Positions 1 to 64,000 of a stretch of 64,000 bases of DNA are shown here, in pieces. The stretch's first letter is position 1. The number at the start of each line of letters is the position of its first letter. This DNA is from Candidatus Hecatella orcuttiae (GTDB taxonomy: Archaea; Thermoproteota; Bathyarchaeia; Hecatellales; Hecatellaceae). The stretch is from contig MTLY02000002.1 of NCBI GenBank assembly GCA_002011035.2, positions 124,001-188,000 of the forward strand, in the 5' to 3' direction. The translations under genes were made by a program, and so were the position numbers. A model generated the notes under the pieces. It did no database searches. It was given only the letters and a program-made list of their open reading frames with translations, and had not been told where the DNA came from.

Positions 1-120
1 TTTGAACTGGACAGTGAAGGTAAGGCTTACGTAAAGAATCCTGAGGGCGCTGATGAGCAGAGCATCGAGGATGCCATAAACGGCTGCCCTGTGCAGGCCA
101 TTTCTTGGGTAGAAGAGTAA
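1..120 (+). CDS. Ferredoxin, C-terminal fragment (5' end outside window)
   Basis: The first 39 codons are open and end in TAA. They contain the closing motif of a bacterial-type ferredoxin, with NGCPVQAISW near the end. The preceding cysteines must lie upstream of the window. Single-cluster ferredoxins of this kind are small soluble electron carriers. The neighbouring 2-oxoacid:ferredoxin oxidoreductase and flavodiiron protein are plausible partners. The gene converges on the flavodiiron gene with only 6 bp between stop codons. Confidence 0.8.
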   Translation, partial: FELDSEGKAYVKNPEGADEQSIEDAINGCPVQAISWVEE

Positions 121-126
121 CACCTT

Positions 127-1368
127 CTAAACCTTCGGAAACCCGTGTTTCCCGCCTTCATAGAAGGCGATGTCTGCCACCCTTCTTCCCATAACCCTAG
201 CCTTTTCTAGGTCCTCCGAGAGAGGGCTGCCCCTCACCTCCAAGGGGTTTCCCACCAATCTAAAGCCTAAGGCATTAAGCCGTTCCACCAGTTTTTTAAC
301 TCCTCCCCGAGACCAACCGAAACTTCCGAAGGCCCCTGCAACCCTTCCTGTCAGCTTCTTACTTTCCAGAAGGCGGAGAAAATGGGCGACGGGAGGGAAA
401 AGGCCGTGTTCATAGGTGGGGGTGCCAACGATGAGAGCTGGAGCGTCTAATAGGGCTCCCAGCGTCTTTGCAGGAGCATCCTCAACCAGATTGCAGACTA
501 CTGCTTCGCCGCCTGCTTCTTCGACGCCTTCTACCAGAGCTTCCACGAGTTTGAAAGTTGTCCCGTACATGGAGCCAACGGCTATGACCACTTTTCTGGC
601 ATAGTCCGGTCTGCTCCAAGATGACCAGAGGCTTATAACCTCCTCTCTGTGAGCGGTGTAGACTGGGCCGTGGCTTGGCGCCAACACCTCGAACTCAAGC
701 CCTAAAGCTTTGAACTTCTCCACAGCCTTCAGCACGTACTCCCTGTACCTGCTGATGACTCCTGCGAAATACTCCCTAGAGGCTTCCTGAATATACCGTT
801 CAACATCTTGAATATCAGCATCTAAAATGGCTTTTTCAGGAAGACGCTTGAAGGATCCGAAAAGGTCGCAGCTGAAAAGGATTTTTTCCTCGGCGAGATA
901 CGTGCTCATGGTCTCCGGCCAGTGGAGGAACGGTGTTGGAACGAACCTGAGAGATTTTCCTCCCAGATCGATTTGGGTGCTGTCTCCTCGGACGATGAGA
1001 GTTTGGGGCTCGAGATGGTAGAAGGCCTTGAGCATCGAAAAGGCCATGGGCGTGAGTACTACTTTGGCTTTCGGTGCCTTCTGCAAAAGTTTGGGCACAG
1101 CTTCCGTGTGGTCTTGCTCCATGTGGTTGAGGATGAGGTACTCTATCTCCGCTGGGTCGATAACTTGCTCTATTTTAGCCAGATGCTCTTCCTCGAACCT
1201 TGACCCCACCGAGTCGATTAACGCTATGTTCTTCGAACCTACCACTAAGTAAGAGTTGTAGGAGACACCTTCCGAAACGTCCCAGAGGCCTTCGAAAAGC
1301 CTCGTCACAGTGTCATTGACTCCTACCCAGTAGACGCTGGGGGCTATTTTCAACGTTTCAGTAACCAA
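127..1368 (-). CDS. fprA: A-type flavoprotein (flavodiiron O2/NO reductase)
   Basis: The 413-aa protein has the two-domain plan of flavodiiron proteins: an N-terminal metallo-beta-lactamase-like domain and a C-terminal flavodoxin domain from about residue 260 (VVIAVGSMYGTT, the FMN phosphate loop). The diiron ligands are visible as NHMEQDHTE near residue 82, with later His and Asp ligands around HWPETM and CDLFGS. Known family members reduce O2 to water, or NO to N2O, in anaerobes using electrons from rubredoxin or F420H2. The length is typical. Its neighbours point to oxygen protection of ferredoxin-dependent anaerobic enzymes. It is divergent from the 2-oxoacid oxidoreductase operon, sharing a 71-bp intergenic region. 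Confidence 0.93.
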   Translation of the reverse strand: MVTETLKIAPSVYWVGVNDTVTRLFEGLWDVSEGVSYNSYLVVGSKNIALIDSVGSRFEEEHLAKIEQVIDPAEIEYLILNHMEQDHTEAVPKLLQKAPKAKVVLTPMAFSMLKAFYHLEPQTLIVRGDSTQIDLGGKSLRFVPTPFLHWPETMSTYLAEEKILFSCDLFGSFKRLPEKAILDADIQDVERYIQEASREYFAGVISRYREYVLKAVEKFKALGLEFEVLAPSHGPVYTAHREEVISLWSSWSRPDYARKVVIAVGSMYGTTFKLVEALVEGVEEAGGEAVVCNLVEDAPAKTLGALLDAPALIVGTPTYEHGLFPPVAHFLRLLESKKLTGRVAGAFGSFGWSRGGVKKLVERLNALGFRLVGNPLEVRGSPLSEDLEKARVMGRRVADIAFYEGGKHGFPKV

Positions 1369-1402
1369 TGCTACATCATCAAAAAGGCATCACTCCTTCC
1401 TA

Positions 1403-1414
1403 AAATTTAATTTT
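1403..1414 (+). promoter_or_regulatory. TATA box of the 2-oxoacid oxidoreductase operon
   Basis: An AT-rich element (AAATTTAATTTT) lies about 26-37 bp upstream of the ATG at 1440. In archaeal promoters the start site is about 25 bp downstream of the TATA centre, so the transcript would begin at or next to the ATG, giving a leaderless mRNA. This supports the first ATG over the internal ATG at 1464. Confidence 0.5.
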
Positions 1415-1439
1415 TAGCCCAATTCAAAACTATCCTTAT

Positions 1440-3185
1440 ATGGTTAAACAGGTGCAGGGAAACATGGTTGAGTTTAATTTCAGAGCCGGCGGAGCCGCCG
1501 GTCAGGGTGTTCAAACCGTCGGATATATTCTGGCGAAAACCTTGGCAAGGGGTGGCCTCTACGTGCACGCTTCTCAAGATTATGAGTCAAGGATCCGGGG
1601 AGGCCATAATTTCTTCCATATTCGCGTGTCTGAGAACCCAATCTACGGCACTTCCGAGAAAGTAGATTTGTTGATAGCCCTAGATAGTCGGACCGTCGAT
1701 CTACATTCAAAAGCTCTCACGGCGAAAGGAGTTGCGGTGTTCGACGGGGAAAAGACGGGAGTGGAGGCAAGGGAACCTTGCTTTTTCGACGTCCCTTTTG
1801 AGCATCTGGCCTCAGAGGCTGCTGGTAGAAGCATGTTCAGTAATACGGTGGCCATCGGCGCAGCCCTCAGTCTTGTCCGCTATGATTTCAGCATTTTGCG
1901 AGCTGTGTTGACGGAGGCTTTCCAAGCGAAGAGCAGGAAGATCGCGGAGGACAACGTTAGGGCTGCGGAGGCGGGCTACAAGTACGCAGAGGAAAATTTC
2001 AAAGGGAGCTTGGAGGTTGAATTGAAACCCACCCAACGTCCTCGAAGGATGCTGATCAACGGGGCTGAATCTGTGGCGTTGGGAGCGTTGGCTGCGGGAT
2101 GTAAATTCATGAGCGGCTACCCTATGACGCCTTCCACTGGGATACTCCAATACATGCAAAGTAAATCAGCTGTTCTCAAGCTTGTAGTGGAGCAGGCGGA
2201 AGATGAGATTGCCGCCCTCAACATGGCAGTGGGCGCTTCCTTCGCAGGAGTTAGAGCCATGACCGCTACCTCCGGGGGAGGCTTCTCCCTGATGGTGGAA
2301 GCCTTCGGTTTAGCCGGCATGACTGAAACCCCGGTGGTGGTGGTGCTGGGCCAACGGCCGGGTCCGGCTACAGGTTTTCCTACTAGGACGGAGCAGGGTG
2401 AGTTAGAGTTCGTCATCCACGCTGCGCAGGGGGAGTTCGCCCGAGCTGTTCTAGCTCCACGCGACGCTGAAGACGCCTTCTACCTCATGAGCAAGGCTTT
2501 CAACATAGCTGAGAGGTACCAGATTCCCGTGGTGGTGCTGACCGACCAGTATCTGGCGGACTCCTATTGGACGGTGGAACGCTTCGACCTTTCTAAGATA
2601 ACCATCGACAGAGGAGAGCTACTCTCAGAGGAGGAGGCTTCCAAGATTAAAGACTACGCTCGCCATAAGTTGACGGAGTCAGGGATCTCCCCCCGCGCTC
2701 TCCCCGGGTACCCAAGGGTGCTGGTGGTGACGGACAGCGACGAGCATACGGAAGACGGCCACATCACCGAGTCCGCCGAAGTCCGTGTTAAAATGGTTGA
2801 AAAGAGAGTTTGGAAGACGAGAGGACTAGAAAAGGAGATGACCCCTCTCACCTACGGTTCTGAGAAGGCGGGAACAGTTCTGCTGGGTTGGGGTTCCTCT
2901 TACGGTGCGATAAGGGAAGCTGTAGACCGTCTGAACGGTGAAGGGTTTGAGGTTAGGATGCTTCATTTCAACGGCCTCTGGCCTTTCCCAGCGGCTGCCA
3001 CCATGGAGGCGTTGAAGGGTGCGGAGAGGAGGATCATGGTTGAAAGCAATGCCACAAGCCAGTTGTCAAGAGTCATCAGAGCTGAAACAGGAATTCAGAT
3101 GACGGGTAAAATTCTCAGATATGACGGCCGGCCTCTCACAGCCAGCTTCATCGTGGAAGCTTTCAAAAGGGAGGTGGCATCCTAG
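1440..3185 (+). CDS. 2-oxoacid:ferredoxin oxidoreductase, fused gamma-alpha subunit
   Basis: The 581-aa protein joins a gamma domain (residues about 10-190, beginning with the GAAGQGVQTVGYILAK nucleotide-type motif) to an alpha domain (about 205-580; SGYPMTPSTGILQYM, and TATSGGGFSLMVEAFGLAGMTE). This is the two-subunit architecture of archaeal and bacterial KorAB-type enzymes, which decarboxylate a 2-oxoacid with CoA and pass electrons to ferredoxin. The partner beta subunit follows with 1 nt between stop and start. The substrate (2-oxoglutarate, pyruvate or a broad range) cannot be told from sequence. The ATG at 1440 fits a leaderless transcript; ATG 1464 is an alternative. Confidence 0.92.
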   Translation: MVKQVQGNMVEFNFRAGGAAGQGVQTVGYILAKTLARGGLYVHASQDYESRIRGGHNFFHIRVSENPIYGTSEKVDLLIALDSRTVDLHSKALTAKGVAVFDGEKTGVEAREPCFFDVPFEHLASEAAGRSMFSNTVAIGAALSLVRYDFSILRAVLTEAFQAKSRKIAEDNVRAAEAGYKYAEENFKGSLEVELKPTQRPRRMLINGAESVALGALAAGCKFMSGYPMTPSTGILQYMQSKSAVLKLVVEQAEDEIAALNMAVGASFAGVRAMTATSGGGFSLMVEAFGLAGMTETPVVVVLGQRPGPATGFPTRTEQGELEFVIHAAQGEFARAVLAPRDAEDAFYLMSKAFNIAERYQIPVVVLTDQYLADSYWTVERFDLSKITIDRGELLSEEEASKIKDYARHKLTESGISPRALPGYPRVLVVTDSDEHTEDGHITESAEVRVKMVEKRVWKTRGLEKEMTPLTYGSEKAGTVLLGWGSSYGAIREAVDRLNGEGFEVRMLHFNGLWPFPAAATMEALKGAERRIMVESNATSQLSRVIRAETGIQMTGKILRYDGRPLTASFIVEAFKREVAS

Positions 3186-3186
3186 G

Positions 3187-4044
3187 ATGGTAAAGCTTGA
3201 AGACTACCGTGGAGGAGAGACCGCTTGGTGTCCGGGATGCGGCAACTTCGGAATACTCACCGCGTTAAAGAAGGCGCTTGTTGACCTTGGCATCGCTCCC
3301 TATGAAGTTCTGATAGTTTCAGGCATCGGACAGGCTGGGAAGCTGCCACATTACATGAAGTGTAATACCTTCAACGGTTTACACGGTAGAACCTTGCCAG
3401 TGGCCACCGCCGCCAAGCTGGCGAATCATAGGCTGCATGTCTTCGCTGTGGGGGGAGACGGAGACGGGTATGGAGAAGGCGGAAACCATCTCATCCACAC
3501 CATAAGGAGAAACGTGGGTGTGAAATATCTTGTGCACAACAACCAAATCTACGGGTTGACTAAAGGTCAGGCTTCGCCCACCAGCGACCTGGGATTCGTG
3601 ACGAAAACCACCCCCCGAGGGGTTGTCGCCCCTCCCCTGAATCCTATAGCACTGGCTTTGGCGTTGGGGGCAAGTTTTGTCGCCAGAAGCTTCTCAGGTG
3701 ACATCCCTCACCTTGTCCACGTGCTCAAAGAGGCAATCCGGCATCGAGGCTTCGCCTTAGTTGACATTCTCCAACCCTGTGTCACCTTCAACTACCTGAA
3801 CACCTTCGCTTGGTATAGGAAGAGAATCTACAAACTTGAGGAGGAGAAAACCTACGATTCCGCCGACAGGTTTAGCGCCTTCAAGAAAGCTCAAGAGTGG
3901 GGGGACAGGATCCCCGTAGGCGTATTTTACAAGGAAGGAAGACCGACTTTCGAAGAGCAATTCCCAGCCCTCAAGGACGGGCCGCTGGTAAAGCAGAAAA
4001 TCGAACTCCAGCGGTTAGAGGGGCTCATGGAGGAATTCACATAG
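3187..4044 (+). CDS. 2-oxoacid:ferredoxin oxidoreductase, beta subunit
   Basis: The 285-aa subunit binds thiamine diphosphate. Visible features are WCPGCGNFGILTALKKAL near the N terminus (Fe-S cysteines) and the TPP-Mg motif GGDGDGYGEGGNHLIH at about residue 92 with the following NNQIYGLTKGQ. The frame is open further upstream, inside the alpha gene, but the ATG at 3187 directly follows the alpha stop and has a GGGAGGTGG ribosome-binding site, and family members begin near this point. It forms a translationally coupled two-gene operon with the fused gamma-alpha gene. Confidence 0.92.
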   Translation: MVKLEDYRGGETAWCPGCGNFGILTALKKALVDLGIAPYEVLIVSGIGQAGKLPHYMKCNTFNGLHGRTLPVATAAKLANHRLHVFAVGGDGDGYGEGGNHLIHTIRRNVGVKYLVHNNQIYGLTKGQASPTSDLGFVTKTTPRGVVAPPLNPIALALALGASFVARSFSGDIPHLVHVLKEAIRHRGFALVDILQPCVTFNYLNTFAWYRKRIYKLEEEKTYDSADRFSAFKKAQEWGDRIPVGVFYKEGRPTFEEQFPALKDGPLVKQKIELQRLEGLMEEFT

Positions 4045-4098
4045 CTACCTAAGCCGGCTCGTCCCTGAAAAACTTAGAACAAAGCCTGCGTCCGACGG

Positions 4099-5565
4099 TT
4101 AAACTTCAGATTTAGCCAAGTCTACGCCTTCTTTTCTAAGGATTCCCTGCGCGGCGATGATTCCGGTGGCGGCGGCTATGACGATTCCGCGGGACAGCCC
4201 TGCGCCGTCTCCGGCTACGAAAAGATTTTCCACAGGGGTTTCCAGCTCCTTGTTTGTGTAGATTCGATTGGCTGAAAACTTTACTTCCGGAGCGTAGAGG
4301 AGGGTGGACGGAGAAGCTACTCCCGGTATCACCTTGTCAAGTTTCTGAAGACCCTCGATGATGTCCCTCACAATCCTGTGGGGCATGGCCATGCCTATGT
4401 CCCCAGGGGTCACCGTTTTCAAGGTGGGCTTAACATGGCTCCGTTCGATCCTGTCCCACGTAGACCTCCGACCGTTTTCCAAGTCGCCCAGCCTTTGGAT
4501 GAGCGGCCTCCCGCCTCCCAGCAGAGTGGTTTGGGCTGCTATGGTGCGGCCGAAGGCGGAGGTATCCTCCAAGGGCTGGGTTAGGTTTACCTTCACCAAA
4601 AAGGCGAAGTTGGTATTGGAGGACTGGGAGTTCTCCATGGAATGACCGTTCACTCCTACGACTCCTTCCTCGTCGTAGACCTCCAAACAAACGAAGCCTC
4701 GGTGGTTTACGCAGAAAGTCCTGAGGAAATCGTCGTATTGCTCAGTGTAGATGTGAAACTTGGGGTCGCGGCTGATGCTGGTCACAGGCTCCATGATGAC
4801 CGCCGGAACCTCCACCCTCACCCCTATGTCGATGGGCTCATGGCGGGTGGGAATCTTAAGCCTCTTAGCCTCTTCCGCCAACCAGTTCTGGCCGCTTCGA
4901 CCCGGTGCAGCTAGTACGTATTTACTTTCAATGACTCCACCCCCAGCCAGCTCCACCAGTCCCTTCTCCAGTTTTAAGGCCCTTTTTCTGAGGAGAAACT
5001 GAACTCCCTTCCTCATCAAGTCTTCCATGAAGTTTTGAATAACCTTGGGAGCGTTGTCGGTGCCTATTTCCCTCTGGGGTATGGAGAGGAATTTAACTCC
5101 GGCAGCCGCCGCTTTTCTCTCCAATTCCTCCGCCTGTTTCGGGCTTGGGCTGTAGAGCCTGTTGGGGCACCCATAGCGTAAGAAGGTCTTATCCACATGT
5201 TCGATTAGGCTCCAGGCTTCTTTCTCACTCTTCACCAAGGGCGCCAGGTCTCCGCCTACGTCGATTCTCAGATTCAGTCTTCCACTGGAAAGGGTTCCTG
5301 CGCCTCCAACCCCGCAGAGAACATGGCAAGGAACACAGTTGGCGCACCCCTTGTAAACCTGGTCGGGGCAAACCCTCTTCAGAGGTTCGTCCCCTTCGTC
5401 CACCACCAGAACTTTCAGCTTACTTTTTTCAGCGAGCTCCAAGGCTGCGAAGAGGCCGGCAGACCCTGCGCCCACGATGGTGACGTCGGTCTTTAGCTTC
5501 AAAGCGTATTTTCCCCTAACATTTAGGGGGAGGAAATTAATATGCTTACCTATCGCATAAATCAA
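4099..5565 (-). CDS. FAD-dependent dehydrogenase (COG2509-like)
   Basis: The protein has an N-terminal FAD Rossmann motif (VTIVGAGSAGLFAALELAE) and a C-terminal FAD-binding signature (LFVAGDGAGLSRGIVIAAATG). Between them is a Cys-rich stretch near residues 65-85 (RVCPDQVYKGCANCVPCHVLC), as in uncharacterised FAD-dependent dehydrogenases related to geranylgeranyl reductase and electron-transfer flavoproteins. Substrate is unknown. The long version starts at TTG 5565; a TTG at about codon 23, preceded by AGGGGA, would begin nearer the Rossmann strand and is equally possible. It is probably co-transcribed with the phosphoesterase gene 14 bp upstream. Confidence 0.8.
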   Translation of the reverse strand: MIYAIGKHINFLPLNVRGKYALKLKTDVTIVGAGSAGLFAALELAEKSKLKVLVVDEGDEPLKRVCPDQVYKGCANCVPCHVLCGVGGAGTLSSGRLNLRIDVGGDLAPLVKSEKEAWSLIEHVDKTFLRYGCPNRLYSPSPKQAEELERKAAAAGVKFLSIPQREIGTDNAPKVIQNFMEDLMRKGVQFLLRKRALKLEKGLVELAGGGVIESKYVLAAPGRSGQNWLAEEAKRLKIPTRHEPIDIGVRVEVPAVIMEPVTSISRDPKFHIYTEQYDDFLRTFCVNHRGFVCLEVYDEEGVVGVNGHSMENSQSSNTNFAFLVKVNLTQPLEDTSAFGRTIAAQTTLLGGGRPLIQRLGDLENGRRSTWDRIERSHVKPTLKTVTPGDIGMAMPHRIVRDIIEGLQKLDKVIPGVASPSTLLYAPEVKFSANRIYTNKELETPVENLFVAGDGAGLSRGIVIAAATGIIAAQGILRKEGVDLAKSEV

Positions 5566-5578
5566 TTTAGCCGGGTTT

Positions 5579-6418
5579 TCAGGCGTATTCCCTTAGGCTC
5601 TTTAAAGCTCCGAGGAAAGTTCCGTCTGTGAGGAAAACCTCCGCCTTAGGAACAAGCACTCCTTCAGAGCGCATGATGGGGCCTATCAGCTCCTGGGGGT
5701 CGACTGCGTTAACGGCCAAGCCCCCTAATAAGTCGTTGAAGGCAGGCATGACGATAAGCTTGGTACAGTGAGCTTGAACGCCGAACTTATCCCTGAAAAC
5801 CCTCTCAGGGTTTCCCTTCTCTCCCACTTCTATGTTTCTATGGTGGAGAAAAGATTTAACCAGCTTCCTACGGTTTATGGGCACCTTAATCCACGCAGGC
5901 TTCAAGGTTCTGAAGCCGAAAAGTCCTCTAAACTGAACCGCGGGGTGGTTGTGGCCTATCACCCAATACTCAGCCTCAAAGAGTTTTGGGGAAGGCCAAG
6001 CATGTCCGTGGAAAAGCCCTATCTTCTGTTTTTCCCTCAGAATGAGACCTCTGCTGGAGACCAGTTCCACTCCTGAGCCTAGGAAAGGCTCTATTCCCAC
6101 ATCATGGTTTCCCACGATGAGCTGAAGCCGAGGAACTTTCCTCTTCACTCCCTCAAGGAACTCAGGAATGTCCCTCCACTCTTGGGGTGAAACCTGAGGG
6201 ATGCCGTGTTTGAAGTCGCCCAGAATTATGAGGCGGCGGGGTTTAGCTTTCTCAAGAAGCAGAAGGAGGCTGTCCATCAGCTTCCTACTCTGAGAAGGGA
6301 GGTTTATCCCCAACCCGGCCAGCTCAAATTCAAATCCCAAGTGAAGGTCGCTGACGATCAGCACCCGCTCACGGCCGCCCACCAAGAGAGCAGGCCAAGG
6401 GACATAGGGGCGAATCAA
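5579..6418 (-). CDS. Archaeal metallophosphoesterase (COG1407 type)
   Basis: The 279-aa protein shows the ordered metallophosphoesterase motifs: SDLHLGFE (residue about 23), ILGDFKHG (about 65), VGNHDVG (about 102), LFHGHAWP (about 135) and VIGHNHPA (about 152). These supply the two-metal site. Archaeal relatives have been linked by context to DNA repair or helicase genes; no such partner is next to it here. The C-terminal 120 residues are less conserved. The start is TTG at 6418, the first in-frame start after the upstream stop. Confidence 0.85.
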   Translation of the reverse strand: MIRPYVPWPALLVGGRERVLIVSDLHLGFEFELAGLGINLPSQSRKLMDSLLLLLEKAKPRRLIILGDFKHGIPQVSPQEWRDIPEFLEGVKRKVPRLQLIVGNHDVGIEPFLGSGVELVSSRGLILREKQKIGLFHGHAWPSPKLFEAEYWVIGHNHPAVQFRGLFGFRTLKPAWIKVPINRRKLVKSFLHHRNIEVGEKGNPERVFRDKFGVQAHCTKLIVMPAFNDLLGGLAVNAVDPQELIGPIMRSEGVLVPKAEVFLTDGTFLGALKSLREYA

Positions 6419-6501
6419 GTTTCACACCAATCGCGGATGCTAAAGTAAAAGCTACAGTCTTAAAGAGACAAAGCCCATTTTAAGCATAGCGGGGATCGGC
6501 C

Positions 6502-6936
6502 ACGTCAAAGGACGAAGTAAAAGCTCTTCAGACCCTCTGCGAAGAACTCAAAGCGCAAGGAGGCCTTACCAAGAGGCAGAAACAGCTGCTGGTGAGAACC
6601 TTCGGCAAGCGGGGTGAAAACGCCTTGAAAGCCTTAGAGGATGGGGCGGTTAAAAAATACATCTTCGAGCCCAGCGGACGCGTGGTCTGGGTGGTGGTGG
6701 GAAAGGAAAGAGACTACCAAGTTCTGCCCTCCGTTAACTATTGCAGCTGTGACGATTTCTATTTCAGGGTTCTAGACGGTGAGACATCTCTGTGCTATCA
6801 CGTCATCGCCCAGAAGATATCGGAACTCTTAGGCAGGTTTGAAGTCATAGTAGATTCCGATGAGATCTATGAGGCTTTAATGGAGGAATGGAGGCAGATA
6901 AAGAAGCATGACTTTCCAAAGGAGGAAAACTCTTAA
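6502..6936 (+). CDS. SWIM zinc-finger protein, apparently non-canonical start
   Basis: Residues around NYCSCDDFYFRVLDGETSLCYHVIAQKI give the CxC...CxH ligands of a SWIM domain, a nucleic-acid or protein-binding zinc fold. The first ATG/GTG/TTG in frame is GTG 6592, but the frame continues upstream to a TAG at 6487, and the extra 30 codons (SKDEVKALQTLCEELKAQGG...) read like genuine helical coding sequence leading into the family's conserved core. No standard start exists there. ACG at 6502, placed 4 nt after a GGGGATC sequence resembling the 16S anti-Shine-Dalgarno complement, is the best candidate. The short version is 114 aa, the long one 144 aa. Confidence 0.7.
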   Translation, partial: TSKDEVKALQTLCEELKAQGGLTKRQKQLLVRTFGKRGENALKALEDGAVKKYIFEPSGRVVWVVVGKERDYQVLPSVNYCSCDDFYFRVLDGETSLCYHVIAQKISELLGRFEVIVDSDEIYEALMEEWRQIKKHDFPKEENS

Positions 6937-7004
6937 AGATTTAAAAGAAGATAAAACAAAAACGAGTAGCTGCCTCTAGGCGTGGAGAAGGGCGGTGGTG
7001 TTCC

Positions 7005-7682
7005 CTGTCAACAGAAATCATCCCGGGAGTTCATGCCACAAGGTTTGAGCTACTTTTGCTCAGGAGAAGAGTTAAGCTAGCCCGGCGGGGCCATGACCTT
7101 CTCGTCGAAAAGAGGGACGCGCTGCTTCTCCACTTCTTTGACGCCCTGAGGGATATAGCCCCCCTGCGAGGGAAAATGGTGAAACGGCTGGAGGAAGCCT
7201 TCAAAAGCTTCCTAAGCGCCCAGCTGGCCTTAGGCTCAGGTAGGCTGCACGGTCTGTCCTACGGTGTTCCAGACCGCTTCGACGTGGTAGAGAGAAGCCG
7301 AAACATCATAGGAGTCACGCTTCCCTTCTTTGAGCTGAAAGTCAAGGAAAGGCCTCAGGAACGTTGGTGGTATGATATCCCCGAAACCTCCGCCTCCTTG
7401 GATGACGCCCTGAAAGCCATGGAGGAAGCCTTAGGGCTTATGGTCCAGCTGGCTGAAATTGAAACAGCCGTTAAAAGACTGGCGGAAGTCATAACCATGA
7501 CCAAACGGAGAGTCAACGCCCTGGAGAACATCATCATTCCAAAATTTGAAAACACCATCCGATTCATCCAAATGCACCTAGAAGAACGGGCTAGAGAAGA
7601 TTTTTTCAGGCTGAAACGCATTAAAAGAATTCATGCTGCTGAAGAAGCTGAGCGTGCAGCCGCCGCCCCTACTGCTTTCTAG
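7005..7682 (+). CDS. atpD: A/V-type ATP synthase subunit D, apparent CTG start
   Basis: This is the central-stalk D subunit, which couples the A1 motor to the membrane rotor. The signature LLRRRVKLARRGHDLLVEKRD is at the N terminus and the second long helix (VKRLAEVITMTKRRVNALENIIIP) near residue 165. The first standard start, TTG 7056, would delete the universally present leader IIPGVHATRFELL, which is intact upstream in the same frame. CTG 7005 gives a 225-aa protein beginning LSTEIIPGV, just where relatives begin, and follows GGTGGTG by 4 nt. The 3' end overlaps the convergent NAC gene by 14 bp. No other ATPase subunit is nearby, which is unusual for an atp gene. Confidence 0.9.
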   Translation: MSTEIIPGVHATRFELLLLRRRVKLARRGHDLLVEKRDALLLHFFDALRDIAPLRGKMVKRLEEAFKSFLSAQLALGSGRLHGLSYGVPDRFDVVERSRNIIGVTLPFFELKVKERPQERWWYDIPETSASLDDALKAMEEALGLMVQLAEIETAVKRLAEVITMTKRRVNALENIIIPKFENTIRFIQMHLEERAREDFFRLKRIKRIHAAEEAERAAAAPTAF

Positions 7683-8040
7683 AGGTTAAAAGAAGTATCG
7701 CCTGAGCTAGGTTGCCTTGGGTTTCCTCCAACGCCCTCCGGGCTTCTTCCAAGCTTACTCCAGCTTGCTGAGCCACCAGCTGAACGTCTTCGTCGGGGAC
7801 CTGAAAAGCCTTGGCGGACTGGGGCTCGCCGGAGGGAAGTGCCCTTTCTTCTAAGCCTTCACCCACGACTTGGAAGAGTTTCTGACCTTGGACTTCTATG
7901 ACAGTCACGGAAGGATTTTGAACCGCCAACTCCTTGTCAGCCGTCCTGAAGATGACCTCCTTCACCTCAGGCATGCTTTGGGTGCTCATTCCCATCCTGT
8001 CCATCATTCGCTTGAGCTCCCGGGGACTGAACCGCCTCAC
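7669..8040 (-). CDS. nac: Nascent polypeptide-associated complex protein (archaeal NAC)
   Basis: The 123-aa protein has the archaeal NAC arrangement: a basic N terminus (PRELKRMMDRMGM) that docks to the ribosome, the NAC beta-barrel domain (residues about 25-75, with VIFRTADKELAVQNPSVTVI), and a C-terminal UBA domain (DEDVQLVAQQAGVSLEEARRAL). It forms homodimers that shield emerging peptides. The start GTG 8040 is preceded by GAGGAGAG. It diverges from the PUA-domain gene and overlaps atpD tail to tail. Confidence 0.93.
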   Translation of the reverse strand: MRRFSPRELKRMMDRMGMSTQSMPEVKEVIFRTADKELAVQNPSVTVIEVQGQKLFQVVGEGLEERALPSGEPQSAKAFQVPDEDVQLVAQQAGVSLEEARRALEETQGNLAQAILLLTSRKQ

Positions 8041-8082
8041 ACTTACTCTCCTCTCACATTAGTTTATAGGCGGAAGGGTAAA

Positions 8083-8094
8083 AATATTTAAATT
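8083..8094 (+). promoter_or_regulatory. TATA box upstream of the PUA-domain gene
   Basis: AAATATTTAAAT lies about 22-33 bp upstream of the ATG at 8116, the spacing expected for an archaeal promoter producing a leaderless or nearly leaderless transcript. It serves the PUA gene and possibly the downstream genes. Confidence 0.45.
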
Positions 8095-8115
8095 CAGAGT
8101 GTTGAGGTAGCTTCC

Positions 8116-8589
8116 ATGCCGGAGGATGCCCTTCAAAAGATCAGAAGCATAGCCAACTACCAGTTCAGCCGGGGAGCCGGTAAGGCGCTGTTTCCCGAAG
8201 GAGTAACCATAAGACACTCTAAGAGAACAGGGAAAGTCAGGGAGGTCATCTGGAAGGGTAGGCTTCTTGCCTCTTTGAGGGCGACCTCCGGAACCTTCGC
8301 TCTCACATTGGAGGGCTTCAAAAGACTACTGGAGGCGTTCAAGCCTCCTAGGTTTAGGGTAACTGTGCAAAACGATGTAGCGGAGTTGATAAGGCAAGGT
8401 CGAACCGTCTTCGCCAAGCATGTAAAGGACGCCGACCCAGCTATCAGACCTCAGGATGAAGTTGCTGTGGTCGATGAGGACGGTGAACTCCTCGCCGTGG
8501 GTAAGGCCCTTCTCAGCGGAGTTGAGATGGTGGCTTTCCAATGTGGGAAAGCCGTTCGAGTCCGTCGAGGTCGAGGACAGACGGCGTAG
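8116..8589 (+). CDS. PUA-domain RNA-binding protein (archaeosine TGT C-terminal-like)
   Basis: The 157-aa protein has a C-terminal PUA domain (residues about 80-152; RVTVQNDVAELIRQGRTVFAKHV, then DPAIRPQDEVAVVDEDGELLAVGKALLS). The N-terminal half resembles the linker domain preceding PUA in archaeal tRNA-guanine transglycosylases. Stand-alone proteins of this kind are known in archaea and are thought to act in tRNA modification or RNA binding. No catalytic TGT domain is present. It lies upstream of aMBF1 in the same direction with 55 bp between. Confidence 0.8.
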   Translation: MPEDALQKIRSIANYQFSRGAGKALFPEGVTIRHSKRTGKVREVIWKGRLLASLRATSGTFALTLEGFKRLLEAFKPPRFRVTVQNDVAELIRQGRTVFAKHVKDADPAIRPQDEVAVVDEDGELLAVGKALLSGVEMVAFQCGKAVRVRRGRGQTA

Positions 8590-8644
8590 GGGCTGGAAGC
8601 TTTAAATTTCTCCCAAACCCTTCATGCATAAGGGTAAATGTATC

Positions 8645-9160
8645 ATGCTCTGTGAGGTTTGCGGTCGAACCATTCGCAGCCAGCCGAGAAGGGCCGTCAT
8701 CGAAGGCGCCTTGTTGCAGGTTTGCGATGACTGCGCCAAGCATGCCTCCTCCACATGGGGGGAAAGAGGGAGACCCAGCCCCAAGACTTTTTCCTCTAAA
8801 CCGGGAAGAGCTGGAAGGGTCAAGATTGAGGAAGAAGACTACGTGATGGTGGAGGATTACGGCCAGAAGATCAAGAGAGCTAGAGAGGCGCGAGGCTGGT
8901 CTCAAGAAGAACTAGCCCGTCGGATTAACGAAAAAGCCTCCTTTATAGGAAAGGTTGAAACCGAGAAAGTGGTCCCAAGCTTGGAGGTTGCGAAAAAGCT
9001 GCAGCACATTTTCGGTTTTCCCCTCCTGACTCAAACGGCTTCCCTCCCATCAAGCCCAGCTCCCCTTCAGTCTAAAACCTTGGAACTTACCTTAGGCGAT
9101 ATAGCTGTCTTTGAGAACAGGGGAAAAAAGAGTGGCAGGTCAGAGGCTCATTCTGGTTGA
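8645..9160 (+). CDS. Multiprotein bridging factor 1 homolog (aMBF1)
   Basis: This is a zinc-ribbon plus helix-turn-helix protein: CEVCGRTI...VCDDCAKH at residues 3-31 and a Cro-type HTH at about 75-130 (IKRAREARGWSQEELARRINEKASFIGKVE). Archaeal MBF1 associates with the small ribosomal subunit and is a homolog of the eukaryotic transcription coactivator. The ATG at 8645 gives the usual MLCEVCG start; an upstream ATG at 8624 would add seven residues. A TTTAAATT box lies at 8602-8609. Its 3' end overlaps the HflX gene by 29 bp. Confidence 0.9.
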   Translation: MLCEVCGRTIRSQPRRAVIEGALLQVCDDCAKHASSTWGERGRPSPKTFSSKPGRAGRVKIEEEDYVMVEDYGQKIKRAREARGWSQEELARRINEKASFIGKVETEKVVPSLEVAKKLQHIFGFPLLTQTASLPSSPAPLQSKTLELTLGDIAVFENRGKKSGRSEAHSG

Positions 9161-10409
9161 GCGGAGGCTGCACGGGGAGAAAAGCCTTCTTCACGAACTG
9201 GAAAGCCTAGCTGAAGCTGCCGGCCATCAAGTTTTAGGCAGGCTGGAACAGGTTAGGGGGCTGGACTCCCGTTTTCAGATAGGCCGTGGGAAGGCTGAAG
9301 AGCTGGCTAGAATGGTCAAAGAGCTGGGCGCTGAGAGGGTGGTTTTTGAAAACGAACTGAAACCTGTTCAGGCTTATAATTTGGCCAAGCTGACAGGCGT
9401 GGAGGTTGTGAGCAAGTTTCAGCTTATTCTGGAAGTCTTCACCCAGCATGCCTCCACCAGGGAGGCTAATCTCCAAATAGAGCTGGCCCGCCTCCGATAT
9501 GAGTTGGCTAGAGCTAAGGAAAAAGTCAGACTGGCTAAGAAAGGCGAGCAGCCGGGTTTCCACGGCTTGGGAAAGTACGAGGTTAACGTCTATTACGACG
9601 CCATCAGAAGACGGGTTTCCCGCATAGAGGCTGAGCTTAGGAAAATCAGAAAGGAAAGAACCTTCAAAAGACTGCGGAGGGAAGTCTTAGGCTTTCCCAC
9701 CGTCTCCCTCAGCGGCTACACCGCTGCGGGTAAAAGCACCCTGTTTAATGCTCTGGCCGGGGGAAAAGAGAAAGTCACAGGCAGCCTCTTCACAACCCTG
9801 TCCCCGAAGATTTCCTCTGTAAGTTTTAGGGGCAAGAAAGCCATGCTGGTGGACACCGTAGGCTTCATCGACCGCCTGCCTCTGACCCTCATCGAAGCCT
9901 TCAAGTCGACGTTGGAGGAAACTGTGTTCTCCAGCCTCATCATCTTGGTGGTAGACTGCAGTGAAAGCGTTGAGGAGGTGAGAAGGAAGCTGAAATGCTG
10001 CTTGGATACTCTCCGAGAAATCGGCGCAGCCTCCACACCCATGATCGTGGCCCTTAACAAAGCCGACTTGGTCGGGGAAGCTGAGGCTAGAAACATGGTG
10101 GAACATCTCAGGGATTTGGCGCCCAACCCCCTCCTCATAAGCGCCCTCTACGGTTGGAATTTGGAGGAGCTGAAGGAAGCTGTCAGCGATCATCTTAGAA
10201 ACTTTCTCAAAGCATCTTTCGAGCTTCCTCTGAACTCCGCCTCCCTCTCTCTCATATCCAACATCCGAAGATTCTCCACGGTCCTTAACCAAGACTTTCA
10301 GGGGAAAACAATTCTGCTGGAAGTAGAGTCAGCCGATTATTTGATGGACAAGATAAAGGGCCGTGTGGAAAATATCGGAGGCAAGATGCTCGAGGCCGTT
10401 AAGGTCTGA
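9132..10409 (+). CDS. hflX: Ribosome-associated GTPase HflX
   Basis: The protein has an N-terminal HflX domain (residues about 1-175, with GRGKAEELARMVKELGAERVVFENELKPVQAYNLA) and a TRAFAC G domain with G1 SGYTAAGKST, G3 DTVGFIDRLP and G4 NKAD. HflX rescues or splits stalled ribosomes in bacteria; archaeal members bind the 50S subunit. GTG 9132 is the chosen start because it follows AGGGGAAA and matches the usual N terminus; TTG 9111 would add seven residues. The gene overlaps aMBF1 at its start and the convergent Trm56 gene by 11 bp at its end. Confidence 0.93.
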   Translation: MAGQRLILVERRLHGEKSLLHELESLAEAAGHQVLGRLEQVRGLDSRFQIGRGKAEELARMVKELGAERVVFENELKPVQAYNLAKLTGVEVVSKFQLILEVFTQHASTREANLQIELARLRYELARAKEKVRLAKKGEQPGFHGLGKYEVNVYYDAIRRRVSRIEAELRKIRKERTFKRLRREVLGFPTVSLSGYTAAGKSTLFNALAGGKEKVTGSLFTTLSPKISSVSFRGKKAMLVDTVGFIDRLPLTLIEAFKSTLEETVFSSLIILVVDCSESVEEVRRKLKCCLDTLREIGAASTPMIVALNKADLVGEAEARNMVEHLRDLAPNPLLISALYGWNLEELKEAVSDHLRNFLKASFELPLNSASLSLISNIRRFSTVLNQDFQGKTILLEVESADYLMDKIKGRVENIGGKMLEAVKV

Positions 10410-10968
10410 TTTTAACGATTTTCTTGCCGCGGTGTTGAGGGATTATCCTAAGCTCACCGCCCTCAAATTGTTTCTCCAATTCTTTTCCCTCAAAATACCT
10501 GTCCAAGAACACGGCTAGACTGGAGATTTCTGAGTGGGGCTGATTTCCCACGGCAACGTTGAAATCTGAAATTTTCTCTGAGAAAAAGGAAACTGGAACC
10601 TTCTGAGATCCTACTATGACCATGATAGGCTTTCCGCGGGCTTTTATTTCGCCGAGAACCTCAGGGGTGAGGTTTCTCCCGTAGACGGTCAGATGGACCA
10701 CGAGGCCACCCTGGGCTCTCCAGTCTTCCACAGCCTTCTTCCAAGGAGTTCCCATTTCGATGAAGAAGGGGCCTCCCCACCGTTTGACTATTTTATCCAC
10801 GGACTTTCGAATGTTCTCATCTTGAACGTCGCTTACGATGATTCCTTCAGCGCCTAGGGCTCTCGCTGTCAATGCCACATGGGTTGTAACCCTGTAGTCT
10901 CGAGGTCTGTGCCCCCACCGTAAAACCACTATTTTAGGGGGAGGCTGAGTCTGCGGAGGCTCCATCAC
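10399..10968 (-). CDS. tRNA (cytidine-56-2'-O)-methyltransferase aTrm56
   Basis: The 189-aa SPOUT-family protein carries the signature WGHRPRDYRVTTHVALTARALGAEG at residues 17-42 and the knot motifs MVIVGSQKVP and NVAVGNQPHSEISSLAVFLDRY. aTrm56 methylates the ribose of C56 in the T loop of archaeal tRNAs using S-adenosylmethionine. Length is typical. It converges on hflX with an 11-bp overlap. Confidence 0.92.
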   Translation of the reverse strand: MMEPPQTQPPPKIVVLRWGHRPRDYRVTTHVALTARALGAEGIIVSDVQDENIRKSVDKIVKRWGGPFFIEMGTPWKKAVEDWRAQGGLVVHLTVYGRNLTPEVLGEIKARGKPIMVIVGSQKVPVSFFSEKISDFNVAVGNQPHSEISSLAVFLDRYFEGKELEKQFEGGELRIIPQHRGKKIVKIRP

Positions 10969-11158
10969 TTACGGCCTCGCTTGGAGTGTTGTTTTTTGTT
11001 TCTGAGAATTAGTTAGAGTTAAATGTTCTAAAAGTCTATCTTTCTATTGATATTCAGACGCGTGTTTAAGTCTTTGCTTGGAAAAGCCTTGGAGCTGACA
11101 TAGGCTGTGGACGTGTTCGCCTCCATCTCTATTCCCGCCCTTCCGAGCGTGGCATCCT

Positions 11159-11662
11159 ATGAGCGAGTCTAGGCTTTTCGAAGTGATCTTCAAGCTGGGA
11201 GGGGAAGAAGCTGTCAAGATAGCTCGGCAGTTGAAGAAGATGGGGCGGGCGACGGAGGACGACATAACCAAGGCGACGGGGGTCAACCTCAACGAGGTTA
11301 GGAAGATCCTTTTCAAGCTGCGGAGTTTCTCCCTTGTCTCCTCGGAAAGCGTTCAGGACAAGAACAGTGGGTGGCTGATATACTACTGGATGCTTCAACC
11401 TGACCGTCTGGAGAGTCTAATCCGAAGCCAGAAGAAGAGAGTTCTGGAAAAGTTGGAGGAAAAACTCGCCTACGAAAAAAGCCATGACTTTTACCGTTGC
11501 GTTAATGGCCCTTGCGGAAAGATTGCCTTCGAAGAGGCTGTGGAGTCCTTTTTCCGTTGCCCCAAATGCGGGGGACCTCTTGAACATTTCGACAACACAG
11601 CCGTCCTTGAGGTTCTGGAAAGAGAAATCAGGAAGCTGAAAGAGGAGATGGAACGTGAATAA
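11159..11662 (+). CDS. tfe: Transcription initiation factor TFE, alpha subunit
   Basis: The 167-aa protein combines an N-terminal winged helix (residues about 1-90; GRATEDDITKATGVNLNEVRKILFKL) with a C-terminal zinc ribbon (CVNGPCGK...FRCPKCGGPL). TFE stabilises the open complex of archaeal RNA polymerase. The mRNA leader may be long, since the closest TATA-like sequences are near 11020-11060. The HD-domain gene overlaps its 3' end by 8 bp and is probably co-transcribed. Confidence 0.95.
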   Translation: MSESRLFEVIFKLGGEEAVKIARQLKKMGRATEDDITKATGVNLNEVRKILFKLRSFSLVSSESVQDKNSGWLIYYWMLQPDRLESLIRSQKKRVLEKLEEKLAYEKSHDFYRCVNGPCGKIAFEEAVESFFRCPKCGGPLEHFDNTAVLEVLEREIRKLKEEMERE

Positions 11663-12212
11663 TCTTCCCGGCAGGAAGGAAGCGGAGGCTATTCTGAAAA
11701 AGGTGGGATGCTCTGAAGAGGTCATAAACCATGCAAGGGCAGTGACCAAGTTAGCGCTGAAGCTGGCTGAAACGCTTCGCAGTAGGGGGTTGGAGGTGAA
11801 TTTGAAGCTGGTGGAGGCAGGTGGGCTTCTCCACGACTTGGGAAGATGCAGAACCCACGGTGTGAAACACGGCTTCATAGGAGGGGAGATCTCTCGGACG
11901 CTGGGTCTACCTCAGCCTCTCGTGAACATCGTGGAAAGACACGTGGGCGCAGGCATTCCAGCTGAAGAAGCTGCGGAGCTGGGTCTCCCAGCTCGGGACT
12001 TCATCCCCCAGACTTGGGAGGAGAAAATCATCGCCTACGCTGACAAGTTGGTGATGAGAAATAAGGTCATAGATTTCGAAGAAGCCTTAAAGGAGCTGTC
12101 CCGAAGCCTAGGGGAGAACCATCCCGCCTTGGGGAGGTTTCGAAAACTTCACAGGGAAATCTCTGAAAATTTAAACCAAGCTCTCTCATCTAAAAGAAAG
12201 GAAAAGTCTTGA
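11655..12212 (+). CDS. HD-domain hydrolase (TIGR00295 type)
   Basis: The 185-aa protein has the HD metal motifs: an N-terminal His (NHARAV at about 26), GGLLHDLGR (about 56) and later His and Asp (ERHVGAG, AYADKLV). The family is broadly archaeal and annotated as a predicted phosphohydrolase; its substrate is unknown. GTG 11655 overlaps the tfe stop, implying coupling. A tRNA-Val gene begins 9 bp after its stop. Confidence 0.85.
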   Translation: MNNLPGRKEAEAILKKVGCSEEVINHARAVTKLALKLAETLRSRGLEVNLKLVEAGGLLHDLGRCRTHGVKHGFIGGEISRTLGLPQPLVNIVERHVGAGIPAEEAAELGLPARDFIPQTWEEKIIAYADKLVMRNKVIDFEEALKELSRSLGENHPALGRFRKLHREISENLNQALSSKRKEKS

Positions 12213-12221
12213 GGCTCCCGG

Positions 12222-12297
12222 GGGCCGGTGGTCTAGCGGCTATGATATCGCCTTTACGAGGCGATGGTCGCAGGTTCGAATCCTGCCCGGCCCACCA
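12222..12297 (+). tRNA. tRNA-Val (anticodon UAC)
   Basis: The sequence folds as a complete cloverleaf: acceptor GGGCCGG with CCGGCCC, anticodon stem TCGCC/GGCGA around loop TTTACGA (anticodon TAC), and T stem GCAGG/CCTGC with loop TTCGAAT. Discriminator A and an encoded CCA follow. It shares acceptor and T arm with the tRNA-Val(CAC) gene at 18125. Confidence 0.95.
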
Positions 12298-12364
12298 TAA
12301 AATTAACAGGACAACAGGGTGGGAGCCTGAATTCTGCTCGCTGGGCACGCTTCTGGGCTTCAAC

Positions 12365-13048
12365 CTATTTCAGTACCTCGCCGGTTTTCACATACCAGAG
12401 ATAAAGATCCAGCTGCCCCACCGGCATACCTACTCTTTCAGCCACTTTTTTCAGCCTCTTTTCCAGTTCTAGGTAGGTTTTCGCTGTTAGGGTTTTAGGC
12501 GTACCTTCCGTTAGGCCGTATTGCTCCATAAGTCTCCGAATATGTCTGTCCAAGATTGCCAAGTCTAGGTAGCCTAGGTTTCGGAGGAAGTGGCTTGCTT
12601 CCTTGAAGCCTAAGCCTTGAACATTTCTCGCCAGCCACGCCCTAGCCTCAGCTGAGCTGGAAAACCGGGAGAGGATGGCTCCTATGTTCTTGAACCTTCT
12701 GGCTTTTATGATGAACTCCGCTCTTTTATTGTAGTATCTGTGGCCTAGCCTCTTCAGCCTCTCAGCCAAATCCCCCTCAGGAAGCCTTAGAAAGTCTTCG
12801 CCTAACACCTGCTGTATTTTCATCCCCAGCCTCGCTGAGGAGTTAGCGGTGAGTATGCAGAAGCAGAGCTCAGAAAACTTTTCACCGTCGCCGCATTCCT
12901 TCAACCTCTGAAACGTTCTTATCCTCGCATCAACCACGTTTCTGACGGGAAGCTTCTTCAGCCTATCTATCTCAGCCACCAAGTCTTCGACGTTCTGCTT
13001 TTTTAAGGCTGAAGAAGCCAAGGCCTGCAGCCGCTCGCGTATGTTCAT
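12365..13048 (-). CDS. 8-oxoguanine DNA glycosylase/AP lyase (archaeal Ogg2 type)
   Basis: The 227-aa protein belongs to the HhH-GPD glycosylases of the Ogg2 class. The helix-hairpin-helix and catalytic pair are visible in GLGFKEASHFLRNLG (catalytic Lys) and LAILDRHIRRLM (Asp). The protein excises 8-oxoguanine and cleaves the abasic strand. It overlaps the aspS stop by 4 bp and so follows aspS in an operon. Confidence 0.92.
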   Translation of the reverse strand: MNIRERLQALASSALKKQNVEDLVAEIDRLKKLPVRNVVDARIRTFQRLKECGDGEKFSELCFCILTANSSARLGMKIQQVLGEDFLRLPEGDLAERLKRLGHRYYNKRAEFIIKARRFKNIGAILSRFSSSAEARAWLARNVQGLGFKEASHFLRNLGYLDLAILDRHIRRLMEQYGLTEGTPKTLTAKTYLELEKRLKKVAERVGMPVGQLDLYLWYVKTGEVLK

Positions 13049-14367
13049 GGGGTAAGTCTATCTCGGTCCCGGGGGAAGAGGATGCATTCCCTGACGTTTT
13101 CTTTTCCCGTGAGAACCATCAGCAGCCTGCCAAGCCCCAACCCCCAGCCAGCATGGGGAGGCATGCCGTAGTCGAAGACTTTCAGGTGGTGTTCAAAGCT
13201 TTCAGGGTTTAACCCTTGCTGACGAAGCCGTTCCACCAAGAGGTTTTTATCATGGATCCGAGTGCCGCCTGAGGCCAGCTCAATCCAGCTGTACATGAAG
13301 TCGAAGCCTTCGCAGATTTCAGGCTTGTCATCCCTAGGTTTGATGTAGAAAGCCTTAGCCTCGGTAGGCCAGTCTGTGATGAAGTAGTAGGTGTGCGGGT
13401 TGAGGTCGCCTAACATCCGGAGGGCTGGAGTAGGCAGGTCTTCACCCCAGGAAACGTGGAAGTCTCTTTCCTTCAAAAGCTCCAACACCTCATCGTAGGT
13501 GTACCGGGGGAAGGGAACGCTTGGAATCTGAAGCTGCCTGTTCAACAGCTTCAACTCTTCCCCGCATTTATCCATCACATGCTTGACCACGTAAACCGTA
13601 AGCTCTTCGAGGGTTTTCATGACGTCATCCCCGTTGGCGAAGGCTTGCTCGATGTCGACGGAAATGAACTCCGCGGTATGCCTCACCGTCCGAGATTCTT
13701 CAGCCCTGAAATAGGCGGCTATTTCGTATACCTTCTCCATGACGGAGGTCAGCTGTTCCTTATAGAGCTGGGGGCTTTGAGCTAGGAAGGCTTCCCTGTC
13801 AAAGTAAACCACGGGAAAGAGGGAGGCGCCTCCCTCGGTGGCGGTGGCGATAATCTTCGGAGTCTGAACTTCGATGAAACCTTTTCCATCTAAAAACTCC
13901 CTTATAGCCTTGATGACGTGATGGTTTATCTTGAAGACCGCTAAATTTTCCGCCCTGCGAAGGTCGAGAATTCGGGCGTTAAGCCTCACATCCAAGTCAG
14001 CGGGAACCCTCCCCGTGGGGTCTAAGGCCAGCGGATGCCTAGCCGAGTTGAGTATCTTCAACTCCTCCGGGATGATCTCCACGCCCTGTTGGGCTTTCTC
14101 ACTGGCCCTGACGGTTCCCTTCACTCCGACAACGTACTGTTTCCCAAGCCGCTCTATTTTCTCGGATATTTCAGGCTTCACTTCCTTGAGGGGAACGGTG
14201 ACCTGAACAGTTCCCTCCCTGTCAGTCAGGAGGATAAATTTTATTCCCCCTAAGTTTCTCAGACTCTGAACCCAGCCGAACACCACCACCTTCTGCCCAT
14301 CCAGTTCGGGGGTTATTTCAGATGAGTAGTGAGTTCGACGCCAGTCTCCCAGTTTATCCACGGACAC
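13045..14367 (-). CDS. aspS: Aspartyl-tRNA synthetase
   Basis: The 440-aa class IIb synthetase has an N-terminal OB-fold anticodon domain (residues about 1-110), motif 1 around FLDGKGFIEVQTPKI, motif 2 FRAEESRTVRHTAEF and motif 3 GWGLGLGRLLMVL. Length and lack of bacterial insertion fit archaeal AspRS. At the residue that separates discriminating (Trp) from non-discriminating (His) archaeal enzymes, in the OB fold after GWV, this protein has Gln, so its tRNA-Asn misacylation status cannot be read directly. The Ogg2 gene follows with a 4-bp overlap. Confidence 0.95.
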   Translation of the reverse strand: MSVDKLGDWRRTHYSSEITPELDGQKVVVFGWVQSLRNLGGIKFILLTDREGTVQVTVPLKEVKPEISEKIERLGKQYVVGVKGTVRASEKAQQGVEIIPEELKILNSARHPLALDPTGRVPADLDVRLNARILDLRRAENLAVFKINHHVIKAIREFLDGKGFIEVQTPKIIATATEGGASLFPVVYFDREAFLAQSPQLYKEQLTSVMEKVYEIAAYFRAEESRTVRHTAEFISVDIEQAFANGDDVMKTLEELTVYVVKHVMDKCGEELKLLNRQLQIPSVPFPRYTYDEVLELLKERDFHVSWGEDLPTPALRMLGDLNPHTYYFITDWPTEAKAFYIKPRDDKPEICEGFDFMYSWIELASGGTRIHDKNLLVERLRQQGLNPESFEHHLKVFDYGMPPHAGWGLGLGRLLMVLTGKENVRECILFPRDRDRLTP

Positions 14368-14470
14368 AGCAGTCCGCCCTGCCTCTCACTTAGCTACAGT
14401 TCTCCTCCAATTTATCTTTAGCACTCCCCTAAAAATCGAGCCTCCCTAAAGCTTCCCAGCGGCTGGGGGA

Positions 14471-14482
14471 TAATTTTTAATT
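14471..14482 (+). promoter_or_regulatory. TATA box for the thymidylate synthase-like gene
   Basis: ATAATTTTTAAT precedes the ATG at 14537 by about 55-65 bp, so a leader of roughly 35-40 nt is expected. An AGGAGGG sequence at 14514-14520 lies 16 nt before the ATG, farther than usual, and no standard start codon in frame lies closer to it. Confidence 0.4.
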
Positions 14483-14536
14483 GAACGGTGTGGAGGTGAA
14501 TAAGGGCTTCTCCAGGAGGGTGTTGCCGCCATAGAC

Positions 14537-15376
14537 ATGCCGGTTTTGACTGTTGAAGCTGAGACGGTGGGTGAAGCTTGGGAAAAAGCCGTGCTCAGCG
14601 TTTGGAAGCAGGGAATAAAGAAAATGACCCAGTATAAGATGGCCAAGAAAGGCAGAATGGTCAACATGCTCAGCAAAGCAGCCACAGCCCTCATAGTCGT
14701 GGACATCCCCCTCAAGGAGCCTCGACTTCACGCCGGAGACGCTGTGGGGCAGCAAGCTATCATCGGAGGCTACCTGGACGAAATCATAGAAGGAACCAAG
14801 GATTTTTATGTGGAAGAGGGAAAATGGCACTACACCTACCATCAAAGACTGATGAACTACAAGCCGCCTGCGCTTCCGCCTATCGACCAGATGGACAGAA
14901 TTTTGAAAGGCCTCATGGAAGGAGACCTGTTTTCTAGGAGACTTCAGGCTGTCACATGGCAGGCTTGGGTAGATGGAGAATCAGCCAATCCTCCCTGCCT
15001 TCAAAGACTATGGATAACCGTGCCCACAGCAGACTCTGAGAAAAAGCCGGGCAGAAGGTACAGGGTGAACCTTCAAAGTTGCTGGCGTTCTAGAGACCTC
15101 TTTGACGCTTGGTCGGCCAACGTCAACGCCTTGATCGAACTCTGCCGGCGTAAAATCGTGGAGCCCCTTAACGAAGCCTTTCAAAACAGGCGCATAAAAT
15201 TTGAAGTAGGCCGTTATGTGGACTTCTCCAACGACCTACACATTTACGAAAAGGATTTCAAAGAGGTGGAAAAGTTCCTCAAAACCTTGAAGAAAAAGAA
15301 GACTCTGGGGGAAAGGCCTGAAAAAAGGAGGAAAGGCGTTTCCTTCGACGTACTCGTTAGGCTGGGAAAAAGATGA
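14537..15376 (+). CDS. thyA: Archaeal thymidylate synthase ThyA-like protein
   Basis: The 279-aa protein resembles the divergent archaeal thymidylate synthases. The catalytic cysteine region reads NPPCLQRLWITV at about residue 153, and the substrate-binding arginine region SCWRSRDLFDAWSANVNALIEL follows. Classical ThyA has PPCH and RSxDxxxGxPFN at these places; here Gln replaces His and AWSANV replaces GxPFN, changes also seen in archaeal homologs. Known function of the family is methylation of dUMP, though the folate or pterin donor in such archaea is unclear. Confidence 0.8.
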   Translation: MPVLTVEAETVGEAWEKAVLSVWKQGIKKMTQYKMAKKGRMVNMLSKAATALIVVDIPLKEPRLHAGDAVGQQAIIGGYLDEIIEGTKDFYVEEGKWHYTYHQRLMNYKPPALPPIDQMDRILKGLMEGDLFSRRLQAVTWQAWVDGESANPPCLQRLWITVPTADSEKKPGRRYRVNLQSCWRSRDLFDAWSANVNALIELCRRKIVEPLNEAFQNRRIKFEVGRYVDFSNDLHIYEKDFKEVEKFLKTLKKKKTLGERPEKRRKGVSFDVLVRLGKR

Positions 15377-15377
15377 C

Positions 15378-15911
15378 CTAACTCGGCCAAGTTAAAACTT
15401 GGCCTTCAACCTCCACTCTCAGGCTTATGTTCATGATTTTCTTGGCCAACTCTTTCAGCAGCTCAACATTAGTAGGCAGCTTTCTGGCGTCCCTTTTCGG
15501 AATGACCACCTTGGTTTCAATGGAGCCGTCGGGAAGCCAAAGAGTGTTGATAGCTAAAACCGTTGCAGGCGCAAAGAGCTCTTCCAAGAAACGCCTAGGC
15601 TCTTCGTTGTAGGGCAAGATCCTCACCCTCTTTTTCCCAGTTCGCTCTGAGAGCTCTTTGAGAAACCTTCCTCCGTAGCTGAGAAGACGGTTTACGTCCT
15701 CCTTTTTAACCAGCACTATCAAGGTATTACCTGCTTCCATAGAGCCGTGAAAATACGTGTCCTGAAGAGCTGGATACTTGGCTTCCATGCCTAGGAGGAT
15801 TTTAGCGACTTTTAAATCTGATTCAGAAATCTCCCCGGATTTCACCTTCTCCTCACATTTAGAGCAGAGTATTCCACTTTTCAGATCCACAGTGCAGATC
15901 TTTGAAAGCAA
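15378..15911 (-). CDS. NusA-like KH-domain protein with N-terminal zinc ligands
   Basis: The 177-aa protein begins with a short Cys-bearing segment (KICTVDLKSGILCSKCEEKV) that could bind zinc, followed by two KH-like repeats: VLVKKEDVNRLLSYGGRFLKELSERTGKKVRI-like and VIPKRDARKLPTNVELLKELAKKI. Related archaeal proteins are annotated as transcription elongation factor NusA-like or KH-domain RNA-binding proteins. Its stop is next to that of the convergent ThyA gene. Role in transcription is inferred from family only. Confidence 0.65.
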   Translation of the reverse strand: MLSKICTVDLKSGILCSKCEEKVKSGEISESDLKVAKILLGMEAKYPALQDTYFHGSMEAGNTLIVLVKKEDVNRLLSYGGRFLKELSERTGKKRVRILPYNEEPRRFLEELFAPATVLAINTLWLPDGSIETKVVIPKRDARKLPTNVELLKELAKKIMNISLRVEVEGQVLTWPS

Positions 15912-16034
15912 ACCTCAGACACATCCCCCGAGGGGACCACGGCAAACCCGGATGAATAATAGTTTTCTCCGACGTATATAAAACTGGGCTTACCGCTGCT
16001 CAGATAATCTGAAAAAGGCTTATTTCGCAGATTT

Positions 16035-16778
16035 TTACAGTTCCAGCTCCTGAAGATCCTGTGCGACAAAAACCTCGCCGCTGAACTCTTTGGCAGCTTG
16101 ACTTACCATTTCACTCTCCCGACCCCGGTTGAAAGGGAAGAGGTGGAAAAGGGCCAGTTTCTTCGCCTCAGCCAACTCAGCGATTCTCCCAGCCTGCCCG
16201 GCTGTGGAATGCTTAGTCATGAGGGCTATGTCCCTTTGCTCGTCGGAGAAGGCTGCATCATGAATTATCAAGTCGCATTTGTAGGCGAATTTTGCCAGAG
16301 GCTCATGGAAAGCCGTGTCCCCCGTGTAACATACGCTTCTGCCGTCCAGCTCCACCCGATACGCTAGGTTGGTAGGTTTGTGGTCGGTTTTGCACACTTT
16401 AACTTCACCCAAGTCCTCCGTTCCCTTCAGCGGCTTATAGACGAGGGGATAGGCGATGAATTCTTCTGGAGTGTTTGTAAGCTTAAGAAAACCTTCAGTC
16501 ATCTCTTTGACCCCTATGTGGCCTAGGACCTCTAAGGCTTTCTTTCTGTCCTCCATCTGCATGGCCCATATCAAAGCGACAAGATCGCAGACGTGGTCAG
16601 CGTGGAAGTGGGTTATCATCACCTTCTCCAGCTGCCCCAAAGTGAAGCCCATCAGCTTAAAGTTCTTCAGAGAGCCGCTTCCGCAGTCCATCAGAATGTT
16701 TCGGTTTAACAAAATACTCGGACAGCTGTTTTCCTTGGTTACGTAAGGGCCTCCGGAGCCTAGAAAGCTTACCTTCAA
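16035..16778 (-). CDS. Metallo-beta-lactamase fold hydrolase, RNase Z-like
   Basis: The 247-aa protein has ITHFHADHVCDL (the HxHxDH motif) at about residue 55, the TDHKPTNLAYRV and YTGDTAFHEP segments with further His/Asp ligands, and KHSTAGQAGRIAELA near residue 190. These are typical of the RNase Z/ElaC branch. It lacks the long exosite arm of canonical tRNase Z and is shorter than that enzyme, so it may act on another phosphodiester or ester. It is monocistronic. Confidence 0.8.
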   Translation of the reverse strand: MKVSFLGSGGPYVTKENSCPSILLNRNILMDCGSGSLKNFKLMGFTLGQLEKVMITHFHADHVCDLVALIWAMQMEDRKKALEVLGHIGVKEMTEGFLKLTNTPEEFIAYPLVYKPLKGTEDLGEVKVCKTDHKPTNLAYRVELDGRSVCYTGDTAFHEPLAKFAYKCDLIIHDAAFSDEQRDIALMTKHSTAGQAGRIAELAEAKKLALFHLFPFNRGRESEMVSQAAKEFSGEVFVAQDLQELEL

Positions 16779-16899
16779 AAAGGCACCCCGATTTTTCTTA
16801 AGTGAAATCCGACACTTATTTATGTGTTTAATGCCTCTTGGGCAGGAAAAAAGGGAGAAGGTGGATTTTTGACTGTTTAACGGCTGAGCATGTCTTCGA

Positions 16900-17175
16900 C
16901 TACTTCACCAGAGATATCTCTATGGTGCTTACGTTGGTCGGAACTCCGCCTTCTTCAGCTGTCAGCTGCTCAGTGCCTATTTTCACGTCTCCGATCTTCA
17001 CGTCGTGGAGAAAACGTCGGCGGACTATTTCAACCACGTCTACAGCTCTGCTTATGGCTCTGCCTCTGGCTTTTATAGAGACTTGGGGCTCTCCTGCTTG
17101 GAGGAGAGTTAGCGCAGCCAACACGTAGCTCATCACAGGTTTTTTGCCTACTAGTACATGGTTGCTCTTTGACAT
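16900..17175 (-). CDS. albA: Chromatin/RNA-binding protein Alba
   Basis: The 91-aa protein carries the Alba core [20 protein letters not shown] (the lysine at about residue 11 is the acetylation and DNA contact site) and [24 protein letters not shown]. Alba dimers coat DNA and RNA in archaea. The open frame extends 12 codons upstream, but ATG 17175 is preceded by GGAG with good spacing and matches the usual N terminus. A GTATTTATCC box lies about 60 bp upstream. Confidence 0.93.
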
Positions 17176-17363
17176 TTCCATTTCTCCGTCGCAGCTATCG
17201 ATGTCTTTCACATTTCAAAGAACAGAATAGGGATAAATACGTTACGGTCGGCGAGCTTTCTACGGTTTATTGCTTATAAACCGGGAAGGCGGGCAGCCTT
17301 TGTCGGGAAACCCATAACTTTTTTAATGTAAATCCCGCCAACAGTAATTGAGGGTATTAGGAA

Positions 17364-17831
17364 TTGCCTGAAACAACGGTGCTCACAGGTAAAACCCTGA
17401 AAATTCTTCGACTGCTCTTCGAAAGGGCGAAAATCTCATATTCCTACGTGGCGGAGGTGGACCAAAGCAAGCTCGCGGAAGAATTTAAATTGACCAGGCA
17501 GGCGTTGAACCTGCATCTGAGAAAGCTAAGGTCTCAGGGGCTGATCCGCACAGGCCGGGGCTTTGTGGAGATAACCAGCCGAGGCCTTACAACCTTAGGT
17601 TTGTCCAGCAACATAGCCTTGGTTTTCTTGAAAATATCCCCCCAAAGAAGGAGTGAAGCCTACAAGAAAATTGCATCTCTGCCTGTTTGGCAGGTGTTCA
17701 GGGTGGCTGGAGACATGGACTTGGTTTTTGTGGCGGAGGCCAGCCGTCTCGACGAAATTCTCCAATCAATAGCCCAGATTGAGGGAATTGAAAAAACTCA
17801 CTCTTTCATCACCCTTGAAGCCTTGAAGTAG
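17364..17831 (+). CDS. HTH regulator with Lrp/AsnC-type ligand domain
   Basis: The 155-aa protein has a winged HTH (residues about 10-70; KLAEEFKLTRQALNLHLRKLRSQGLIRTGRG) and a C-terminal RAM/AsnC-like domain (about 80-155; IALVFLKISPQRRSEAYKKIA...VFRVAGDMDLVFVAEA...GIEKTHSFITLE). Such proteins form effector-responsive oligomers. TTG 17364 is the first start. It differs from the island Lrp-TRASH proteins in lacking the metal-binding tail. Target unknown. Confidence 0.8.
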   Translation: MPETTVLTGKTLKILRLLFERAKISYSYVAEVDQSKLAEEFKLTRQALNLHLRKLRSQGLIRTGRGFVEITSRGLTTLGLSSNIALVFLKISPQRRSEAYKKIASLPVWQVFRVAGDMDLVFVAEASRLDEILQSIAQIEGIEKTHSFITLEALK

Positions 17832-17933
17832 CAGCCGGGCCCTCCAACCTAGAAAGCCTTAAAGGCAAGGTTTAAGTCGATAATATAGCTTCAACAAACC
17901 CGTCTAGATGGTGTACCCATAGGAGGCTGGCAG

Positions 17934-18101
17934 TTGCCTGTAACAGACTTTTTCAGCCGCACCCTAGCTCAAAGGCACCGTCTCTACTACAAAATCTGCC
18001 GCCGCTGCGGAGTAAAAAACTCTCCCGCAGCTTGGAAGTGCCGAAAATGCCGCAGCACCAACCTCAGATGGAAGAAGAGGGAACTGGGAGCCAAACAGTA
18101 A
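17934..18101 (+). CDS. rpl40e: 50S ribosomal protein L40e
   Basis: A 55-codon frame encodes a basic zinc-ribbon protein with KICRRCGVKNSPAAWKCRKCRS, the C4 pattern of L40e. The TTG start is preceded by AGGAGG at 17921-17926 with 7-nt spacing. L40e binds the large subunit near the sarcin-ricin loop. The gene ends 23 bp before tRNA-Val(CAC). Confidence 0.9.
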   Translation: MPVTDFFSRTLAQRHRLYYKICRRCGVKNSPAAWKCRKCRSTNLRWKKRELGAKQ

Positions 18102-18124
18102 CCGTGACTTTAGCCTAAGTTTTA

Positions 18125-18201
18125 GGGCCGGTGGTCTAGTTGGCTATGACGGCGCCCTCACGCGGCGCAGGTCGCAGGTTCGAGTCCTGCCCGGCCCACC
18201 A
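18125..18201 (+). tRNA. tRNA-Val (anticodon CAC)
   Basis: Full cloverleaf: acceptor GGGCCGG/CCGGCCC, anticodon stem GCGCC/GGCGC around loop CTCACGC (anticodon CAC), T stem GCAGG/CCTGC with TTCGAGT loop. Discriminator A and encoded CCA are present. Confidence 0.94.
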
Positions 18202-18249
18202 TGGAAATTGTTCCCCGGATGTTTCCCTGTTTCGCCTGGGTGTTAGGGG

Positions 18250-18678
18250 CTATTCTCCCACTATCTGAACTACGAGTTGCCGTGCTCTGCTGTGGATGTC
18301 CAGTTCGATGAAGACTATTTGCTGCCACGTCCCTAACGTCAGCTTTCTTTCGACGAAGGGGACAGCTAAGCTCGGGCCTACGAGCGACGCGCGGACGTGA
18401 GAATGCCCGTTACCGTCATGCCATCTTTTCTCATGTTCATAGGTGAGGTTTTTCGGTGCAATCCTCTCCAGCATGGCTGGGAAATCCTTCAGCAGCCCTG
18501 GTTCGTATTCTATAGTCGTTAGGCCTCCTGTGGAGCCGGGGACGAAGATTGTGGCTACTCCGTTTTCCAGCCTTGAAAGCTTCACAGCTTCAGCGACTTC
18601 GTCGGTTATGTTTATGATGTCCAGTTCGCCTTTGCTGCGGAGGTTGATGAGTTTGGTTACCACGGGCATGGCTGCCAC
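18250..18678 (-). CDS. UPF0047/YjbQ family protein
   Basis: The 142-aa protein has the family pattern: GVATIFVPGSTGGLTTIEYEPGLLKD, then WHDGNGHSHVRASLVGPSLAVPF, with ERKLTLGTWQQIVFIELD. The His/Asp-rich centre matches the metal or phosphate-binding site of YjbQ, for which weak thiamine-phosphate synthase activity has been reported in bacteria. Length is standard. Cellular role in archaea is not established. Confidence 0.9.
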   Translation of the reverse strand: MAAMPVVTKLINLRSKGELDIINITDEVAEAVKLSRLENGVATIFVPGSTGGLTTIEYEPGLLKDFPAMLERIAPKNLTYEHEKRWHDGNGHSHVRASLVGPSLAVPFVERKLTLGTWQQIVFIELDIHSRARQLVVQIVGE

Positions 18679-18736
18679 CTCTCGAGTAAAGGGGTGGAAG
18701 CCTCCTCTTTAATTTTCACCAGGAGAATCTGAAATT

Positions 18737-18820
18737 ATGCCGAAATGGGGTTCGATAATGGAGAATGTTGCAGCCACAGCCGGGGAGCCGTTGATTGAGA
18801 GGGGTAAGAAGCCTGTTTGA
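18737..18820 (+). CDS. Possible 27-aa small protein
   Basis: An ATG with AGGAGA 11 nt upstream opens a 27-codon frame (starts MPKWGSIMENVAATAGEP). A TTTAAT element sits about 25 bp upstream. It fills the gap between two minus-strand genes. The sequence is not recognised and may simply be chance. Confidence 0.2.
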   Translation: MPKWGSIMENVAATAGEPLIERGKKPV

Positions 18821-18834
18821 TTCTTGTTTCTCGT

Positions 18835-19071
18835 CTATTTCCGTATAACTTTCTCGATTTTTCTTTTGATGTCTTCGCAGATCATGATTTCAAGGTCTTT
18901 TACGAGGTTTCCTCCTGCTTTGCTTCCTGTTCCCATGTAAAATCCGCATTTGATGCAAACCCAGTGGGCAAAGGTCTTCGCTGCCACCTGCCCGCCCCAG
19001 GTTCCGAGCGCTGAAAACGGGATGAGAACTCCGTCGCAGTTGGGGCATGGGGGATAAGAGCCTCTTTCCAC
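18835..19071 (-). CDS. Small zinc-ribbon protein
   Basis: The 78-aa protein has CPNCDGVLIP (residue about 9) and CIKCGFYMGTG (about 38), a CxxC...CxxC zinc ribbon, followed by a charged helical tail (LEIMICEDIKRKIEKVIRK). It starts at GTG 19071. No specific function can be assigned; conserved archaeal zinc-ribbon proteins of this size are common. Confidence 0.6.
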   Translation of the reverse strand: MERGSYPPCPNCDGVLIPFSALGTWGGQVAAKTFAHWVCIKCGFYMGTGSKAGGNLVKDLEIMICEDIKRKIEKVIRK

Positions 19072-19248
19072 GCATTTTCCTCCTTACTTTGTTTAAGGAT
19101 TTCTGCAGATAAACGTTATATGCAGATCACTGCACTCATCCTTAACTGTTTAACTAAAGCGGTCGACAGTGGTTGACCGGATTCCCCAGTTTGATGCCGG
19201 GCAATGCAAAAACATATCTTCCCCTTCGTTGAAGACTAATTCAGCAAG

Positions 19249-19893
19249 ATGGAAAGGTTCGACGAAGACCTTGAAAGATTGACGGCGAAGCTGAATGAAG
19301 GGGAGCAAAGCGAAGTTAGCGCGGAGTTGAAGAGAGTTAAAGATAAACTGATAGATCTTCGAGAAAAGAACCTTGTGAAGATAAACCATTCCGTGCTGGA
19401 GATGGTCTGCGCTAAACATCTCATCAAGGCGGGATACTGCGTGGAGGTGGAGTACCAGCTTAACGACTGGCTGACATGCGACCTTTACGCTGTCAAGGGG
19501 GAGGGACGGCTTATTCTGGAAATCGAAACAGGCTTCACCCCGCCGGAGCATGCTTTGGACCCGTACACTTACAATAAAGCTCGAACGGCCAGTAAAATTG
19601 CGCGGTACAGCTCCTACGCCGACAAGTTTGTCCTCGGAACCACTCCGACGAATATTTTACCCATCCCCCCAGTTTTCCTGAAGCCGCCCAAATATCGGAG
19701 GGTGAGCGAAGTGAAGGAGGTGAAAACCCTGTGCGACGCTTACTACAGGAATCCCCCTGTCAGCTGCGAGGAGATAAAAAACTCACGCCTCCACGCCATC
19801 TACATCATCGACGTGGATAAAGGAACCGTGAGGGAAATCGACCCGGAAATCTACGTGGAAATCGCCTTCAAACTCCCCCTTATGCGGAAGTAG
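19249..19893 (+). CDS. Predicted restriction-endonuclease-fold nuclease
   Basis: The 214-aa protein begins with a coiled N-terminal helix (residues 1-45). The centre reads AKHLIKAGYCVEVEYQLNDWLTCDLYAVKGEG followed by LILEIETGF, which resembles the PD-(D/E)xK core: a helix with conserved hydrophobics, then D...ExE. Archaeal proteins of this type are uncharacterised predicted nucleases. A HALDPYTYNKARTASKIARYS segment follows. It ends about 100 bp before tRNA-Gly and lies outside the island. Function is inferred from the fold pattern only. Confidence 0.55.
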   Translation: MERFDEDLERLTAKLNEGEQSEVSAELKRVKDKLIDLREKNLVKINHSVLEMVCAKHLIKAGYCVEVEYQLNDWLTCDLYAVKGEGRLILEIETGFTPPEHALDPYTYNKARTASKIARYSSYADKFVLGTTPTNILPIPPVFLKPPKYRRVSEVKEVKTLCDAYYRNPPVSCEEIKNSRLHAIYIIDVDKGTVREIDPEIYVEIAFKLPLMRK

Positions 19894-19996
19894 AACCGAC
19901 GTCAGCTGAGGAATATACTCGATAGTTTTATATCAACTAACCTAGCTAGTTCCTCATGCTTCTGCAAACAATTCCGCGGGCAAGCTAATGAGCGTC

Positions 19997-20074
19997 GCGG
20001 CCGTGGTCTAGCCTGGACTAGGACAGGGGCCCTCCAAGCCCCTAACCCGGGTTCGAATCCCGGCGGCCGCACCA
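19997..20074 (+). tRNA. tRNA-Gly (anticodon UCC), integration target; C at position 33
   Basis: Acceptor GCGGCCG/CGGCCGC, anticodon stem GGGGC/GCCCC around loop CCTCCAA, T stem CCGGG/CCCGG with TTCGAAT, discriminator A and encoded CCA. Reading the 7-nt loop gives anticodon TCC. Position 33, almost always U, is C here. The 3' 17 nt (20058-20074) recur exactly at 33179-33195, so this gene is the attachment site of the island that follows. Confidence 0.9.
20058..20074 (+). repeat. attL-like repeat in the tRNA-Gly 3' end
   Basis: The 17-nt sequence TCCCGGCGGCCGCACCA covers the 3' side of the T stem, the acceptor strand and CCA. It is repeated exactly at 33179-33195 and imperfectly at 22113-22129. 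This is the classic footprint of tyrosine-recombinase integration into a tRNA 3' end. Confidence 0.8.
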
Positions 20075-20506
20075 CTCTGGAGCTGAATATGTACTTTTTA
20101 TTGGTCTGCTAGTATCCCTTTACCTGACTTCTAGCTAACTTGTCTTAGGCGTATGGCTAAACCTGAGCTAACATGGATCCAGCGAACTTAAAGCCTAGGC
20201 TTCGGATGTCATGGTGGGTGTGGACCCTATGCCCCATCATGGTCCACATAATCGAAGACAGCAAGAAGAACCTGTACTCGTTCTTATAGATGCACGCAAA
20301 AGAAGACAGCCTAACCCCTTGAGTATTGTTTCTCTCACTTACCCACCCTCTTGAATTAGACATTTAGCTATGTTTATATCTTGGCTTAGCTATATTTTAA
20401 GAGTTAGCTTTAGGGAAATGGGCGAAGGCTAAACTGCGTGCCCCGCTTTTTACCTCGCTACTATTTCTTAATGTTCTAACTTAAATTGAGCGAGGTGAAA
20501 AGCATC
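20075..20506. other. Gap at the left end of the island
   Basis: This 432-bp stretch holds no gene I can support. A 38-codon frame at 20173-20289 (MDPANLKPRLRMSWWVW...) has no ribosome-binding site and may be a remnant. An AT-rich stretch near 20390-20400 and 20465 could be promoter sequence for the TRAM gene. Confidence 0.3.
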
Positions 20507-20731
20507 ATGAGTTACCAAAGAGATTTTGGAAGTAGGAGTTTCAGAAAACCGGCGCCTGTTGAAGCTGGGAAAGAGTACGAGGTAACGATAACCGAAACGA
20601 GCCGTCGAGGAGACGGCGTAGCTAGGATTCAAGGATTCATAATTTTTGTAGCCAGTGCTAAGCGCGGGGAACAGGTGAAAATCAGAATAACAGATGTGAA
20701 AAGTAGGTTTGCACAGGCAGTAATCGCATAG
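20507..20731 (+). CDS. TRAM-domain protein
   Basis: The 74-aa protein is almost only a TRAM domain: AGKEYEVTITETSRRGDGVARIQGFIIFV and GEQVKIRITDVKSRFAQAVI. Single-TRAM proteins are abundant in archaea, and some act as RNA chaperones. ATG 20507 is chosen over the upstream TTG 20486 because GAGGTGAA lies 9 nt before it. It lies within the island's first section. Confidence 0.85.
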   Translation: MSYQRDFGSRSFRKPAPVEAGKEYEVTITETSRRGDGVARIQGFIIFVASAKRGEQVKIRITDVKSRFAQAVIA

Positions 20732-20832
20732 TGATACAGTCAAGGCCTATGCAAACCAGTCTCGTATTTACAATTGGATGCAAGCGGTATGAGCTAAATT
20801 CAAAAAGAATACATTCGTAGAAGGTTTCTATC

Positions 20833-22020
20833 ATGAAGATTGCTTATATTTCCACATATCCTCCGACATCCTGCGGGATAGCTGAATATACCAGAAACCT
20901 TGCTGAGGCTACCAGTAGGCTTACCGGCGTTAACGTTACCGTACTTTCAGACAATTTTGGGAATTCTGCGGCTCGAATAGACGAGCTGGGAATACTAGTG
21001 ATCCCGTCGTTTTCTCCAAGTAAGCTGAGCTATGGGAGTCTTCTGAAGGTCGCCAGCGAACATGGACCCTTCGACGTGATTCATGTGCAACATGAATATG
21101 GATTGTTCAGGCCCACGGTTAGGACGTTGGAAGCCTTTAAAGGATTAAAAAAGCACTGTAGGAGGCTCACGGTGACAATGCACACGGTCGTCAGCTCCTT
21201 CAGGAAGAGGATTGCTGAGCATCAGGAGAGACTCTGCAGGACATCAGATACCGTAATAGTTCACAACACTGCTCAGGAGTATGAGCTCCTGTCTCAAGGG
21301 GTAGATCCGGCGAAGGTGCAGAAGATTCCCCATGGAACTTGCATAATAGGTTTTTCAAGGATAGACAAAGGTGAAACCCTTAAAAAGCTGAATCTATCCA
21401 GTTTGAACGGCAAGTTTCTCTTCGTTTGCCCAGGTTTCATTAGACGGGATAAAGGCCAAAATACTCTCATAAAGGCGTTTAGCAGGGTTCATGAAAAGCT
21501 TCCAAACACGGCCTGCATAATAGCAGGTATTCCTCCGAGAGTAAACGGAGCTGAACTTGTTGCCAACGTAGAGTCAAGTCTAACAGCCGACGGCGTGAAC
21601 GGAATGATAACTATGAAGAAATATTTGACAAATGATGAGCTTGACCTTATACTTAAAGCGGCGGATGTCGTCGTTTTTCCCTATAAGGATCAGCGGGGAA
21701 TATGGAGTGTAAGCGGAGCCTTCCATAAAGCTGTGGGATGCTTTAAGCCTGTGATATGTAGCAGGGTTCCAAGACTTGCAGAGTGCTCTATGATGGCGCC
21801 GGACATTACGGTGCCTAAAAACGATGTGAACGCTTTAGCTGAAAAAATGATGACAGCCGCAACTCATTATGAAGGATTTCTGAAGAAATGCAGACCGCTG
21901 ATGGAATTAGCTCTATCAACTTCCTGGCAGAAAATAGCTAAAATGCATTTAAACCTATACCAGCAAGCCCTCACCAAACATGAAAGACTTACGGCTAAGA
22001 CGATGAAAATTACCTTTTAA
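20833..22020 (+). CDS. GT4-family glycosyltransferase
   Basis: The 395-aa protein has the GT-B fold signals: N-terminal MKIAYISTYPPTSCGIAEYTRNL (acceptor domain with a glycine loop), a central IPHGTC, then FVCPGFIRRDKGQNTLIKAF (start of the nucleotide-sugar domain) and the donor-site region ADVVVFPYKDQRGIWSVSGAFHKAVGCFKPVICSR. Substrate unknown; glycan, glycolipid or glycoprotein decoration is possible. It stands alone in the island, between the TRAM gene and the internal att-like repeat. Confidence 0.85.
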   Translation: MKIAYISTYPPTSCGIAEYTRNLAEATSRLTGVNVTVLSDNFGNSAARIDELGILVIPSFSPSKLSYGSLLKVASEHGPFDVIHVQHEYGLFRPTVRTLEAFKGLKKHCRRLTVTMHTVVSSFRKRIAEHQERLCRTSDTVIVHNTAQEYELLSQGVDPAKVQKIPHGTCIIGFSRIDKGETLKKLNLSSLNGKFLFVCPGFIRRDKGQNTLIKAFSRVHEKLPNTACIIAGIPPRVNGAELVANVESSLTADGVNGMITMKKYLTNDELDLILKAADVVVFPYKDQRGIWSVSGAFHKAVGCFKPVICSRVPRLAECSMMAPDITVPKNDVNALAEKMMTAATHYEGFLKKCRPLMELALSTSWQKIAKMHLNLYQQALTKHERLTAKTMKITF

Positions 22021-22327
22021 TAGATGAAGAGGCTTAAACTTCTAAAATTACGAATATTTCATTTAAAGGAATAACCATGAAAATTAAACCTATTCAGCAT
22101 TAGCACGGTGAATCCTGGCAGCCGCACCAAAAACCATCAGCAGAGATTAGAATGTGCATACTCTAACTTTCATTAGGTTCTAGAGCTTAAGAAACATTTG
22201 GCACTTTCAAGGTTCATTGGAAACAGCGGTAAACTTGCCGTATGTTTTAATCAGTCCTCTGTTTCAGTTGCGTGATCCAATAGTTCTTCGTTTATTCTTT
22301 GTTACTGGTAACTTTTCTTTCGAATCA
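22021..22327. other. Gap containing an internal att-like repeat
   Basis: 307 bp separate the glycosyltransferase from the convergent unknown gene. Apart from the tRNA-like repeat at 22110-22129 nothing is recognisable; the sequence is AT-rich with no frame of note. Confidence 0.5.
22110..22129 (+). repeat. Degenerate copy of the tRNA-Gly 3' end
   Basis: GAATCCTGGCAGCCGCACCA matches tRNA-Gly positions 20055-20074 at 18 of 20 bases. Like attR at 33179, it is followed by a run of A and CCA. It probably marks the junction between two tandemly integrated elements. Confidence 0.6.
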
Positions 22328-23197
22328 TCATTCAAGATTCAAATTCAATAAATTCAGAATTGCCTCCTCAACGTCTCCTACCGTTGCGCCCCAAGATACG
22401 TAGGTAACGTTCCCTTCACGTTCGTATCCTTTGTCGATAGCGCAGCATCGGCTGATACATTTTTCTCCAACACCTTGCTGGGCGACTATCTTCTTAGGGC
22501 AGATATCAATAAGTGTCGGTTGTTCCCTGTATAGAGTGGTGAATGTTCTCAGTGAGAGTTCACATCCGATCAGCGTGATGTTATTTAAACCTAATTTGGA
22601 TAAGTCTGGTGCCTGGTCAAGATATAAGGTATTTTTTCCACATTTTAAAGTGGGGGTATGGCATGGAAACATTACGTATCTTGTCTTTCTTGCCCGAGCC
22701 AGCTTATTCAAATCCACAAGTCTCGGAACAATTTTTATCGGCTTCCTTATCCTGCCAGTGCCTAAGGCCGATTCTGCCAATTTCACAAGTTTCGGAGGCT
22801 TGGGGGGTATAACATCGAATATTATTAGTGGCGTAGATGTTTCTTTATGGACAAAGGAGATGTGTTCAAATTTGCCTTTCACTATCACTGTCTCTTTTCC
22901 GATTTCTTCTACTATTTTCGCCATTGCACTTGGATTCAAGACGTCCAAGCTTGCATCCTCTACGTATGCTGTGTTGGCTGGCAACGAGATGATTTCTACC
23001 TTTTTTATTCCCAGAAATAACTCTCGGCCTTCCACTTTATTTATTCTCGCAACCGCCCAATCTCTGCCATTGTTTAGTATTACATAATTAGTGACAGTAT
23101 ATACTAACTTCCCAAGAGTCTTTTTCGTGATAGCATTTTCGGTCAGAGGAAAGGAAACTCTTTTTACGCTCACTTCACGGCAATGTTGCGGTATCAT
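22328..23197 (-). CDS. Conserved Cys-rich protein of unknown function, next to nadA
   Basis: The 289-aa protein is not recognised. It opens with an N-terminal domain of beta character (about 1-150) and has C-terminal cysteine clusters: PCHTPTLKCGK (about 178), GCELSL (about 212), DICPKK (about 234) and EKCISRCCAIDKG (about 248). These could hold a metal or Fe-S cluster. It lies 14 bp after nadA in the same direction, so it is probably in an operon with NAD biosynthesis. No signal peptide or membrane segment is visible. Confidence 0.6.
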   Translation of the reverse strand: MIPQHCREVSVKRVSFPLTENAITKKTLGKLVYTVTNYVILNNGRDWAVARINKVEGRELFLGIKKVEIISLPANTAYVEDASLDVLNPSAMAKIVEEIGKETVIVKGKFEHISFVHKETSTPLIIFDVIPPKPPKLVKLAESALGTGRIRKPIKIVPRLVDLNKLARARKTRYVMFPCHTPTLKCGKNTLYLDQAPDLSKLGLNNITLIGCELSLRTFTTLYREQPTLIDICPKKIVAQQGVGEKCISRCCAIDKGYEREGNVTYVSWGATVGDVEEAILNLLNLNLE

Positions 23198-23211
23198 ATT
23201 TACACCCGCAC

Positions 23212-24147
23212 TTAGTCTCCCCTGCCGAAAGCTAACATCTTCTCTACAGGATGCCTAGCTCTCTCGATCACGTCCTCAGAGAAGCTCACTCTAGGCTCCA
23301 ATATTTCTAACGCATTAAGGATGTTCTCCAATTTTATCTTCTTCTGAGTTCTGCAGAAGGCCTTCTCTACAGGGTAAAATTTTTTACCGGGGTTATCTTC
23401 CATCATTCGATTGATCAGCTCCAGCTCCGTTCCGACTATGAATTCCTTCTCCAAAGAATTTGCCACATATTTTAGCATCCCGTCGGTCGAAAGTACGACG
23501 TGGGCTAGGTCAACTACGTCGGGTGTGCATTCCGGATGTATGAGTATCTTTGCATGTGGATGGGCTTTGGTGAGTTTAAGGATGTCGCTCCTTTGAATCA
23601 TTTGGTGTACGGTGCAGAAACCGGGCCATGCTATTATTTCTTTGTCTGGAACAAACCTTTTCACGTAGGAGGCAAGATTCTGGTCCGGAACAAAGATCAC
23701 CTTTTTTGTATTCAGCGATGTCACGATTTTCACAGCATTTGATGAAGTACAGCATACGTCCATTTCACATTTGCATTCTGCTGATGTATTGAGATAACCG
23801 ACTACTTTAGCGTCCGGATGAATTTCTTTCATAGTTTTTAATTCTTCACGTGTAATCATCGCTGCCATGGGACACTTGGCATTCTCATTAGCGTACAGAA
23901 CAGTTTTATGCGGAGCTAAAATTTTTGCGGTTTCGACCATGAAATCCGGACCGCAAAAAACAATGATATGTTGTTTAACATTTTTTGCAAGCATTGCCAA
24001 GGACAACGTATCACCAACATAATCCGCAACAAACTGAATTTCATGACTCTGATAGTTATGTGCCAAGATAACGGCATCTCTTTCTCTTTTTAATTGGATT
24101 ATCTTCTCCACCAAATCTAGTAAATTATCTGCGGACGCAAAGCTCAA
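23212..24147 (-). CDS. nadA: Quinolinate synthase NadA
   Basis: The 311-aa protein condenses iminoaspartate with dihydroxyacetone phosphate to quinolinate. Three Fe-S cysteines are visible in ANENAKCPMAAM, EMDVCCTSSNA and KAFCRTQKK contexts. Other family signatures are VILAHNYQSHEIQFVADYVGDTLSLA and LIHPECTPDVVDLA. Length is standard. NadB or aspartate dehydrogenase and NadC are absent from the window. It is upstream of the Cys-rich unknown gene. Location in the island suggests transfer. Confidence 0.94.
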   Translation of the reverse strand: MSFASADNLLDLVEKIIQLKRERDAVILAHNYQSHEIQFVADYVGDTLSLAMLAKNVKQHIIVFCGPDFMVETAKILAPHKTVLYANENAKCPMAAMITREELKTMKEIHPDAKVVGYLNTSAECKCEMDVCCTSSNAVKIVTSLNTKKVIFVPDQNLASYVKRFVPDKEIIAWPGFCTVHQMIQRSDILKLTKAHPHAKILIHPECTPDVVDLAHVVLSTDGMLKYVANSLEKEFIVGTELELINRMMEDNPGKKFYPVEKAFCRTQKKIKLENILNALEILEPRVSFSEDVIERARHPVEKMLAFGRGD

Positions 24148-24221
24148 GTGAGTCCACCTATCCTATTACAAGTTCGGTGAGAACCTATGTTTCTTCAGAG
24201 CAAAAGAAGAGAAAACCGGTA

Positions 24222-24620
24222 CTAATGACAACTCGCTCCACTGCGAGAGCTTTTACCTGTTAATGAGGATGGATCAAGTCCCTCTAGTTTCAGCTTCTTC
24301 ATCACAAACCCTTTAACATCCATTAAGAGAGGGTTTCCATTCCTTTTAGCAATGTCGAAAACAGGTTTCGCCATGTAAACTGGAATTCCAACAGGGGTGT
24401 CCACCCTTACGAATGCTTCTCCAGGGTTTCCCCCCTCCACCATTATGGTATTAAGATATGGTACAGAGTGACTGGCATCGCTTCCACCGCATCCTCCGCC
24501 TCCAGATCTAAAACCGAGATTTACAAGAATTGACGGATTGCTTAATCTACTCTTCTTTATGAAGGCTAAAGCCCTTTCTGTGAATTGAATATTTACCCCA
24601 GAACTATCGGACATACTCAC
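24222..24620 (-). CDS. HesB/IscA-like protein
   Basis: The 132-aa protein begins like an A-type carrier: VNIQFTERALAFIKKSRL and ILVNLGFRSGGGGCGGSDAS. The canonical three-cysteine set of IscA is not complete; only the GGGGCGG cysteine and a terminal GASCH are seen. It resembles the HesB-related family that carries CC or C-Sec motifs. The two starts GTG 24620 and ATG 24614 are nearly equivalent. Function is unassigned. Confidence 0.55.
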   Translation of the reverse strand: MSMSDSSGVNIQFTERALAFIKKSRLSNPSILVNLGFRSGGGGCGGSDASHSVPYLNTIMVEGGNPGEAFVRVDTPVGIPVYMAKPVFDIAKRNGNPLLMDVKGFVMKKLKLEGLDPSSLTGKSSRSGASCH

Positions 24621-25009
24621 TTTTCATTCACTATATTTTTAGATAGATTACTTAGCTAAAATACATTTGTATTTCCTTTCACCAAAGGAAAAGCTTGGGT
24701 AGGTTTGTTAAATGAAATCTTTTGGCATATTTTTTTCTCAGAGAAGCAAATTAACAGTCTAACAATTGAAGAAAGGAACATAATAATTCATACTTCGGCC
24801 GGTTCAAGTGAAAGGCTTAAGAGAGAGCTTTCATCGACTACAATTAACTAGAAAGGTACGAAGGAAGAGCCCAGCCTCTAAAATCACATACGCTTCAAAG
24901 CTTCGGTAGAGATTATATTCTTCAGAGCTAAAGAGCTTAATCTCATAAGAGAAGAATGAATCAGTAAGGAGCATGTTCTTTGAAGCCATGAAATAAATAT
25001 CTACACGGT
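24621..25009. other. Gap upstream of the HesB-like gene and downstream of NuoK
   Basis: 389 bp of AT-rich sequence. A 61-codon minus-strand frame (25016-24831) begins inside the NuoK stop region but resembles nothing known. The expected next complex I subunits (NuoL, M, N) are absent. Confidence 0.5.
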
Positions 25010-25330
25010 TTACCATCTTAATCTACGAAGTCTTCTCACATCAAGGGTATCATAATGCCTATGTACGTTGATGATCAGGAGTAAAGCTATAGTTGCCACT
25101 GCAGCCCCTATAACAATCGATACAATGACTACACTCTGGGCTAAGGCATCGACTGATGCGGATAGAGAAATACTCTGCCCCAAAGCTATGAAGTTTAGAT
25201 TGACGGCTGACGTGATTATCTCTATTCCTATAACTATTACTATCATGTTCCTTTTTACGGCAATAGTGTAAACGCCTATAATAAAAAGAACAGCTGCTGC
25301 GGCAATATACCAAGTTGGATTTACTACCAT
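25010..25330 (-). CDS. NADH dehydrogenase-like subunit K (NuoK/MrpC-type)
   Basis: The 106-aa membrane protein has three predicted helices: WYIAAAAVLFIIGVYTIAV, IVIVIGIEIITSAVNLNFIAL (with the membrane Glu typical of NuoK) and VVIVSIVIGAAVATIALLLII. NuoK belongs to the proton-translocating membrane arm of complex I and to Mrp antiporters. Only the J-like subunit is adjacent, so a full complex is not encoded here. It may be a remnant of an island-borne operon or supplement a host complex. Confidence 0.8.
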   Translation of the reverse strand: MVVNPTWYIAAAAVLFIIGVYTIAVKRNMIVIVIGIEIITSAVNLNFIALGQSISLSASVDALAQSVVIVSIVIGAAVATIALLLIINVHRHYDTLDVRRLRRLRW

Positions 25331-25378
25331 GAGTCAACCTTCTTCGATAACTCACAATAATAAAGTTCCCATCTGCCC

Positions 25379-25633
25379 TTACCATTTCTTTACAGTGTGC
25401 AAAGTTACAAGAAATAAGACAACAACAGCGCCAGCATTGATCAGGATCTGAAGACCGGCGACCAAAGGAGCGCCCAAAATGAAAAACATCACACCAACGA
25501 GAATGTTCATGAAAAAGAAGGCGGCGACATTCTTCGGAAGCCTAGATTCGCAACACAATAGAGCCGCTATGATAGTTAAGCCGATTATCATGAGTTGGAG
25601 GATCTCATAAAGAGATATTTCCATTCTTTCCAT
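25379..25633 (-). CDS. NADH dehydrogenase-like subunit J (NuoJ, short)
   Basis: The 84-aa protein aligns in character with the N-terminal half of NuoJ: three hydrophobic helices, with LQLMIIGLTIIAALLCCES, NVAAFFFMNILVGVMFFILGAPLVAGLQILINAGAVVVLFLVTL. The ILINAGAVVVLFLV motif is the NuoJ signature. The usual C-terminal extension is missing; split NuoJ proteins are known in archaea. It is upstream of NuoK with a 48-bp gap. Confidence 0.8.
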   Translation of the reverse strand: MERMEISLYEILQLMIIGLTIIAALLCCESRLPKNVAAFFFMNILVGVMFFILGAPLVAGLQILINAGAVVVLFLVTLHTVKKW

Positions 25634-25737
25634 CTACCGCAAAGACAGACGCAGATACACTTCGTTCTATTTTCACCCTTATAACACCATAAATAAAGAA
25701 AACTTTACCCATAGCATTGGGCAGTTCTGTTCGAGGT

Positions 25738-25890
25738 TTAATGATGCATGCCTACGTACTTCGCCGGGTCCTCGTCGAACTTAGCTTTACAGCCGGCAGC
25801 ACAGAAGTAGTAGGTTTTACCCATATGCTCCGACTTATATTGTGCTGTTTTCTCATCGACCTCCATCCCGCAAATAGGATCTTTCGCCAA
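25738..25890 (-). CDS. YHS-domain metal-binding protein
   Basis: A 50-codon frame encodes KDPICGMEVDEKTA and KTYYFCAAGCKAKFDEDPAKY, the complete YHS motif (CGM...YYFC...C). GAGGTGAT lies 5 nt before the TTG start. YHS domains bind copper or other soft metals and often accompany CopA ATPases, as here. It is divergent from the first Lrp-TRASH regulator. Confidence 0.85.
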   Translation of the reverse strand: MAKDPICGMEVDEKTAQYKSEHMGKTYYFCAAGCKAKFDEDPAKYVGMHH

Positions 25891-26252
25891 GACATATCAC
25901 CTCTTCCAACTTGTTCATTTTCGGGAAGATATGATGGAATATCATTTAAAATGATTGTTATTTCTATTCGAATAAAATGAAAGAAACCGTGATGGTATTC
26001 TCAATAAACATCGTTCCCGTTTTTTTATGTAAAAAGAAAAATAGACAGTAAATAGTTTAGTGATTCAGGAAAGATATGGTATAAGAGGCGATATATCTCC
26101 ATTTCCAAAAAATGTCAAGAATATTCTGCTGATATCTCTTGAAAACTTTACTGAATATTTATTTGTTAAAGTGCAATTAAGCTGATGTAATTTTGATGAG
26201 AGAAAAAGAATTATTAGTCTATAAGTCGAATAATAGAAAATAGGGAGATAAT
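25891..26252. other. AT-rich divergent promoter region
   Basis: 362 bp separate the YHS gene from the Lrp-TRASH gene. The sequence is strongly AT-rich with several TATA-like runs and must hold both promoters. GGGAGAT precedes the ATG at 26253. No gene or clear palindrome is seen. Confidence 0.4.
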
Positions 26253-26858
26253 ATGTCTTCCATAGTAATCGACAAAGTTGATACAGGTATAATTCAGGCA
26301 CTTCAGAAAGACAGCAGAACATCATTGAAAGAGATCTCAAGATTAGTGGGCATCAGTGTACCTACCGCGCGCGCAAGAATTCAGCGACTCGAAGATCTCG
26401 GAGTCATAAAAAGATTCACAGTAGCTATAGACCCACAGAAACTGGTAGGAGGTATAACCGTCTTGCTCCATTTAGATGTAAAACTTCCAAACATCAAGGC
26501 TGTCGGAGAAAGGCTTTCACAAATGGAGGAAGTTACAGAAACCTACTTAACCACTGGAGAATACGATGTCGTTGCTAAGATCTGTGTACCGGACATGCGT
26601 TCTCTCGAAGAGTTCATCGCCCACAAGTTAAGCGAAGTTCCTGGTATAGAACACGCCCACAGTAGCATAATTGTGGAGACTTTAAAAGAGTTATACGGAC
26701 CGGTTCTACGTCCAGGATTCGGCATCAGGCTTTCCTGTTACTATTGTAAGCGAGAGATAGCTAAAGACCCGGTAAGAAAGACTATAAATGAAAGGGAGTA
26801 TTATTTCTGCTGCGATACCTGCGCTTCTACCTACCAGCAAAGGTTCATAAAAAGCTGA
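26253..26858 (+). CDS. Lrp/AsnC regulator with C-terminal TRASH metal sensor (paralog 1)
   Basis: The 201-aa protein joins an AsnC HTH (residues about 5-60; TSLKEISRLVGISVPTARARIQRLEDLGVIKRFTV), a ligand domain (about 65-145) and a C-terminal TRASH domain (LSCYYCKREIAK...YYFCCDTCAS). TRASH domains bind soft metals and have been proposed to sense copper in archaeal regulators beside CopA. The order of regulator pair then copA in this island supports copper sensing. Confidence 0.88.
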   Translation: MSSIVIDKVDTGIIQALQKDSRTSLKEISRLVGISVPTARARIQRLEDLGVIKRFTVAIDPQKLVGGITVLLHLDVKLPNIKAVGERLSQMEEVTETYLTTGEYDVVAKICVPDMRSLEEFIAHKLSEVPGIEHAHSSIIVETLKELYGPVLRPGFGIRLSCYYCKREIAKDPVRKTINEREYYFCCDTCASTYQQRFIKS

Positions 26859-27256
26859 ACCTCTGGTTTCTGTTCTTGATCAGTCTGTATGCCCTGATAA
26901 CTCCTACCGGGTCTTTCCACAGATAGGCAGAACACCTGCAATATTAGAGAACTTTTCGGCTATCCCGTAATCTGCGATGACCCTTTTGCACGACTCCAAG
27001 GTTATGGAAATGGAGGAAACCCTTTTTTAGAGTCAGGTGGTAATCGACTCTCCGGTAGCATATTGTGAAAGCTTTTGGCCATCCAGCATGTTTCCATTGC
27101 TTTTTCACTAAAACAACCTTCAAGATATAAGTACTCTAGGTTAAGAAATCAGCTCTAAATTTAGTGAAAAGTAAAACGCTTCTCTCTTCATATTTTGGAA
27201 AGAGGAAAAGAAAGGGATATAGAAGGTTGCCAACAGATAACAAGTGGAGGATAATG
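26859..27256. other. Gap between the two Lrp-TRASH genes
   Basis: About 400 bp without a supported gene. A minus-strand frame of some 40 codons near 27030-26930 reads somewhat protein-like but has no start codon or ribosome site and may be a remnant. TATA-like AAGATATAAGT at 27121-27131 could promote the second regulator. Confidence 0.35.
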
Positions 27257-27841
27257 ATGCTTCTAGAGCTTGACAACATTGATATAAACATCCTTAAAAT
27301 ACTTCAGAAAAACAGTAGAATATCTTTGAAAGCTATCTCCAAACTAGTAAAGACCAGTGTACCCACAGTCCGTACAAGAATAGAAAAAATGTTCGAACTA
27401 GGAATCATAAAACGATTCACAATAGCCATCGACAGTCAAAAGCTCCCAAGAGGTACTGAAGCGTTCATTAGCCTTCAAGTTAAGTTGCCAGAAGTTAAGG
27501 AAGTGGTTGAGGTTCTCTCAAAAATGGATGAAGTTACCGCGATTTACCACACCAGCGGAGAATATAACCTCATAATAAGGGTATGGTTGCAGGATATACG
27601 TTCACTTCCAGACTTCATTATCTGCAAGTTAAGCACTATAGAAACTATAAGGAGTTTCCAATGTAGCATACTCGTCGAAAGCTTCAAGGAACATTATGGG
27701 CCCGTGCTAAAGCATGAGTTAGGGTTAAAGCTATTATGCTTCTATTGCAGAAAAGATATCACAGATGATCTCGTTACGAAGACCATAAACGGCGCTGAGC
27801 AATATTTTTGTTGCGAGACGTGCGCCTCGGCTATACGCTAA
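27257..27841 (+). CDS. Lrp/AsnC regulator with C-terminal TRASH metal sensor (paralog 2)
   Basis: The 194-aa protein repeats the design of the gene at 26253: HTH (ISLKAISKLVKTSVPTVRTRIEKMFELGIIKRFTIAID), ligand domain with VTAIYHTSGEYNL, and TRASH (LLCFYCRKDITDD...YFCCETCAS). The two are clearly paralogs. ATG 27257 is preferred: GGAGG lies 6 nt upstream, whereas the open frame 31 codons farther up is basic and unlike the family. It directly precedes the copA operon. Confidence 0.88.
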   Translation: MLLELDNIDINILKILQKNSRISLKAISKLVKTSVPTVRTRIEKMFELGIIKRFTIAIDSQKLPRGTEAFISLQVKLPEVKEVVEVLSKMDEVTAIYHTSGEYNLIIRVWLQDIRSLPDFIICKLSTIETIRSFQCSILVESFKEHYGPVLKHELGLKLLCFYCRKDITDDLVTKTINGAEQYFCCETCASAIR

Positions 27842-27990
27842 GAATGGAGTTATCCTCTGGATCTCTTTTCCCATCGTGGTACTATTATTGCCATCAAAAT
27901 TTACCTATCCGCCAAAAATTTCTGATAAAATTCGATAAAGAAATAATTCAGCTCCATGTTGTTAGATAAACAATAAAGGACAACCAAATT

Positions 27991-28003
27991 ATACCGACGG
28001 TAT
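27991..28003. promoter_or_regulatory. Perfect palindrome at the copA promoter (candidate operator)
   Basis: ATACCGACGGTAT has 6-bp arms around one base and lies just upstream of the TATA-like CATTTAACTATAC at 28004-28016. Its position fits an operator for one of the adjacent Lrp-TRASH regulators, though no second copy was found. Confidence 0.5.
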
Positions 28004-28081
28004 CCATTTAACTATACACATTAGTGGGAGTGAGTGAAAGAGGGCTGATTAGATACGGAAAAAATTGAACGTAAGAAAACT

Positions 28082-30649
28082 GTGTTAAAGATAGGTGGAA
28101 TGACTTGTGCCTCCTGCGCTCAAACCATAGAGAAAGAACTGTCTAAACTTGAGGGTGTAACAGAGGTTGCAGTCAATTTTGCAGCTGAAAAGGCGACAGT
28201 CGAGTACGATCCAGAAAAGATAGATCGGACAAGATTGGAGAAAGCTGTTTCCGATGTAGGATACAGGGTAATCAAAGATGAGATTACGCTGAATATTCAC
28301 GGTATGACTTGCGCTTCCTGCGCCCAAAACATCGAAAAGGCACTGAGCAAAGTTGAGGGGGTATCCAATGCAAGCGTAAACTTTGCGATGGGGAGGGCTG
28401 TAGTCCAGTATGACTCGTCTCAGGTAAGTGTAGCTGAACTTAAGAAGGTTGTAAAAGACTTAGGTTATGAAGCGGTGGAGAGAGTTGAGGAGACTGCGGA
28501 AGATAGGGAAAGAGCAGCGAGAGAGAAGGAGATAAGAACTCAAAAGCACAACCTTATGATCGCTGTAGCCCTAACTGTTCCCCTTGTGTTATTCAGTTTT
28601 CGCGACACCTTCGCTGGCTTCTATGAAAGTATCGGATTGGGTTTTCTTCCCATGTATACTCTACCGGAGAACAAGTACCTCCTTTATCTCATGTTTATTC
28701 TGACCACCATCATAATGGCTGGGCCTGGAAGACAGTTCTTCACCGGAACTTACAAGGGATTAAGGCACGGCACCACGGATATGAACTTGCTCATAGCCAC
28801 AGGAACAGGTGCCGCTTACGTGGTAAGTGTCGTAGCAACTTTCTTTGCGTTAGGCCCGGGGTATAGAGAGGTCTATTACGATACTGCCGGGCTGCTTGTA
28901 TCGTTCATAGTTCTTGGGAGATACTTGGAGGCAAATGCGAAAGGCAGAACCTCTGAGTCTATCCGAAAACTGATGGGTTTGCGGGCTAAGATAGCGAGAG
29001 TGATTAGGGCTGGTGTGGAAAAGGAAATCCCTGCCGAGGATGTGTTGGTTGGAGACCTTGTCATCGTTAGACCGGGTGAAAAAATACCAGTTGATGGAAT
29101 AGTGAGGGAAGGCCATTCGGCTGTAGATGAGTCCATGATAACTGGTGAAAGCCTCCCCGTTGATAAGAAAGTAGGCGACGAAATTATTGGCGCAACAATC
29201 AACAAAACAGGAGTGTTAAAAGTTGAAGCTACAAAAGTAGGAAAGGACACAGCACTATCGCAGATTATCAAATTAGTGGAGGACGCTCAGACCTCAAAGG
29301 CTCCAATTCAGAGGATCGCCGACTACGTGGCAGGGCACTTCATAGTCGCCGTGCACGTACTGGCTTTGGCAGCCTTCTTCTTCTGGTTCTTCGTAGGATA
29401 TCCAACATTCACACCTGGAACTATATTCGAAACAGCGAGTCCTTTCCTCTTCGCGCTCCTCATAGCCATTACAACCCTCGTAATAGCATGTCCATGCGCT
29501 GTCGGGTTGGCCACACCCACCGCTATCATGGTGGGAACAGGGAAAGGCGCCGAAAACGGTATCCTCATCAAAGGGGGAGAGGCATTAGAGAATGCTCATA
29601 AACTAGACACCATCGTATTCGATAAGACAGGCACTCTGACAAAAGGCGAACCGTCCCTAACAGACATAATCGTTGCCAGGGGATTACTGGCGAATCCGGG
29701 TCCGAGTATAAGTCAAATCCCACCGGAAGAAATAGTTGTTCTGGAAAAGTGGAGTGAAGAGAGTGTGTTAAAGTATGCTGCGGTAGCCGAGAAAATGTCT
29801 GAACACCCTTTAGGAAAGGCGATCGTGGAGGGCGCGAAGGAAAAAGGAATAGAGGTAGACGACCCTGAGGCCTTCAACGCTATTCCCGGCCACGGTGTGG
29901 AAGCGAAATACAATGGCAAACTAATTCTTCTCGGAACACGCAAATTGATGAAAGACAATGGCATAGACATTGAGCACTTGGAGGAAGAAATGAAAACATT
30001 GGAAAACGATGGGAAAACAGCGATGATTCTTGCGGTTGATAAAAGACCTGTTGGCCTAGTCGCTGTTGCAGACACCCTCACAGAGTACGCTAAGGAGGCT
30101 GTGGATGAACTTCACAAGATGGGCTTAGAGGTGTTGATGATTACAGGAGATAATGAGCGAACAGCAAAAGCAATCGCTAGGCAAGTGGGCATAAACAGAG
30201 TTCTCGCAGAAGTGCTTCCTAAAGACAAGGCTAACGAGATTAAAAAGCTTCAAAGCGAGGGCAGGAGAGTCGCCATGGTCGGGGATGGAATCAACGATGC
30301 ACCCGCTTTGACCCAATCTGACATCGGCATTGCCATAGGAAGTGGAACTGATGTTGCCATGGAGTCCGGCAAGATCGTGCTAATCAAAAACGATGTTAGA
30401 GACGTTGTCTCCGCAATCAAACTCAGCAGACAAACTATGAAGAAAATTAAACAGAACCTATTCTGGGCTTTTGTCTACAACGGCACGGGACTACCTGTAG
30501 GAGCGGGGGTTCTGTTTCCCTCACTAGGCTTTTTAGTCAGCCCTGCGTTGGCCGCTGCCTTCATGGCTATGAGTTCCGTATCGGTCACTGCAAACTCATT
30601 GTTATTCAAAAGATACAAGCTTAAGAAGGTGCATCATCCGGCTGCTTAA
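28082..30649 (+). CDS. copA: Copper-transporting P1B-type ATPase CopA
   Basis: The 855-aa protein has two N-terminal heavy-metal domains (each GMTCASC, at about residues 6 and 75), eight predicted membrane helices, the ion-binding [14 protein letters not shown] (about 463), the phosphorylation motif [11 protein letters not shown] (about 510), the HP site (SEHPLGKA) and [10 protein letters not shown] (about 735). It exports Cu(I) at the cost of ATP. GTG 28082 is the first standard start, but eight protein-like codons (from TTA 28049) precede it, suggesting the original start has been lost. The small membrane proteins behind it are probably co-transcribed. Confidence 0.95.
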
Positions 30650-30673
30650 CCTGACAATTAAGAGGTGATAAAA

Positions 30674-30913
30674 ATGAGTGAAATAAAGAGAAGAGTTCAA
30701 GGCATAAACATGTTAGTTTGCGTCTTGGTTTCTGTGGTGATAAGCTGGATATTCTATACCCTAGCTTTGCAGATGCCCGGTAGATTCGCGCAGTACACGA
30801 AGATCGACGTACTCGCAGGTGTAGGGTTCGTCTTTATCCTTTCGATGATAATTTCTTTCTCCCTCATACCCGCATTTATGGAGAAACTGTCCGCTACGCT
30901 GAAGATAAAATAG
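30674..30913 (+). CDS. Small two-helix membrane protein in the copA operon
   Basis: The 79-aa protein has two hydrophobic helices (MLVCVLVSVVISWIFYTLAL and VLAGVGFVFILSMIISFSLI) and a basic N terminus. ATG 30674 follows AGAGGTGAT with good spacing. It is not recognised beyond that. Its place 24 bp after copA suggests a role in metal handling or envelope stress. Confidence 0.65.
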   Translation: MSEIKRRVQGINMLVCVLVSVVISWIFYTLALQMPGRFAQYTKIDVLAGVGFVFILSMIISFSLIPAFMEKLSATLKIK

Positions 30914-30943
30914 GCATTTATACTTTAGTTGGAAGGAAAGAGA

Positions 30944-31573
30944 ATGGTTGAATACGGTTACGGTCACTGGGATGTAGTAATATTAAATATTATGCTTTTC
31001 TCCTTATTTCTGCTGTTCATACCCTTCAGAAGGAAGGTTGCATATCCTCAAAAGAGTATCTACCTAGCTTTCATAACCGCACTGTTTGCGGAGATGTACG
31101 GTTTCCCTCTAACCATCTACATTCTCACTGCCTATTTCGGCTATAGTAACCCGTTAACACATGAAGCTGGACACCTTTTATACCCTGAGCAGGGAATGAT
31201 GTCGCCGTTCCATATCTTATCGAACTTCATGATATTAGGTGGAATAATTCTCATAATAGCCGGCTGGAGAAAAATCCATAACGCTGGGGGTAAGCTTGTA
31301 ACCGAGGGCGTATACCGACACATCCGTCACCCACAATATCTCGGACTGCTCCTACTCGCATCCGGACTGCTTATCCAATGGACCACCCTTCTCACCGCCC
31401 TCATGTGGCCGGTACTGATATACCTCTATGTCAGATTGGCGAAGAGGGAGGAAAAAGAAATGGAGGAGAAATTTGGAGAAGCATACTTAGAATACAAACG
31501 CGGAGTTCCGATGTTTATTCCCTTCCCCAAAATCCACGTAACAGCGTTCAGTGATCGTTTGAAGGGTGAGTAA
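30944..31573 (+). CDS. Isoprenylcysteine carboxyl methyltransferase-like membrane protein
   Basis: The 209-aa protein has about five membrane helices and the C-terminal ICMT/PEMT signature: LVTEGVYRHIRHPQYLGLLLL and a later REEKEMEEKFGEAYLEYKRGVP, which bind S-adenosylmethionine. Such methyltransferases often accompany metal-resistance genes in archaea and bacteria. ATG 30944 preceded by GGAAAGAG is preferred over TTG 30929. Methyl acceptor unknown. Confidence 0.85.
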   Translation: MVEYGYGHWDVVILNIMLFSLFLLFIPFRRKVAYPQKSIYLAFITALFAEMYGFPLTIYILTAYFGYSNPLTHEAGHLLYPEQGMMSPFHILSNFMILGGIILIIAGWRKIHNAGGKLVTEGVYRHIRHPQYLGLLLLASGLLIQWTTLLTALMWPVLIYLYVRLAKREEKEMEEKFGEAYLEYKRGVPMFIPFPKIHVTAFSDRLKGE

Positions 31574-31575
31574 CT

Positions 31576-31893
31576 TTGGCGGAGAAACGTGGAAAAATGA
31601 GTTTAAAAGTAAAAGCCTTCACGTTAAGCATAGGTTTTATGATAATATATATTATTTGTGTTGCATGGGATTTAGCTTTTCCGGAGTATGCGATGTATCA
31701 GGTTTGGGCTCCCTTATTCCCGGGGTTTACATGGCTAAGCTTGTCTAGTTTTCTTCTCGGACTTTTCGAGGCCTTCATATATGGACTGCTTATCGCAGTA
31801 ATATTTGTTCCCCTCAACAATTTTTTCAACAAAAGATTCGAAGAACCAACCAGACCTCCAAAAATGGAAGAAAAGGTGAAAGTTACCAACTGA
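31576..31893 (+). CDS. DUF5676-type small membrane protein
   Basis: The 105-aa protein has two membrane helices: KAFTLSIGFMIIYIICVAWDL and LSSFLLGLFEAFIYGLLIAVIFVPL. The pattern (AFPEYAMYQVWAPLFPGFTW between helices) resembles DUF5676 proteins found near copper and mercury resistance genes. TTG 31576 follows GGGTGAG by 6 nt. It ends the copA transcription unit. Confidence 0.7.
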   Translation: MAEKRGKMSLKVKAFTLSIGFMIIYIICVAWDLAFPEYAMYQVWAPLFPGFTWLSLSSFLLGLFEAFIYGLLIAVIFVPLNNFFNKRFEEPTRPPKMEEKVKVTN

Positions 31894-31899
31894 TGACAT

Positions 31900-32187
31900 T
31901 TGGGTGAAGATGCGTGCTTCGAGCTGGCGTTAGAGGGCCTAAAAGTGTTAGTCTATGCTTACAATCACCAGAGCGAGATTAAAGACGCAGATAAGATGGT
32001 TAAGAAGCTGTGACTCGCCGAAAACATAACTCTGGAGAGCATCCTTCAGGTCAACTTCATAGACACAGAAGTTTACAGCCTTCTGAGAAGGCTTTATCGG
32101 AAAATCCTAGTTAGCAACTCCTTAAGCAGGTTTAACACTTTTCTGATACTTTCATCTTCCATAAGAATTATCATGCTCGTATTGTAG
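31900..32187 (+). pseudogene. Remnant gene with in-frame TGA
   Basis: A TTG-initiated frame of 37 codons (LGEDACFELALEGLKVLVYAY...) ends in TGA at 32011, but the same frame continues with protein-like sequence for another 57 codons to TAG at 32185. The most likely reading is a decayed gene; family not recognised. No start signals or homology allow more. Confidence 0.4.
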
Positions 32188-32582
32188 TGGAAGTAACTCT
32201 CTTTTTTATTTATAGTCTTTCTCATGGAAGTCTTTTATTCATGAATAACAGGCTGTCTGATCGAAAGACGTTTTTGAGTTGCTACATATTTCACCAGCTA
32301 GTTTTTTCTTCTTGTGAAAAAATAGAGCAGATGATTTTTTTGAAAAATCCGTCAACATATCTCTAAATTTCTCCCAAAAGAAACGACAATTCTTATAAAA
32401 ATCTCAGAACTTCAAAAGCATAATTACGAAGTGATAGGTATTGAAGGAAGCACCAGAAAATGCTTGAGCCTGTACCTATAATGACTGTAGCTATATGTAA
32501 ATGAGCTTTTCAGGAGCGAGATTACAGATGAAAGAAAAGCAATAGTCTATCGCTATTTGGAAATGGATTATCTTTCAATCAT
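32188..32582. other. AT-rich gap in the island's decayed end
   Basis: About 395 bp of AT-rich sequence with short runs of T and A and no supported frame. It separates two gene remnants. Confidence 0.5.
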
Positions 32583-32744
32583 ATGAAGGTTGACAGCATC
32601 ATGATGCTTTCTAAAAGCAAAGCTTGGAGAGAACCAGCAGCGTCTGGTTTTGTGAGCAGCCTCGCGTTACTATTTGCATATTTTGGAATTTTAACTGTTG
32701 GCGATTCGTTCAGCCATGCCATTGAAGAATTTGCTGAAGTGTGA
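32583..32744 (+). pseudogene. Fragment of a membrane protein (permease-like)
   Basis: A 53-codon frame ends with SGFVSSLALLFAYFGILTVGDSFSHAIEEF, one complete membrane helix followed by a conserved-looking SFSHAIEEF loop, then stops abruptly. This looks like the N-terminal end of a larger multi-helix transporter. The rest is missing. Confidence 0.4.
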
Positions 32745-32746
32745 TA

Positions 32747-32952
32747 CTAAACTTTCCAGTAAGCTTGCGCAAAAAAGTCTGACACCGCTTGAATTTCTTC
32801 ATCTGTAAAAGTTACACCTATCTCAATAAGTCCCTGTTCATATCATCATTGTGATAGTATGACTTTACATCTATTGATCCGTCTTCAAAGACATCCCTAA
32901 CAAAACTAATCGCTCTAAAAACATTGATCTTCCCAGAGCCTTTAGGATAAGG
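32747..32952 (-). pseudogene. Fragment of an SMC/RecF-like P-loop ATPase, frameshifted
   Basis: On the minus strand, a Walker A-like KGSGKINVFRAISFVRDVF is followed by YYHNDDMNRD, then a frameshift near 32830, after which the alternate frame continues EIGVTFTDEEIQAVSDFF and stops at 32747. The pattern fits an AAA/SMC-type ATPase common in mobile archaeal DNA. The N terminus is cut off near 32945-32952, where the base composition changes. Confidence 0.5.
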
Positions 32953-33147
32953 GGCGACATCACCAAGGGGAAATACCAAGACTATGACACCCCAGGCGTC
33001 AACCCGGGGGAGGTTCTCACCAGAGAAGCCCTATTCCAACCAGCCAGAGTATACATAGCCCCTCAAGAACTGGAAGACCGCCAGCTGAAAGTTCTCAGCC
33101 AAGCCCTAAAGGAGACATTGAAACAGGAGCTGCTGGCAGATCGATGA
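32941..33147 (+). pseudogene. GC-rich gene remnant next to attR
   Basis: An open frame without a start codon reads RIRGDITKGKYQDYDTPGVN...KVLSQALKETLKQELLADR and ends at TGA 33145. Its composition is like the host flanks rather than the island. It appears to be the C-terminal end of a lost gene. Family not recognised. Confidence 0.35.
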
Positions 33148-33178
33148 AAAAGTACCCATTCAGGTCTGGAACAGTAAG

Positions 33179-33195
33179 TCCCGGCGGCCGCACCA
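33179..33195 (+). repeat. attR-like copy of the tRNA-Gly 3' end
   Basis: TCCCGGCGGCCGCACCA is identical over 17 nt to 20058-20074. The bases before it do not continue the tRNA, so this is a displaced 3' end, as expected at the right junction of an element integrated into tRNA-Gly. Confidence 0.8.
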
Positions 33196-33197
33196 AA

Positions 33198-33224
33198 ACC
33201 AGCCGCTGATTCGCTGGGTTTTTT
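33198..33224 (+). terminator. Hairpin with T run after attR, likely the original tRNA-Gly terminator
   Basis: ACCAGC and GCTGGGT form a short stem, followed by TTTTTT. Before integration this would have lain directly after tRNA-Gly. Confidence 0.35.
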
Positions 33225-33305
33225 CCGCGTTCCCCGTTCTTATTTTTAAATTTCTCCTCCCTGCTTTCATCCTCGCCGAACTACGGGCCGGCTGCCTCTT
33301 ATGTT

Positions 33306-33321
33306 ATATATGTACATATAT
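33306..33321. repeat. Perfect 16-bp AT palindrome
   Basis: ATATATGTACATATAT is a perfect inverted repeat between attR and the end of the CODH operon. It could be a regulator site or a strong promoter relic; no gene start lies downstream on the plus strand. Confidence 0.35.
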
Positions 33322-33366
33322 GGCCTAGGGTAGTGAGTCTCTCTTTTCCCCGGCCCGGGGAGGACT

Positions 33367-33909
33367 TCAAGAAGTTTTTGCTTCCAGTTCTTCTAAGATT
33401 TTTTCGAGGTCTTTCTTCCAACGGTCCTCAGTGGCCGTCTGGAAGGAGAAGGTGGCGTTAGGCTGGTAGAACCTGTCTAGGGAGAGAGTTTTCAAATGGG
33501 AGGCGAAATGTTTTAGGGTTGAAAGAAGCTGGGATTGGAAGAAGTATATTCCTCCAAGAAAGACCACTAGGTCGTGGTTTCCCTCCCCCCTCAGCCCCTG
33601 CCAGTTTTCATCCCTCATCCGGTTGACCAAATCCTCTAAGCCCATGCAGGTGAGGGGGACGTCTCCAATTCTTTCCCTGAAAACCCTGAAACATCCGGGG
33701 GAAACCACAACAGGAGAACCCGTCAGCTCAGCCAGCCGGTGCACGAACTTCACCACGTCGACGTCTTCCCCCTTTGCTCCGAGCACGTTGCCTCCCACTA
33801 CTATCAGCGGCCTTTTCGCGTTTCGCAGTAGCTTAGCGGCCATCTCCGGTTTGAGGGTTAAAGCCTGCTCTAAGCCTGGAACCTCAGCCAACTGCCAAGG
33901 AGCCGCCAA
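33367..33909 (-). CDS. cdhB: Acetyl-CoA decarbonylase/synthase epsilon subunit (CdhB)
   Basis: The 180-aa protein matches CdhB in order: MAAKLLRNAKRPLIVVGGNVLG (nucleotide-binding-like Rossmann start), FVHRLAELTGSPVVVSP and LVVFLGGIYFFQSQLLSTLKHF. CdhB forms the alpha2-epsilon2 CO dehydrogenase with CdhA. The TTG start lies 2 nt after the cdhA stop, with GGAGG inside the cdhA 3' end. CdhC, CdhD and CdhE are not in the window. Confidence 0.92.
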   Translation of the reverse strand: MAAPWQLAEVPGLEQALTLKPEMAAKLLRNAKRPLIVVGGNVLGAKGEDVDVVKFVHRLAELTGSPVVVSPGCFRVFRERIGDVPLTCMGLEDLVNRMRDENWQGLRGEGNHDLVVFLGGIYFFQSQLLSTLKHFASHLKTLSLDRFYQPNATFSFQTATEDRWKKDLEKILEELEAKTS

Positions 33910-33911
33910 GT

Positions 33912-36242
33912 TTACCGCCTCCTTAACACCAGCCTATCGAGAAGGGTGGTTCCCAGCTCCGGAACAGTCTTAGGCTTCCAGCCTTGACTCCTCAAAACTG
34001 GCAGCAGCTCATCCTTCTCCAACACCGGCAGGTCGGACTCAGTTCTCACGAATAGGTGAAGGTCCTCAGGCAGGGTTCCGTAGAGTTTTCGGTATAAATC
34101 TAGGTAGTTTCTCAGCTTGATGGAGCGGCCTTTGAGGGTGTCGTTGGGCCTCATAACCAGCCGGGCGGCCAGCACGAGGGCTTCCTCCTTCGTCTCAGCC
34201 ACATACCACAGGTGCTCAGGAGCAGGGCCGGTGTACTCTTTTTCCCCGCTTCTGACGTTGTAGGGCATCCATTTTTCATCCACGTCCGGCCGGCCTAGGT
34301 AGGCCCTCCGATGGGCTACACCCTTGGGTCCGAGGATCACGGGGATTCCCAGCCTCGTCGCTCCGGTGGCAATAGCCTCCGCCTTCTGGTTCTGAGTCCC
34401 CCAGACAATGGCCACAGCGCCGATGCGGTTTAGGATGTAGTCGGCTATCTCCTCAAAATTGGCCCTAAGCTTCCGACGTGCGAAGATGTTGGCGATTTTG
34501 ACAGCTGCCCCTAAGATGTGGGCGTTGGAAACGCAGGAGCCGGTGTTGACGATGCCTCCCGCGTCGAAGCTGCCGGGGTATTTCTCGTACAGAGTCCGGC
34601 CTTCCTCGTCCTTGTAGCGGGCGATATCCATGGCGGCGCACCCCGAGGTGACAACGATGTACCGTCTTCGGGCGAATTCCTCCGCCATCTGAGCAACCTC
34701 AATGTGGCCGCGGGGGTAGTTGGAGCACCCGGCAAAGGCAACCACCCCGGGGATTTCACCCATGACAATAGGCCTGCCCACGTTTCTGATTTCCGTGTCC
34801 AGAATCGGCCCCCTTCCAGCCCTGATCTTGTACTTGGATTTTCTGATTTTTTCCATACCAGCCTCTCCGATGAGGGTGAGAACAGGGATCTTCCTCGGGC
34901 ATACGCTGTCACAGCGTCCACATCCCACGCAGAGGTCGTACACTTCGGACAGCTTGGTGAGGTTGCCCTTGGCCGCCGCCAAGACGGCTTCATCCACGGG
35001 AAGGTCGGGAACACAGACCCTCCTGCAAAGGCCGCATCCGGTGCACCGGGAGGCCTCTGCCAAGGCTGCGAGAGGCTTAAGTTCCCTCCTCCTAAGGGGG
35101 GCGATTTTGACAGCGGTGCGGACGGCAACCTCAGCAGCCTTGGAAGGGTCCAGTATGAGGACCCCCATGTTTCTGCCTGAAGCCAAGTCCTCCACAACCG
35201 CGTCCACCGGGTCCTCTGTCCGGTTGGGCAGGCCGCCGCAGACTTGGTCGATGGTGGCGATGACCCGCGTACCAGCCTTGAAGGCTTCTTCTACAATGTC
35301 GACGCGAATACATTCTTGGTCGAGGACTAGAACGTCGGCCATCCCCGTCCTGGCGATGAGCTGCTGTCTTGAAAGGTTTCCGACGATTTTGACCCCCCTG
35401 TTAAACCGGGTTAGGTCGTGGGCTGAACAGCAAACACCGCCCACTTCCACCTTATCTGAGAGGCCGGACCTAGCTAGGTATTCCACCGTCTCCACACCTG
35501 GCGCGGCGTTGTGGCCGACGAAGATGATGACGGGCTTATTCCGGTCCAGCACTCCTAGGCCTATTTCTACGTAAGGTGTTTCAGCGTCGCCTTTCGGATA
35601 TCCTAAGCCGGATATTTGAGCTATGTCCGCAACTTCCAAAGCAAGGTTATCCAGCATGCCGGCGTGGAGGGCTTTAGATTCGAAGTCTAGGTAATTCTGC
35701 TCCTGCCCTGTGAGGACGGAGGAGAGAAGCTGGGTGATCTGGTCGCCTATGTAGTCCAGCACCCCCTCCAAGTCGCCCAGCGTCTTAGGCTTTACTCCGG
35801 TGATAAGCCTCGTCAAGGGAGCCTCAATATCTATCTCCGAACCCAAATCTATGGGGTGGCTTCTCCCCAGCTTCTTGACCAAGTAGTCCACCAGATGTTT
35901 GGCGTGGGTTGTGTGGGCTGATGCGCCTACCACGCACTCGAGGAGAATGTGTCTTCCCTGCTGGGTTCGGATGTCGATGCCGCAGGCTCCTTTCCGCCCT
36001 TTGGCGAGGTCGCATTTACCGTAGCCGCAGAGGCAGCATCGGTCGCAGAGAGGCGAATAGAAGGGCTGATATTTTTTCAGCAGCTTCCAATCCCACTCCC
36101 GGAGGGAGGTTAGGGTGGGGAAGGGCGTCGGCCCTGGGGGTTCCTCCCAGTCCTCAGTAATCTGCCCGACTAGGATTTCCAATCCCTTTATTTTGGCGAG
36201 GGCTGAGTTCAGCTCTTTAACCACTATCTTGGAGTTTTTCAC
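33912..36242 (-). CDS. cdhA: CO dehydrogenase alpha subunit of ACDS (CdhA)
   Basis: The 776-aa nickel-iron-sulfur subunit interconverts CO and CO2. Visible features are the D/B-cluster cysteines in PLCDRCCLCGYGKCDLAKGRKGACG (about residue 66), VCCSAHDLTR, two ferredoxin motifs specific to CdhA (CTGCGLCRRVC and CVGCGRCDSVC, about 415 and 455), and active-site segments FAGCSNYPRG, TSGCAAMD and NTGSCVSNAHI that hold C-cluster ligands. The length is typical. GTG start. It is third in the operon ArsR-DUF1858-cdhA-cdhB, so its expression is probably controlled by the ArsR protein. Confidence 0.95.
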   Translation of the reverse strand: MKNSKIVVKELNSALAKIKGLEILVGQITEDWEEPPGPTPFPTLTSLREWDWKLLKKYQPFYSPLCDRCCLCGYGKCDLAKGRKGACGIDIRTQQGRHILLECVVGASAHTTHAKHLVDYLVKKLGRSHPIDLGSEIDIEAPLTRLITGVKPKTLGDLEGVLDYIGDQITQLLSSVLTGQEQNYLDFESKALHAGMLDNLALEVADIAQISGLGYPKGDAETPYVEIGLGVLDRNKPVIIFVGHNAAPGVETVEYLARSGLSDKVEVGGVCCSAHDLTRFNRGVKIVGNLSRQQLIARTGMADVLVLDQECIRVDIVEEAFKAGTRVIATIDQVCGGLPNRTEDPVDAVVEDLASGRNMGVLILDPSKAAEVAVRTAVKIAPLRRRELKPLAALAEASRCTGCGLCRRVCVPDLPVDEAVLAAAKGNLTKLSEVYDLCVGCGRCDSVCPRKIPVLTLIGEAGMEKIRKSKYKIRAGRGPILDTEIRNVGRPIVMGEIPGVVAFAGCSNYPRGHIEVAQMAEEFARRRYIVVTSGCAAMDIARYKDEEGRTLYEKYPGSFDAGGIVNTGSCVSNAHILGAAVKIANIFARRKLRANFEEIADYILNRIGAVAIVWGTQNQKAEAIATGATRLGIPVILGPKGVAHRRAYLGRPDVDEKWMPYNVRSGEKEYTGPAPEHLWYVAETKEEALVLAARLVMRPNDTLKGRSIKLRNYLDLYRKLYGTLPEDLHLFVRTESDLPVLEKDELLPVLRSQGWKPKTVPELGTTLLDRLVLRRR

Positions 36243-36311
36243 CGACCATCACCTACAATTTTTAGGGGGGTATCGAATTCCGCGGGGATTTTCTCATGAG
36301 CATTCTCTCCC

Positions 36312-36527
36312 TTACTTTGCGGCTTCCTTCAATTCTTCCACGAATTTTTGCACGTCCAACCCAAACCTTACGCAGGCTTGTTCTATGGTAGTGGAGCCGG
36401 CCATGGTTTTCCTCATCACCGGGTCCTTCAGGGGCGTGAAGCCCTTTTTCACGAAGACATCCAGAAGCTTCGGATATTTCTCCAAAACCTCTAACACCGT
36501 CATGTCTTTGCTTATTTCTATTTCCAT
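36312..36527 (-). CDS. DUF1858-domain protein
   Basis: The 71-aa protein consists of one DUF1858 domain: ISKDMTVLEVLEKYPKLLDVFVKKGF and MAGSTTIEQACVRFGLD. The fold resembles small redox or regulator partners often found near hybrid-cluster and Fe-S enzymes. A single Cys (EQACVRF) is present instead of the usual CxxC of redox-disulfide members. It lies between the ArsR gene (18 bp) and cdhA (69 bp). Confidence 0.85.
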   Translation of the reverse strand: MEIEISKDMTVLEVLEKYPKLLDVFVKKGFTPLKDPVMRKTMAGSTTIEQACVRFGLDVQKFVEELKEAAK

Positions 36528-36545
36528 GCTAAACTTTCACCTCCA

Positions 36546-36869
36546 TCAACCCCTAGACGGCTTCCTAGGGGAACATTTTTTGGGGCAGTAGGTTTGAACA
36601 TGGCAGTCGACAAGCTTGAAGAGAGGCTCTAAGGTCTCCCTGTTCAGGAAGTAGACCCGTTCCTTCCACCTTCGTTCCGGAAGGACGAAGCGACATCGAA
36701 CAAGGGCTTGGAGGTTATGGGAGATCATGCTCTGACTCTGCCCCAAAGCCTTCGAGATCTGGGTGACGTTTCTGGGGCCCTCCCTCAAAAGCTCCACCAC
36801 CGCCAGCCTAGTGGGGTTGGAGAGGGCTGCGAAGAAGAAAGGACATGCCTCGCTGAGGCCGTACTTCAT
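36546..36869 (-). CDS. ArsR-family transcription regulator
   Basis: The 107-aa winged-helix protein has ALSNPTRLAVVELLREGPRNVTQISKALGQSQSMISHNLQALV, the ArsR recognition region. Cysteines lie at the N terminus (EACPF), in RCRFV, and in a C-terminal CHVQTYCPKKC cluster, so a metal or Fe-S effector is plausible. It heads the cdhAB operon and has a palindromic operator at its own promoter, suggesting autoregulation and CODH control. Confidence 0.88.
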   Translation of the reverse strand: MKYGLSEACPFFFAALSNPTRLAVVELLREGPRNVTQISKALGQSQSMISHNLQALVRCRFVLPERRWKERVYFLNRETLEPLFKLVDCHVQTYCPKKCSPRKPSRG

Positions 36870-36895
36870 TCAGCTTCCCCGACGGAGAATATTGG

Positions 36896-36913
36896 TATGA
36901 AAAATGTTTCATA
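36896..36913. promoter_or_regulatory. ArsR-type operator palindrome
   Basis: TATGAAAAATGTTTCATA has perfect 7-bp arms (TATGAAA/TTTCATA) around 4 nt. It lies 27 bp upstream of the ArsR start and just downstream of the TATA-like TTTAAATAA (minus strand, 36919-36927), i.e. over the expected transcription start. This is the typical place for ArsR-type repression. Confidence 0.6.
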
Positions 36914-36924
36914 TCATATTATTT

Positions 36925-36942
36925 AAACATATCACAACTATC
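36925..36942 (-). promoter_or_regulatory. TTGTGATAT motif upstream of the ArsR-cdh promoter
   Basis: On the minus strand the sequence reads GATAGTTGTGATATGTTT. The nonamer TTGTGATAT is shared with the operator-like site at 45070-45087. It abuts the TATA box, where an activator could sit. Confidence 0.4.
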
Positions 36943-36978
36943 TAAAACTCAGCCTCGTCCAAGACAGCCCCTCACGGG

Positions 36979-37674
36979 TCAACTCTTTTCCTTCACATGC
37001 CTTTCCTCGGACTCCATAAACTTTTCCAGCAGAGAAGCCACGCTGGAATAATAGCCCAAAGAAGATTCTTTGCGAAGTTTACTGCAAAACTTCGGAATCC
37101 ACCAAGCCAAGTGGTCTTTGAAAAACTTCAACCCAGCCTCCCGGCATACAGCCGCCTGGTCCTTCCACCTCTTATCCAGTGCGTAGACTTCTTTGAGCAG
37201 AAGCAACCCCATGAATTCTAGCTCCGTGCAGATGAAGTCAGGCCGCTCTTTCACGGAAAGCTCAACTTTAAAGGCTCGGTAAAACCCTGAAACATCCGCC
37301 AGTTCTTTAGCTTTTATGAAGGAATGCTGACAGTAATCCGTCTCGTAGAAAGAACATTTGAGGGGAACCAAGCAGAGCCTGTTGTAGGCTGCTTCCATCT
37401 CTGCGACGGAAGACTCATCCATCTGCTCCATGAAAACCTCTAGGGCCCGGCTGAGCTCCTCCGACCCAAGCAACCCAGCGGCCTCCGAAGCCCTCCTGCG
37501 GACCTCTTCACCGCAGAGCTCTCGAATTTCACGGCGGGGGTAGGCTAAGGCCTGCGAAATCAACCTGTACAGATAGCTCCGAGCGTAGAGAACCTCTCTC
37601 TCCTCTTGCTCGGGCAGGGCGGAGGGTTGACGGCTCTCAGGGTTCGTTGAATCGGTGGATTTTGTATTTTTCAT
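36979..37674 (-). CDS. TorD-family molybdoenzyme chaperone
   Basis: The 231-aa all-helical protein matches TorD/DmsD/NarJ chaperones: YARSYLYRLISQALAYP near residue 30, EAAYNRLCLVPLKCSFYETDY near 95 and FICTELEFMGLLLLKE near 150. It inserts cofactor and proofreads Tat export of the alpha subunit encoded upstream. Its start overlaps the beta gene by 38 bp, so the operon is translationally coupled; a slightly later start is possible because the first 22 residues are low complexity. Confidence 0.85.
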   Translation of the reverse strand: MKNTKSTDSTNPESRQPSALPEQEEREVLYARSYLYRLISQALAYPRREIRELCGEEVRRRASEAAGLLGSEELSRALEVFMEQMDESSVAEMEAAYNRLCLVPLKCSFYETDYCQHSFIKAKELADVSGFYRAFKVELSVKERPDFICTELEFMGLLLLKEVYALDKRWKDQAAVCREAGLKFFKDHLAWWIPKFCSKLRKESSLGYYSSVASLLEKFMESEERHVKEKS

Positions 37675-38752
37675 CGTAAAACGGCCTTATGTAGGTTGGT
37701 TCTTCCAAGGAAACCCTTATGACCTCGTTTCCCCCGGAATCATAGGCTACAACTTCCTTGGAGGTAGGTTTAAACTTGGAAATTATTCTCTGCGTCGTCC
37801 CGAAAAGACGAAGCACGGCGAAGAGGGTTGAGTCTAGGTTGGTCCGTTTCCTTATAGCCGCCTCAACCCCCGGGCCGAACATTTGGGTTAGGAAGTCCCT
37901 AGGAACCCAGCGGGGCGGTATATAGTAGACGTTAGGCTCCAGTCCGAACTGCGGATAGAGGGGAAGCGCCACCTTCTCCACATGCACCAGGTAGTCGATG
38001 GGGTTGCTGGGGTCAACCTTTTCCGGGGGGTTCAGAAAGCCTTGAAGCCTGATCTTCCCTACGCAAGTGGCAACGCAGCGGGGGATGGTTCCCTCCTCCA
38101 CCCTCGGATAGCAGGCTATGCATTTTTCACTCCGCCCCGTGTACTCCCTGTATAGAGATTTTTTGTAGGGACAGGCTTCAACGCATTTTTTGAAGCCCCC
38201 GCATCGGTTTTGATCTATGAGGACGATGCCGTCTTCCTCCCGCTTGTAGATGGCCTTCCGAGGACAGGAAGCCAAACAGGCGGGGTAGGTGCAGTGGTTG
38301 CAGATTCTTTGGAGGTAGAACATCCAGTTTTGATGGACGGGAAGCTCAACGGTGGAAGACCAGCCGGTGGGAGTGTCCTCGTAAATGTTAGGAAACCTCC
38401 ACTCAGGCTCCGAGGGCATGAAGCCTAAGGCAATAGCACCCTCCGGCCTCGCTTCAAAGATGGTCTTACCGGTGTACACGCCGTTCTCCCAGCTCTGGGT
38501 TCCCAGCATCTCCAAGATCCGGTGGTCCCAGAACTGGGGGTAGCCGCCGTAGGGTTTTGTTTCCACGTTGTTCCACCACATGTACTCCTGCCCTTTGTCG
38601 AAGGTCCATGTGGACTTGCAGGACATGGTGCACGTCTGGCAGCCGATGCAGCGGTTGATGTCGAAGACTGCGGCGAACTGCTTTTTAGGCCTTTTACCTT
38701 CGTAGAGGTATTCCATCTCCCTTCCAATCTGCCAGTTGTAGACTTTAGCCAC
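37637..38752 (-). CDS. Type II Mo-oxidoreductase beta subunit (NarH/SerB/PcrB-like)
   Basis: The 371-aa protein carries four Fe-S clusters: CIGCQTCTMSC (35-45), CNHCTYPACLASCP, CGGFKKCVEACPY and CIACYPRVEEGTIPRCVATC. The fragment QEYMWWNNVETKPYGGYP after the first motif is a hallmark of type II DMSO-reductase family beta subunits (nitrate, selenate, (per)chlorate reductases, ethylbenzene and dimethylsulfide dehydrogenases). The Trp/Gly substitution at the third motif (CGGF) fits a [3Fe-4S] cluster. It has no signal peptide and is presumably co-exported with alpha. It overlaps the alpha gene by 8 bp. Confidence 0.9.
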   Translation of the reverse strand: MAKVYNWQIGREMEYLYEGKRPKKQFAAVFDINRCIGCQTCTMSCKSTWTFDKGQEYMWWNNVETKPYGGYPQFWDHRILEMLGTQSWENGVYTGKTIFEARPEGAIALGFMPSEPEWRFPNIYEDTPTGWSSTVELPVHQNWMFYLQRICNHCTYPACLASCPRKAIYKREEDGIVLIDQNRCGGFKKCVEACPYKKSLYREYTGRSEKCIACYPRVEEGTIPRCVATCVGKIRLQGFLNPPEKVDPSNPIDYLVHVEKVALPLYPQFGLEPNVYYIPPRWVPRDFLTQMFGPGVEAAIRKRTNLDSTLFAVLRLFGTTQRIISKFKPTSKEVVAYDSGGNEVIRVSLEEPTYIRPFYDEKYKIHRFNEP

Positions 38753-41700
38753 GGATGAATCCTCCTCGCAGATACTTCTTCATCGCCTCGCTTTCATTAC
38801 CGGGAGTGAAGCCTGTTTGAGCAGGCTCCCATGTGTCCGCTCCGTCTAGGCTGCCGTTCTCGGCGAAGGAAATCTTCACCAAGGACTCTTTCGGAGCGCC
38901 GGTGACGGAGCAGACGTCGACCAGATAGCCTTTGCCTATTTTATGGGTGAAGTAGTCCTTCCGCACTAGGCTGTCGGTCATCTGGGTGGGGTTCAGCCAT
39001 GCGCGGACAACACTCTGCTGGGAGCCGTATCGGAGGCTGGGAGGATAACCTGTGTCCGTGACAGCCAACCCGTCGGCTTTCGTCTCATGAGCCTCCACAG
39101 ACCTGTGGGTGGCTCCGTAGATTCCGTGGTAGATGATGGTGAAACCCCGAGGGAGGGAGGGATTGTATCGGGCTCTGATTTTCAGCCGGGAAACCTTGTA
39201 GAAGGGGTCCCCTTTGTTCCAGCCTCGGTAGGGACGGTCTCGGGGGTTGCCGTCCACGTAGACGTAGTCGCCGTCTTTGATGCCCCGCTCCTTAGCGTCC
39301 TCAGGGTTGATGTCTAGTTCTTCCTCCCCCACCCAAGGGGTGCGCTTGTCCATGCGGTAGGGGTCGCCGAAGTTGCTGGCCCAGATGACGTTCCAGTCCA
39401 CGGTGCTCCAAGAAGAGTGAACCCTATGCCTAGGCTTGGGGGTTATGCAGATGAGGTCTAAGCCGTCTTTGTCCAGCAGCGGATTCCTCGTCTTAAGCAT
39501 CTCCTCCGTGGTCAGCTTAACATGCCTGACGGTCATTTCCTCCACATTCAGCGACTCCCAGTCGACTCCGTGGTCTTTCGGCTCGATGGCCCTGAAGCCC
39601 TTCGGGGCGACGATGGCGCTGGGCAGGTAGGGGGTTGACTCCATGGGCTCCCGGTGGACTATGAGGTTTTCCCCTTGGTCTAAGAACTCGTCTTCCTCCC
39701 GGTAGAACTCCAAGCGGCCTGTCCTGGTGTAGAAGGGTTTACTTTCTTGAACTTGCTCCCATCCGGGAATCCGAGGGTAGGTTCTAAAGAGGGCGAGGAA
39801 TCCCTTTTCCGCAGAGAGCATTTCGTAGATGTTGTAACCTCGGGTGGTGGTGCCGCAGTCCAGAATTCTTTGGAGGTATACCTCTACTTTCCCTTCTTTC
39901 ACAAATTTCCAGTGGAGAACAAACCGCTCATCGCCGGTTATTTTGGCGAGGGCGGAGGCCACGCCTGCGTAGACTTCTATATCATGCTTGGTGTCATGAA
40001 CAGAGTTCATCCCTTTGGGGAACAGTTGGATGAAGGGGTTGGTGCAGGAAGCTGTCATGTCCGGGTAGGATAATTCCGTCCAAGCCTCAACAGGGAACAC
40101 CACATCCGCATACTCGCAGTTCATGTTCCATTCGAAATCCTGCGCTATGTAGAGCTCCTGCTTTGGCAGAACGTTTTTGATGGTGTCGTAGTGCCATTTG
40201 CACACACCCAGCAGGTTAGCGTTGACAGCCCAAACCAGCTTGGTGGGGCTGGGCATGTGCGTCTTGCCTGTCAGGACAACCCTGCCAAACTTCGGGCTGT
40301 TTACTATCAGAGGACTGTCTCCGTAGTTCCAGTAGTGGATGGATTCGAATTTTATGTAGGCCTTCTTCTTAACGTCGCGGCCGTCGACGTCGGGGGATAA
40401 TGTCTGATTGAAGGGGTCCTCCACCACGTAGCAGGGGAGATTCAGGATGGGGGCCTTGTAGTTTCCCGCGTAGCTTCCCACGTTTCCCCCAGGTTTACCG
40501 ATGTTCCCCGTTAAGCTGGCGACGAGGAAGTAGGCGCGGTTGATGAGATCGTTGTGGAAATACATGTTCATACCCATGCCGCAGAGGAAACCCACCGACC
40601 CCGCTGAGGCTATGTCCCGAGCCAACCGGATGAGCATATCCTTGGGGACGTTGGTGATCTTTTCCACGTTCTCCGGTGTGTACTCCTCCGTCAGCTCCTT
40701 GTAAAGGCGGAAAATGGTCTTCACGCCGACGGTTTCTCCGCCCTTCACCGTCACCGTGCCTTTCCAGTCTAATTCTAGGTCGTCGACGCTCAGCCCTAAG
40801 GCCTGAAGCTGCTGGGCGAGATGCTCCCCCACAGCCGTGCGGCTGACCCCCACAAGCCGGCCGTCTTTGCTTCTCATCACCGCGTAGGTTTTCAGCTCCT
40901 CAGGCATTTCTTGGACAGGCTTGCCGTCGGCGTAGACGAAGGTTTCTCCGGGGTCCAAGGAGAGAGGCTTAGGGTGAGGCTCATCCTGCCGGAGTAGTTT
41001 CTTGGTGTCCTCCCTGACCAGAAGAGGCATATCGGTGAATTTTTTCACGAAGTCCTCCTTGTAGAGGGCTTCCCGGATTATCACGTGAGCTAGGCCGAGC
41101 ATGAGGGCTGTGTCGGTGCCGGGGCGGATGCCAATCCAGTAGTCGGCTTTTGTGGCGGTGGGGCTGTATTCGGGAGCTATGACCACTATCTTTTTCTTCT
41201 TATCGATGCGGGACTGCCACCAAGAGGCATCGGCCATCTTGTTTTGGATCAGGTTCAACCCTGAGATGACGAGCATGTCAGAGTTCCAGAAGTCGTTGAA
41301 CTCCTGGTCGAAGGTCTGAACCCCGTGAACCATGGGGTGCCCCGGAGGCAGGTCGGTGTGCCAGGCGTAGTTGTCCCAAGTCCTAGCTCCCACCGATCCC
41401 TCAGGGCCTTTACCCCTGAGGTAGTTGTCCAGCAGAGCCAGCATGTTGGCAAACCGGTACATGCCAGCCAGCCTAGTGGCTCCTAAGAAGGCCATTCCAC
41501 CTCGGAGCTTAAACGTCCTAACTCCCGCCATCTCGCCTGAAGGGTCTAGGGAAGCTTCAATCATCTCCTCCGGGTAACCCTGCCTCCTGAGGAGCTCTGC
41601 TCCCGAGGGGCCGCTGTAGGTTTGGGCGATGTTCACCATGGCTTTAGCCACCAATTCAAAGGCTTCATCCCAAGAGACCCTCACCCAGTCGTCGACGCCT

Positions 41701-42209
41701 CTTCGGAAATATTCCTTCGGAGGCCTGCCATTCTCATCCCGGGGGAAGCCTGCGTTAACCCAGTTCAGCCAGCCCTTTCTGACTAGGGGGTATTTCACTC
41801 TAAAAGGGCTGTAAACTCGCTTCATGAAGGTCAGCCCCTTTAGGCAGCCTCTCGGATGCCATGTAGGCGTAGCCTTGTTGCCGTAGATGTCCTGATACTC
41901 GGCGACATCGTAGGCTTGCTCGATCCTGACTATCACCCCGTTTCGGACGAAGGCTCTCAGCCGGCAGTTGTGAGTGTCGTTGGGCGCGCAGACGAAGGTG
42001 AAGGATGAGTCATACCGGTATTGGTCCCTGTAGAGTTTTTCCCAGTCTCTCTCCGGGTAGGCGGCTAGAGGGTTGTCTACCTTTACTGGTTTTAGGAAGC
42101 GGAACATCAAATCCGCGGTGGTGAGTTGGGAGGCGACGTAGAAGCTGCCTACAGCCGCAGCGGTCACAGCCGCCATTTTCATGAAATCTCTTCTACTGGA
42201 ATTTTTCAT
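38745..42209 (-). CDS. Exported type II molybdopterin oxidoreductase alpha subunit
   Basis: The 1154-aa protein has a Tat signal (SSRRDFMK, then hydrophobic AAVTAAAVGSFYVA). FS0 ligands lie in CAPNDTHNC (Cys74, Cys82) and PRGC (Cys122). The type II Mo-coordinating Asp is Asp286 in HTDLPPGHP, as in the NarG motif CDLPP. A molybdopterin-binding C-terminal domain follows (HSSWSTVDWNVIWASNFGDPYRMDKRTPW). Membership includes nitrate, selenate and (per)chlorate reductases and several dehydrogenases; the substrate cannot be deduced. At the second FS0 position this protein has Asp78 instead of Cys. It is co-transcribed with TorD, beta and cupredoxin genes and starts within the stop of the 146-aa gene (ATGA). 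Confidence 0.9.
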   Translation of the reverse strand: MKNSSRRDFMKMAAVTAAAVGSFYVASQLTTADLMFRFLKPVKVDNPLAAYPERDWEKLYRDQYRYDSSFTFVCAPNDTHNCRLRAFVRNGVIVRIEQAYDVAEYQDIYGNKATPTWHPRGCLKGLTFMKRVYSPFRVKYPLVRKGWLNWVNAGFPRDENGRPPKEYFRRGVDDWVRVSWDEAFELVAKAMVNIAQTYSGPSGAELLRRQGYPEEMIEASLDPSGEMAGVRTFKLRGGMAFLGATRLAGMYRFANMLALLDNYLRGKGPEGSVGARTWDNYAWHTDLPPGHPMVHGVQTFDQEFNDFWNSDMLVISGLNLIQNKMADASWWQSRIDKKKKIVVIAPEYSPTATKADYWIGIRPGTDTALMLGLAHVIIREALYKEDFVKKFTDMPLLVREDTKKLLRQDEPHPKPLSLDPGETFVYADGKPVQEMPEELKTYAVMRSKDGRLVGVSRTAVGEHLAQQLQALGLSVDDLELDWKGTVTVKGGETVGVKTIFRLYKELTEEYTPENVEKITNVPKDMLIRLARDIASAGSVGFLCGMGMNMYFHNDLINRAYFLVASLTGNIGKPGGNVGSYAGNYKAPILNLPCYVVEDPFNQTLSPDVDGRDVKKKAYIKFESIHYWNYGDSPLIVNSPKFGRVVLTGKTHMPSPTKLVWAVNANLLGVCKWHYDTIKNVLPKQELYIAQDFEWNMNCEYADVVFPVEAWTELSYPDMTASCTNPFIQLFPKGMNSVHDTKHDIEVYAGVASALAKITGDERFVLHWKFVKEGKVEVYLQRILDCGTTTRGYNIYEMLSAEKGFLALFRTYPRIPGWEQVQESKPFYTRTGRLEFYREEDEFLDQGENLIVHREPMESTPYLPSAIVAPKGFRAIEPKDHGVDWESLNVEEMTVRHVKLTTEEMLKTRNPLLDKDGLDLICITPKPRHRVHSSWSTVDWNVIWASNFGDPYRMDKRTPWVGEEELDINPEDAKERGIKDGDYVYVDGNPRDRPYRGWNKGDPFYKVSRLKIRARYNPSLPRGFTIIYHGIYGATHRSVEAHETKADGLAVTDTGYPPSLRYGSQQSVVRAWLNPTQMTDSLVRKDYFTHKIGKGYLVDVCSVTGAPKESLVKISFAENGSLDGADTWEPAQTGFTPGNESEAMKKYLRGGFIRG

Positions 42210-42646
42210 GACATTTCACTCTCCATTCTGATGTATTCTGTTTCCTTCGCAGGGAAACCTTGGGTGGTTTTGTCGCTCATATGCTCCTTACTGCAAGCAA
42301 ACCAGCAGCCTTCTTCAGGAGGCTTGTCCACGTAAAACAGGGCATCTTTTCTGCACCCGGGGTGGAAGCATTTCACCCTAGATCGAGCCGCCCTTTTCCT
42401 CCGAGCGATTTCCACCATCTCGTCGGCTATTCGCCTTTTCTCCCCGAACAGGAACATGGTGAAAATCGAATGCTCATCTGGGAGACTGACAACTCGAAGG
42501 GAAAGAGGCTCCTTAAACTTCAGAGGCTCTTCCGCAGGTTTTAGGATGAAACTGTATCCTCCGGAACGGTAAAGAGGCTCCGTTTCCCCCCGGGGGATGA
42601 GGAAGTCGGGAAACGCGTAGAGGAGGTACTTTTTCTCCTTCAGCAT
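42206..42646 (-). CDS. Unknown Cys-containing protein in the Mo-oxidoreductase operon
   Basis: The 146-aa protein is not recognised. It has a C-terminal block KCFHPGCRKDALFYVDKPPEEGCWFACSKEHM, with four Cys and two His that could bind a metal, and an N-terminal mixed domain (residues 1-95) with LRVVSLPDEHSIFTMFLFG. No signal peptide is visible. ATG 42646 with AGGAGAGA upstream is preferred over GTG 42688. The 4-bp overlap with alpha and the tight link to cupredoxin suggest a maturation or electron-transfer role. Confidence 0.65.
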   Translation of the reverse strand: MLKEKKYLLYAFPDFLIPRGETEPLYRSGGYSFILKPAEEPLKFKEPLSLRVVSLPDEHSIFTMFLFGEKRRIADEMVEIARRKRAARSRVKCFHPGCRKDALFYVDKPPEEGCWFACSKEHMSDKTTQGFPAKETEYIRMESEMS

Positions 42647-42688
42647 TATTTCTCTCCTGTAGAGCTTGCCCTCCACCACTCCCTTCAC

Positions 42689-43090
42689 CTACTCCACGAC
42701 AGTTATTTTCCCCACCATGGACTGATGGCCTTCGCTGCAGAAGACACTGCAACGGAAGGTGAAAGTGCCTGTTTCCTCTGGGACAAATTCTATGACTGCC
42801 TTATGCCCGGGGGCAATGGGCCCGCTGTCTAACCCTAAATCTGGAACATGAAATCCGTGGGTTACGTCGGCGCTTGTGATGATCAGCTTCGCCGGCACAC
42901 CTTTCCGGAGGGTTATCTCACTCGGAGACCAGCCGCCGTTTTCCGCCGCCCAGCCTGTAATCCAGACGACTTGAACCTCTTCATCCAATTTTTGGGCATC
43001 AAGCCAGAGGTCATAGCCGTAGATCGACGCAGAGGGCACCAGCAAAACGGCTACGAGAAGTGCTAAGGCTGCCCATTCTGTCTGGTTCAC
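42689..43090 (-). CDS. CuA-type cupredoxin, membrane-anchored
   Basis: The 133-aa protein has an N-terminal membrane anchor (WAALALLVAVLLVPSASIYGY) and a cupredoxin domain ending in CSVFCSEGHQSM, the Cx3Cx3Hx2M pattern of the dinuclear CuA site of cytochrome oxidase subunit II and N2O reductase. The fourth ligand His is in THGFHVPDLG. It would face outside and carry electrons. GTG 43090 follows GGGGTGA. Confidence 0.88.
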   Translation of the reverse strand: MNQTEWAALALLVAVLLVPSASIYGYDLWLDAQKLDEEVQVVWITGWAAENGGWSPSEITLRKGVPAKLIITSADVTHGFHVPDLGLDSGPIAPGHKAVIEFVPEETGTFTFRCSVFCSEGHQSMVGKITVVE

Positions 43091-43097
43091 CGTTTTT

Positions 43098-44558
43098 TCA
43101 CCCCATGAAAAGCCATAGGAAGATCATGCTGACGAAGGTCAGAAATACTACTTGAGGGAGAAAGGCCTTCAACGCTGCCTTGCCTTCTGGAAAGTTCTGC
43201 TTGGCGAGGCGGTAGGAGTATTTTATGGAGTAGGCAAGACCCACGGCTAAGACTATGCTTTGCAGGTAGGGAATAACCGCGGGAATCAAGGGGGTCCAAG
43301 GAACATAGAGACCGCTGAAAACATTCCAACCCAAACCAACCGGGTCTAGGAGGGCGTTGACTATATAGGACCAGTTGACCAGCAGAAGGGGGATGCTGAA
43401 GGCTATCCAAGCCATGAGGGCTAGGGGAATCAGCTCGTAGGAGAAGTCTATGAACAGCTTTTTAAGGGGCACAGACCTGACCCCGGAAGCCAGCTTAGAA
43501 GCGCCTGTAAACAGGAAGAAAACGGAGGGTGTGACCGCCAACGATAGGCCCCAAAAGATTCCCACGTAGGGAAGGAACCCTCCGACGCCTGTCAGCGCCC
43601 AACCGTAGGGGGGTGCCCAGAAAACATTGGACCAGTCTTTCAACACACCCCAAGGACCTTGCATTACCAGGATGTAGAGCCCAGCCAACGTCAGCATGAT
43701 GAAAGATTTCCAAGCCTCATCTAAGGCTCTGCCCGTTTTCGCCAGAATATCCCCTCCAAACGAGCGTAGGTTGAGGGCTAGGTTGTTGTAGGGGCAGGTC
43801 TTGATGCATTCGAAGCAGAGGCCGCAGTAGTTGTTCCTCTCCAAGCCTCCTGGGTAGATTATCCAAGGACATCCGTAGCCGTTGTCGTTTCCCCTCACGC
43901 ATTCCTTGGTCATGTGGTTGCGGCAGAGGGTTTTGTCCTTAGGCCTCAGCTCTAAGGCGGAGAACATGGAAAACAACCCCAAGAAGCCGCCCACAGGGCA
44001 GATGAACCTACAGAAAACCCTCCTCGAATATATCAACACCAGAAAAACGGGTACTACAAAAAGAATTAGCAACACTATGGCTGTCACAACTGGCCTGGTT
44101 ACCAAGAGGGCGCTGAAGGTGGCGATGGCTAGGAAGCCTAGGTTCTGAAGCCAGATGTTGTTCAACTTGGAAGGCCAAGGCTTCCTGAGGCTTAGGTACT
44201 TGAACGCGCTACGCTTTTTCACCAGCGCCCGTCTTTCCAGCCACTCTCCGAAGGCGGGGAGGGGGCACATGGTGCACCAGATCCGGGAGAGGAGGGGAAC
44301 CATGAGGACGATGAGGGCGAACCACCAGAGGATCCAGACGAAGACGATGGAGATGTTCCTGTTCCCCACGGGGGAACCGAAGAATCCTGAAAGGATGATA
44401 ACCCAGAAAACGAAAAGGTTAACCATCATGGCAGCGTACTGGAAGGCTCTGTGCTTCAGCAGCCTGTTGATGATGCCTATTTGGAGAAGGTCAAACTTGC
44501 CTCTGTGGAGGATGAGGCTGGAGAAGAAATCTCTAACATGCCACCGAGTTGCCGCCAA
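43098..44558 (-). CDS. NosR/NapH-like membrane iron-sulfur protein
   Basis: The 486-aa protein has about ten membrane helices. Two CxxxCP motifs, WCTMCPLPAFGEW and FCRFICPVGGF, and a ferredoxin-like segment (CGLCFECIKTCPY) with nearby cysteines resemble the polyferredoxin proteins NapH, NosR and YccM. These pass electrons between quinol or ferredoxin and exported enzymes. Here it is flanked by CuA cupredoxins and is followed by the Mo-enzyme, so it may replace the missing heme-b subunit. It starts at TTG 44558, two bases after the second cupredoxin gene. Confidence 0.8.
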   Translation of the reverse strand: MAATRWHVRDFFSSLILHRGKFDLLQIGIINRLLKHRAFQYAAMMVNLFVFWVIILSGFFGSPVGNRNISIVFVWILWWFALIVLMVPLLSRIWCTMCPLPAFGEWLERRALVKKRSAFKYLSLRKPWPSKLNNIWLQNLGFLAIATFSALLVTRPVVTAIVLLILFVVPVFLVLIYSRRVFCRFICPVGGFLGLFSMFSALELRPKDKTLCRNHMTKECVRGNDNGYGCPWIIYPGGLERNNYCGLCFECIKTCPYNNLALNLRSFGGDILAKTGRALDEAWKSFIMLTLAGLYILVMQGPWGVLKDWSNVFWAPPYGWALTGVGGFLPYVGIFWGLSLAVTPSVFFLFTGASKLASGVRSVPLKKLFIDFSYELIPLALMAWIAFSIPLLLVNWSYIVNALLDPVGLGWNVFSGLYVPWTPLIPAVIPYLQSIVLAVGLAYSIKYSYRLAKQNFPEGKAALKAFLPQVVFLTFVSMIFLWLFMG

Positions 44559-44560
44559 TC

Positions 44561-45016
44561 TCAGTCGCCCCTACGCCAAACGTAGGCCGTCGCAGCTAGA
44601 ACAACCCCCACCAAGCCGAAGGCCGCTCCTAGGAAGGCGATGTTCACTCCGCTGCGCAACACTATGAACTCACCTACCATGAAAGGGTGGAGGGCCCCGC
44701 AAGTTTCGCTGCACCTGATCTTGAACTTTCCAGGGGTATCAGCCACAACAGTCACAGTCTGAGTCTCCCCCGGAATTATCCGCACATCCACATCGTAGCC
44801 GTCGATGTAGAAACCGTGAGTCACATCCACGGTTTCAAGCACAAAGACCACCGTGTCGCCCTGGTTTACCACCACCCTACCGGGCTCGTAGGCAAACTGG
44901 CGGGCGGTGATGTGAACGGTTACTACTTCCCCTCCTGAAGCCGAAGGCGCGTAGAATAAGGCGGCGAAAACGATGAGTAGAGTGAACCATGCTCCGGCGA
45001 GAAGCTGGCGTTTCAA
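44561..45016 (-). CDS. Exported CuA-type cupredoxin with C-terminal anchor
   Basis: The 151-aa protein has a signal peptide (LLAGAWFTLLIVFAALFYAPSASG), a cupredoxin domain with CSETCGALHPFM (Cx3Cx3Hx2M, CuA-type), DVTHGFYIDG with the first His, and a C-terminal membrane helix (INIAFLGAAFGLVGVVLAATAYVW-like). The open frame extends 64 codons upstream, but TTG 45016 is preceded by CGGGAGGT with 7-nt spacing and begins exactly at the signal peptide. It is the first gene of the Mo-oxidoreductase operon. Confidence 0.88.
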   Translation of the reverse strand: MKRQLLAGAWFTLLIVFAALFYAPSASGGEVVTVHITARQFAYEPGRVVVNQGDTVVFVLETVDVTHGFYIDGYDVDVRIIPGETQTVTVVADTPGKFKIRCSETCGALHPFMVGEFIVLRSGVNIAFLGAAFGLVGVVLAATAYVWRRGD

Positions 45017-45069
45017 CAAGGGAACCTCCCGACATAGACTGACTGCAGGTCTTTTTACGGTGGGAGATT

Positions 45070-45087
45070 TATAACAATTGTGATATA
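45070..45087. promoter_or_regulatory. Palindromic operator-like site upstream of the CuA/Mo-oxidoreductase operon
   Basis: TATAACAATTGTGATATA is a near-perfect inverted repeat around CAATTG (one mismatched pair), overlapping the TATA-like sequences of the operon's promoter. A related sequence (14 of 18 aligned bases) is at 45186-45203, and TTGTGATAT recurs at 36925-36942. Confidence 0.5.
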
Positions 45088-45185
45088 AATAATTTACGAT
45101 GTATATAGACAGATTTACACCCAATTCATAACAGCAACATCCAACAATCCTTTCGAAAAAAAGCCAAGAATTATATAGCAAAACC

Positions 45186-45203
45186 ATAACAATAGTGATG
45201 TTG
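45186..45203. promoter_or_regulatory. Second copy of the operator-like site near the HTH gene
   Basis: ATAACAATAGTGATGTTG resembles the 45070 site (14 of 18 in direct alignment) and is followed by a TTGATCAA palindrome at 45201-45208. It lies 35 bp upstream of the divergent regulator's ATG. Confidence 0.4.
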
Positions 45204-45237
45204 ATCAACCCCAGCCGGTTAAAACGGTGGGAAAAAC

Positions 45238-45639
45238 ATGATTCCCGTCTGCGAACTTTCCATGAGATACGTCATCCCTACCATAAGGGCAGCTCTCACG
45301 GGAAGACTGAGGGAGAAATACCGTCTGAAGCAGGAGGACATATCTAGGCTACTGCGAATAAGACAATCGGCGGTAAGCCAGTATCTCACTGGAAAAAGAG
45401 GCGTTCGGCTGAGGATCCAACGCGACCGGGAGGTCCAAGTCCTCCTAGACAGCATAGCCGGGAGGCTGAAGAGGAGAAATCTCAGTAGCTCTGAGCTGAT
45501 GAGAGAGCTCTGCCGAGCTTGCACGCTCATCCGTTCGAAAAAAATGGTATGCGGGCTACATAAAAGCCTAGATGAAGATGTCCCACCTGACTGCGCTCTT
45601 TGCCTAAGCGGCAAGAGCCTTTGCAACGTGAAAATCTAA
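45238..45639 (+). CDS. HTH regulator with C-terminal cysteine cluster (COG2522-like)
   Basis: The 133-aa protein has an XRE-type HTH (residues about 20-60; RLREKYRLKQEDISRLLRIRQSAVSQYLTGKRG) and a C-terminal Cys-rich region (LCRACTLIRSKKMVCGLHK...CALCLSGKSLC) with at least six cysteines, suggestive of an Fe-S or zinc sensor. GGTGGG precedes the ATG by 6 nt. It is divergent from the CuA/Mo-oxidoreductase operon with 221 bp between, so it is the natural candidate for its redox or metal regulator. Confidence 0.75.
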   Translation: MIPVCELSMRYVIPTIRAALTGRLREKYRLKQEDISRLLRIRQSAVSQYLTGKRGVRLRIQRDREVQVLLDSIAGRLKRRNLSSSELMRELCRACTLIRSKKMVCGLHKSLDEDVPPDCALCLSGKSLCNVKI

Positions 45640-45728
45640 AAGGGCGCCATTTTCTCGGGGAAAGGGAGAGAAGATTACTCTGGTTGTTGATAAGCCATCA
45701 GGGCTGAGGGTTTGGGATTCTTCGAAAG

Positions 45729-45813
45729 TGCGGGGGGAGGGATTTGAACCCTCGAACCCCTTCGGGACAGGATCCTGAATCCTGCGCCTTTGACCATGCT
45801 TGGCGACCCCCGC
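45729..45813 (-). tRNA. tRNA-Leu (anticodon CAG)
   Basis: The minus strand gives acceptor GCGGGGG/CCCCCGC, anticodon stem CAGGA/TCCTG around loop TTCAGGA (anticodon CAG), a long class II variable arm (TCCCGAAGGGG) and T stem GAGGG/CCCTC. Discriminator A; no encoded CCA. Confidence 0.92.
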
Positions 45814-45857
45814 GACTGTTTTAGGCGGATCAAAAATGTCTTTGAAGGTATTTAGTC

Positions 45858-46178
45858 CTATTCCCAGAGGTCTTCGGGGACTCCGGTTTTTTCGTTCCAG
45901 ACCTTCCTTTCCTTCTCCTCCTTTTCTGCCTCCACCATCAGAAATTTTTTCTCCCCTTTGAGGGGGATGATGAAGTATTCTCGGAGGGTTCCATGTTCGT
46001 CCATCAGGCTGAGCTTCTTTTTCCGGTCGGCTGGCTTCAAGGTTTTCGGATCTAAGTATTTGCAGAGGATGTATCTTCCCTTGGAGTCTAGGCTTCGGAC
46101 CTCCAGCTTCCCCGTTCGGCTTCGGGTTAGAACCGAGGGGGGAAACTCTGACCCAGGTTCCTCAGGCAAAAAAGCCAC
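45858..46178 (-). CDS. Conserved hypothetical protein
   Basis: The 106-aa charged protein is not recognised. It contains LEVRSLDSKGRYILCKYLDPKTLKPADRKKKL-type basic sequence and a beta-rich EYFIIPLKGEKKFLMVEAE followed by an acidic tail. No signal peptide or metal motif. Start GTG 46178 or the TTG four codons later (after GGTGG) are both possible. Confidence 0.5.
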   Translation of the reverse strand: MAFLPEEPGSEFPPSVLTRSRTGKLEVRSLDSKGRYILCKYLDPKTLKPADRKKKLSLMDEHGTLREYFIIPLKGEKKFLMVEAEKEEKERKVWNEKTGVPEDLWE

Positions 46179-46214
46179 CTTCTGTCTCTCTAGAAGAGAG
46201 GACAGGGGATAAGA

Positions 46215-47144
46215 CTAATAATCTTTCGGGCTGTGGGTGAGTGTTTTTCGGGGAGACCGGAAAAGCCTCTTCACCTTATTTAGGGTTGCTTTCCCCGTTT
46301 TCTCCGGGTTTTCAGGGTTCCACAGCTCCACGATCACCTGCCCGCTGTAGCCTATTGCCTTCAAGGCTTGGATGATGGGCTGGAAGTTTATGCTACCCTG
46401 CCCCGGAGGCTTGTGGCTGTCCCGAAGGCCGTCGTTGTCGTGGAGGTGAACATGGGCCACCAGTCCTTTCAGGTAGGCTTCAATCTGCTGGGAGATGGTT
46501 TCCTCAGGTCTGTCGTCCCCTAGGCTTCGCTGAAAGAGGTAGGCGTGGCCTATGTCCAAGGTTATCTTCATCTCTTCCACCTCCTCCACCAGATGGGCTG
46601 CGTTGGGTAGGCTGTGGAAAAAGAAGTAGCGTACGTGAAGGTTCTCCAAGCATAGGGTTACACCTCTATCTCCAGTGTAGCGGCAGCATTTCTTCAGGTC
46701 TTCCACAAACCGGGCCTCAGCCCTTTTCATGCTGGCCTCCATCTCCGGGACGGGGAAGTATCCGGGGTGCACCGTCAACACCGAGGAGCCGAGGCCTTCG
46801 CATATAGATGCGCATTTCTTCACCAGTTTCAGGGTCAGCCTTCTCAGCTCTTCGTGGCTGCTCCCCATGTTAAGCCCGTAAAAACTGGAATGAACAGAAA
46901 GGGCCGGGAAAGAGCTGAGTGTCCTCTTCAGCTGGGGAAGACTGATCTTCCGCAGGCTTTCGGGGTTGAAATGGGGAGTGTCCAGCACAAGCTCCATACA
47001 CTCAGGCTTGACCTCTGCCAAAAGGCGGAGGGATTCCTCCAGTCTTTCTCTGAGAAACATGTTGGAAGGCAGCCCTATTCGAACGGGCGAAGGCCACGGC
47101 TTCCCGCAGCGCCTCTGAGCAGGGATTGACACCGCTAATTCCAC
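46215..47144 (-). CDS. Xylose isomerase-like TIM-barrel protein
   Basis: The 309-aa protein belongs to the AP endonuclease/sugar isomerase superfamily: LSVHSSFYG (about 82), GSSVLTVHPGYF (about 118), LCLENLHV (about 160), ITLDIGHAYLF (about 193), VAHVHLHDNDG (about 230) and VIVELWNPE. The His/Glu/Asp set forms the metal site. Substrate unknown. It begins within the stop of the protease gene, and the first 20 residues are unlike the family, so a later start is possible. Confidence 0.8.
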   Translation of the reverse strand: MELAVSIPAQRRCGKPWPSPVRIGLPSNMFLRERLEESLRLLAEVKPECMELVLDTPHFNPESLRKISLPQLKRTLSSFPALSVHSSFYGLNMGSSHEELRRLTLKLVKKCASICEGLGSSVLTVHPGYFPVPEMEASMKRAEARFVEDLKKCCRYTGDRGVTLCLENLHVRYFFFHSLPNAAHLVEEVEEMKITLDIGHAYLFQRSLGDDRPEETISQQIEAYLKGLVAHVHLHDNDGLRDSHKPPGQGSINFQPIIQALKAIGYSGQVIVELWNPENPEKTGKATLNKVKRLFRSPRKTLTHSPKDY

Positions 47145-48784
47145 ACCATGAAGGTTAGTTCTTTTTTCTCCCCCAGAGGATAGGGGTCATCCCAGCTTGA
47201 CCAGACGAAGGCTTGGACAGTGTAGGTTCCCGGCTTCTCAGGGGTCCATGAGGCTGTGAAGACGCCGGTTTCTCCCGGGGGCAGAAACCCTGCAACCGAG
47301 TTGAGGTGCACAACTCTTCCCCGAGCATCTTTAACCTGAACGATGTAGGTTAACGGCAGACCTCCTGGGGCTAGATTCTTCAATTCTAGGGAGAGGACCA
47401 CCTCGCCGCCCGTCTTTCCGTAGGCTGCCGGAATGCCTTGGGCGGTGGAGGACGTGAAACCTAACGTCTCCGCATGCGGGATTCCCGCTGCTCTGTAAAT
47501 TTCCTTAAGCTCCCCGAAGCTGGGAGCGTTGACTATGGTAACCGCTGAACCCTCCCGGAAAATTTTAACATAGTCTCCTCCCTCCACCCGCCATAAACCC
47601 TCGGACAGTTCTGAGGCTTCCATCAAGCTCAGCATCGTCCGGTAGCCTGCCTGGAACTCTACGGCGTCCTCCTCCGTGTCCCAGAGGAGTTTCCAAACAT
47701 AGCCGTAGCGGTCGCCTTTCTTGTAGACCGCCATCCAGTCTCCACCCCAACCTTCAGAGTATTTTGAAGAATAGGTTACGCTGCCTCCTTTCTCACCCAG
47801 CCTCACCAATCCAACGTTCCAGAACATGACGAAGATAACCGCTTCCCCCAGCTCGTCTTCCCCCAGCAGAACCCACTCCCCATAACCCTCACCCAAGCCG
47901 CCTACTGGAAGAGGCTCCTCCCCGGCTGAGAACTTTTCCGGATGGATCACCTGCTCAGTGGAGGAGGGAGGCCTCTCATAGGCCCGGTTAACCGCCTCCC
48001 AACCTCCCTCCTCTAGGAGGGCTGCGACGAAGTTTATTCCTTCCCAGTAGGGGAAGATTTGGATGAGGATGAAACCCCAAGGCACCCCCGCGCTTCCTCC
48101 TCCACTGGACCCGCCAACGTAGAGGCGGCACTCGCCGTAGAGGCCTTCCTCGCATCTTCTTCCATACTCTGCTTCCACGTATTCCGCATCACCCTCGATG
48201 AGGGCGCTGAGGGCTAGGTTGTCGTCGGTGAGGTTGAATTGAAGCTCAAAAATCTCAGGGAAATACTGGTCGACCAGGCCGTGGGTTAGTTCGTGGGCTA
48301 ACAGCGCCTCCCCAACCTCTGCCCCTGAGTCCACGATGACTATTTCGTCTTTTTCCACATCGTAGAAGCCTAGGACGGCTGAAGTGTAGAAGGAATGGTA
48401 GATTTCCCCCGCGTCCGCTGTCTCGTCCAAGATGTAGAGGGCCACCAACTCTTGGTGAGCCAGCTCTAGGTCTTCTCCGGCTGAAAAGTTGCCCAAATAC
48501 TCTTCAGCCAACTGCGCCCGGTCGATGGTCTTCAAGGGGAGCGCCTGTTTAAACTCAAGTTCTCTGATGTCCTCAACCCGGCTCATAACCTTCTCCACCA
48601 ACTCCTCCAGCTCAGGCTTTGAAGCCTCTGAGGCAGGGCTGCTTTTCCCAGCAGTAGTCTCAGGGGTGGATGCGGACAGATAGCCGTGAGGCGGGGAAAA
48701 AGGAAGCCCTGGGGAGACGAGGAGAAAGGAGATGAATAAAAGGGGGAGGAAAGAAAACCTTCTAACGGTGTCTCCACCGGCCAT
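47135..48784 (-). CDS. Secreted HEXXH metalloprotease-like protein
   Basis: The 549-aa protein has a signal peptide (FSFLPLLFISFLLVSPGL), then a zinc-protease domain with LLAHELTHGLVDQYF (HExxH at about residue 165) and a downstream ALIEGDAEYVEAEYG supplying a Glu ligand (gluzincin type). A C-terminal beta-sandwich (residues about 455-549; LELKNLAPGGLPLTYIVQV) could bind the cell surface or substrate. Family is not assigned with certainty. It lies 7 bp after dnaG and overlaps the TIM-barrel gene by 10 bp. Confidence 0.75.
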   Translation of the reverse strand: MAGGDTVRRFSFLPLLFISFLLVSPGLPFSPPHGYLSASTPETTAGKSSPASEASKPELEELVEKVMSRVEDIRELEFKQALPLKTIDRAQLAEEYLGNFSAGEDLELAHQELVALYILDETADAGEIYHSFYTSAVLGFYDVEKDEIVIVDSGAEVGEALLAHELTHGLVDQYFPEIFELQFNLTDDNLALSALIEGDAEYVEAEYGRRCEEGLYGECRLYVGGSSGGGSAGVPWGFILIQIFPYWEGINFVAALLEEGGWEAVNRAYERPPSSTEQVIHPEKFSAGEEPLPVGGLGEGYGEWVLLGEDELGEAVIFVMFWNVGLVRLGEKGGSVTYSSKYSEGWGGDWMAVYKKGDRYGYVWKLLWDTEEDAVEFQAGYRTMLSLMEASELSEGLWRVEGGDYVKIFREGSAVTIVNAPSFGELKEIYRAAGIPHAETLGFTSSTAQGIPAAYGKTGGEVVLSLELKNLAPGGLPLTYIVQVKDARGRVVHLNSVAGFLPPGETGVFTASWTPEKPGTYTVQAFVWSSWDDPYPLGEKKELTFMVWN

Positions 48785-48791
48785 TTTAAAC

Positions 48792-49958
48792 TTACTCTTT
48801 CCTAGGGCCAGCTGGGCTTTCAGGGGCCACTTCGTCGAAGGTAAGCAGCCTCACATGGCTGGGCTTCTTAACCAACTCCGAAATTCGGTCCCCTATGAGG
48901 CAGGTTACTCCCTTCTCAGCAGCCACGTCGACCAGTCGCTGGGTTATGATGCCGTCGAAGACCACCGTGGTCACGCCGTCGGTTTGAGGAAGCCTCTCCG
49001 CCAGTTCGCTGACGGGCATCTGAGCTACGACCTCCAAGTTTCCGTTGAAAAGACTTGCCTCCAGCGTGCCTTTGAGGTTGTTGATGGCCTCGATGAGCTT
49101 CGGGGAAACGGAAACCCGAGCGTGCTTCAATCTAACCTCTGAAGCCGGAACCTTCTCCTTCAAGGCGGCCAAGATATCTCTGCAGGTAAGCTCTTCCACC
49201 TCCTTTCCCGGGGGGGCTCTGGCCACGTATTTGACGTGGATGGTTTCCAAAAGCTCGCGGAGGATGAGGTCTCCAGCCCTATCCCCGTCGAGGAAGAGGG
49301 TGATTTCCTTTTCGCGGCCGAGCTTGAGGATGGTTTCCGAAACTCTTGCACCCTGAATGGCTACAACGTTCTTTATTCCGCATCTCAGGAGATTGTGGAC
49401 GTCGGCTCTTCCCTCCACGAGGATGATGGACGGAGACTTGTCGATGTCAGGCCCCGCGGGCAGCTGCTCAGGCCCGTAGGTTGTGATCTCCGAAGGCTTC
49501 ATGGCTTCGCCTATTTCCTTCATCAGTTCCTCGGTTTCAGGCATGGCTTCAAAGGCCCATTTTTTCAGCAGGTCTTTGGCCCTTTTTATGATCCGCTTCC
49601 TTTTGAGCTCCCTGACGTCCTCGATTTTCTCAATCCAAACTTTAGCTTCCCGGGGGCCGATCCTGTCCACGCTTTCAATCACAGCTGCCAAGAGGGAGGT
49701 GGAGGCCATGCTGAGGCTGGAGCTCACGGTGATCACGCCGTGGGTTTTGTTGTGCTCGGTCTTCATCTCCACTTCAATCCTTCCAATTCGATTGTTTTTC
49801 TGAAGCTCCCGAAGGTCCAGCTCAGGGCCGAAAAGCCCCTCTGTTTGGCCGAATAGAGCTCCTATGACGTCAGGTTTCTCCACAAGGCCGTTGACTTCAA
49901 ACCTCGCGGTGATGACGTATTTTGCTGTGGGTGCGGCTGACTGACTGGTCATAAACAT
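48792..49958 (-). CDS. dnaG: Archaeal DnaG-like primase
   Basis: The 388-aa protein has the archaeal DnaG plan: N-terminal domain (AKYVITARFEVNGLVEKPDVIGALFGQTEGLFG), then Toprim (residues about 172-260; SIILVEGRADVHNLLRCGIKNVVAIQG and LFLDGDRAGDLILRELL). Archaeal DnaG has primase activity in vitro and is also part of the exosome. Start is ATG 49958 or the ATG two codons later. It is followed by the protease gene. Confidence 0.95.
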   Translation of the reverse strand: MFMTSQSAAPTAKYVITARFEVNGLVEKPDVIGALFGQTEGLFGPELDLRELQKNNRIGRIEVEMKTEHNKTHGVITVSSSLSMASTSLLAAVIESVDRIGPREAKVWIEKIEDVRELKRKRIIKRAKDLLKKWAFEAMPETEELMKEIGEAMKPSEITTYGPEQLPAGPDIDKSPSIILVEGRADVHNLLRCGIKNVVAIQGARVSETILKLGREKEITLFLDGDRAGDLILRELLETIHVKYVARAPPGKEVEELTCRDILAALKEKVPASEVRLKHARVSVSPKLIEAINNLKGTLEASLFNGNLEVVAQMPVSELAERLPQTDGVTTVVFDGIITQRLVDVAAEKGVTCLIGDRISELVKKPSHVRLLTFDEVAPESPAGPRKE

Positions 49959-50018
49959 TCATCTCCTATCCCTATTAGGCTGGTTTTCCACCCGCATCGC
50001 GTAGACCAAGGAAAAAGT

Positions 50019-51035
50019 CTATTTCAGCATTTTTAAGGTCGAGTCGGTTGTCTTCATCGATTTTTCCACATCCGCCGACTTCAAAGCCGCTCTGATGGCG
50101 TCGATGTTCTCCGGTATTACGTCGGCCTCTTGGTGGACGGCTTGAAGATAGTGAACTTCGCCGTCGACCACCATTACAGACTCTCTCCAAACGCAGATTT
50201 CATAGATGTCCTGCCTAGGCCGGCCTAGGTCTCTGGCGAAATCGAAGAGGTGGGCGGTGGATATGAGACCCTCGTCCTTGCCTACGAGGAGAACGCGGGG
50301 AGCCCTTTGAAAGGCTTCGATCACGTCTTCACTTTTGACCGGCTGACGGAGGTCTGCGGAAACAGAGTGAACATGCATGTAGGTGTTGGGCACTTTCAAG
50401 GCGACTGTGGTGATGGGCAAGGTGGGCAGAACCGTGTTCACGTCAGGGCCGTGGTGGGAAGGCAGGGTTGTGGGGTCGGGGACGATGGCGTCTATGGGCC
50501 CCCTTTTTATGTCCTCAGGGTCAGCGGCTCTCCGTATGAGGGTTGCCCTGGCTTTCTTAACTCCGAAAACACTGTCCAGAGTATGGAGGGTTCTGCAGAG
50601 TCCTGTGGTGTTGCAGGATACAACCCTGATGGTGTCAGCTCCGTAGGCTTTGTCGTAGTTGCATTGAGCTACAAAGGAGACAGCGGCCACCCGGGCTTTC
50701 TCCCCTCCTTCAAAGACAGCCTTCACCCTCGCCTTCTCGTAGGCAGGCTTGTTTTTCTCGCCAACTCCTCCAGGTGTCGCGTCTACGATGATGTCCACTG
50801 TCTTCAGAAGGTCCTCCACCGTGCCTTCCACCTTGAGGCCGGCTTTTTCAAACTCGCCCACCCCCGCCTCACCCGAGGCATAGAGCGGGTAGCCTTTCTT
50901 CAAGGCCAGCTGGGCTTTGTAGTCGGGTTTGGTTTTGGCAACGCCGACGAGTTTCATATCCGGCTGGAGGGCTACGGCGTCGGCTACCCTCCGCCCTATG
51001 GTTCCGAATCCGTTAACTCCAACTTTTATAACCAT
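50019..51035 (-). CDS. gap: Archaeal glyceraldehyde-3-phosphate dehydrogenase
   Basis: The 338-aa protein has the Rossmann start KVGVNGFGTIGRRVADAV, the active-site SCNTTGLCRTLH (catalytic Cys at about 140) and the C-terminal helix seen in archaeal type II GAPDH. Such enzymes usually use NADP and act in gluconeogenesis. It lies between dnaG and the Toprim gene in the same direction but with larger gaps (60 and 26 bp). Confidence 0.96.
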   Translation of the reverse strand: MVIKVGVNGFGTIGRRVADAVALQPDMKLVGVAKTKPDYKAQLALKKGYPLYASGEAGVGEFEKAGLKVEGTVEDLLKTVDIIVDATPGGVGEKNKPAYEKARVKAVFEGGEKARVAAVSFVAQCNYDKAYGADTIRVVSCNTTGLCRTLHTLDSVFGVKKARATLIRRAADPEDIKRGPIDAIVPDPTTLPSHHGPDVNTVLPTLPITTVALKVPNTYMHVHSVSADLRQPVKSEDVIEAFQRAPRVLLVGKDEGLISTAHLFDFARDLGRPRQDIYEICVWRESVMVVDGEVHYLQAVHQEADVIPENIDAIRAALKSADVEKSMKTTDSTLKMLK

Positions 51036-51061
51036 GAAACATTCAACCTCCTAAATTCTTA

Positions 51062-51514
51062 CTATATATTTACAGTCGCCCTTTTAATGTTTTCAACGTA
51101 GGCAGCCAGACCTTCTACGTCCTTGACATCCCCTGAAAGGAGGCCTTTCAGCTTCAGCCAAAAGGTGAGGTTGGGGGCTTTACCGTGATGTTCAAGGTAG
51201 TGGGTCATTTTCCCAGCCAGCTGAGTGCCTCTCCTGTCGAAGTCGGTGAGGATGATGAGCTCCCTTTCCATCTTCAAAAGTTCATGGAACACGTCGTAGA
51301 GGGGGATCCTCCGGGTTTTCACGGAGAAGATCTCCCCCTTCACCCCCAAACTTCGGAGGGCATGGACGTCCTTGGAGCCCTCAACCACGATGACGGCTCC
51401 CTCCCGGCTTTTATCCACTATTTTCTCCACTAAGACGGCTAATTTTTCGGCTTTTTCCTGAAGGGAGCTGCTTAAAGGCCTTTTTCCACTGTTTTTCCTG
51501 TCCAAGAGAACCAA
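51062..51514 (-). CDS. Toprim-domain protein (UPF0292 type)
   Basis: The 150-aa protein is a stand-alone Toprim domain: AVIVVEGSKDVHALRSLGVKG (conserved Glu) and LIILTDFDRRGTQLAGKM (DxD). Small archaeal Toprim proteins are predicted nucleases or primase-related factors. TTG start. It lies just downstream of tyrS. Confidence 0.88.
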   Translation of the reverse strand: MVLLDRKNSGKRPLSSSLQEKAEKLAVLVEKIVDKSREGAVIVVEGSKDVHALRSLGVKGEIFSVKTRRIPLYDVFHELLKMERELIILTDFDRRGTQLAGKMTHYLEHHGKAPNLTFWLKLKGLLSGDVKDVEGLAAYVENIKRATVNI

Positions 51515-51554
51515 CCTAGGCGGACGGGTGGGAGGATAGTCCCTCCCCTTGCTG

Positions 51555-52675
51555 TTATCTGAAGGCTTTCTCCAACTCCACCATTCTTTGAAGGAGGTCC
51601 TCCTTTCCTTTAAAATGTCTTCTGACAGGCTCTAGGATTTTGATGAGGGCTTCTGCAACCCCGTTCTTGAGGTCAAGGGGGTGAATCTTTCCCGCGGCGT
51701 AGAGGGCCTCCAGCTGAGGGTAGCCTTCCACGTCCACGGGGCCTCCGAATTTTTCCTTCCTTTCTAGGCGAAGAACCTTCTGCTTGGCAAAGACCACATA
51801 CCGGGCTATTTCCATGACAGGGTTACCGGCAGCCTGCTTGGGGGGGCAGTAGGCTTCCATGAGCTTGGCCCTTATGTCCTCCGGGGAGTCGTGGATGTAG
51901 ATGCAGCTTCTGGGGATGCTTTTCGACATCTTGGAGCTGATCTGGAGGTTTAACGCCTCATCCTCATCGTACACGCCGCCCATTCTGCTGGAGGGCCCGG
52001 CTAAGCTGGGAAGCAGATGGGTGTGAAGGCACACAGGCTTTTTCAAGTGCAGCTTCTCAGCCACATCCCTCGCCAGCATGTGGGCTTTCCGCTGGTCCAG
52101 TCCAGCGCAGGCGCAGTCCACACCTAGCTCGAAGATGTCAGCCACCTGCATGGAAGGATAGATCAAAGAAGCCGCGTCCACGTCCGCAGGGTTCAACGCT
52201 CTGCCCATGATGGGAAGACAGCGGATCACCCTAGAAAGAGTGGCTTTCTTGGCTACGCGGAGAACGTTCTCCCAGTAGCGTTCCCTAGCCACCAGCTCTG
52301 AAGCCCAGAGGAACCTAACCCGGCTGGGAGTTAGCCCCAAGGCTGCGAATCCTTCTTTCAAGTAGGCGCCGCAGAGGCGGATGTTCTCCATGACCCCTCC
52401 GAGTTTGTTGTTGATCCAAGCATGCCAGTCGGCTAGGAAGATGGTGAAGTCGAAGCCGGCCTCCACCATGTCCGCTATCTTCGCCCCGCAGAGGAAGCCT
52501 GTGCCCAAATGCATTAATCCGGGCGGGGCTGTCGCAGCCGCCGCTGTCCGGAAGGCTCGAACCCCCAGTAGGCTTTGGGATGCTTTTCAGCCTCCAGCAA
52601 CTGGCGGAGTTCGCTGCGGGTGACGATTTCCTCGAGGTCCTTTTCCACAAGCATCAGCTTTTCTTCAATATCCAC
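51555..52675 (-). CDS. tyrS: Tyrosyl-tRNA synthetase, split by a 29-nt bulge-helix-bulge intron
   Basis: Exon 1 (52675-52546) encodes the N terminus from VDIEEKL to AYWGFEPSG; exon 2 (52516-51555) begins at LMHLGTG, which is the class I HIGH motif, and contains KMSKS near residue 240. Without splicing the frame is broken between these motifs. Removing 52545-52517 joins the codons to give EPSGLMHLGTG, exactly as in archaeal TyrRS, and a 363-aa protein. GTG 52675 (after GGGAGAG) matches the usual MDIEEKL start; an upstream ATG at 52714 is less likely. Synthesis therefore appears to depend on splicing by the tRNA splicing endonuclease. The alternatives are a pseudogene or sequence error. Confidence 0.85.
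52517..52545 (-). other. Predicted 29-nt pre-mRNA intron in tyrS (bulge-helix-bulge)
   Basis: In RNA sense, exon CCGG pairs with intron CCGG as the 4-bp central helix. It is flanked by 3-nt bulges ACA (5') and AUU (3'). The inner helix is GCGG-c-GGCUG/CAGCC-CCGC closed by CGA; the outer helix is GCCUU/AAUGC with one mismatch. Cutting each bulge between its second and third nucleotides releases exactly 29 nt and joins C to UA as a Leu codon. This is the geometry recognised by archaeal splicing endonuclease. Confidence 0.75.
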
Positions 52676-52884
52676 GGATCTCTCTCCCGGGTTCCTCTCA
52701 TCTCCATACTTCATGAAGAAGCCTAAAAATTAAGTTTATGGAGCCGCCGATAGGGATAGGCTTTAGATGAGGAAAACATTTCCGGTGGAAGTGCCGCGAA
52801 CGAGAATGATTGGAGAGCGATTGTGGGTAAGGTTAATAGGATCATGAGAAGATTTATGATGAAACACACTGGAGTTGAGAGCTA

Positions 52885-54048
52885 TTGAAAGCTCAAGTCG
52901 CAATAGTAGGAGCCGGCATGACCCAGTTCGGTAAATTGAAGGGAGAGATGAGGGAAATCCACGCGGAAGCGGTTAGGCTTACCTTAGAGGATACAAGCAT
53001 ATCAGCCAAGGACATAGACGCCATGTACGTGGGAACATGGACCCCTGACTTGTTTCTAAACCAGCTTTTCCCCGCACCGATGCTGGCGGACTCCTTAGGG
53101 CTGAACAACATACCGGTGAGCCGAGTGGAGGATGCATGCGCAACCGGCAGCGTAGCTTTCCGGCAGGCTGCGATGGCAGTGATGTCCGGTCTCCACCGCC
53201 TAGTGCTGGTAACCGGGGTTGAAGTCATGACCCAGCGTCCCACCCGGGAATGCGTCAAAACAATAGCCTACGCCTCCGACCGCCTCTGGGAGCAGCCTTT
53301 CGGGATAACTTTCCCCAGCAGCTACGCCCTCCTAGCTTCTAGGCATATGCACAAGTACGGCACAACCCCCGAGCAGCTGGCCGCTGTGTCGGTTAAAAAC
53401 CATCGATACTCTGCGAAGAATCCCAAAGCCCAGTATGGAGAGGTTACCTTAGAGCAGGTTCTCAGCTCCAAGATGGTAAGCTGGCCCCTCCGCCTTCTGG
53501 ACTGCTGCCCCATCTCCGACGGCGCCGCCGCCTTGGTGATAGCTAGGGCTGAGGAAGCGAAAAAGTATACAGACACGCCGGTGTATGTGCTGGGGAGCGG
53601 CCAGGCGAGGGCTTCGCTTTCCCTCCATGACAGGCCCAGCCTTACGTCGATACCCAGCACCAAGCAGGCTGCCGAAACAGCCTACCGCATGGCCGGAGTG
53701 GAAGCCGGGGATGTGGATGTGGCGGAAGTTCACGACTGCTTCACCATAGCGGAAATTCTGGCTGTGGAAGATTTGGGGTTCTTCAAGAAGGGCGAAGGGG
53801 GAAAGGCTGTGGAAGAAGGCTCAACGGAGATAGGGGGGAAGATACCTGTCAACGTGAGCGGAGGCCTCCTGGGCAAGGGCCACCCCATCGGCGCCACGGG
53901 GGTCGCTCAGATGGTGGAAATATTCGAACAGTTGAGGGGGGAAAGCGGAAGCAGACAGGTCCCCGGCGCGGAGATAGGGCTGACCCACAACGTGGGAGGA
54001 ACAGGGGGGGTGGTGACGGTTCACATCTTCAGCGTCAAGGGAGGCTAG
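52885..54048 (+). CDS. Thiolase-family acyl-CoA acetyltransferase
   Basis: The 387-aa protein has the nucleophilic Cys in VEDACATGSVAFRQA (about residue 89), CFTIAE in VHDCFT and GGLLGKGHPIGATGVAQM (catalytic His). The archaeal thiolase branch works with a DUF35 zinc-ribbon protein, encoded next, to make acetoacetyl-CoA for HMG-CoA and isoprenoids. TTG 52885 start. Confidence 0.93.
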   Translation: MKAQVAIVGAGMTQFGKLKGEMREIHAEAVRLTLEDTSISAKDIDAMYVGTWTPDLFLNQLFPAPMLADSLGLNNIPVSRVEDACATGSVAFRQAAMAVMSGLHRLVLVTGVEVMTQRPTRECVKTIAYASDRLWEQPFGITFPSSYALLASRHMHKYGTTPEQLAAVSVKNHRYSAKNPKAQYGEVTLEQVLSSKMVSWPLRLLDCCPISDGAAALVIARAEEAKKYTDTPVYVLGSGQARASLSLHDRPSLTSIPSTKQAAETAYRMAGVEAGDVDVAEVHDCFTIAEILAVEDLGFFKKGEGGKAVEEGSTEIGGKIPVNVSGGLLGKGHPIGATGVAQMVEIFEQLRGESGSRQVPGAEIGLTHNVGGTGGVVTVHIFSVKGG

Positions 54049-54052
54049 AACC

Positions 54053-54460
54053 ATGGGGGCGGTATCAGAGTTTTGGGATAAGTTGAAAGGGGAGAAAAAA
54101 CTTTTCGCTTTGAAATGCAGATGCGGGGCCGTGGTGTTCCCTCCTCAGCCCTCCTGCCCCACCTGTAACGGGTGGGAGATGGAATGGGTTGAGCTCAGCG
54201 GTAGGGGCGAAATATATGCCTACACGGTTTCAAACATCGCCCCTCCCTCGTTCACAGGCAAGCTTCCCTTCTGCGTGTCCATCATCAAGCTGGAGGAAGG
54301 CCCTATGGTGATGTCCATCGTTGAAACGGACCGGCCTGAGATTGGGATGAAAGTCCAGATGGTTCTAGAAGAAAAGAGAAACCTTGACATACCCGACGAA
54401 AACTGGAGGGAAAGACCTCTCTACAAATTTAAGCCCATACCCGCAGGCGATTCAGCCTAA
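54053..54460 (+). CDS. DUF35 zinc-ribbon/OB-fold partner of thiolase
   Basis: The 135-aa protein has a rubredoxin-like zinc ribbon (CRCGAVVFPPQPSCPTCNGWEMEW) followed by an OB fold (GRGEIYAYTVSNIAPPSF and PFCVSIIKLEEGPMVMSIVE). In archaea DUF35 proteins bridge thiolase and HMG-CoA synthase in one complex. It starts 4 bp after the thiolase stop. HMG-CoA synthase itself is not in the window. Confidence 0.92.
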   Translation: MGAVSEFWDKLKGEKKLFALKCRCGAVVFPPQPSCPTCNGWEMEWVELSGRGEIYAYTVSNIAPPSFTGKLPFCVSIIKLEEGPMVMSIVETDRPEIGMKVQMVLEEKRNLDIPDENWRERPLYKFKPIPAGDSA

Positions 54461-54528
54461 CCCTCGAATACCCTCTCTCCCCAAGGTTGGATTTCGCTGA
54501 AAAATTTAAGCTCCATGCCATTGAAGAA

Positions 54529-54536
54529 TTTAAATA
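54529..54536 (+). promoter_or_regulatory. TATA box for the Fe-S protein gene
   Basis: TTTAAATA lies about 28 bp upstream of the ATG at 54560, consistent with a leaderless transcript starting at that ATG and supporting it over TTG/ATG alternatives upstream. Confidence 0.45.
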
Positions 54537-54559
54537 GCCTTTTTTCTTTAATAACTTGT

Positions 54560-55369
54560 ATGGGAGGAAATTTAAAGGAAGAACTGAGAAAAGAGGCTTT
54601 TAACCAAGAGTTCAGCTTCTTCGGTGTGCCGAAATTAGAGGAACTGGAGAAAGTGCCCTTCCCCCCTCACAGGGGGCTTTCGAAACCCTCCGAGGTTATG
54701 CCTGAAGTAAAGTCCGTCGCGGTACTCGGCTTCCATGCTTGGGATATAGCCATGAACACGGTGGTAGCTTCAGCCATACCACCGGATAAAATTCCCTTCG
54801 ACATCGTGGAGGGAGCCGTATATTACAACATGTACTACGAGATAGTGGAGGCCAGAGCGTGGAGGGTGTGCAAGTTTCTCTGGGACAGGGGATACAAGGC
54901 GATTCCCAGCCAGGGAATCCACCTCAAGGCCGCAGCCGCCCTGGCGGGTTTGGGCTTCATCGGTAAAATGACGCTGGTGCTAACCCCCCAATACGGGCCG
55001 CGGCAGCGCTGGGTGGGCATCCTCACGGACGCTGAGCTGGAGCCGGACGAGCCTTGGAGGTTCGTCCCCGGGGGAGAAGGCGACCTGTGCAAGGACTGCG
55101 AAATCTGCATAAAAACATGCCCGGTGCAGGCTATAATACCGGGGTATTCTCAGGGAGTCGAGCCGGGAAAGAAGGTGGACATGAACAGGTGCATCATCCC
55201 CCAAGAGCTGTTCGACAAACCTTCTCCCGAGGCCAAGGCTTACTTCAAGATACTGAGCCCTCGAGGCCTCTTCGAGTGCACCATATGCCACGACTCCTGC
55301 CCTGTGGGGAGGGAGAACAGCATGAAAAAGGCCGCTGAATGGAGGCCGACGCCCTTCACCGAAACCTAA
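54560..55369 (+). CDS. Epoxyqueuosine reductase/reductive dehalogenase-like 4Fe-4S protein
   Basis: The 269-aa protein has a C-terminal double cluster: CKDCEICIKTCPVQAI and CTICHDSCPVGRENS with an extra MNRC. The upstream part resembles the corrinoid-binding half of QueG and reductive dehalogenases (IKAIPSQGIHLKAAAALAGLGFIGKMTLVLTPQYG-like pattern). Function in archaea is unknown; it is not a complete QueG. ATG 54560 is chosen from promoter spacing; 15 more residues are open upstream. Confidence 0.75.
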   Translation: MGGNLKEELRKEAFNQEFSFFGVPKLEELEKVPFPPHRGLSKPSEVMPEVKSVAVLGFHAWDIAMNTVVASAIPPDKIPFDIVEGAVYYNMYYEIVEARAWRVCKFLWDRGYKAIPSQGIHLKAAAALAGLGFIGKMTLVLTPQYGPRQRWVGILTDAELEPDEPWRFVPGGEGDLCKDCEICIKTCPVQAIIPGYSQGVEPGKKVDMNRCIIPQELFDKPSPEAKAYFKILSPRGLFECTICHDSCPVGRENSMKKAAEWRPTPFTET

Positions 55370-55439
55370 GGAAGTCCCAGCGTTTTCAGAAATGAAACCT
55401 ACCTGAACTTCCGCGGAAAAGCGAGCATCTTCAGAAGGA

Positions 55440-55517
<78 letters not shown>

Positions 55518-55814
55518 CTTTACGAGTCTTGTAGAAGAGAACTCTAAATTAAGCTTTCATGAAACCCCGAAAAACAGTATGCAAAAGTAGGAGGATAGCA
55601 CACTAGGCATATTGAAGCGGTGCATCCTCTTCCTCAAAAAACCGCACTATATGCCACATTTGCTACAGCTTTTCAAGCTGCCCCAGCTGAGATTTTAAGC
55701 CGCCCCTTCCCCGGTGCAGCGTCAACGCTCTTTTAAGGCATGTTTCGCTGTGAAAACCGGGGGCTTTTGCCCCTTTTTGCCTTTTGCAGAGGTTTCCTGA
55801 AAATAGAGGGGAAG
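55518..55814. other. Gap between tRNA-Ala and membrane protein gene
   Basis: About 300 bp with no supported gene. It holds a GC-rich inverted segment near 55758-55780 (CCGGGGGC...GCCCCT then TTTTTGCC) that could terminate transcription. Confidence 0.4.
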
Positions 55815-56354
55815 TTAGGGTTTTTGGATGTAGCCTATGATGTAGCCTATTCCACCCAGCAGGACGCCTAGCCCGCCTAGGATGATGAAGTATCCTATGG
55901 GTTCAACGTATCCGCCGATGAGTTGATGAACCTCCCCGGGGCTTAATCCCCCGCCGCCTACCGCCGTGGGCAGCAAAGCCGTTCCACCTATGTAGCCTGC
56001 CACCATGAGCAGCCATGTAGCTCCCGCGGCTCCCACGTTCATGAGGATGAAGTGCAACCAAGCTAGAACGTTCCTGAAACCTGAATAGGTCCTCCGCAGG
56101 TGAACTTCGAGATGCTGGTAGAAAAGGGCGGTTACAGCCACAGCGATGACTCCGACTATGATATAGGAAATGTAGCCGACGAAAAACCATGTTCCCGCGC
56201 TGCCTGAAGCTATCACCCTCGAGGGGCTGGGAGTCAGAAAAGGCAACACGATCAACATGGTAATGACAAAGGCGATGCCGCCTTGAATTATCGCCGCCCA
56301 AATAAACCTGTTCGCCCATTTGCTGGTTAATATCGTTTCCACCATAGTTTTCAC
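55815..56354 (-). CDS. Four-helix membrane protein of unknown function
   Basis: The 179-aa protein has four clear membrane helices (about residues 17-40, 56-80, 95-125, 150-175; e.g. WFFVGYISYIIVGVIAVAVTALFYQHLEVHL and PIGYFIILGGLGVLLGGIGYIIGYI). No catalytic motif is seen; HLEVHLRR and HFIL contain histidines on one face. A TATA-like AT-rich stretch lies directly upstream at 56375-56410. Confidence 0.6.
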   Translation of the reverse strand: MKTMVETILTSKWANRFIWAAIIQGGIAFVITMLIVLPFLTPSPSRVIASGSAGTWFFVGYISYIIVGVIAVAVTALFYQHLEVHLRRTYSGFRNVLAWLHFILMNVGAAGATWLLMVAGYIGGTALLPTAVGGGGLSPGEVHQLIGGYVEPIGYFIILGGLGVLLGGIGYIIGYIQKP

Positions 56355-56433
56355 CGTTTATCTATAAGGGAAAAGTTATATATAAATTTATCATTAATAT
56401 TATATTAATTATATTGAAATCTAAAAATAAATA

Positions 56434-57477
56434 TTATTTATACCAATCCAAGCTTCCAACCACAAACTTGATCAAACCCTGAAGAGAAGCCTTCGCCTCC
56501 TCACTCATCGCCGTTGCGCGAATCAACCTGACAGCCTCTCGAGCATAACTTCTCGCCGTCTGCTTAGCCTTGTCAAGGGCGCCGCTTCTTCGGATTATTT
56601 CTTTTATGCGCATCACATCCCCTTGGTCTAAACTCCCCCCTCGAAGTAAGCTCTTTAAAAGACTTAGCCGCCGGCCTCGGAGCATCTGGTAGGCGTAAAC
56701 CATGTGCAGCGGCTTCTTTCGAAGCATGATATCTCCTCCGGTAGGACGTCCATACTGGTCTTCCGTGGCGAAGGTGCCTATAATGTCGTCTTGGATGTCG
56801 AAGGAGTAGCCCATGCAGGTGCCCGCCTGCTCTAGGATTCGAAGGTCGGAGGACGGGGCGCCGCCTAGGATAGCACCTATGCCCAGAGTCGCTCTGAAAA
56901 GGGAAGCCGCCCTCTTTGAAGCCATGACCTTCCATTCCTCTACATCAGGCTCCTTGTGCTCAAAGAGGAGATCCAGTATCTGGCTTTCGTTCACCGCGCA
57001 GTAATCTTTGATGAGGAGTTTAACTGCTTCTTGGAGAGTCCTCCTATCGAAGCCTGCGTTGAGCAGGGTTGTCAAAGCTAAGGCTAGGAGGATGTTTCCG
57101 GTGAAAACAGCTAAACCCTCTCCAAACCTGTCATTGAACTCTGCAAAAAGCTTGTGGAAAGATTTTCCACCCCTCCTCATCTCATCGCGGTCGATAAGGT
57201 CGTCGTGGACGAGGATGGAATGTCTGTAAAACTCCACAGCCACGCAGACTGTGAGGATTTCCTCGTTCACCATACCCTTGTAGCCTTTGTAGGTCAAGAG
57301 GGTGCTGTAGGAGGCTATTCTTTTCCCCTTCCGGAGGAGAAACTCCGCTGCGTGGGCGTAGACCCTTCCTATGAAGGAATGGTATTTCTCAGCATCCCAA
57401 ACCAATTCCCTGAAACAGGCTTCCAGCCGGCTGTCTACGAGGTTCCCGTAGTTGGAAAGCGCCTCCTCAAACCTCAT
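56434..57477 (-). CDS. Geranylgeranyl diphosphate synthase-type polyprenyl synthetase
   Basis: The 347-aa all-helical protein has the first Asp-rich motif LVHDDLIDRDEMRRGG (about 91) and the second SFDIQDDIIG (about 225), with KRIASYSTLLTY at the start. It joins isopentenyl units to give the C20 (or longer) precursor of archaeal lipids. Residues before the first motif (VEFYRHS) determine chain length; the product is not certain. Confidence 0.92.
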   Translation of the reverse strand: MRFEEALSNYGNLVDSRLEACFRELVWDAEKYHSFIGRVYAHAAEFLLRKGKRIASYSTLLTYKGYKGMVNEEILTVCVAVEFYRHSILVHDDLIDRDEMRRGGKSFHKLFAEFNDRFGEGLAVFTGNILLALALTTLLNAGFDRRTLQEAVKLLIKDYCAVNESQILDLLFEHKEPDVEEWKVMASKRAASLFRATLGIGAILGGAPSSDLRILEQAGTCMGYSFDIQDDIIGTFATEDQYGRPTGGDIMLRKKPLHMVYAYQMLRGRRLSLLKSLLRGGSLDQGDVMRIKEIIRRSGALDKAKQTARSYAREAVRLIRATAMSEEAKASLQGLIKFVVGSLDWYK

Positions 57478-57683
57478 ACTCTTCCACCATCCAAGCCCTT
57501 TTAGGGGTTGCTTTTCCCTTTACCTTTAAAGTTGATATATCTTCAACTCTTAGGGTTTCAAAAATTGATAGGGGGCTGAAAACTGAAGGCAATGGTTCAG
57601 GTCAACCGGGTTATTAGGTTCATTCTTCCCCTATAATTTTTATCTATCAGGTCGGTAACAGTATTTAACAGGAGACCCCTCCT
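57478..57683. other. Intergenic region upstream of cdc6 (possible origin region)
   Basis: The 206 bp hold an inverted repeat AGTTGA...TCAACT (57530-57548) and a G-rich ATAGGGGG segment at about 57568-57575. Archaeal origins often lie next to cdc6, but no clear origin recognition box repeats are visible, so origin status is only a possibility. Confidence 0.25.
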
Positions 57684-58904
57684 TTGAGCGGAAAATCTTT
57701 TGTGGAGAAAGAGCTCTCCGCCCCCTCCGTCTTCAAGGATGAAAGTAAACTCTCCCCCGACTACGTTCCCCCAAGCCTTCTCCATAGGGAGGAGGAGCTC
57801 AGAATTTTGGCGAGGACTTTCCGCTCACTGGCAGAAGCTCCGGGAGAAGCCTCCTACCGCCTAATCCTCCGCGGCCCAATTGGCAGCGGTAAAACCGCCT
57901 TAGCTAAACGTTTTGGAAGCGACTTCGAAGCCTATGTTAGGAAGAAGAAAATTAACTTCAAATACGTCCATGTGAACTGCAGGGAAGAGGGCAGCTTCTA
58001 CGGCGTCCTGAAAAACATCATCCGGAGAAATTTTGAAAGAGGCTTTCCAAGCCGAGGCTATTCTTCCCAAGAACTCCTCAGTATCTTCATTGAAATTTTG
58101 GACAAAAACAACCTCCACGTTCTCTTAGCCTTAGACGAGCTGGAAGCCCTCATCAGGAAGGAGGGGGGAGACCCCCTTTTCAGCCTAACCCGCCTCTATG
58201 AAGGCAGGCCTCCCGGCTCCCCCCAGAGGCTTTCCCTCATCTGCATTTTCCGGGAGCCAGAATGCGAAGAAGCCTTCAAACTGTTGGACGCCAGCACCCT
58301 CAGCACGCTGGGCCACAACACCGTGAAACTGGAGGGGTATACCTCCGGCCAGTTGAAGGAGATCCTAGAATACCGAGTCCACGAAGCCTTTCAAGAAAAC
58401 GCTGTAGAGCCGGAAGCCTTGGAGTTGGCTGCGGACCTAGCGGGAGAAACAGGGGACGCCCGGTTTGCCATTGAACTTCTCTGGCTGGGCGGTAAATTTG
58501 CCGATACAGCCAGATCTCCCAGACTGCTTCCCGAACACATCAGGGCGGCCCAAATGAACATTCATCCCTCCCTTCGAAGGGAGGACCTCAAACTGCTGAG
58601 CCTCCATGAAAAACTGCTTTTGCTGGCTGTGGCAAGAGCCCTCAGACTCAGCCAAACAGCCTACTTGCCCATAGGCGATGTGGAAAAAGAATACAGTGCA
58701 GTGTGCGAGGAATACAGAGAAAAGCCTCGGGCTCACACTCAGACTTGGAAATACGTGAAGACCCTGGGCATGTCAGGGATGATGTCCACCAAAATTTCCG
58801 GAAAAGGCCAGCGGGGGAAAACAACTCTCCTCGGCCTCTACGTTTCCTCAGAAAGACTGGAAGAGGAACTTCGCAGAATGCTGGAGTCCAAGAAACATGG
58901 GTGA
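57684..58904 (+). CDS. cdc6: Orc1/Cdc6 replication initiator
   Basis: The 406-aa protein has AAA+ signatures: Walker A RGPIGSGKTALAKRF (about 67), Walker B LLALDELEALI (about 150) and sensor regions, with a C-terminal winged helix (about 320-400). It recognises origin DNA and loads MCM. TTG 57684 start. The winged-helix gene behind it is translationally coupled. Confidence 0.95.
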   Translation: MSGKSFVEKELSAPSVFKDESKLSPDYVPPSLLHREEELRILARTFRSLAEAPGEASYRLILRGPIGSGKTALAKRFGSDFEAYVRKKKINFKYVHVNCREEGSFYGVLKNIIRRNFERGFPSRGYSSQELLSIFIEILDKNNLHVLLALDELEALIRKEGGDPLFSLTRLYEGRPPGSPQRLSLICIFREPECEEAFKLLDASTLSTLGHNTVKLEGYTSGQLKEILEYRVHEAFQENAVEPEALELAADLAGETGDARFAIELLWLGGKFADTARSPRLLPEHIRAAQMNIHPSLRREDLKLLSLHEKLLLLAVARALRLSQTAYLPIGDVEKEYSAVCEEYREKPRAHTQTWKYVKTLGMSGMMSTKISGKGQRGKTTLLGLYVSSERLEEELRRMLESKKHG

Positions 58905-58910
58905 ATTTTT

Positions 58911-59186
58911 CTGCTGGAAAACATCTTAGCTTCCAAGGGAAGACTGAAGATACTGAGGCTACTCCTCCAGTTTAAGGAGATGAACATATCGGAGATCGCC
59001 AGAAGAACAGGGCTCTCCTACACCTCAACCAGACGCCACCTACAAATGTTAGAGCAGTCAAGGCTTGTTGAGGAAAAAAACTATGGGCGGATAAGAATTT
59101 TCAGCGTGAGAGAAGGAGACGAGAAATGCCAAGCGGTGGCAAGACTTTTCGAAGCCTGGCCTCCTGACAAGCCTAGGAGAAAATGA
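58911..59186 (+). CDS. Winged-helix protein with apparent CTG start
   Basis: The frame begins right after the cdc6 stop and reads LLENILASKGRLKILRLLLQ, then MNISEIARRTGLSYTSTRRHLQMLEQSRLVEEK. The first standard start, ATG 58980, would cut off the first helix of the winged-helix domain. CTG 58911 lies 6 nt after GGGTGA that overlaps the cdc6 stop, so it is the likely start (91 aa). This is a small HTH regulator whose target is unknown. Confidence 0.75.
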   Translation: MLENILASKGRLKILRLLLQFKEMNISEIARRTGLSYTSTRRHLQMLEQSRLVEEKNYGRIRIFSVREGDEKCQAVARLFEAWPPDKPRRK

Positions 59187-59189
59187 AGC

Positions 59190-60014
59190 CTAACTTCCAA
59201 ATCTTCTCTGACGGTTCTGATAGACGCTTATAGCCCTGTAAAGGTCGAGTTTTCTGAAATTAGGCCAGTAGACGTCGAGGAAGCAAAGCTCACTGTAGGC
59301 GCCTTGCCAAAGGAGAAAATTGCTCAACCTTTCCTCTCCCGAGGTGCGGATGATGAGGTCCGGATGGGGGTTGGGGAGAAAATGGGTGTAGAGGTTTTTT
59401 TCAAAAATCTCCTCAGTAAGGTCGCTGGGAGAGAGAACACCCTCCTTCACATCGAGGGCTATCCTTTTCACAGCGTCAAGGATTTCCATTCTTCCACCGT
59501 AGGCTATGGCTAGGTTGAGATAGTATCTATCATAGTCTTCAGTCGCCTTTTCAAGCCTTCCAATGCTCTCTTGAATTTTCGGCGGAAGCATCTCTCTTCT
59601 CCCAAGAACCTTCACCCTAACCTCGTTTTCATGTATACGATCATCTCGGGCGAGACGATTCAGATAGTCGTTTATCAAGCCCATAAGCTCCTCCACCTCC
59701 TGCCTAGGCCGACGGAAGTTTTCTGTGGAAAAAATGAAGAGGGTTGTAGTTTTGATCTTGCCGGTTTCCCAGCACCACTCCACGAAGTTTTCAGCCTTCT
59801 TCGCTCCTTCTAGGTGGCCGTTGAGAGGCCACATCCTCCTGCTTTGAGCCCATCTCCTGTTACCGTCTAGGATCACAGCCACATGCTCAGGGAACTTTCC
59901 GTTTTTTAGTTTATTCCACAAAAACCATTCGTAGATCTCCACGGTGAAACGGTTTGTTACTACTCCCCAAAACAATTTTTGAAAGACGTAGATTATTTTT
60001 TCTTTCAGAGACAT
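59190..60014 (-). CDS. uppS: cis-Prenyl diphosphate synthase (UppS type)
   Basis: The 274-aa protein has VAVILDGNRRWAQSRR (active-site Asp, about 48), FSTENFRRP, and the C-terminal LIIRTSGEERLSNFLLWQGAYSELCF. It extends polyprenols used as lipid carriers for glycosylation. Length is typical of archaeal members. Confidence 0.94.
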   Translation of the reverse strand: MSLKEKIIYVFQKLFWGVVTNRFTVEIYEWFLWNKLKNGKFPEHVAVILDGNRRWAQSRRMWPLNGHLEGAKKAENFVEWCWETGKIKTTTLFIFSTENFRRPRQEVEELMGLINDYLNRLARDDRIHENEVRVKVLGRREMLPPKIQESIGRLEKATEDYDRYYLNLAIAYGGRMEILDAVKRIALDVKEGVLSPSDLTEEIFEKNLYTHFLPNPHPDLIIRTSGEERLSNFLLWQGAYSELCFLDVYWPNFRKLDLYRAISVYQNRQRRFGS

Positions 60015-60135
60015 AGCCAGCGCCCTTGAAAAGAAAGACCTAGAATTAAAAGATAGGTCGATCCTTTAATTCTTTTACTCTCTTTTTGGAAGTTCTCATC
60101 CCCGAAACTAACCATTTGGGAAGAGCTGAGTTAGC

Positions 60136-61014
60136 CTAGGGAGAAGCGTCCTTCTGGTTCAGATTTCCTTTCGACAAGAGAATTTGGAACTCTTCGAAGG
60201 TGATTTTTTCTCCTCGCTTCAGCTTTTCCTCTGCCAGCCGCCCTTTATCCTCCCTTGCTTCTAAAGCCTTTTTCAGCCTCTGAGCTGAATAGTTCTCGTT
60301 AAGCCGCCTCAGATTGTTTTCCAACTCTTTCCTCTTAGCCAAGACTTCAAGAAGCCTACCGTGGAGTTCGTCTGCTTTCCCTTTGGCTTCTAAGAATTTC
60401 TGCTGCGCCTCCGACGCCTTCTCCACGAGTTCATCGACAGCCTTGAGGGCTTTCATCATTTTCTCATGGTGAACTTGGCTTTCTCTTGCTTTTTCGACGA
60501 GTTCAGTTCTAATCCGTTTACCTTCACATTTCAGGTCTTCGGCTTTCCTCAATATTTCTTTAAGCCTTTTGACCTTTTCTCCCCTTCGATTATGGACGGC
60601 GATCTGAGCTTCTAGCTCCCTGATTTTCTCCACCAGCATCTTTTCTTCTTCATGGCTGAAGGGAGTTGTTTGAATTTTCCATTCCAAATCCTCGAAAACT
60701 TTTCTGGCCTTCCTCTCCGAAGTGGGAACCGTTAACCTAAGCTTCTCAGCTTCTTGTTTGATTTCTGCATAAAGCTTCCACTCTTTCGCAGCTTCAGCCC
60801 TCAAGCCTTCAAGTTTCTGCTTCAGCTCTTTTACCAACCTGTTAACTTCATCCCTGCAGCCTCTATGACTTTGGGCTTCCCGCCTTAACTCTCCTATCTG
60901 CCGCAGAAGCTCTCTCTTCTTCTCCAGCCAACGTTTAGCCTTTTGGTTGAGAGAATCTCTTTCCTCCCGCAGAGAGTTTATCTCTGAAGTGAGTGTGCTG
61001 ATTTCTTCAACCAA
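60136..61014 (-). CDS. Archaeal coiled-coil protein (COG1340-like)
   Basis: The 292-aa protein is almost entirely charged coiled coil, with heptads from residue 1 to about 270, and ends with EEKLKRGEKITFEEFQILLSKG. Similar archaeal proteins are often annotated as phosphoserine-phosphatase-like or SMC-like, but no catalytic domain is visible. Function unknown. Confidence 0.75.
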   Translation of the reverse strand: MVEEISTLTSEINSLREERDSLNQKAKRWLEKKRELLRQIGELRREAQSHRGCRDEVNRLVKELKQKLEGLRAEAAKEWKLYAEIKQEAEKLRLTVPTSERKARKVFEDLEWKIQTTPFSHEEEKMLVEKIRELEAQIAVHNRRGEKVKRLKEILRKAEDLKCEGKRIRTELVEKARESQVHHEKMMKALKAVDELVEKASEAQQKFLEAKGKADELHGRLLEVLAKRKELENNLRRLNENYSAQRLKKALEAREDKGRLAEEKLKRGEKITFEEFQILLSKGNLNQKDASP

Positions 61015-61114
61015 ACTTTCAGTATCCGAAGCTGAGGCCTCCGTTAGGCTGTTTAACCACCGACGCCTTCCAGCCTTAAAACCCTATGTCCAAATTTTTC
61101 TGATAAAGGTTTCT

Positions 61115-61870
61115 TTATTCTTTTTCACCGCGGGTTAGGGTTCTTTCTATCGCCGCGACTAGGTTGACGAAATTGGTGAAGTATCGAGCTGAGGAGGCTA
61201 TCATGGAAAAGTCAAATCGAAGACGGGAGATGGCGGCTAGAAGGTCTCGGGCCAGAAGAGGAACGCTGCCGCCGGCCTGCGATAAAAGAGTGGCCTCCAG
61301 CATACCTGGAACTGTTGACCACTGGAGAATGGTCTTGATTGTCTGCTCGGAGAGGAGGTCCATCTTGGTGAGGACGTTTACTTGGGGAAGTGTGAACCTC
61401 AGATGCACGGCGACGGAGAGGAAGAGGTTTGAAACATAGTTGAAGGGGTCTGAGCAGAAGGGAGCGTCGAACAGGTACAGTACCATTTTCTGGTCGAGGC
61501 TTAGTTCCCTCGCCAAGTAGGGGCCGCTGACCCTGAAGGCGAACAGCTCCATCTGGCCGGGGGTGTCGATGATGGCGTATTCAGGGTTTAAGGCTGCTAT
61601 TTCCTCACTTAGCCTAGGAGCCTGATCCGCCAAGAGGTCTGCGGCCATTATCAGAGCTCCGTTGGGTCCGAGGCCGTATTTCTCCATAAGCTCCTGGAGG
61701 GATATGTACTTTCTAACATCCACTTGAGGGAAATAAGGCAGTCGGAGGGCTCCGGGATCTAGGTTGACGATGACCACTGATTTACTTTCTCTGCCAAGCC
61801 ACTCTGCCAGGGAGGAGGCGAGAAGGGACTTACCGCACCCCGCAGTGCCTAAGATGAAAATCCCATACAC
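61115..61870 (-). CDS. GPN-loop GTPase
   Basis: The 251-aa GTPase has a P-loop GTAGCGKSLL, the family-specific LGPNGALI insertion motif (about 70), DTPGQMELFAF and the G4 TKMD. GPN GTPases assemble RNA polymerase II in eukaryotes; the archaeal role is unclear. The start GTG 61870 follows GGAGG with 9-nt spacing and matches the usual N terminus; upstream GTG 61876 and 61912 are alternatives. Confidence 0.93.
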   Translation of the reverse strand: MYGIFILGTAGCGKSLLASSLAEWLGRESKSVVIVNLDPGALRLPYFPQVDVRKYISLQELMEKYGLGPNGALIMAADLLADQAPRLSEEIAALNPEYAIIDTPGQMELFAFRVSGPYLARELSLDQKMVLYLFDAPFCSDPFNYVSNLFLSVAVHLRFTLPQVNVLTKMDLLSEQTIKTILQWSTVPGMLEATLLSQAGGSVPLLARDLLAAISRLRFDFSMIASSARYFTNFVNLVAAIERTLTRGEKE

Positions 61871-61982
61871 ATCCACTACCCTCCACTTGTGAAGGCTGAG
61901 GAAACACGGCACAGGAAAGCTGCTGAGACTTCGAAAGGGCAGCCATGAAAACTACATTTCAGAGGAGACCATTCGTATCTCC

Positions 61983-62798
61983 TCAGCCTTCACTACGCTG
62001 GATCTCGCCGCCTGATTTTTTAACCAACTCCGTAACCATCTCTTCAGCCTTGCGAATACGCTCCAAGGCTTCGCCGCCGGTTTTGGCGGAAGTTGAGAAG
62101 TGAAGTTCAATGTGGTAATGCCCCTCCTCCCCATAGGGATGAGATTTAATGTAAACTTGCGGGTAAACTCGCATGACTTCGTCTATGATGGGGGAAAGCT
62201 CAGGCTCCAGCACTTTCTTAACTATGAGGCTTTCCTCCCTAAACTGGACTTGAGCTTTTTCTGTGATCAATCCAGCTACAGCCTCGTCGAAGATGGCCTT
62301 CATTTCGCTGGGCACACCCGGCAGGCAGAGAATGAGAGTGTTTTCCTCCCTGAGCATCACGCCGGGAGCCGTGCCTACGGGGTTGGACAGAGGCTCTGCT
62401 CCTTGAGGCAGCCGTGCCATCTTCTCTCTTTCTGATGTCAACTCCCTTTGGAGGGTTAGGCCTTTTTCCAGCAGTTCACGATGCTTTTCTCTGACCATTT
62501 CCAAGGCTTGGGAATTCACCTTCAAAGGCCGGGACAGAGCCTCAGCTACGCCTTGGAGGGTTTTGTCGTCGTGGGTAGGCCCTAAGCCGCCTACCATCAT
62601 CAGCAGCCACGGCTTTCTTCGCAAAGCCTCTCTGATGGAGGAGGCTATTTCTTCCACGTCGTCGGGGACGGTGGTTATCCTACGGAGGCTTCCGCCTAGG
62701 GCGGTTACCCGCTTGGCAATCCAGTGAGCGTTGGTGTTTAGAGTCTTTCCGATGAGTAATTCATTACCTACGGTGATCAGCTCAACAGCAGCCTGCAC
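61983..62798 (-). CDS. CinA/MoaB-like protein (NMN deamidase-related)
   Basis: The 271-aa protein starts with VELITVGNELLIGKTLNTNAHW and GGLGPTHDDKT, the MoCF/MoaB-like fold found in CinA N termini. LCLPGVPSEMKAIFDEAV follows. Archaeal members are stand-alone and annotated as nicotinamide mononucleotide deamidase-related, though activity is not certain; a molybdopterin role is the alternative. Confidence 0.88.
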   Translation of the reverse strand: MQAAVELITVGNELLIGKTLNTNAHWIAKRVTALGGSLRRITTVPDDVEEIASSIREALRRKPWLLMMVGGLGPTHDDKTLQGVAEALSRPLKVNSQALEMVREKHRELLEKGLTLQRELTSEREKMARLPQGAEPLSNPVGTAPGVMLREENTLILCLPGVPSEMKAIFDEAVAGLITEKAQVQFREESLIVKKVLEPELSPIIDEVMRVYPQVYIKSHPYGEEGHYHIELHFSTSAKTGGEALERIRKAEEMVTELVKKSGGEIQRSEG

Positions 62799-62849
62799 TT
62801 AAACCGCCTCATTCCGTTTTTCCAGTGGAGGATGGCCCTCTATCCGAGG

Positions 62850-63053
62850 TCATTTTTCCTTCTTAGAAAGCCACCATTTTAAGTATTCTCGGCGTTCCTG
62901 CCTTTTTTCCTCTTCTTCTCGAGGAGGTATGTTCCTCCTTTTAGCTTCTAGGATTTCGTGGTACTTCAATGTTAGCCCGCAGCTTCGACAGGAGTAGAGT
63001 TTCATGTTGAGGTCGTAGGCCATTTCTCCTCCACATTCAGGGCAATACTCCAT
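62850..63053 (-). CDS. Small zinc-ribbon protein with basic tail
   Basis: The 67-aa protein has CPECGGEMAYDLNMKLYSCRSCG, a clean CxxC...CxxC ribbon, and a highly charged helical C terminus. It resembles archaeal RPA-like or transcription-linked zinc ribbons, but no specific role can be given. Confidence 0.75.
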   Translation of the reverse strand: MEYCPECGGEMAYDLNMKLYSCRSCGLTLKYHEILEAKRRNIPPREEEEKRQERREYLKWWLSKKEK

Positions 63054-63193
63054 ATTCGCTCACTCAACCAATATTCAAACTCCGTTATTAGGGTTTAAGA
63101 CCCCCGGCGGCATGCCGTGCTGTTTAAGGGTCGGAACCCCTATTTATTATATGAAAAGAAAACCTAGCCGCCGAAGAGGGAGAAAGGCTGCCG

Positions 63194-64000
63194 GTGGAAG
63201 CAAGGCTTTACCAGAAAATTCGGGAAGACGGCCTTGTAAAGTGCATCGTCTGCGGTCGAAGATGCTACATTGCAGATGGGAAAAGGGGCTTCTGCAGGGT
63301 CAGGGAAAATCGGGGGGGAACCCTCTACGTCCTCAACTACGCCAAACTCACTGCCATGAACGTGGACCCCATTGAGAAAAAGCCCCTCTTCAACTTTTGG
63401 CCGGGAAGTCTCTCCTTTTCCATCTCCTCCATCTCCTGCTCCCTCACCTGCGAATGGTGTCAGAATTATTCTCTCTCGCAGGTGGAGCCCGGGGAGATAC
63501 CTGTTCGGGAGGTCTCTCCGGAAGAGGTGGTGGAGATGGCTAAGAGATATGGCTGCAAAACCATAGCTTACACCTACAATGAACCTATCATCTGGTTGGA
63601 GTACGTCGTGGACACGGCTAAGGCGGCTAGGAAACAGAATATACTGAATGTTCTAGTGACAAACGGCTACGCCACCGAAGAGTCCATTCGAGAGTTCTCC
63701 CCCTATATCGACGCAGCCAACGTGGACATCAAAGCCTTCCATCCTGAATTCTACAGCAAACACTGCCAAGGGAGGCTGGAAGACGTCCTCAACAGCGTCA
63801 AGCTGATGGTGAAGGAGGGCTGGCATGTAGAAACCACCTACCTCCTTATCCCCGGGTTAAACGACCGCGTGGATGAAATTAGAAAAATGAGCCGGTGGGT
63901 GGTGGAGGAATTGGGCGCTGATACCCCTCTTCATTTCAGCCAATTTTATCCCATGTACAAGATGACTCACCTGCCGCCTACCCCCGTGGGCACCCTCGTC
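63194..64000 (+). CDS. amrS: AmrS-type radical SAM protein, 3' end beyond window
   Basis: From GTG 63194 a frame is open to the window's end (269 codons). It begins EARLYQKIREDGLVKCIVCGRRCYIADGKRGFCRVREN, then PIEKKPLFNFWPG, and the radical SAM cluster CSLTCEWCQN. These match AmrS (Memo-linked radical SAM family). Several short frames overlap it but do not continue. A GGGAG sequence precedes the start at longer than usual spacing. Confidence 0.88.
   Translation, partial: MEARLYQKIREDGLVKCIVCGRRCYIADGKRGFCRVRENRGGTLYVLNYAKLTAMNVDPIEKKPLFNFWPGSLSFSISSISCSLTCEWCQNYSLSQVEPGEIPVREVSPEEVVEMAKRYGCKTIAYTYNEPIIWLEYVVDTAKAARKQNILNVLVTNGYATEESIREFSPYIDAANVDIKAFHPEFYSKHCQGRLEDVLNSVKLMVKEGWHVETTYLLIPGLNDRVDEIRKMSRWVVEELGADTPLHFSQFYPMYKMTHLPPTPVGTLV

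Follow-up and report, generated by a model that had tools for sequence, protein, structure and literature searches.

Same-site inserts with the features of bulge-helix-bulge introns in the tyrosyl-tRNA synthetase gene of Candidatus Hecatella orcuttiae and other Bathyarchaeia

A pre-mRNA intron in the cbf5 gene of Crenarchaeota was reportedly described by Watanabe in 2002. In 2020, cbf5 was named as the only other reported host of a bulge-helix-bulge (BHB) intron in archaeal mRNA, beside the 5'-UTR case of that same paper (PMC7714728). The cbf5 intron is a short BHB that interrupts the coding sequence for an essential RNA-related enzyme, inside a conserved catalytic motif. It is cleaved between residues 2 and 3 of each bulge, and its distribution is patchy, with losses, in hosts with a heterotetrameric splicing endonuclease EndA (PMC2738675). 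Here we describe a 29-nt insert in tyrS, the tyrosyl-tRNA synthetase (TyrRS) gene of Candidatus Hecatella orcuttiae, which is probably like the cbf5 intron in all these respects. It differs in its host gene, which encodes an aminoacyl-tRNA synthetase, and in its site, and we found it only in Bathyarchaeia. Most of the tyrS inserts are strict BHBs (a 4-bp helix and two 3-nt bulges), in contrast to the cbf5 introns newly examined in Crenarchaeota, most of which were described as unconventional BHBs (PMC2738675). The introns of archaeal pre-tRNAs, at position 37/38 and at non-canonical positions, share the motif with tyrS, and the enzymes are presumed to be the same. The lengths of the tyrS inserts, 21–53 nt, fall inside the pre-tRNA intron range of 11–129 nt (PMC4090602). 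Unlike pre-tRNA introns, they are located in mRNA, and the exon strand of the helix is bound by codons and not by the anticodon stem. The BHB element of HVO_1309 in Haloferax volcanii is an mRNA substrate of EndA, as we propose for tyrS, but it is located in the 5' UTR and interrupts no reading frame (PMC7714728). The initial annotation of our locus spoke of a few archaeal genes, such as cbf5, with introns of this type, and considered so short an example, inside the catalytic signature of tyrS, new. In the literature searched, cbf5 is known and is the only coding-sequence case (PMC7714728); thus, the type of intron is a known one, and its host gene, tyrS, is new. That search found no tyrS or Bathyarchaeota mRNA intron, although an earlier report in subscription papers or preprints is possible.

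We analysed a 64,000-nt stretch of contig MTLY02000002.1, hereafter the window. Its features at tyrS, in window coordinates, are the following.

52714..51555, minus strand: tyrS (archaeal tyrosyl-tRNA synthetase), in two frames, with ATG at 52714 and stop at 51555.
52546..52714, minus strand: exon 1, from Met1 to the first base of codon 57, ending in EPSG (alignment to TyrRS N-termini of relatives; third-position substitution bias in relatives).
52548..52551, minus strand: 5' strand of the central helix, CCGG, on the exon side, codons Ser55-Gly56 (geometry; TCY-GGA constraint).
52545..52547, minus strand: 5' bulge ACA, predicted 5' splice site between AC and A (geometry; cleavage rule of PMC2738675).
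52517..52545, minus strand: putative BHB intron of 29 nt, AGCGGCGGCTGCGACAGCCCCGCCCGGAT, with predicted cuts separating the second and third base of each bulge (same-site introns in relatives; covariation).
52523..52544, minus strand: inner hairpin GCGG-c-GGCTG-cga-CAGCC-CCGC (geometry).
52519..52522, minus strand: 3' strand of the central helix, CCGG, on the intron side (covaries as CCGG/CUGG/CCAG with the exon strand).
52516..52518, minus strand: 3' bulge ATT, predicted 3' splice site between AT and T (geometry).
51555..52516, minus strand: exon 2, the rest of codon 57, M58 and the HIGH-type motif HLGT to the stop (frame; NF006330 match).
52503..52511, minus strand: HLG of the class I HIGH motif, immediately 3' of the junction (alignment to the solved archaeal TyrRS 2cya and 2cyc).

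On the minus strand, the upstream frame of tyrS reads to AYWGFEPSG and breaks, and another frame resumes at LMHLGTGFLCG. The 29 nt responsible (52545..52517) lie at the Gly56/Leu57 boundary, just 5' of the HIGH motif, exactly at the coordinates first annotated for a break between EPSG and LMHLGTG. Deleting them in silico gives a single ORF of 376 amino acids, which scores 430 bits against the NCBIfam model NF006330 (tyrosine--tRNA ligase; cut-off 220) and aligns over its whole length with 2cya and 2cyc. Cleavage between bases 2 and 3 of both bulges produces the junction GGA-CTA-ATG (Gly-Leu-Met). This bears out the claim that cleavage at the canonical position removes exactly 29 nt and restores the family sequence. 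The insert is flanked on both sides by the 5-nt direct repeat CCGGA, so cutting one base earlier in both bulges would yield the identical protein. A search of the whole genome returned one TyrRS gene, and the second, weak match turned out to be TrpRS. This rules out another intact tyrS, which the initial annotation had regarded, in combination with mRNA that never lacks the 29 nt, as an argument against splicing. Since tyrS is a single-copy gene, it cannot be read as a dispensable broken copy. In nearly all carriers of an insert at this site, the insert disrupts the frame or holds a stop, so the full-length TyrRS should depend on splicing; judging from the genomic sequences, tyrS of the carriers almost certainly needs mRNA splicing.

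The transcript across the insert reads CCTT-CCGG-ACA-GCGGCGGCTGCGACAGCCCCGC-CCGG-ATT-AATG and contains a strict BHB: the 4-bp helix CCGG/CCGG, one 3-nt bulge on each strand and a strong inner hairpin, in which GCGG/CCGC is followed by GGCTG/CAGCC. The hairpin first annotated is thus confirmed for the central helix, the two bulges and the inner helix, the last with one bulged C. Pairing in the outer helix is weak (U-A, U-A, C x U, C-G, G-C), and covariation looked for in it across the relatives was not found. With RNAfold, the exact BHB lay 2–7 kcal/mol above the predicted minimum for the tyrS sequence of the window, depending on flank length. On both strands of the 64-kb window, 600 places fit a strict BHB geometry that includes an inner helix of 4 bp, and 61 of these look-alikes join two ORFs, each 35 or more codons long. 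Since such look-alikes are common, one example is weak evidence. At the fixed tyrS site, a shuffled insert gives a BHB with a probability of about 0.0005 (about 0.05% of trials). From the single sequence, given 61 ORF joins in 64 kb, a chance match is not dismissible; the comparison with relatives removes chance. Other types of intervening sequence do not fit. There was no Rfam match to group I or group II introns at the gathering threshold, and a ribozyme core would not fit into 29 nt. An insert of 29 nt that is out of frame is likewise not an intein.

The tyrS genes of relatives were read at the DNA level after a protein search of 100 relatives, which showed many of them split at the identical point. 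Alignment with sister genomes, suggested with the initial annotation, thus revealed same-site inserts recurring across the class, as well as some genera of the same family without an intron. The inserts are 21, 22, 23, 24, 25, 27, 29, 30, 32, 34, 35, 37 or 53 nt long, and every one of them sits at the boundary of Gly56 and codon 57. A covariance model of the site found the intron in 33 of 257 genomes of the class Bathyarchaeia (74.5–95 bits), spanning seven families (f1, f2, f11, f17, f18, f19 and f27), and an uninterrupted 56-nt site in 77 of the 257 (at most 54.5 bits). One match, in genome G226, was spurious, with no tyrS at that place. A pattern scan of 84,980 GTDB species genomes matched 21 contigs. 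Most of them are titled Bathyarchaeota or Hecatellales; the remaining titles are vaguer, and several inserts there are identical to those of class members. In a 300-genome sample of the phylum, no intron-type tyrS split outside the class was found among the best matches listed. An apparent split in G445, outside the class, is a gene truncated by the end of its contig. Close relatives without the insert, same-family members included, have an intact tyrS; among the genera of the family to which the window belongs, g1 and g4 have the intron, and g2 and g3 do not. In one relative, a near-identical pair of intronless tyrS genes stands in tandem (L047 and L048, G088:C22). Another carries a second, decayed tyrS fragment (L157, G117:C4, about 17210-17284) with a BHB-like insert of about 19 nt and a lost downstream frame; it looks like a pseudogene copy, and the intron-bearing tyrS of that relative is on another contig.

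All 27 distinct carrier sequences could be parsed with the same offsets: a 4-bp helix, a 3-nt bulge, an inner helix and a 3-nt bulge. The central helix is paired at all four positions in 22 of the 27 and at three or more in every one; in a subset of f19, it consists of three pairs plus G.A. The inner helix has at least 4 bp in 26 of the 27. In all carriers, excision gives SG[LM]MH, with Leu or Met always as the spliced residue 57. In the relatives tested, exons 1 and 2 change mostly at third codon positions of the spliced frame. These data bear on the reading of the locus as a pseudogene or as a sequencing or assembly error, for which the frame break itself speaks and nothing else. The same-site inserts occur in many independently assembled genomes, substitution in the exons follows a coding pattern in the relatives tested, and the gene is the only TyrRS gene of its genome; we give this reading a negligible probability.

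Covariation points to selection on the pairing that a BHB intron would require. Loops and stems vary in sequence from one insert to another, but the helix partners are paired in 95.2% of cells, versus 22–45% when the partners are slid. Because the carriers are related, the shuffle and Fisher counts overstate independence, and it is with this limit that the covariation score was 0.553 versus 0.265 +/- 0.025 in shuffles (reached by 0 of 500), that double-change cells numbered 41 versus 14.2 in shuffles, and that the Ser55-Gly56 codons were TCY-GGA in 22 of 22 carriers versus 3 of 68 intronless relatives. One central pair alternates between U-A and C-G, the intron strand of the central helix covaries as CCGG/CUGG/CCAG with the exon strand, and inner pairs alternate among G-C, A-U, C-G and U-A. 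The TCY-GGA pattern is a synonymous constraint, and its extent coincides exactly with the helix strand on the exon side together with the first base of the bulge.

The start of exon 2 is conserved as well. It reads TRATG (TAATG or TGATG; 52512-52516 in the window) in 27 of 27 distinct carriers, and in 27 of the 47 intronless tyrS genes that have ATG there. This conservation could reflect U-R pairing beside the central helix or a stop/start overlap. The latter would agree with a split enzyme made by translational coupling, in which the mRNA stays unspliced, ribosomes terminate after an N-terminal peptide and reinitiate at the ATG of LMH within UAAUG, and TyrRS is assembled from the two pieces. 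The upstream frame in the window does end at a TAA overlapping this ATG, and the overlapping sequence is present in every distinct carrier. However, the ATG encodes a family residue found in intronless genes too, and pairing with the U that precedes the central helix accounts equally well for the R of URAUG. The stop of the upstream frame lies, in most carriers, within the insert and not at URAUG. A break at this point would also split the ATP/tyrosine pocket, and coupling leaves the helix covariation and the TCY-GGA constraint without a role. We therefore consider coupling very unlikely.

In T4 gene 60, ribosomes bypass a hairpin between GGA codons. A similar programmed hop from GGA to GGA is conceivable for the window, where GGA precedes the insert, another GGA ends it, and the hairpin follows the take-off codon, so that GGA codons around a hairpin are common to both. 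In addition, several relatives have a stop directly after GGA. The matched codons are, however, missing in about half of the carriers: 13 of 27 distinct sequences have AGA or AGT in place of the landing GGA, and there a hop would insert Ile, Val or Met, versus Leu by splicing. Take-off and landing codons are thus matched in the window but not across the relatives, and the locus does not qualify as a bypass element. What is conserved instead is the BHB pairing, and bypassing leaves the CYGG/CCRG pairing of exon and intron without explanation. Such bypassing is extremely improbable.

The cbf5 gene of the same genome served as a positive control for the BHB parse of tyrS, together with a set of 30 cbf5 loci that belong to other Bathyarchaeia or to families of the phylum outside this class. 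In the genome of the window, cbf5 (G000:C3, about 211098; L178 and L179) is interrupted by a 20-nt strict BHB with the helix CCCT/GGGG and the bulges TGA and AAA. It is located inside the catalytic motif GHGGTLDP, and its excision restores GHGGTLDPGVTGVLP. Most of the 30 loci can be parsed in this way; the exceptions are four without an insert, one unparsable and two with an insert but without a strict BHB. Same-site cbf5 introns occur in most other Bathyarchaeia tested, plus genomes of families f28, f37, f42 and f49. The range of the cbf5 intron is apparently wider than the Desulfurococcales/Sulfolobales range described earlier (PMC2738675). The tyrS insert is not a homologue of this intron: it is located in another gene and another motif, and the cbf5 intron is present separately in the same genome.

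The (alpha-beta)2 type of EndA is tied to broad substrates, pre-mRNA among them. The genome holds two EndA-family genes, one catalytic and one structural-looking. The catalytic subunit (L122, G000:C2:15840) has its best alignment with 3p1z, the catalytic subunit of A. pernix, and retains Tyr, His and Lys; its K-P-K aligns to the residues K44-P45-R46 of the A. pernix Crenarchaea-specific loop. The second gene lacks the catalytic His and, by its sequence, looks like a structural subunit. An RtcB gene is present, and an archease-like gene, recognised by eye, adjoins it. Judging from gene presence, the host appears to encode an EndA type competent for BHBs outside tRNA, together with RtcB. Several matches to tRNA models in this genome (loci L190-L212 of G000) span 90–161 nt, and ARAGORN misses or mis-parses them. 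These long tRNA genes probably bear introns, perhaps at unusual positions.

By its geometry, its compensatory pairing and, in silico, the restoration of the product on excision, the insert is a BHB intron. We are highly confident that it is an EndA-dependent intron of the archaeal type in the coding sequence of the sole TyrRS gene. The same reading in the initial annotation is supported by the inserts at the same boundary, the compensatory changes, the enzyme genes and the BHB intron of cbf5. In our model, the exon CCGG of codons Ser55-Gly56 would pair in the pre-mRNA with the CCGG at the 3' end of the intron, presenting the two 3-nt bulges to the endonuclease. This would be a heterotetramer in which the catalytic EndA subunit, with the Lys-Pro-Lys resembling the Crenarchaea-specific loop, is combined with the structural one. 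It would cut 3' of the second base in each bulge, and RtcB with archease would ligate the exons into the continuous frame EPSG-L-MHLGTG. We infer that cleavage and ligation take place and that the two EndA subunits assemble.

A tree of 109 TyrRS sequences requires at least nine changes of the intron state. We infer early presence of the intron in the class, followed by repeated loss, with repeated gain as the alternative; early presence is favoured because the site is identical, as has been argued for cbf5. BHB introns are the simplest protein-dependent mRNA introns, and a second host gene with same-site introns across seven families means that mRNA introns of archaea are no peculiarity of a single gene. 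Gene callers will split the essential tyrS in carrier genomes. Next to cbf5 of the same class, tyrS provides a second case in which intron-bearing and intronless sister genomes are available for testing gain, loss and function. More speculatively, and we consider it rather unlikely, BHB introns of mRNA may form a regular layer of expression in Bathyarchaeia, with ancestral introns in the catalytic motifs of cbf5 and tyrS at least, more of them in further genes, hidden behind apparent frameshifts in MAG annotation, and a splicing capacity, shared with pre-tRNAs, that limits the TyrRS supply. If true, the tyrS intron would tie the charging of tRNA to its splicing in a regulatory way.
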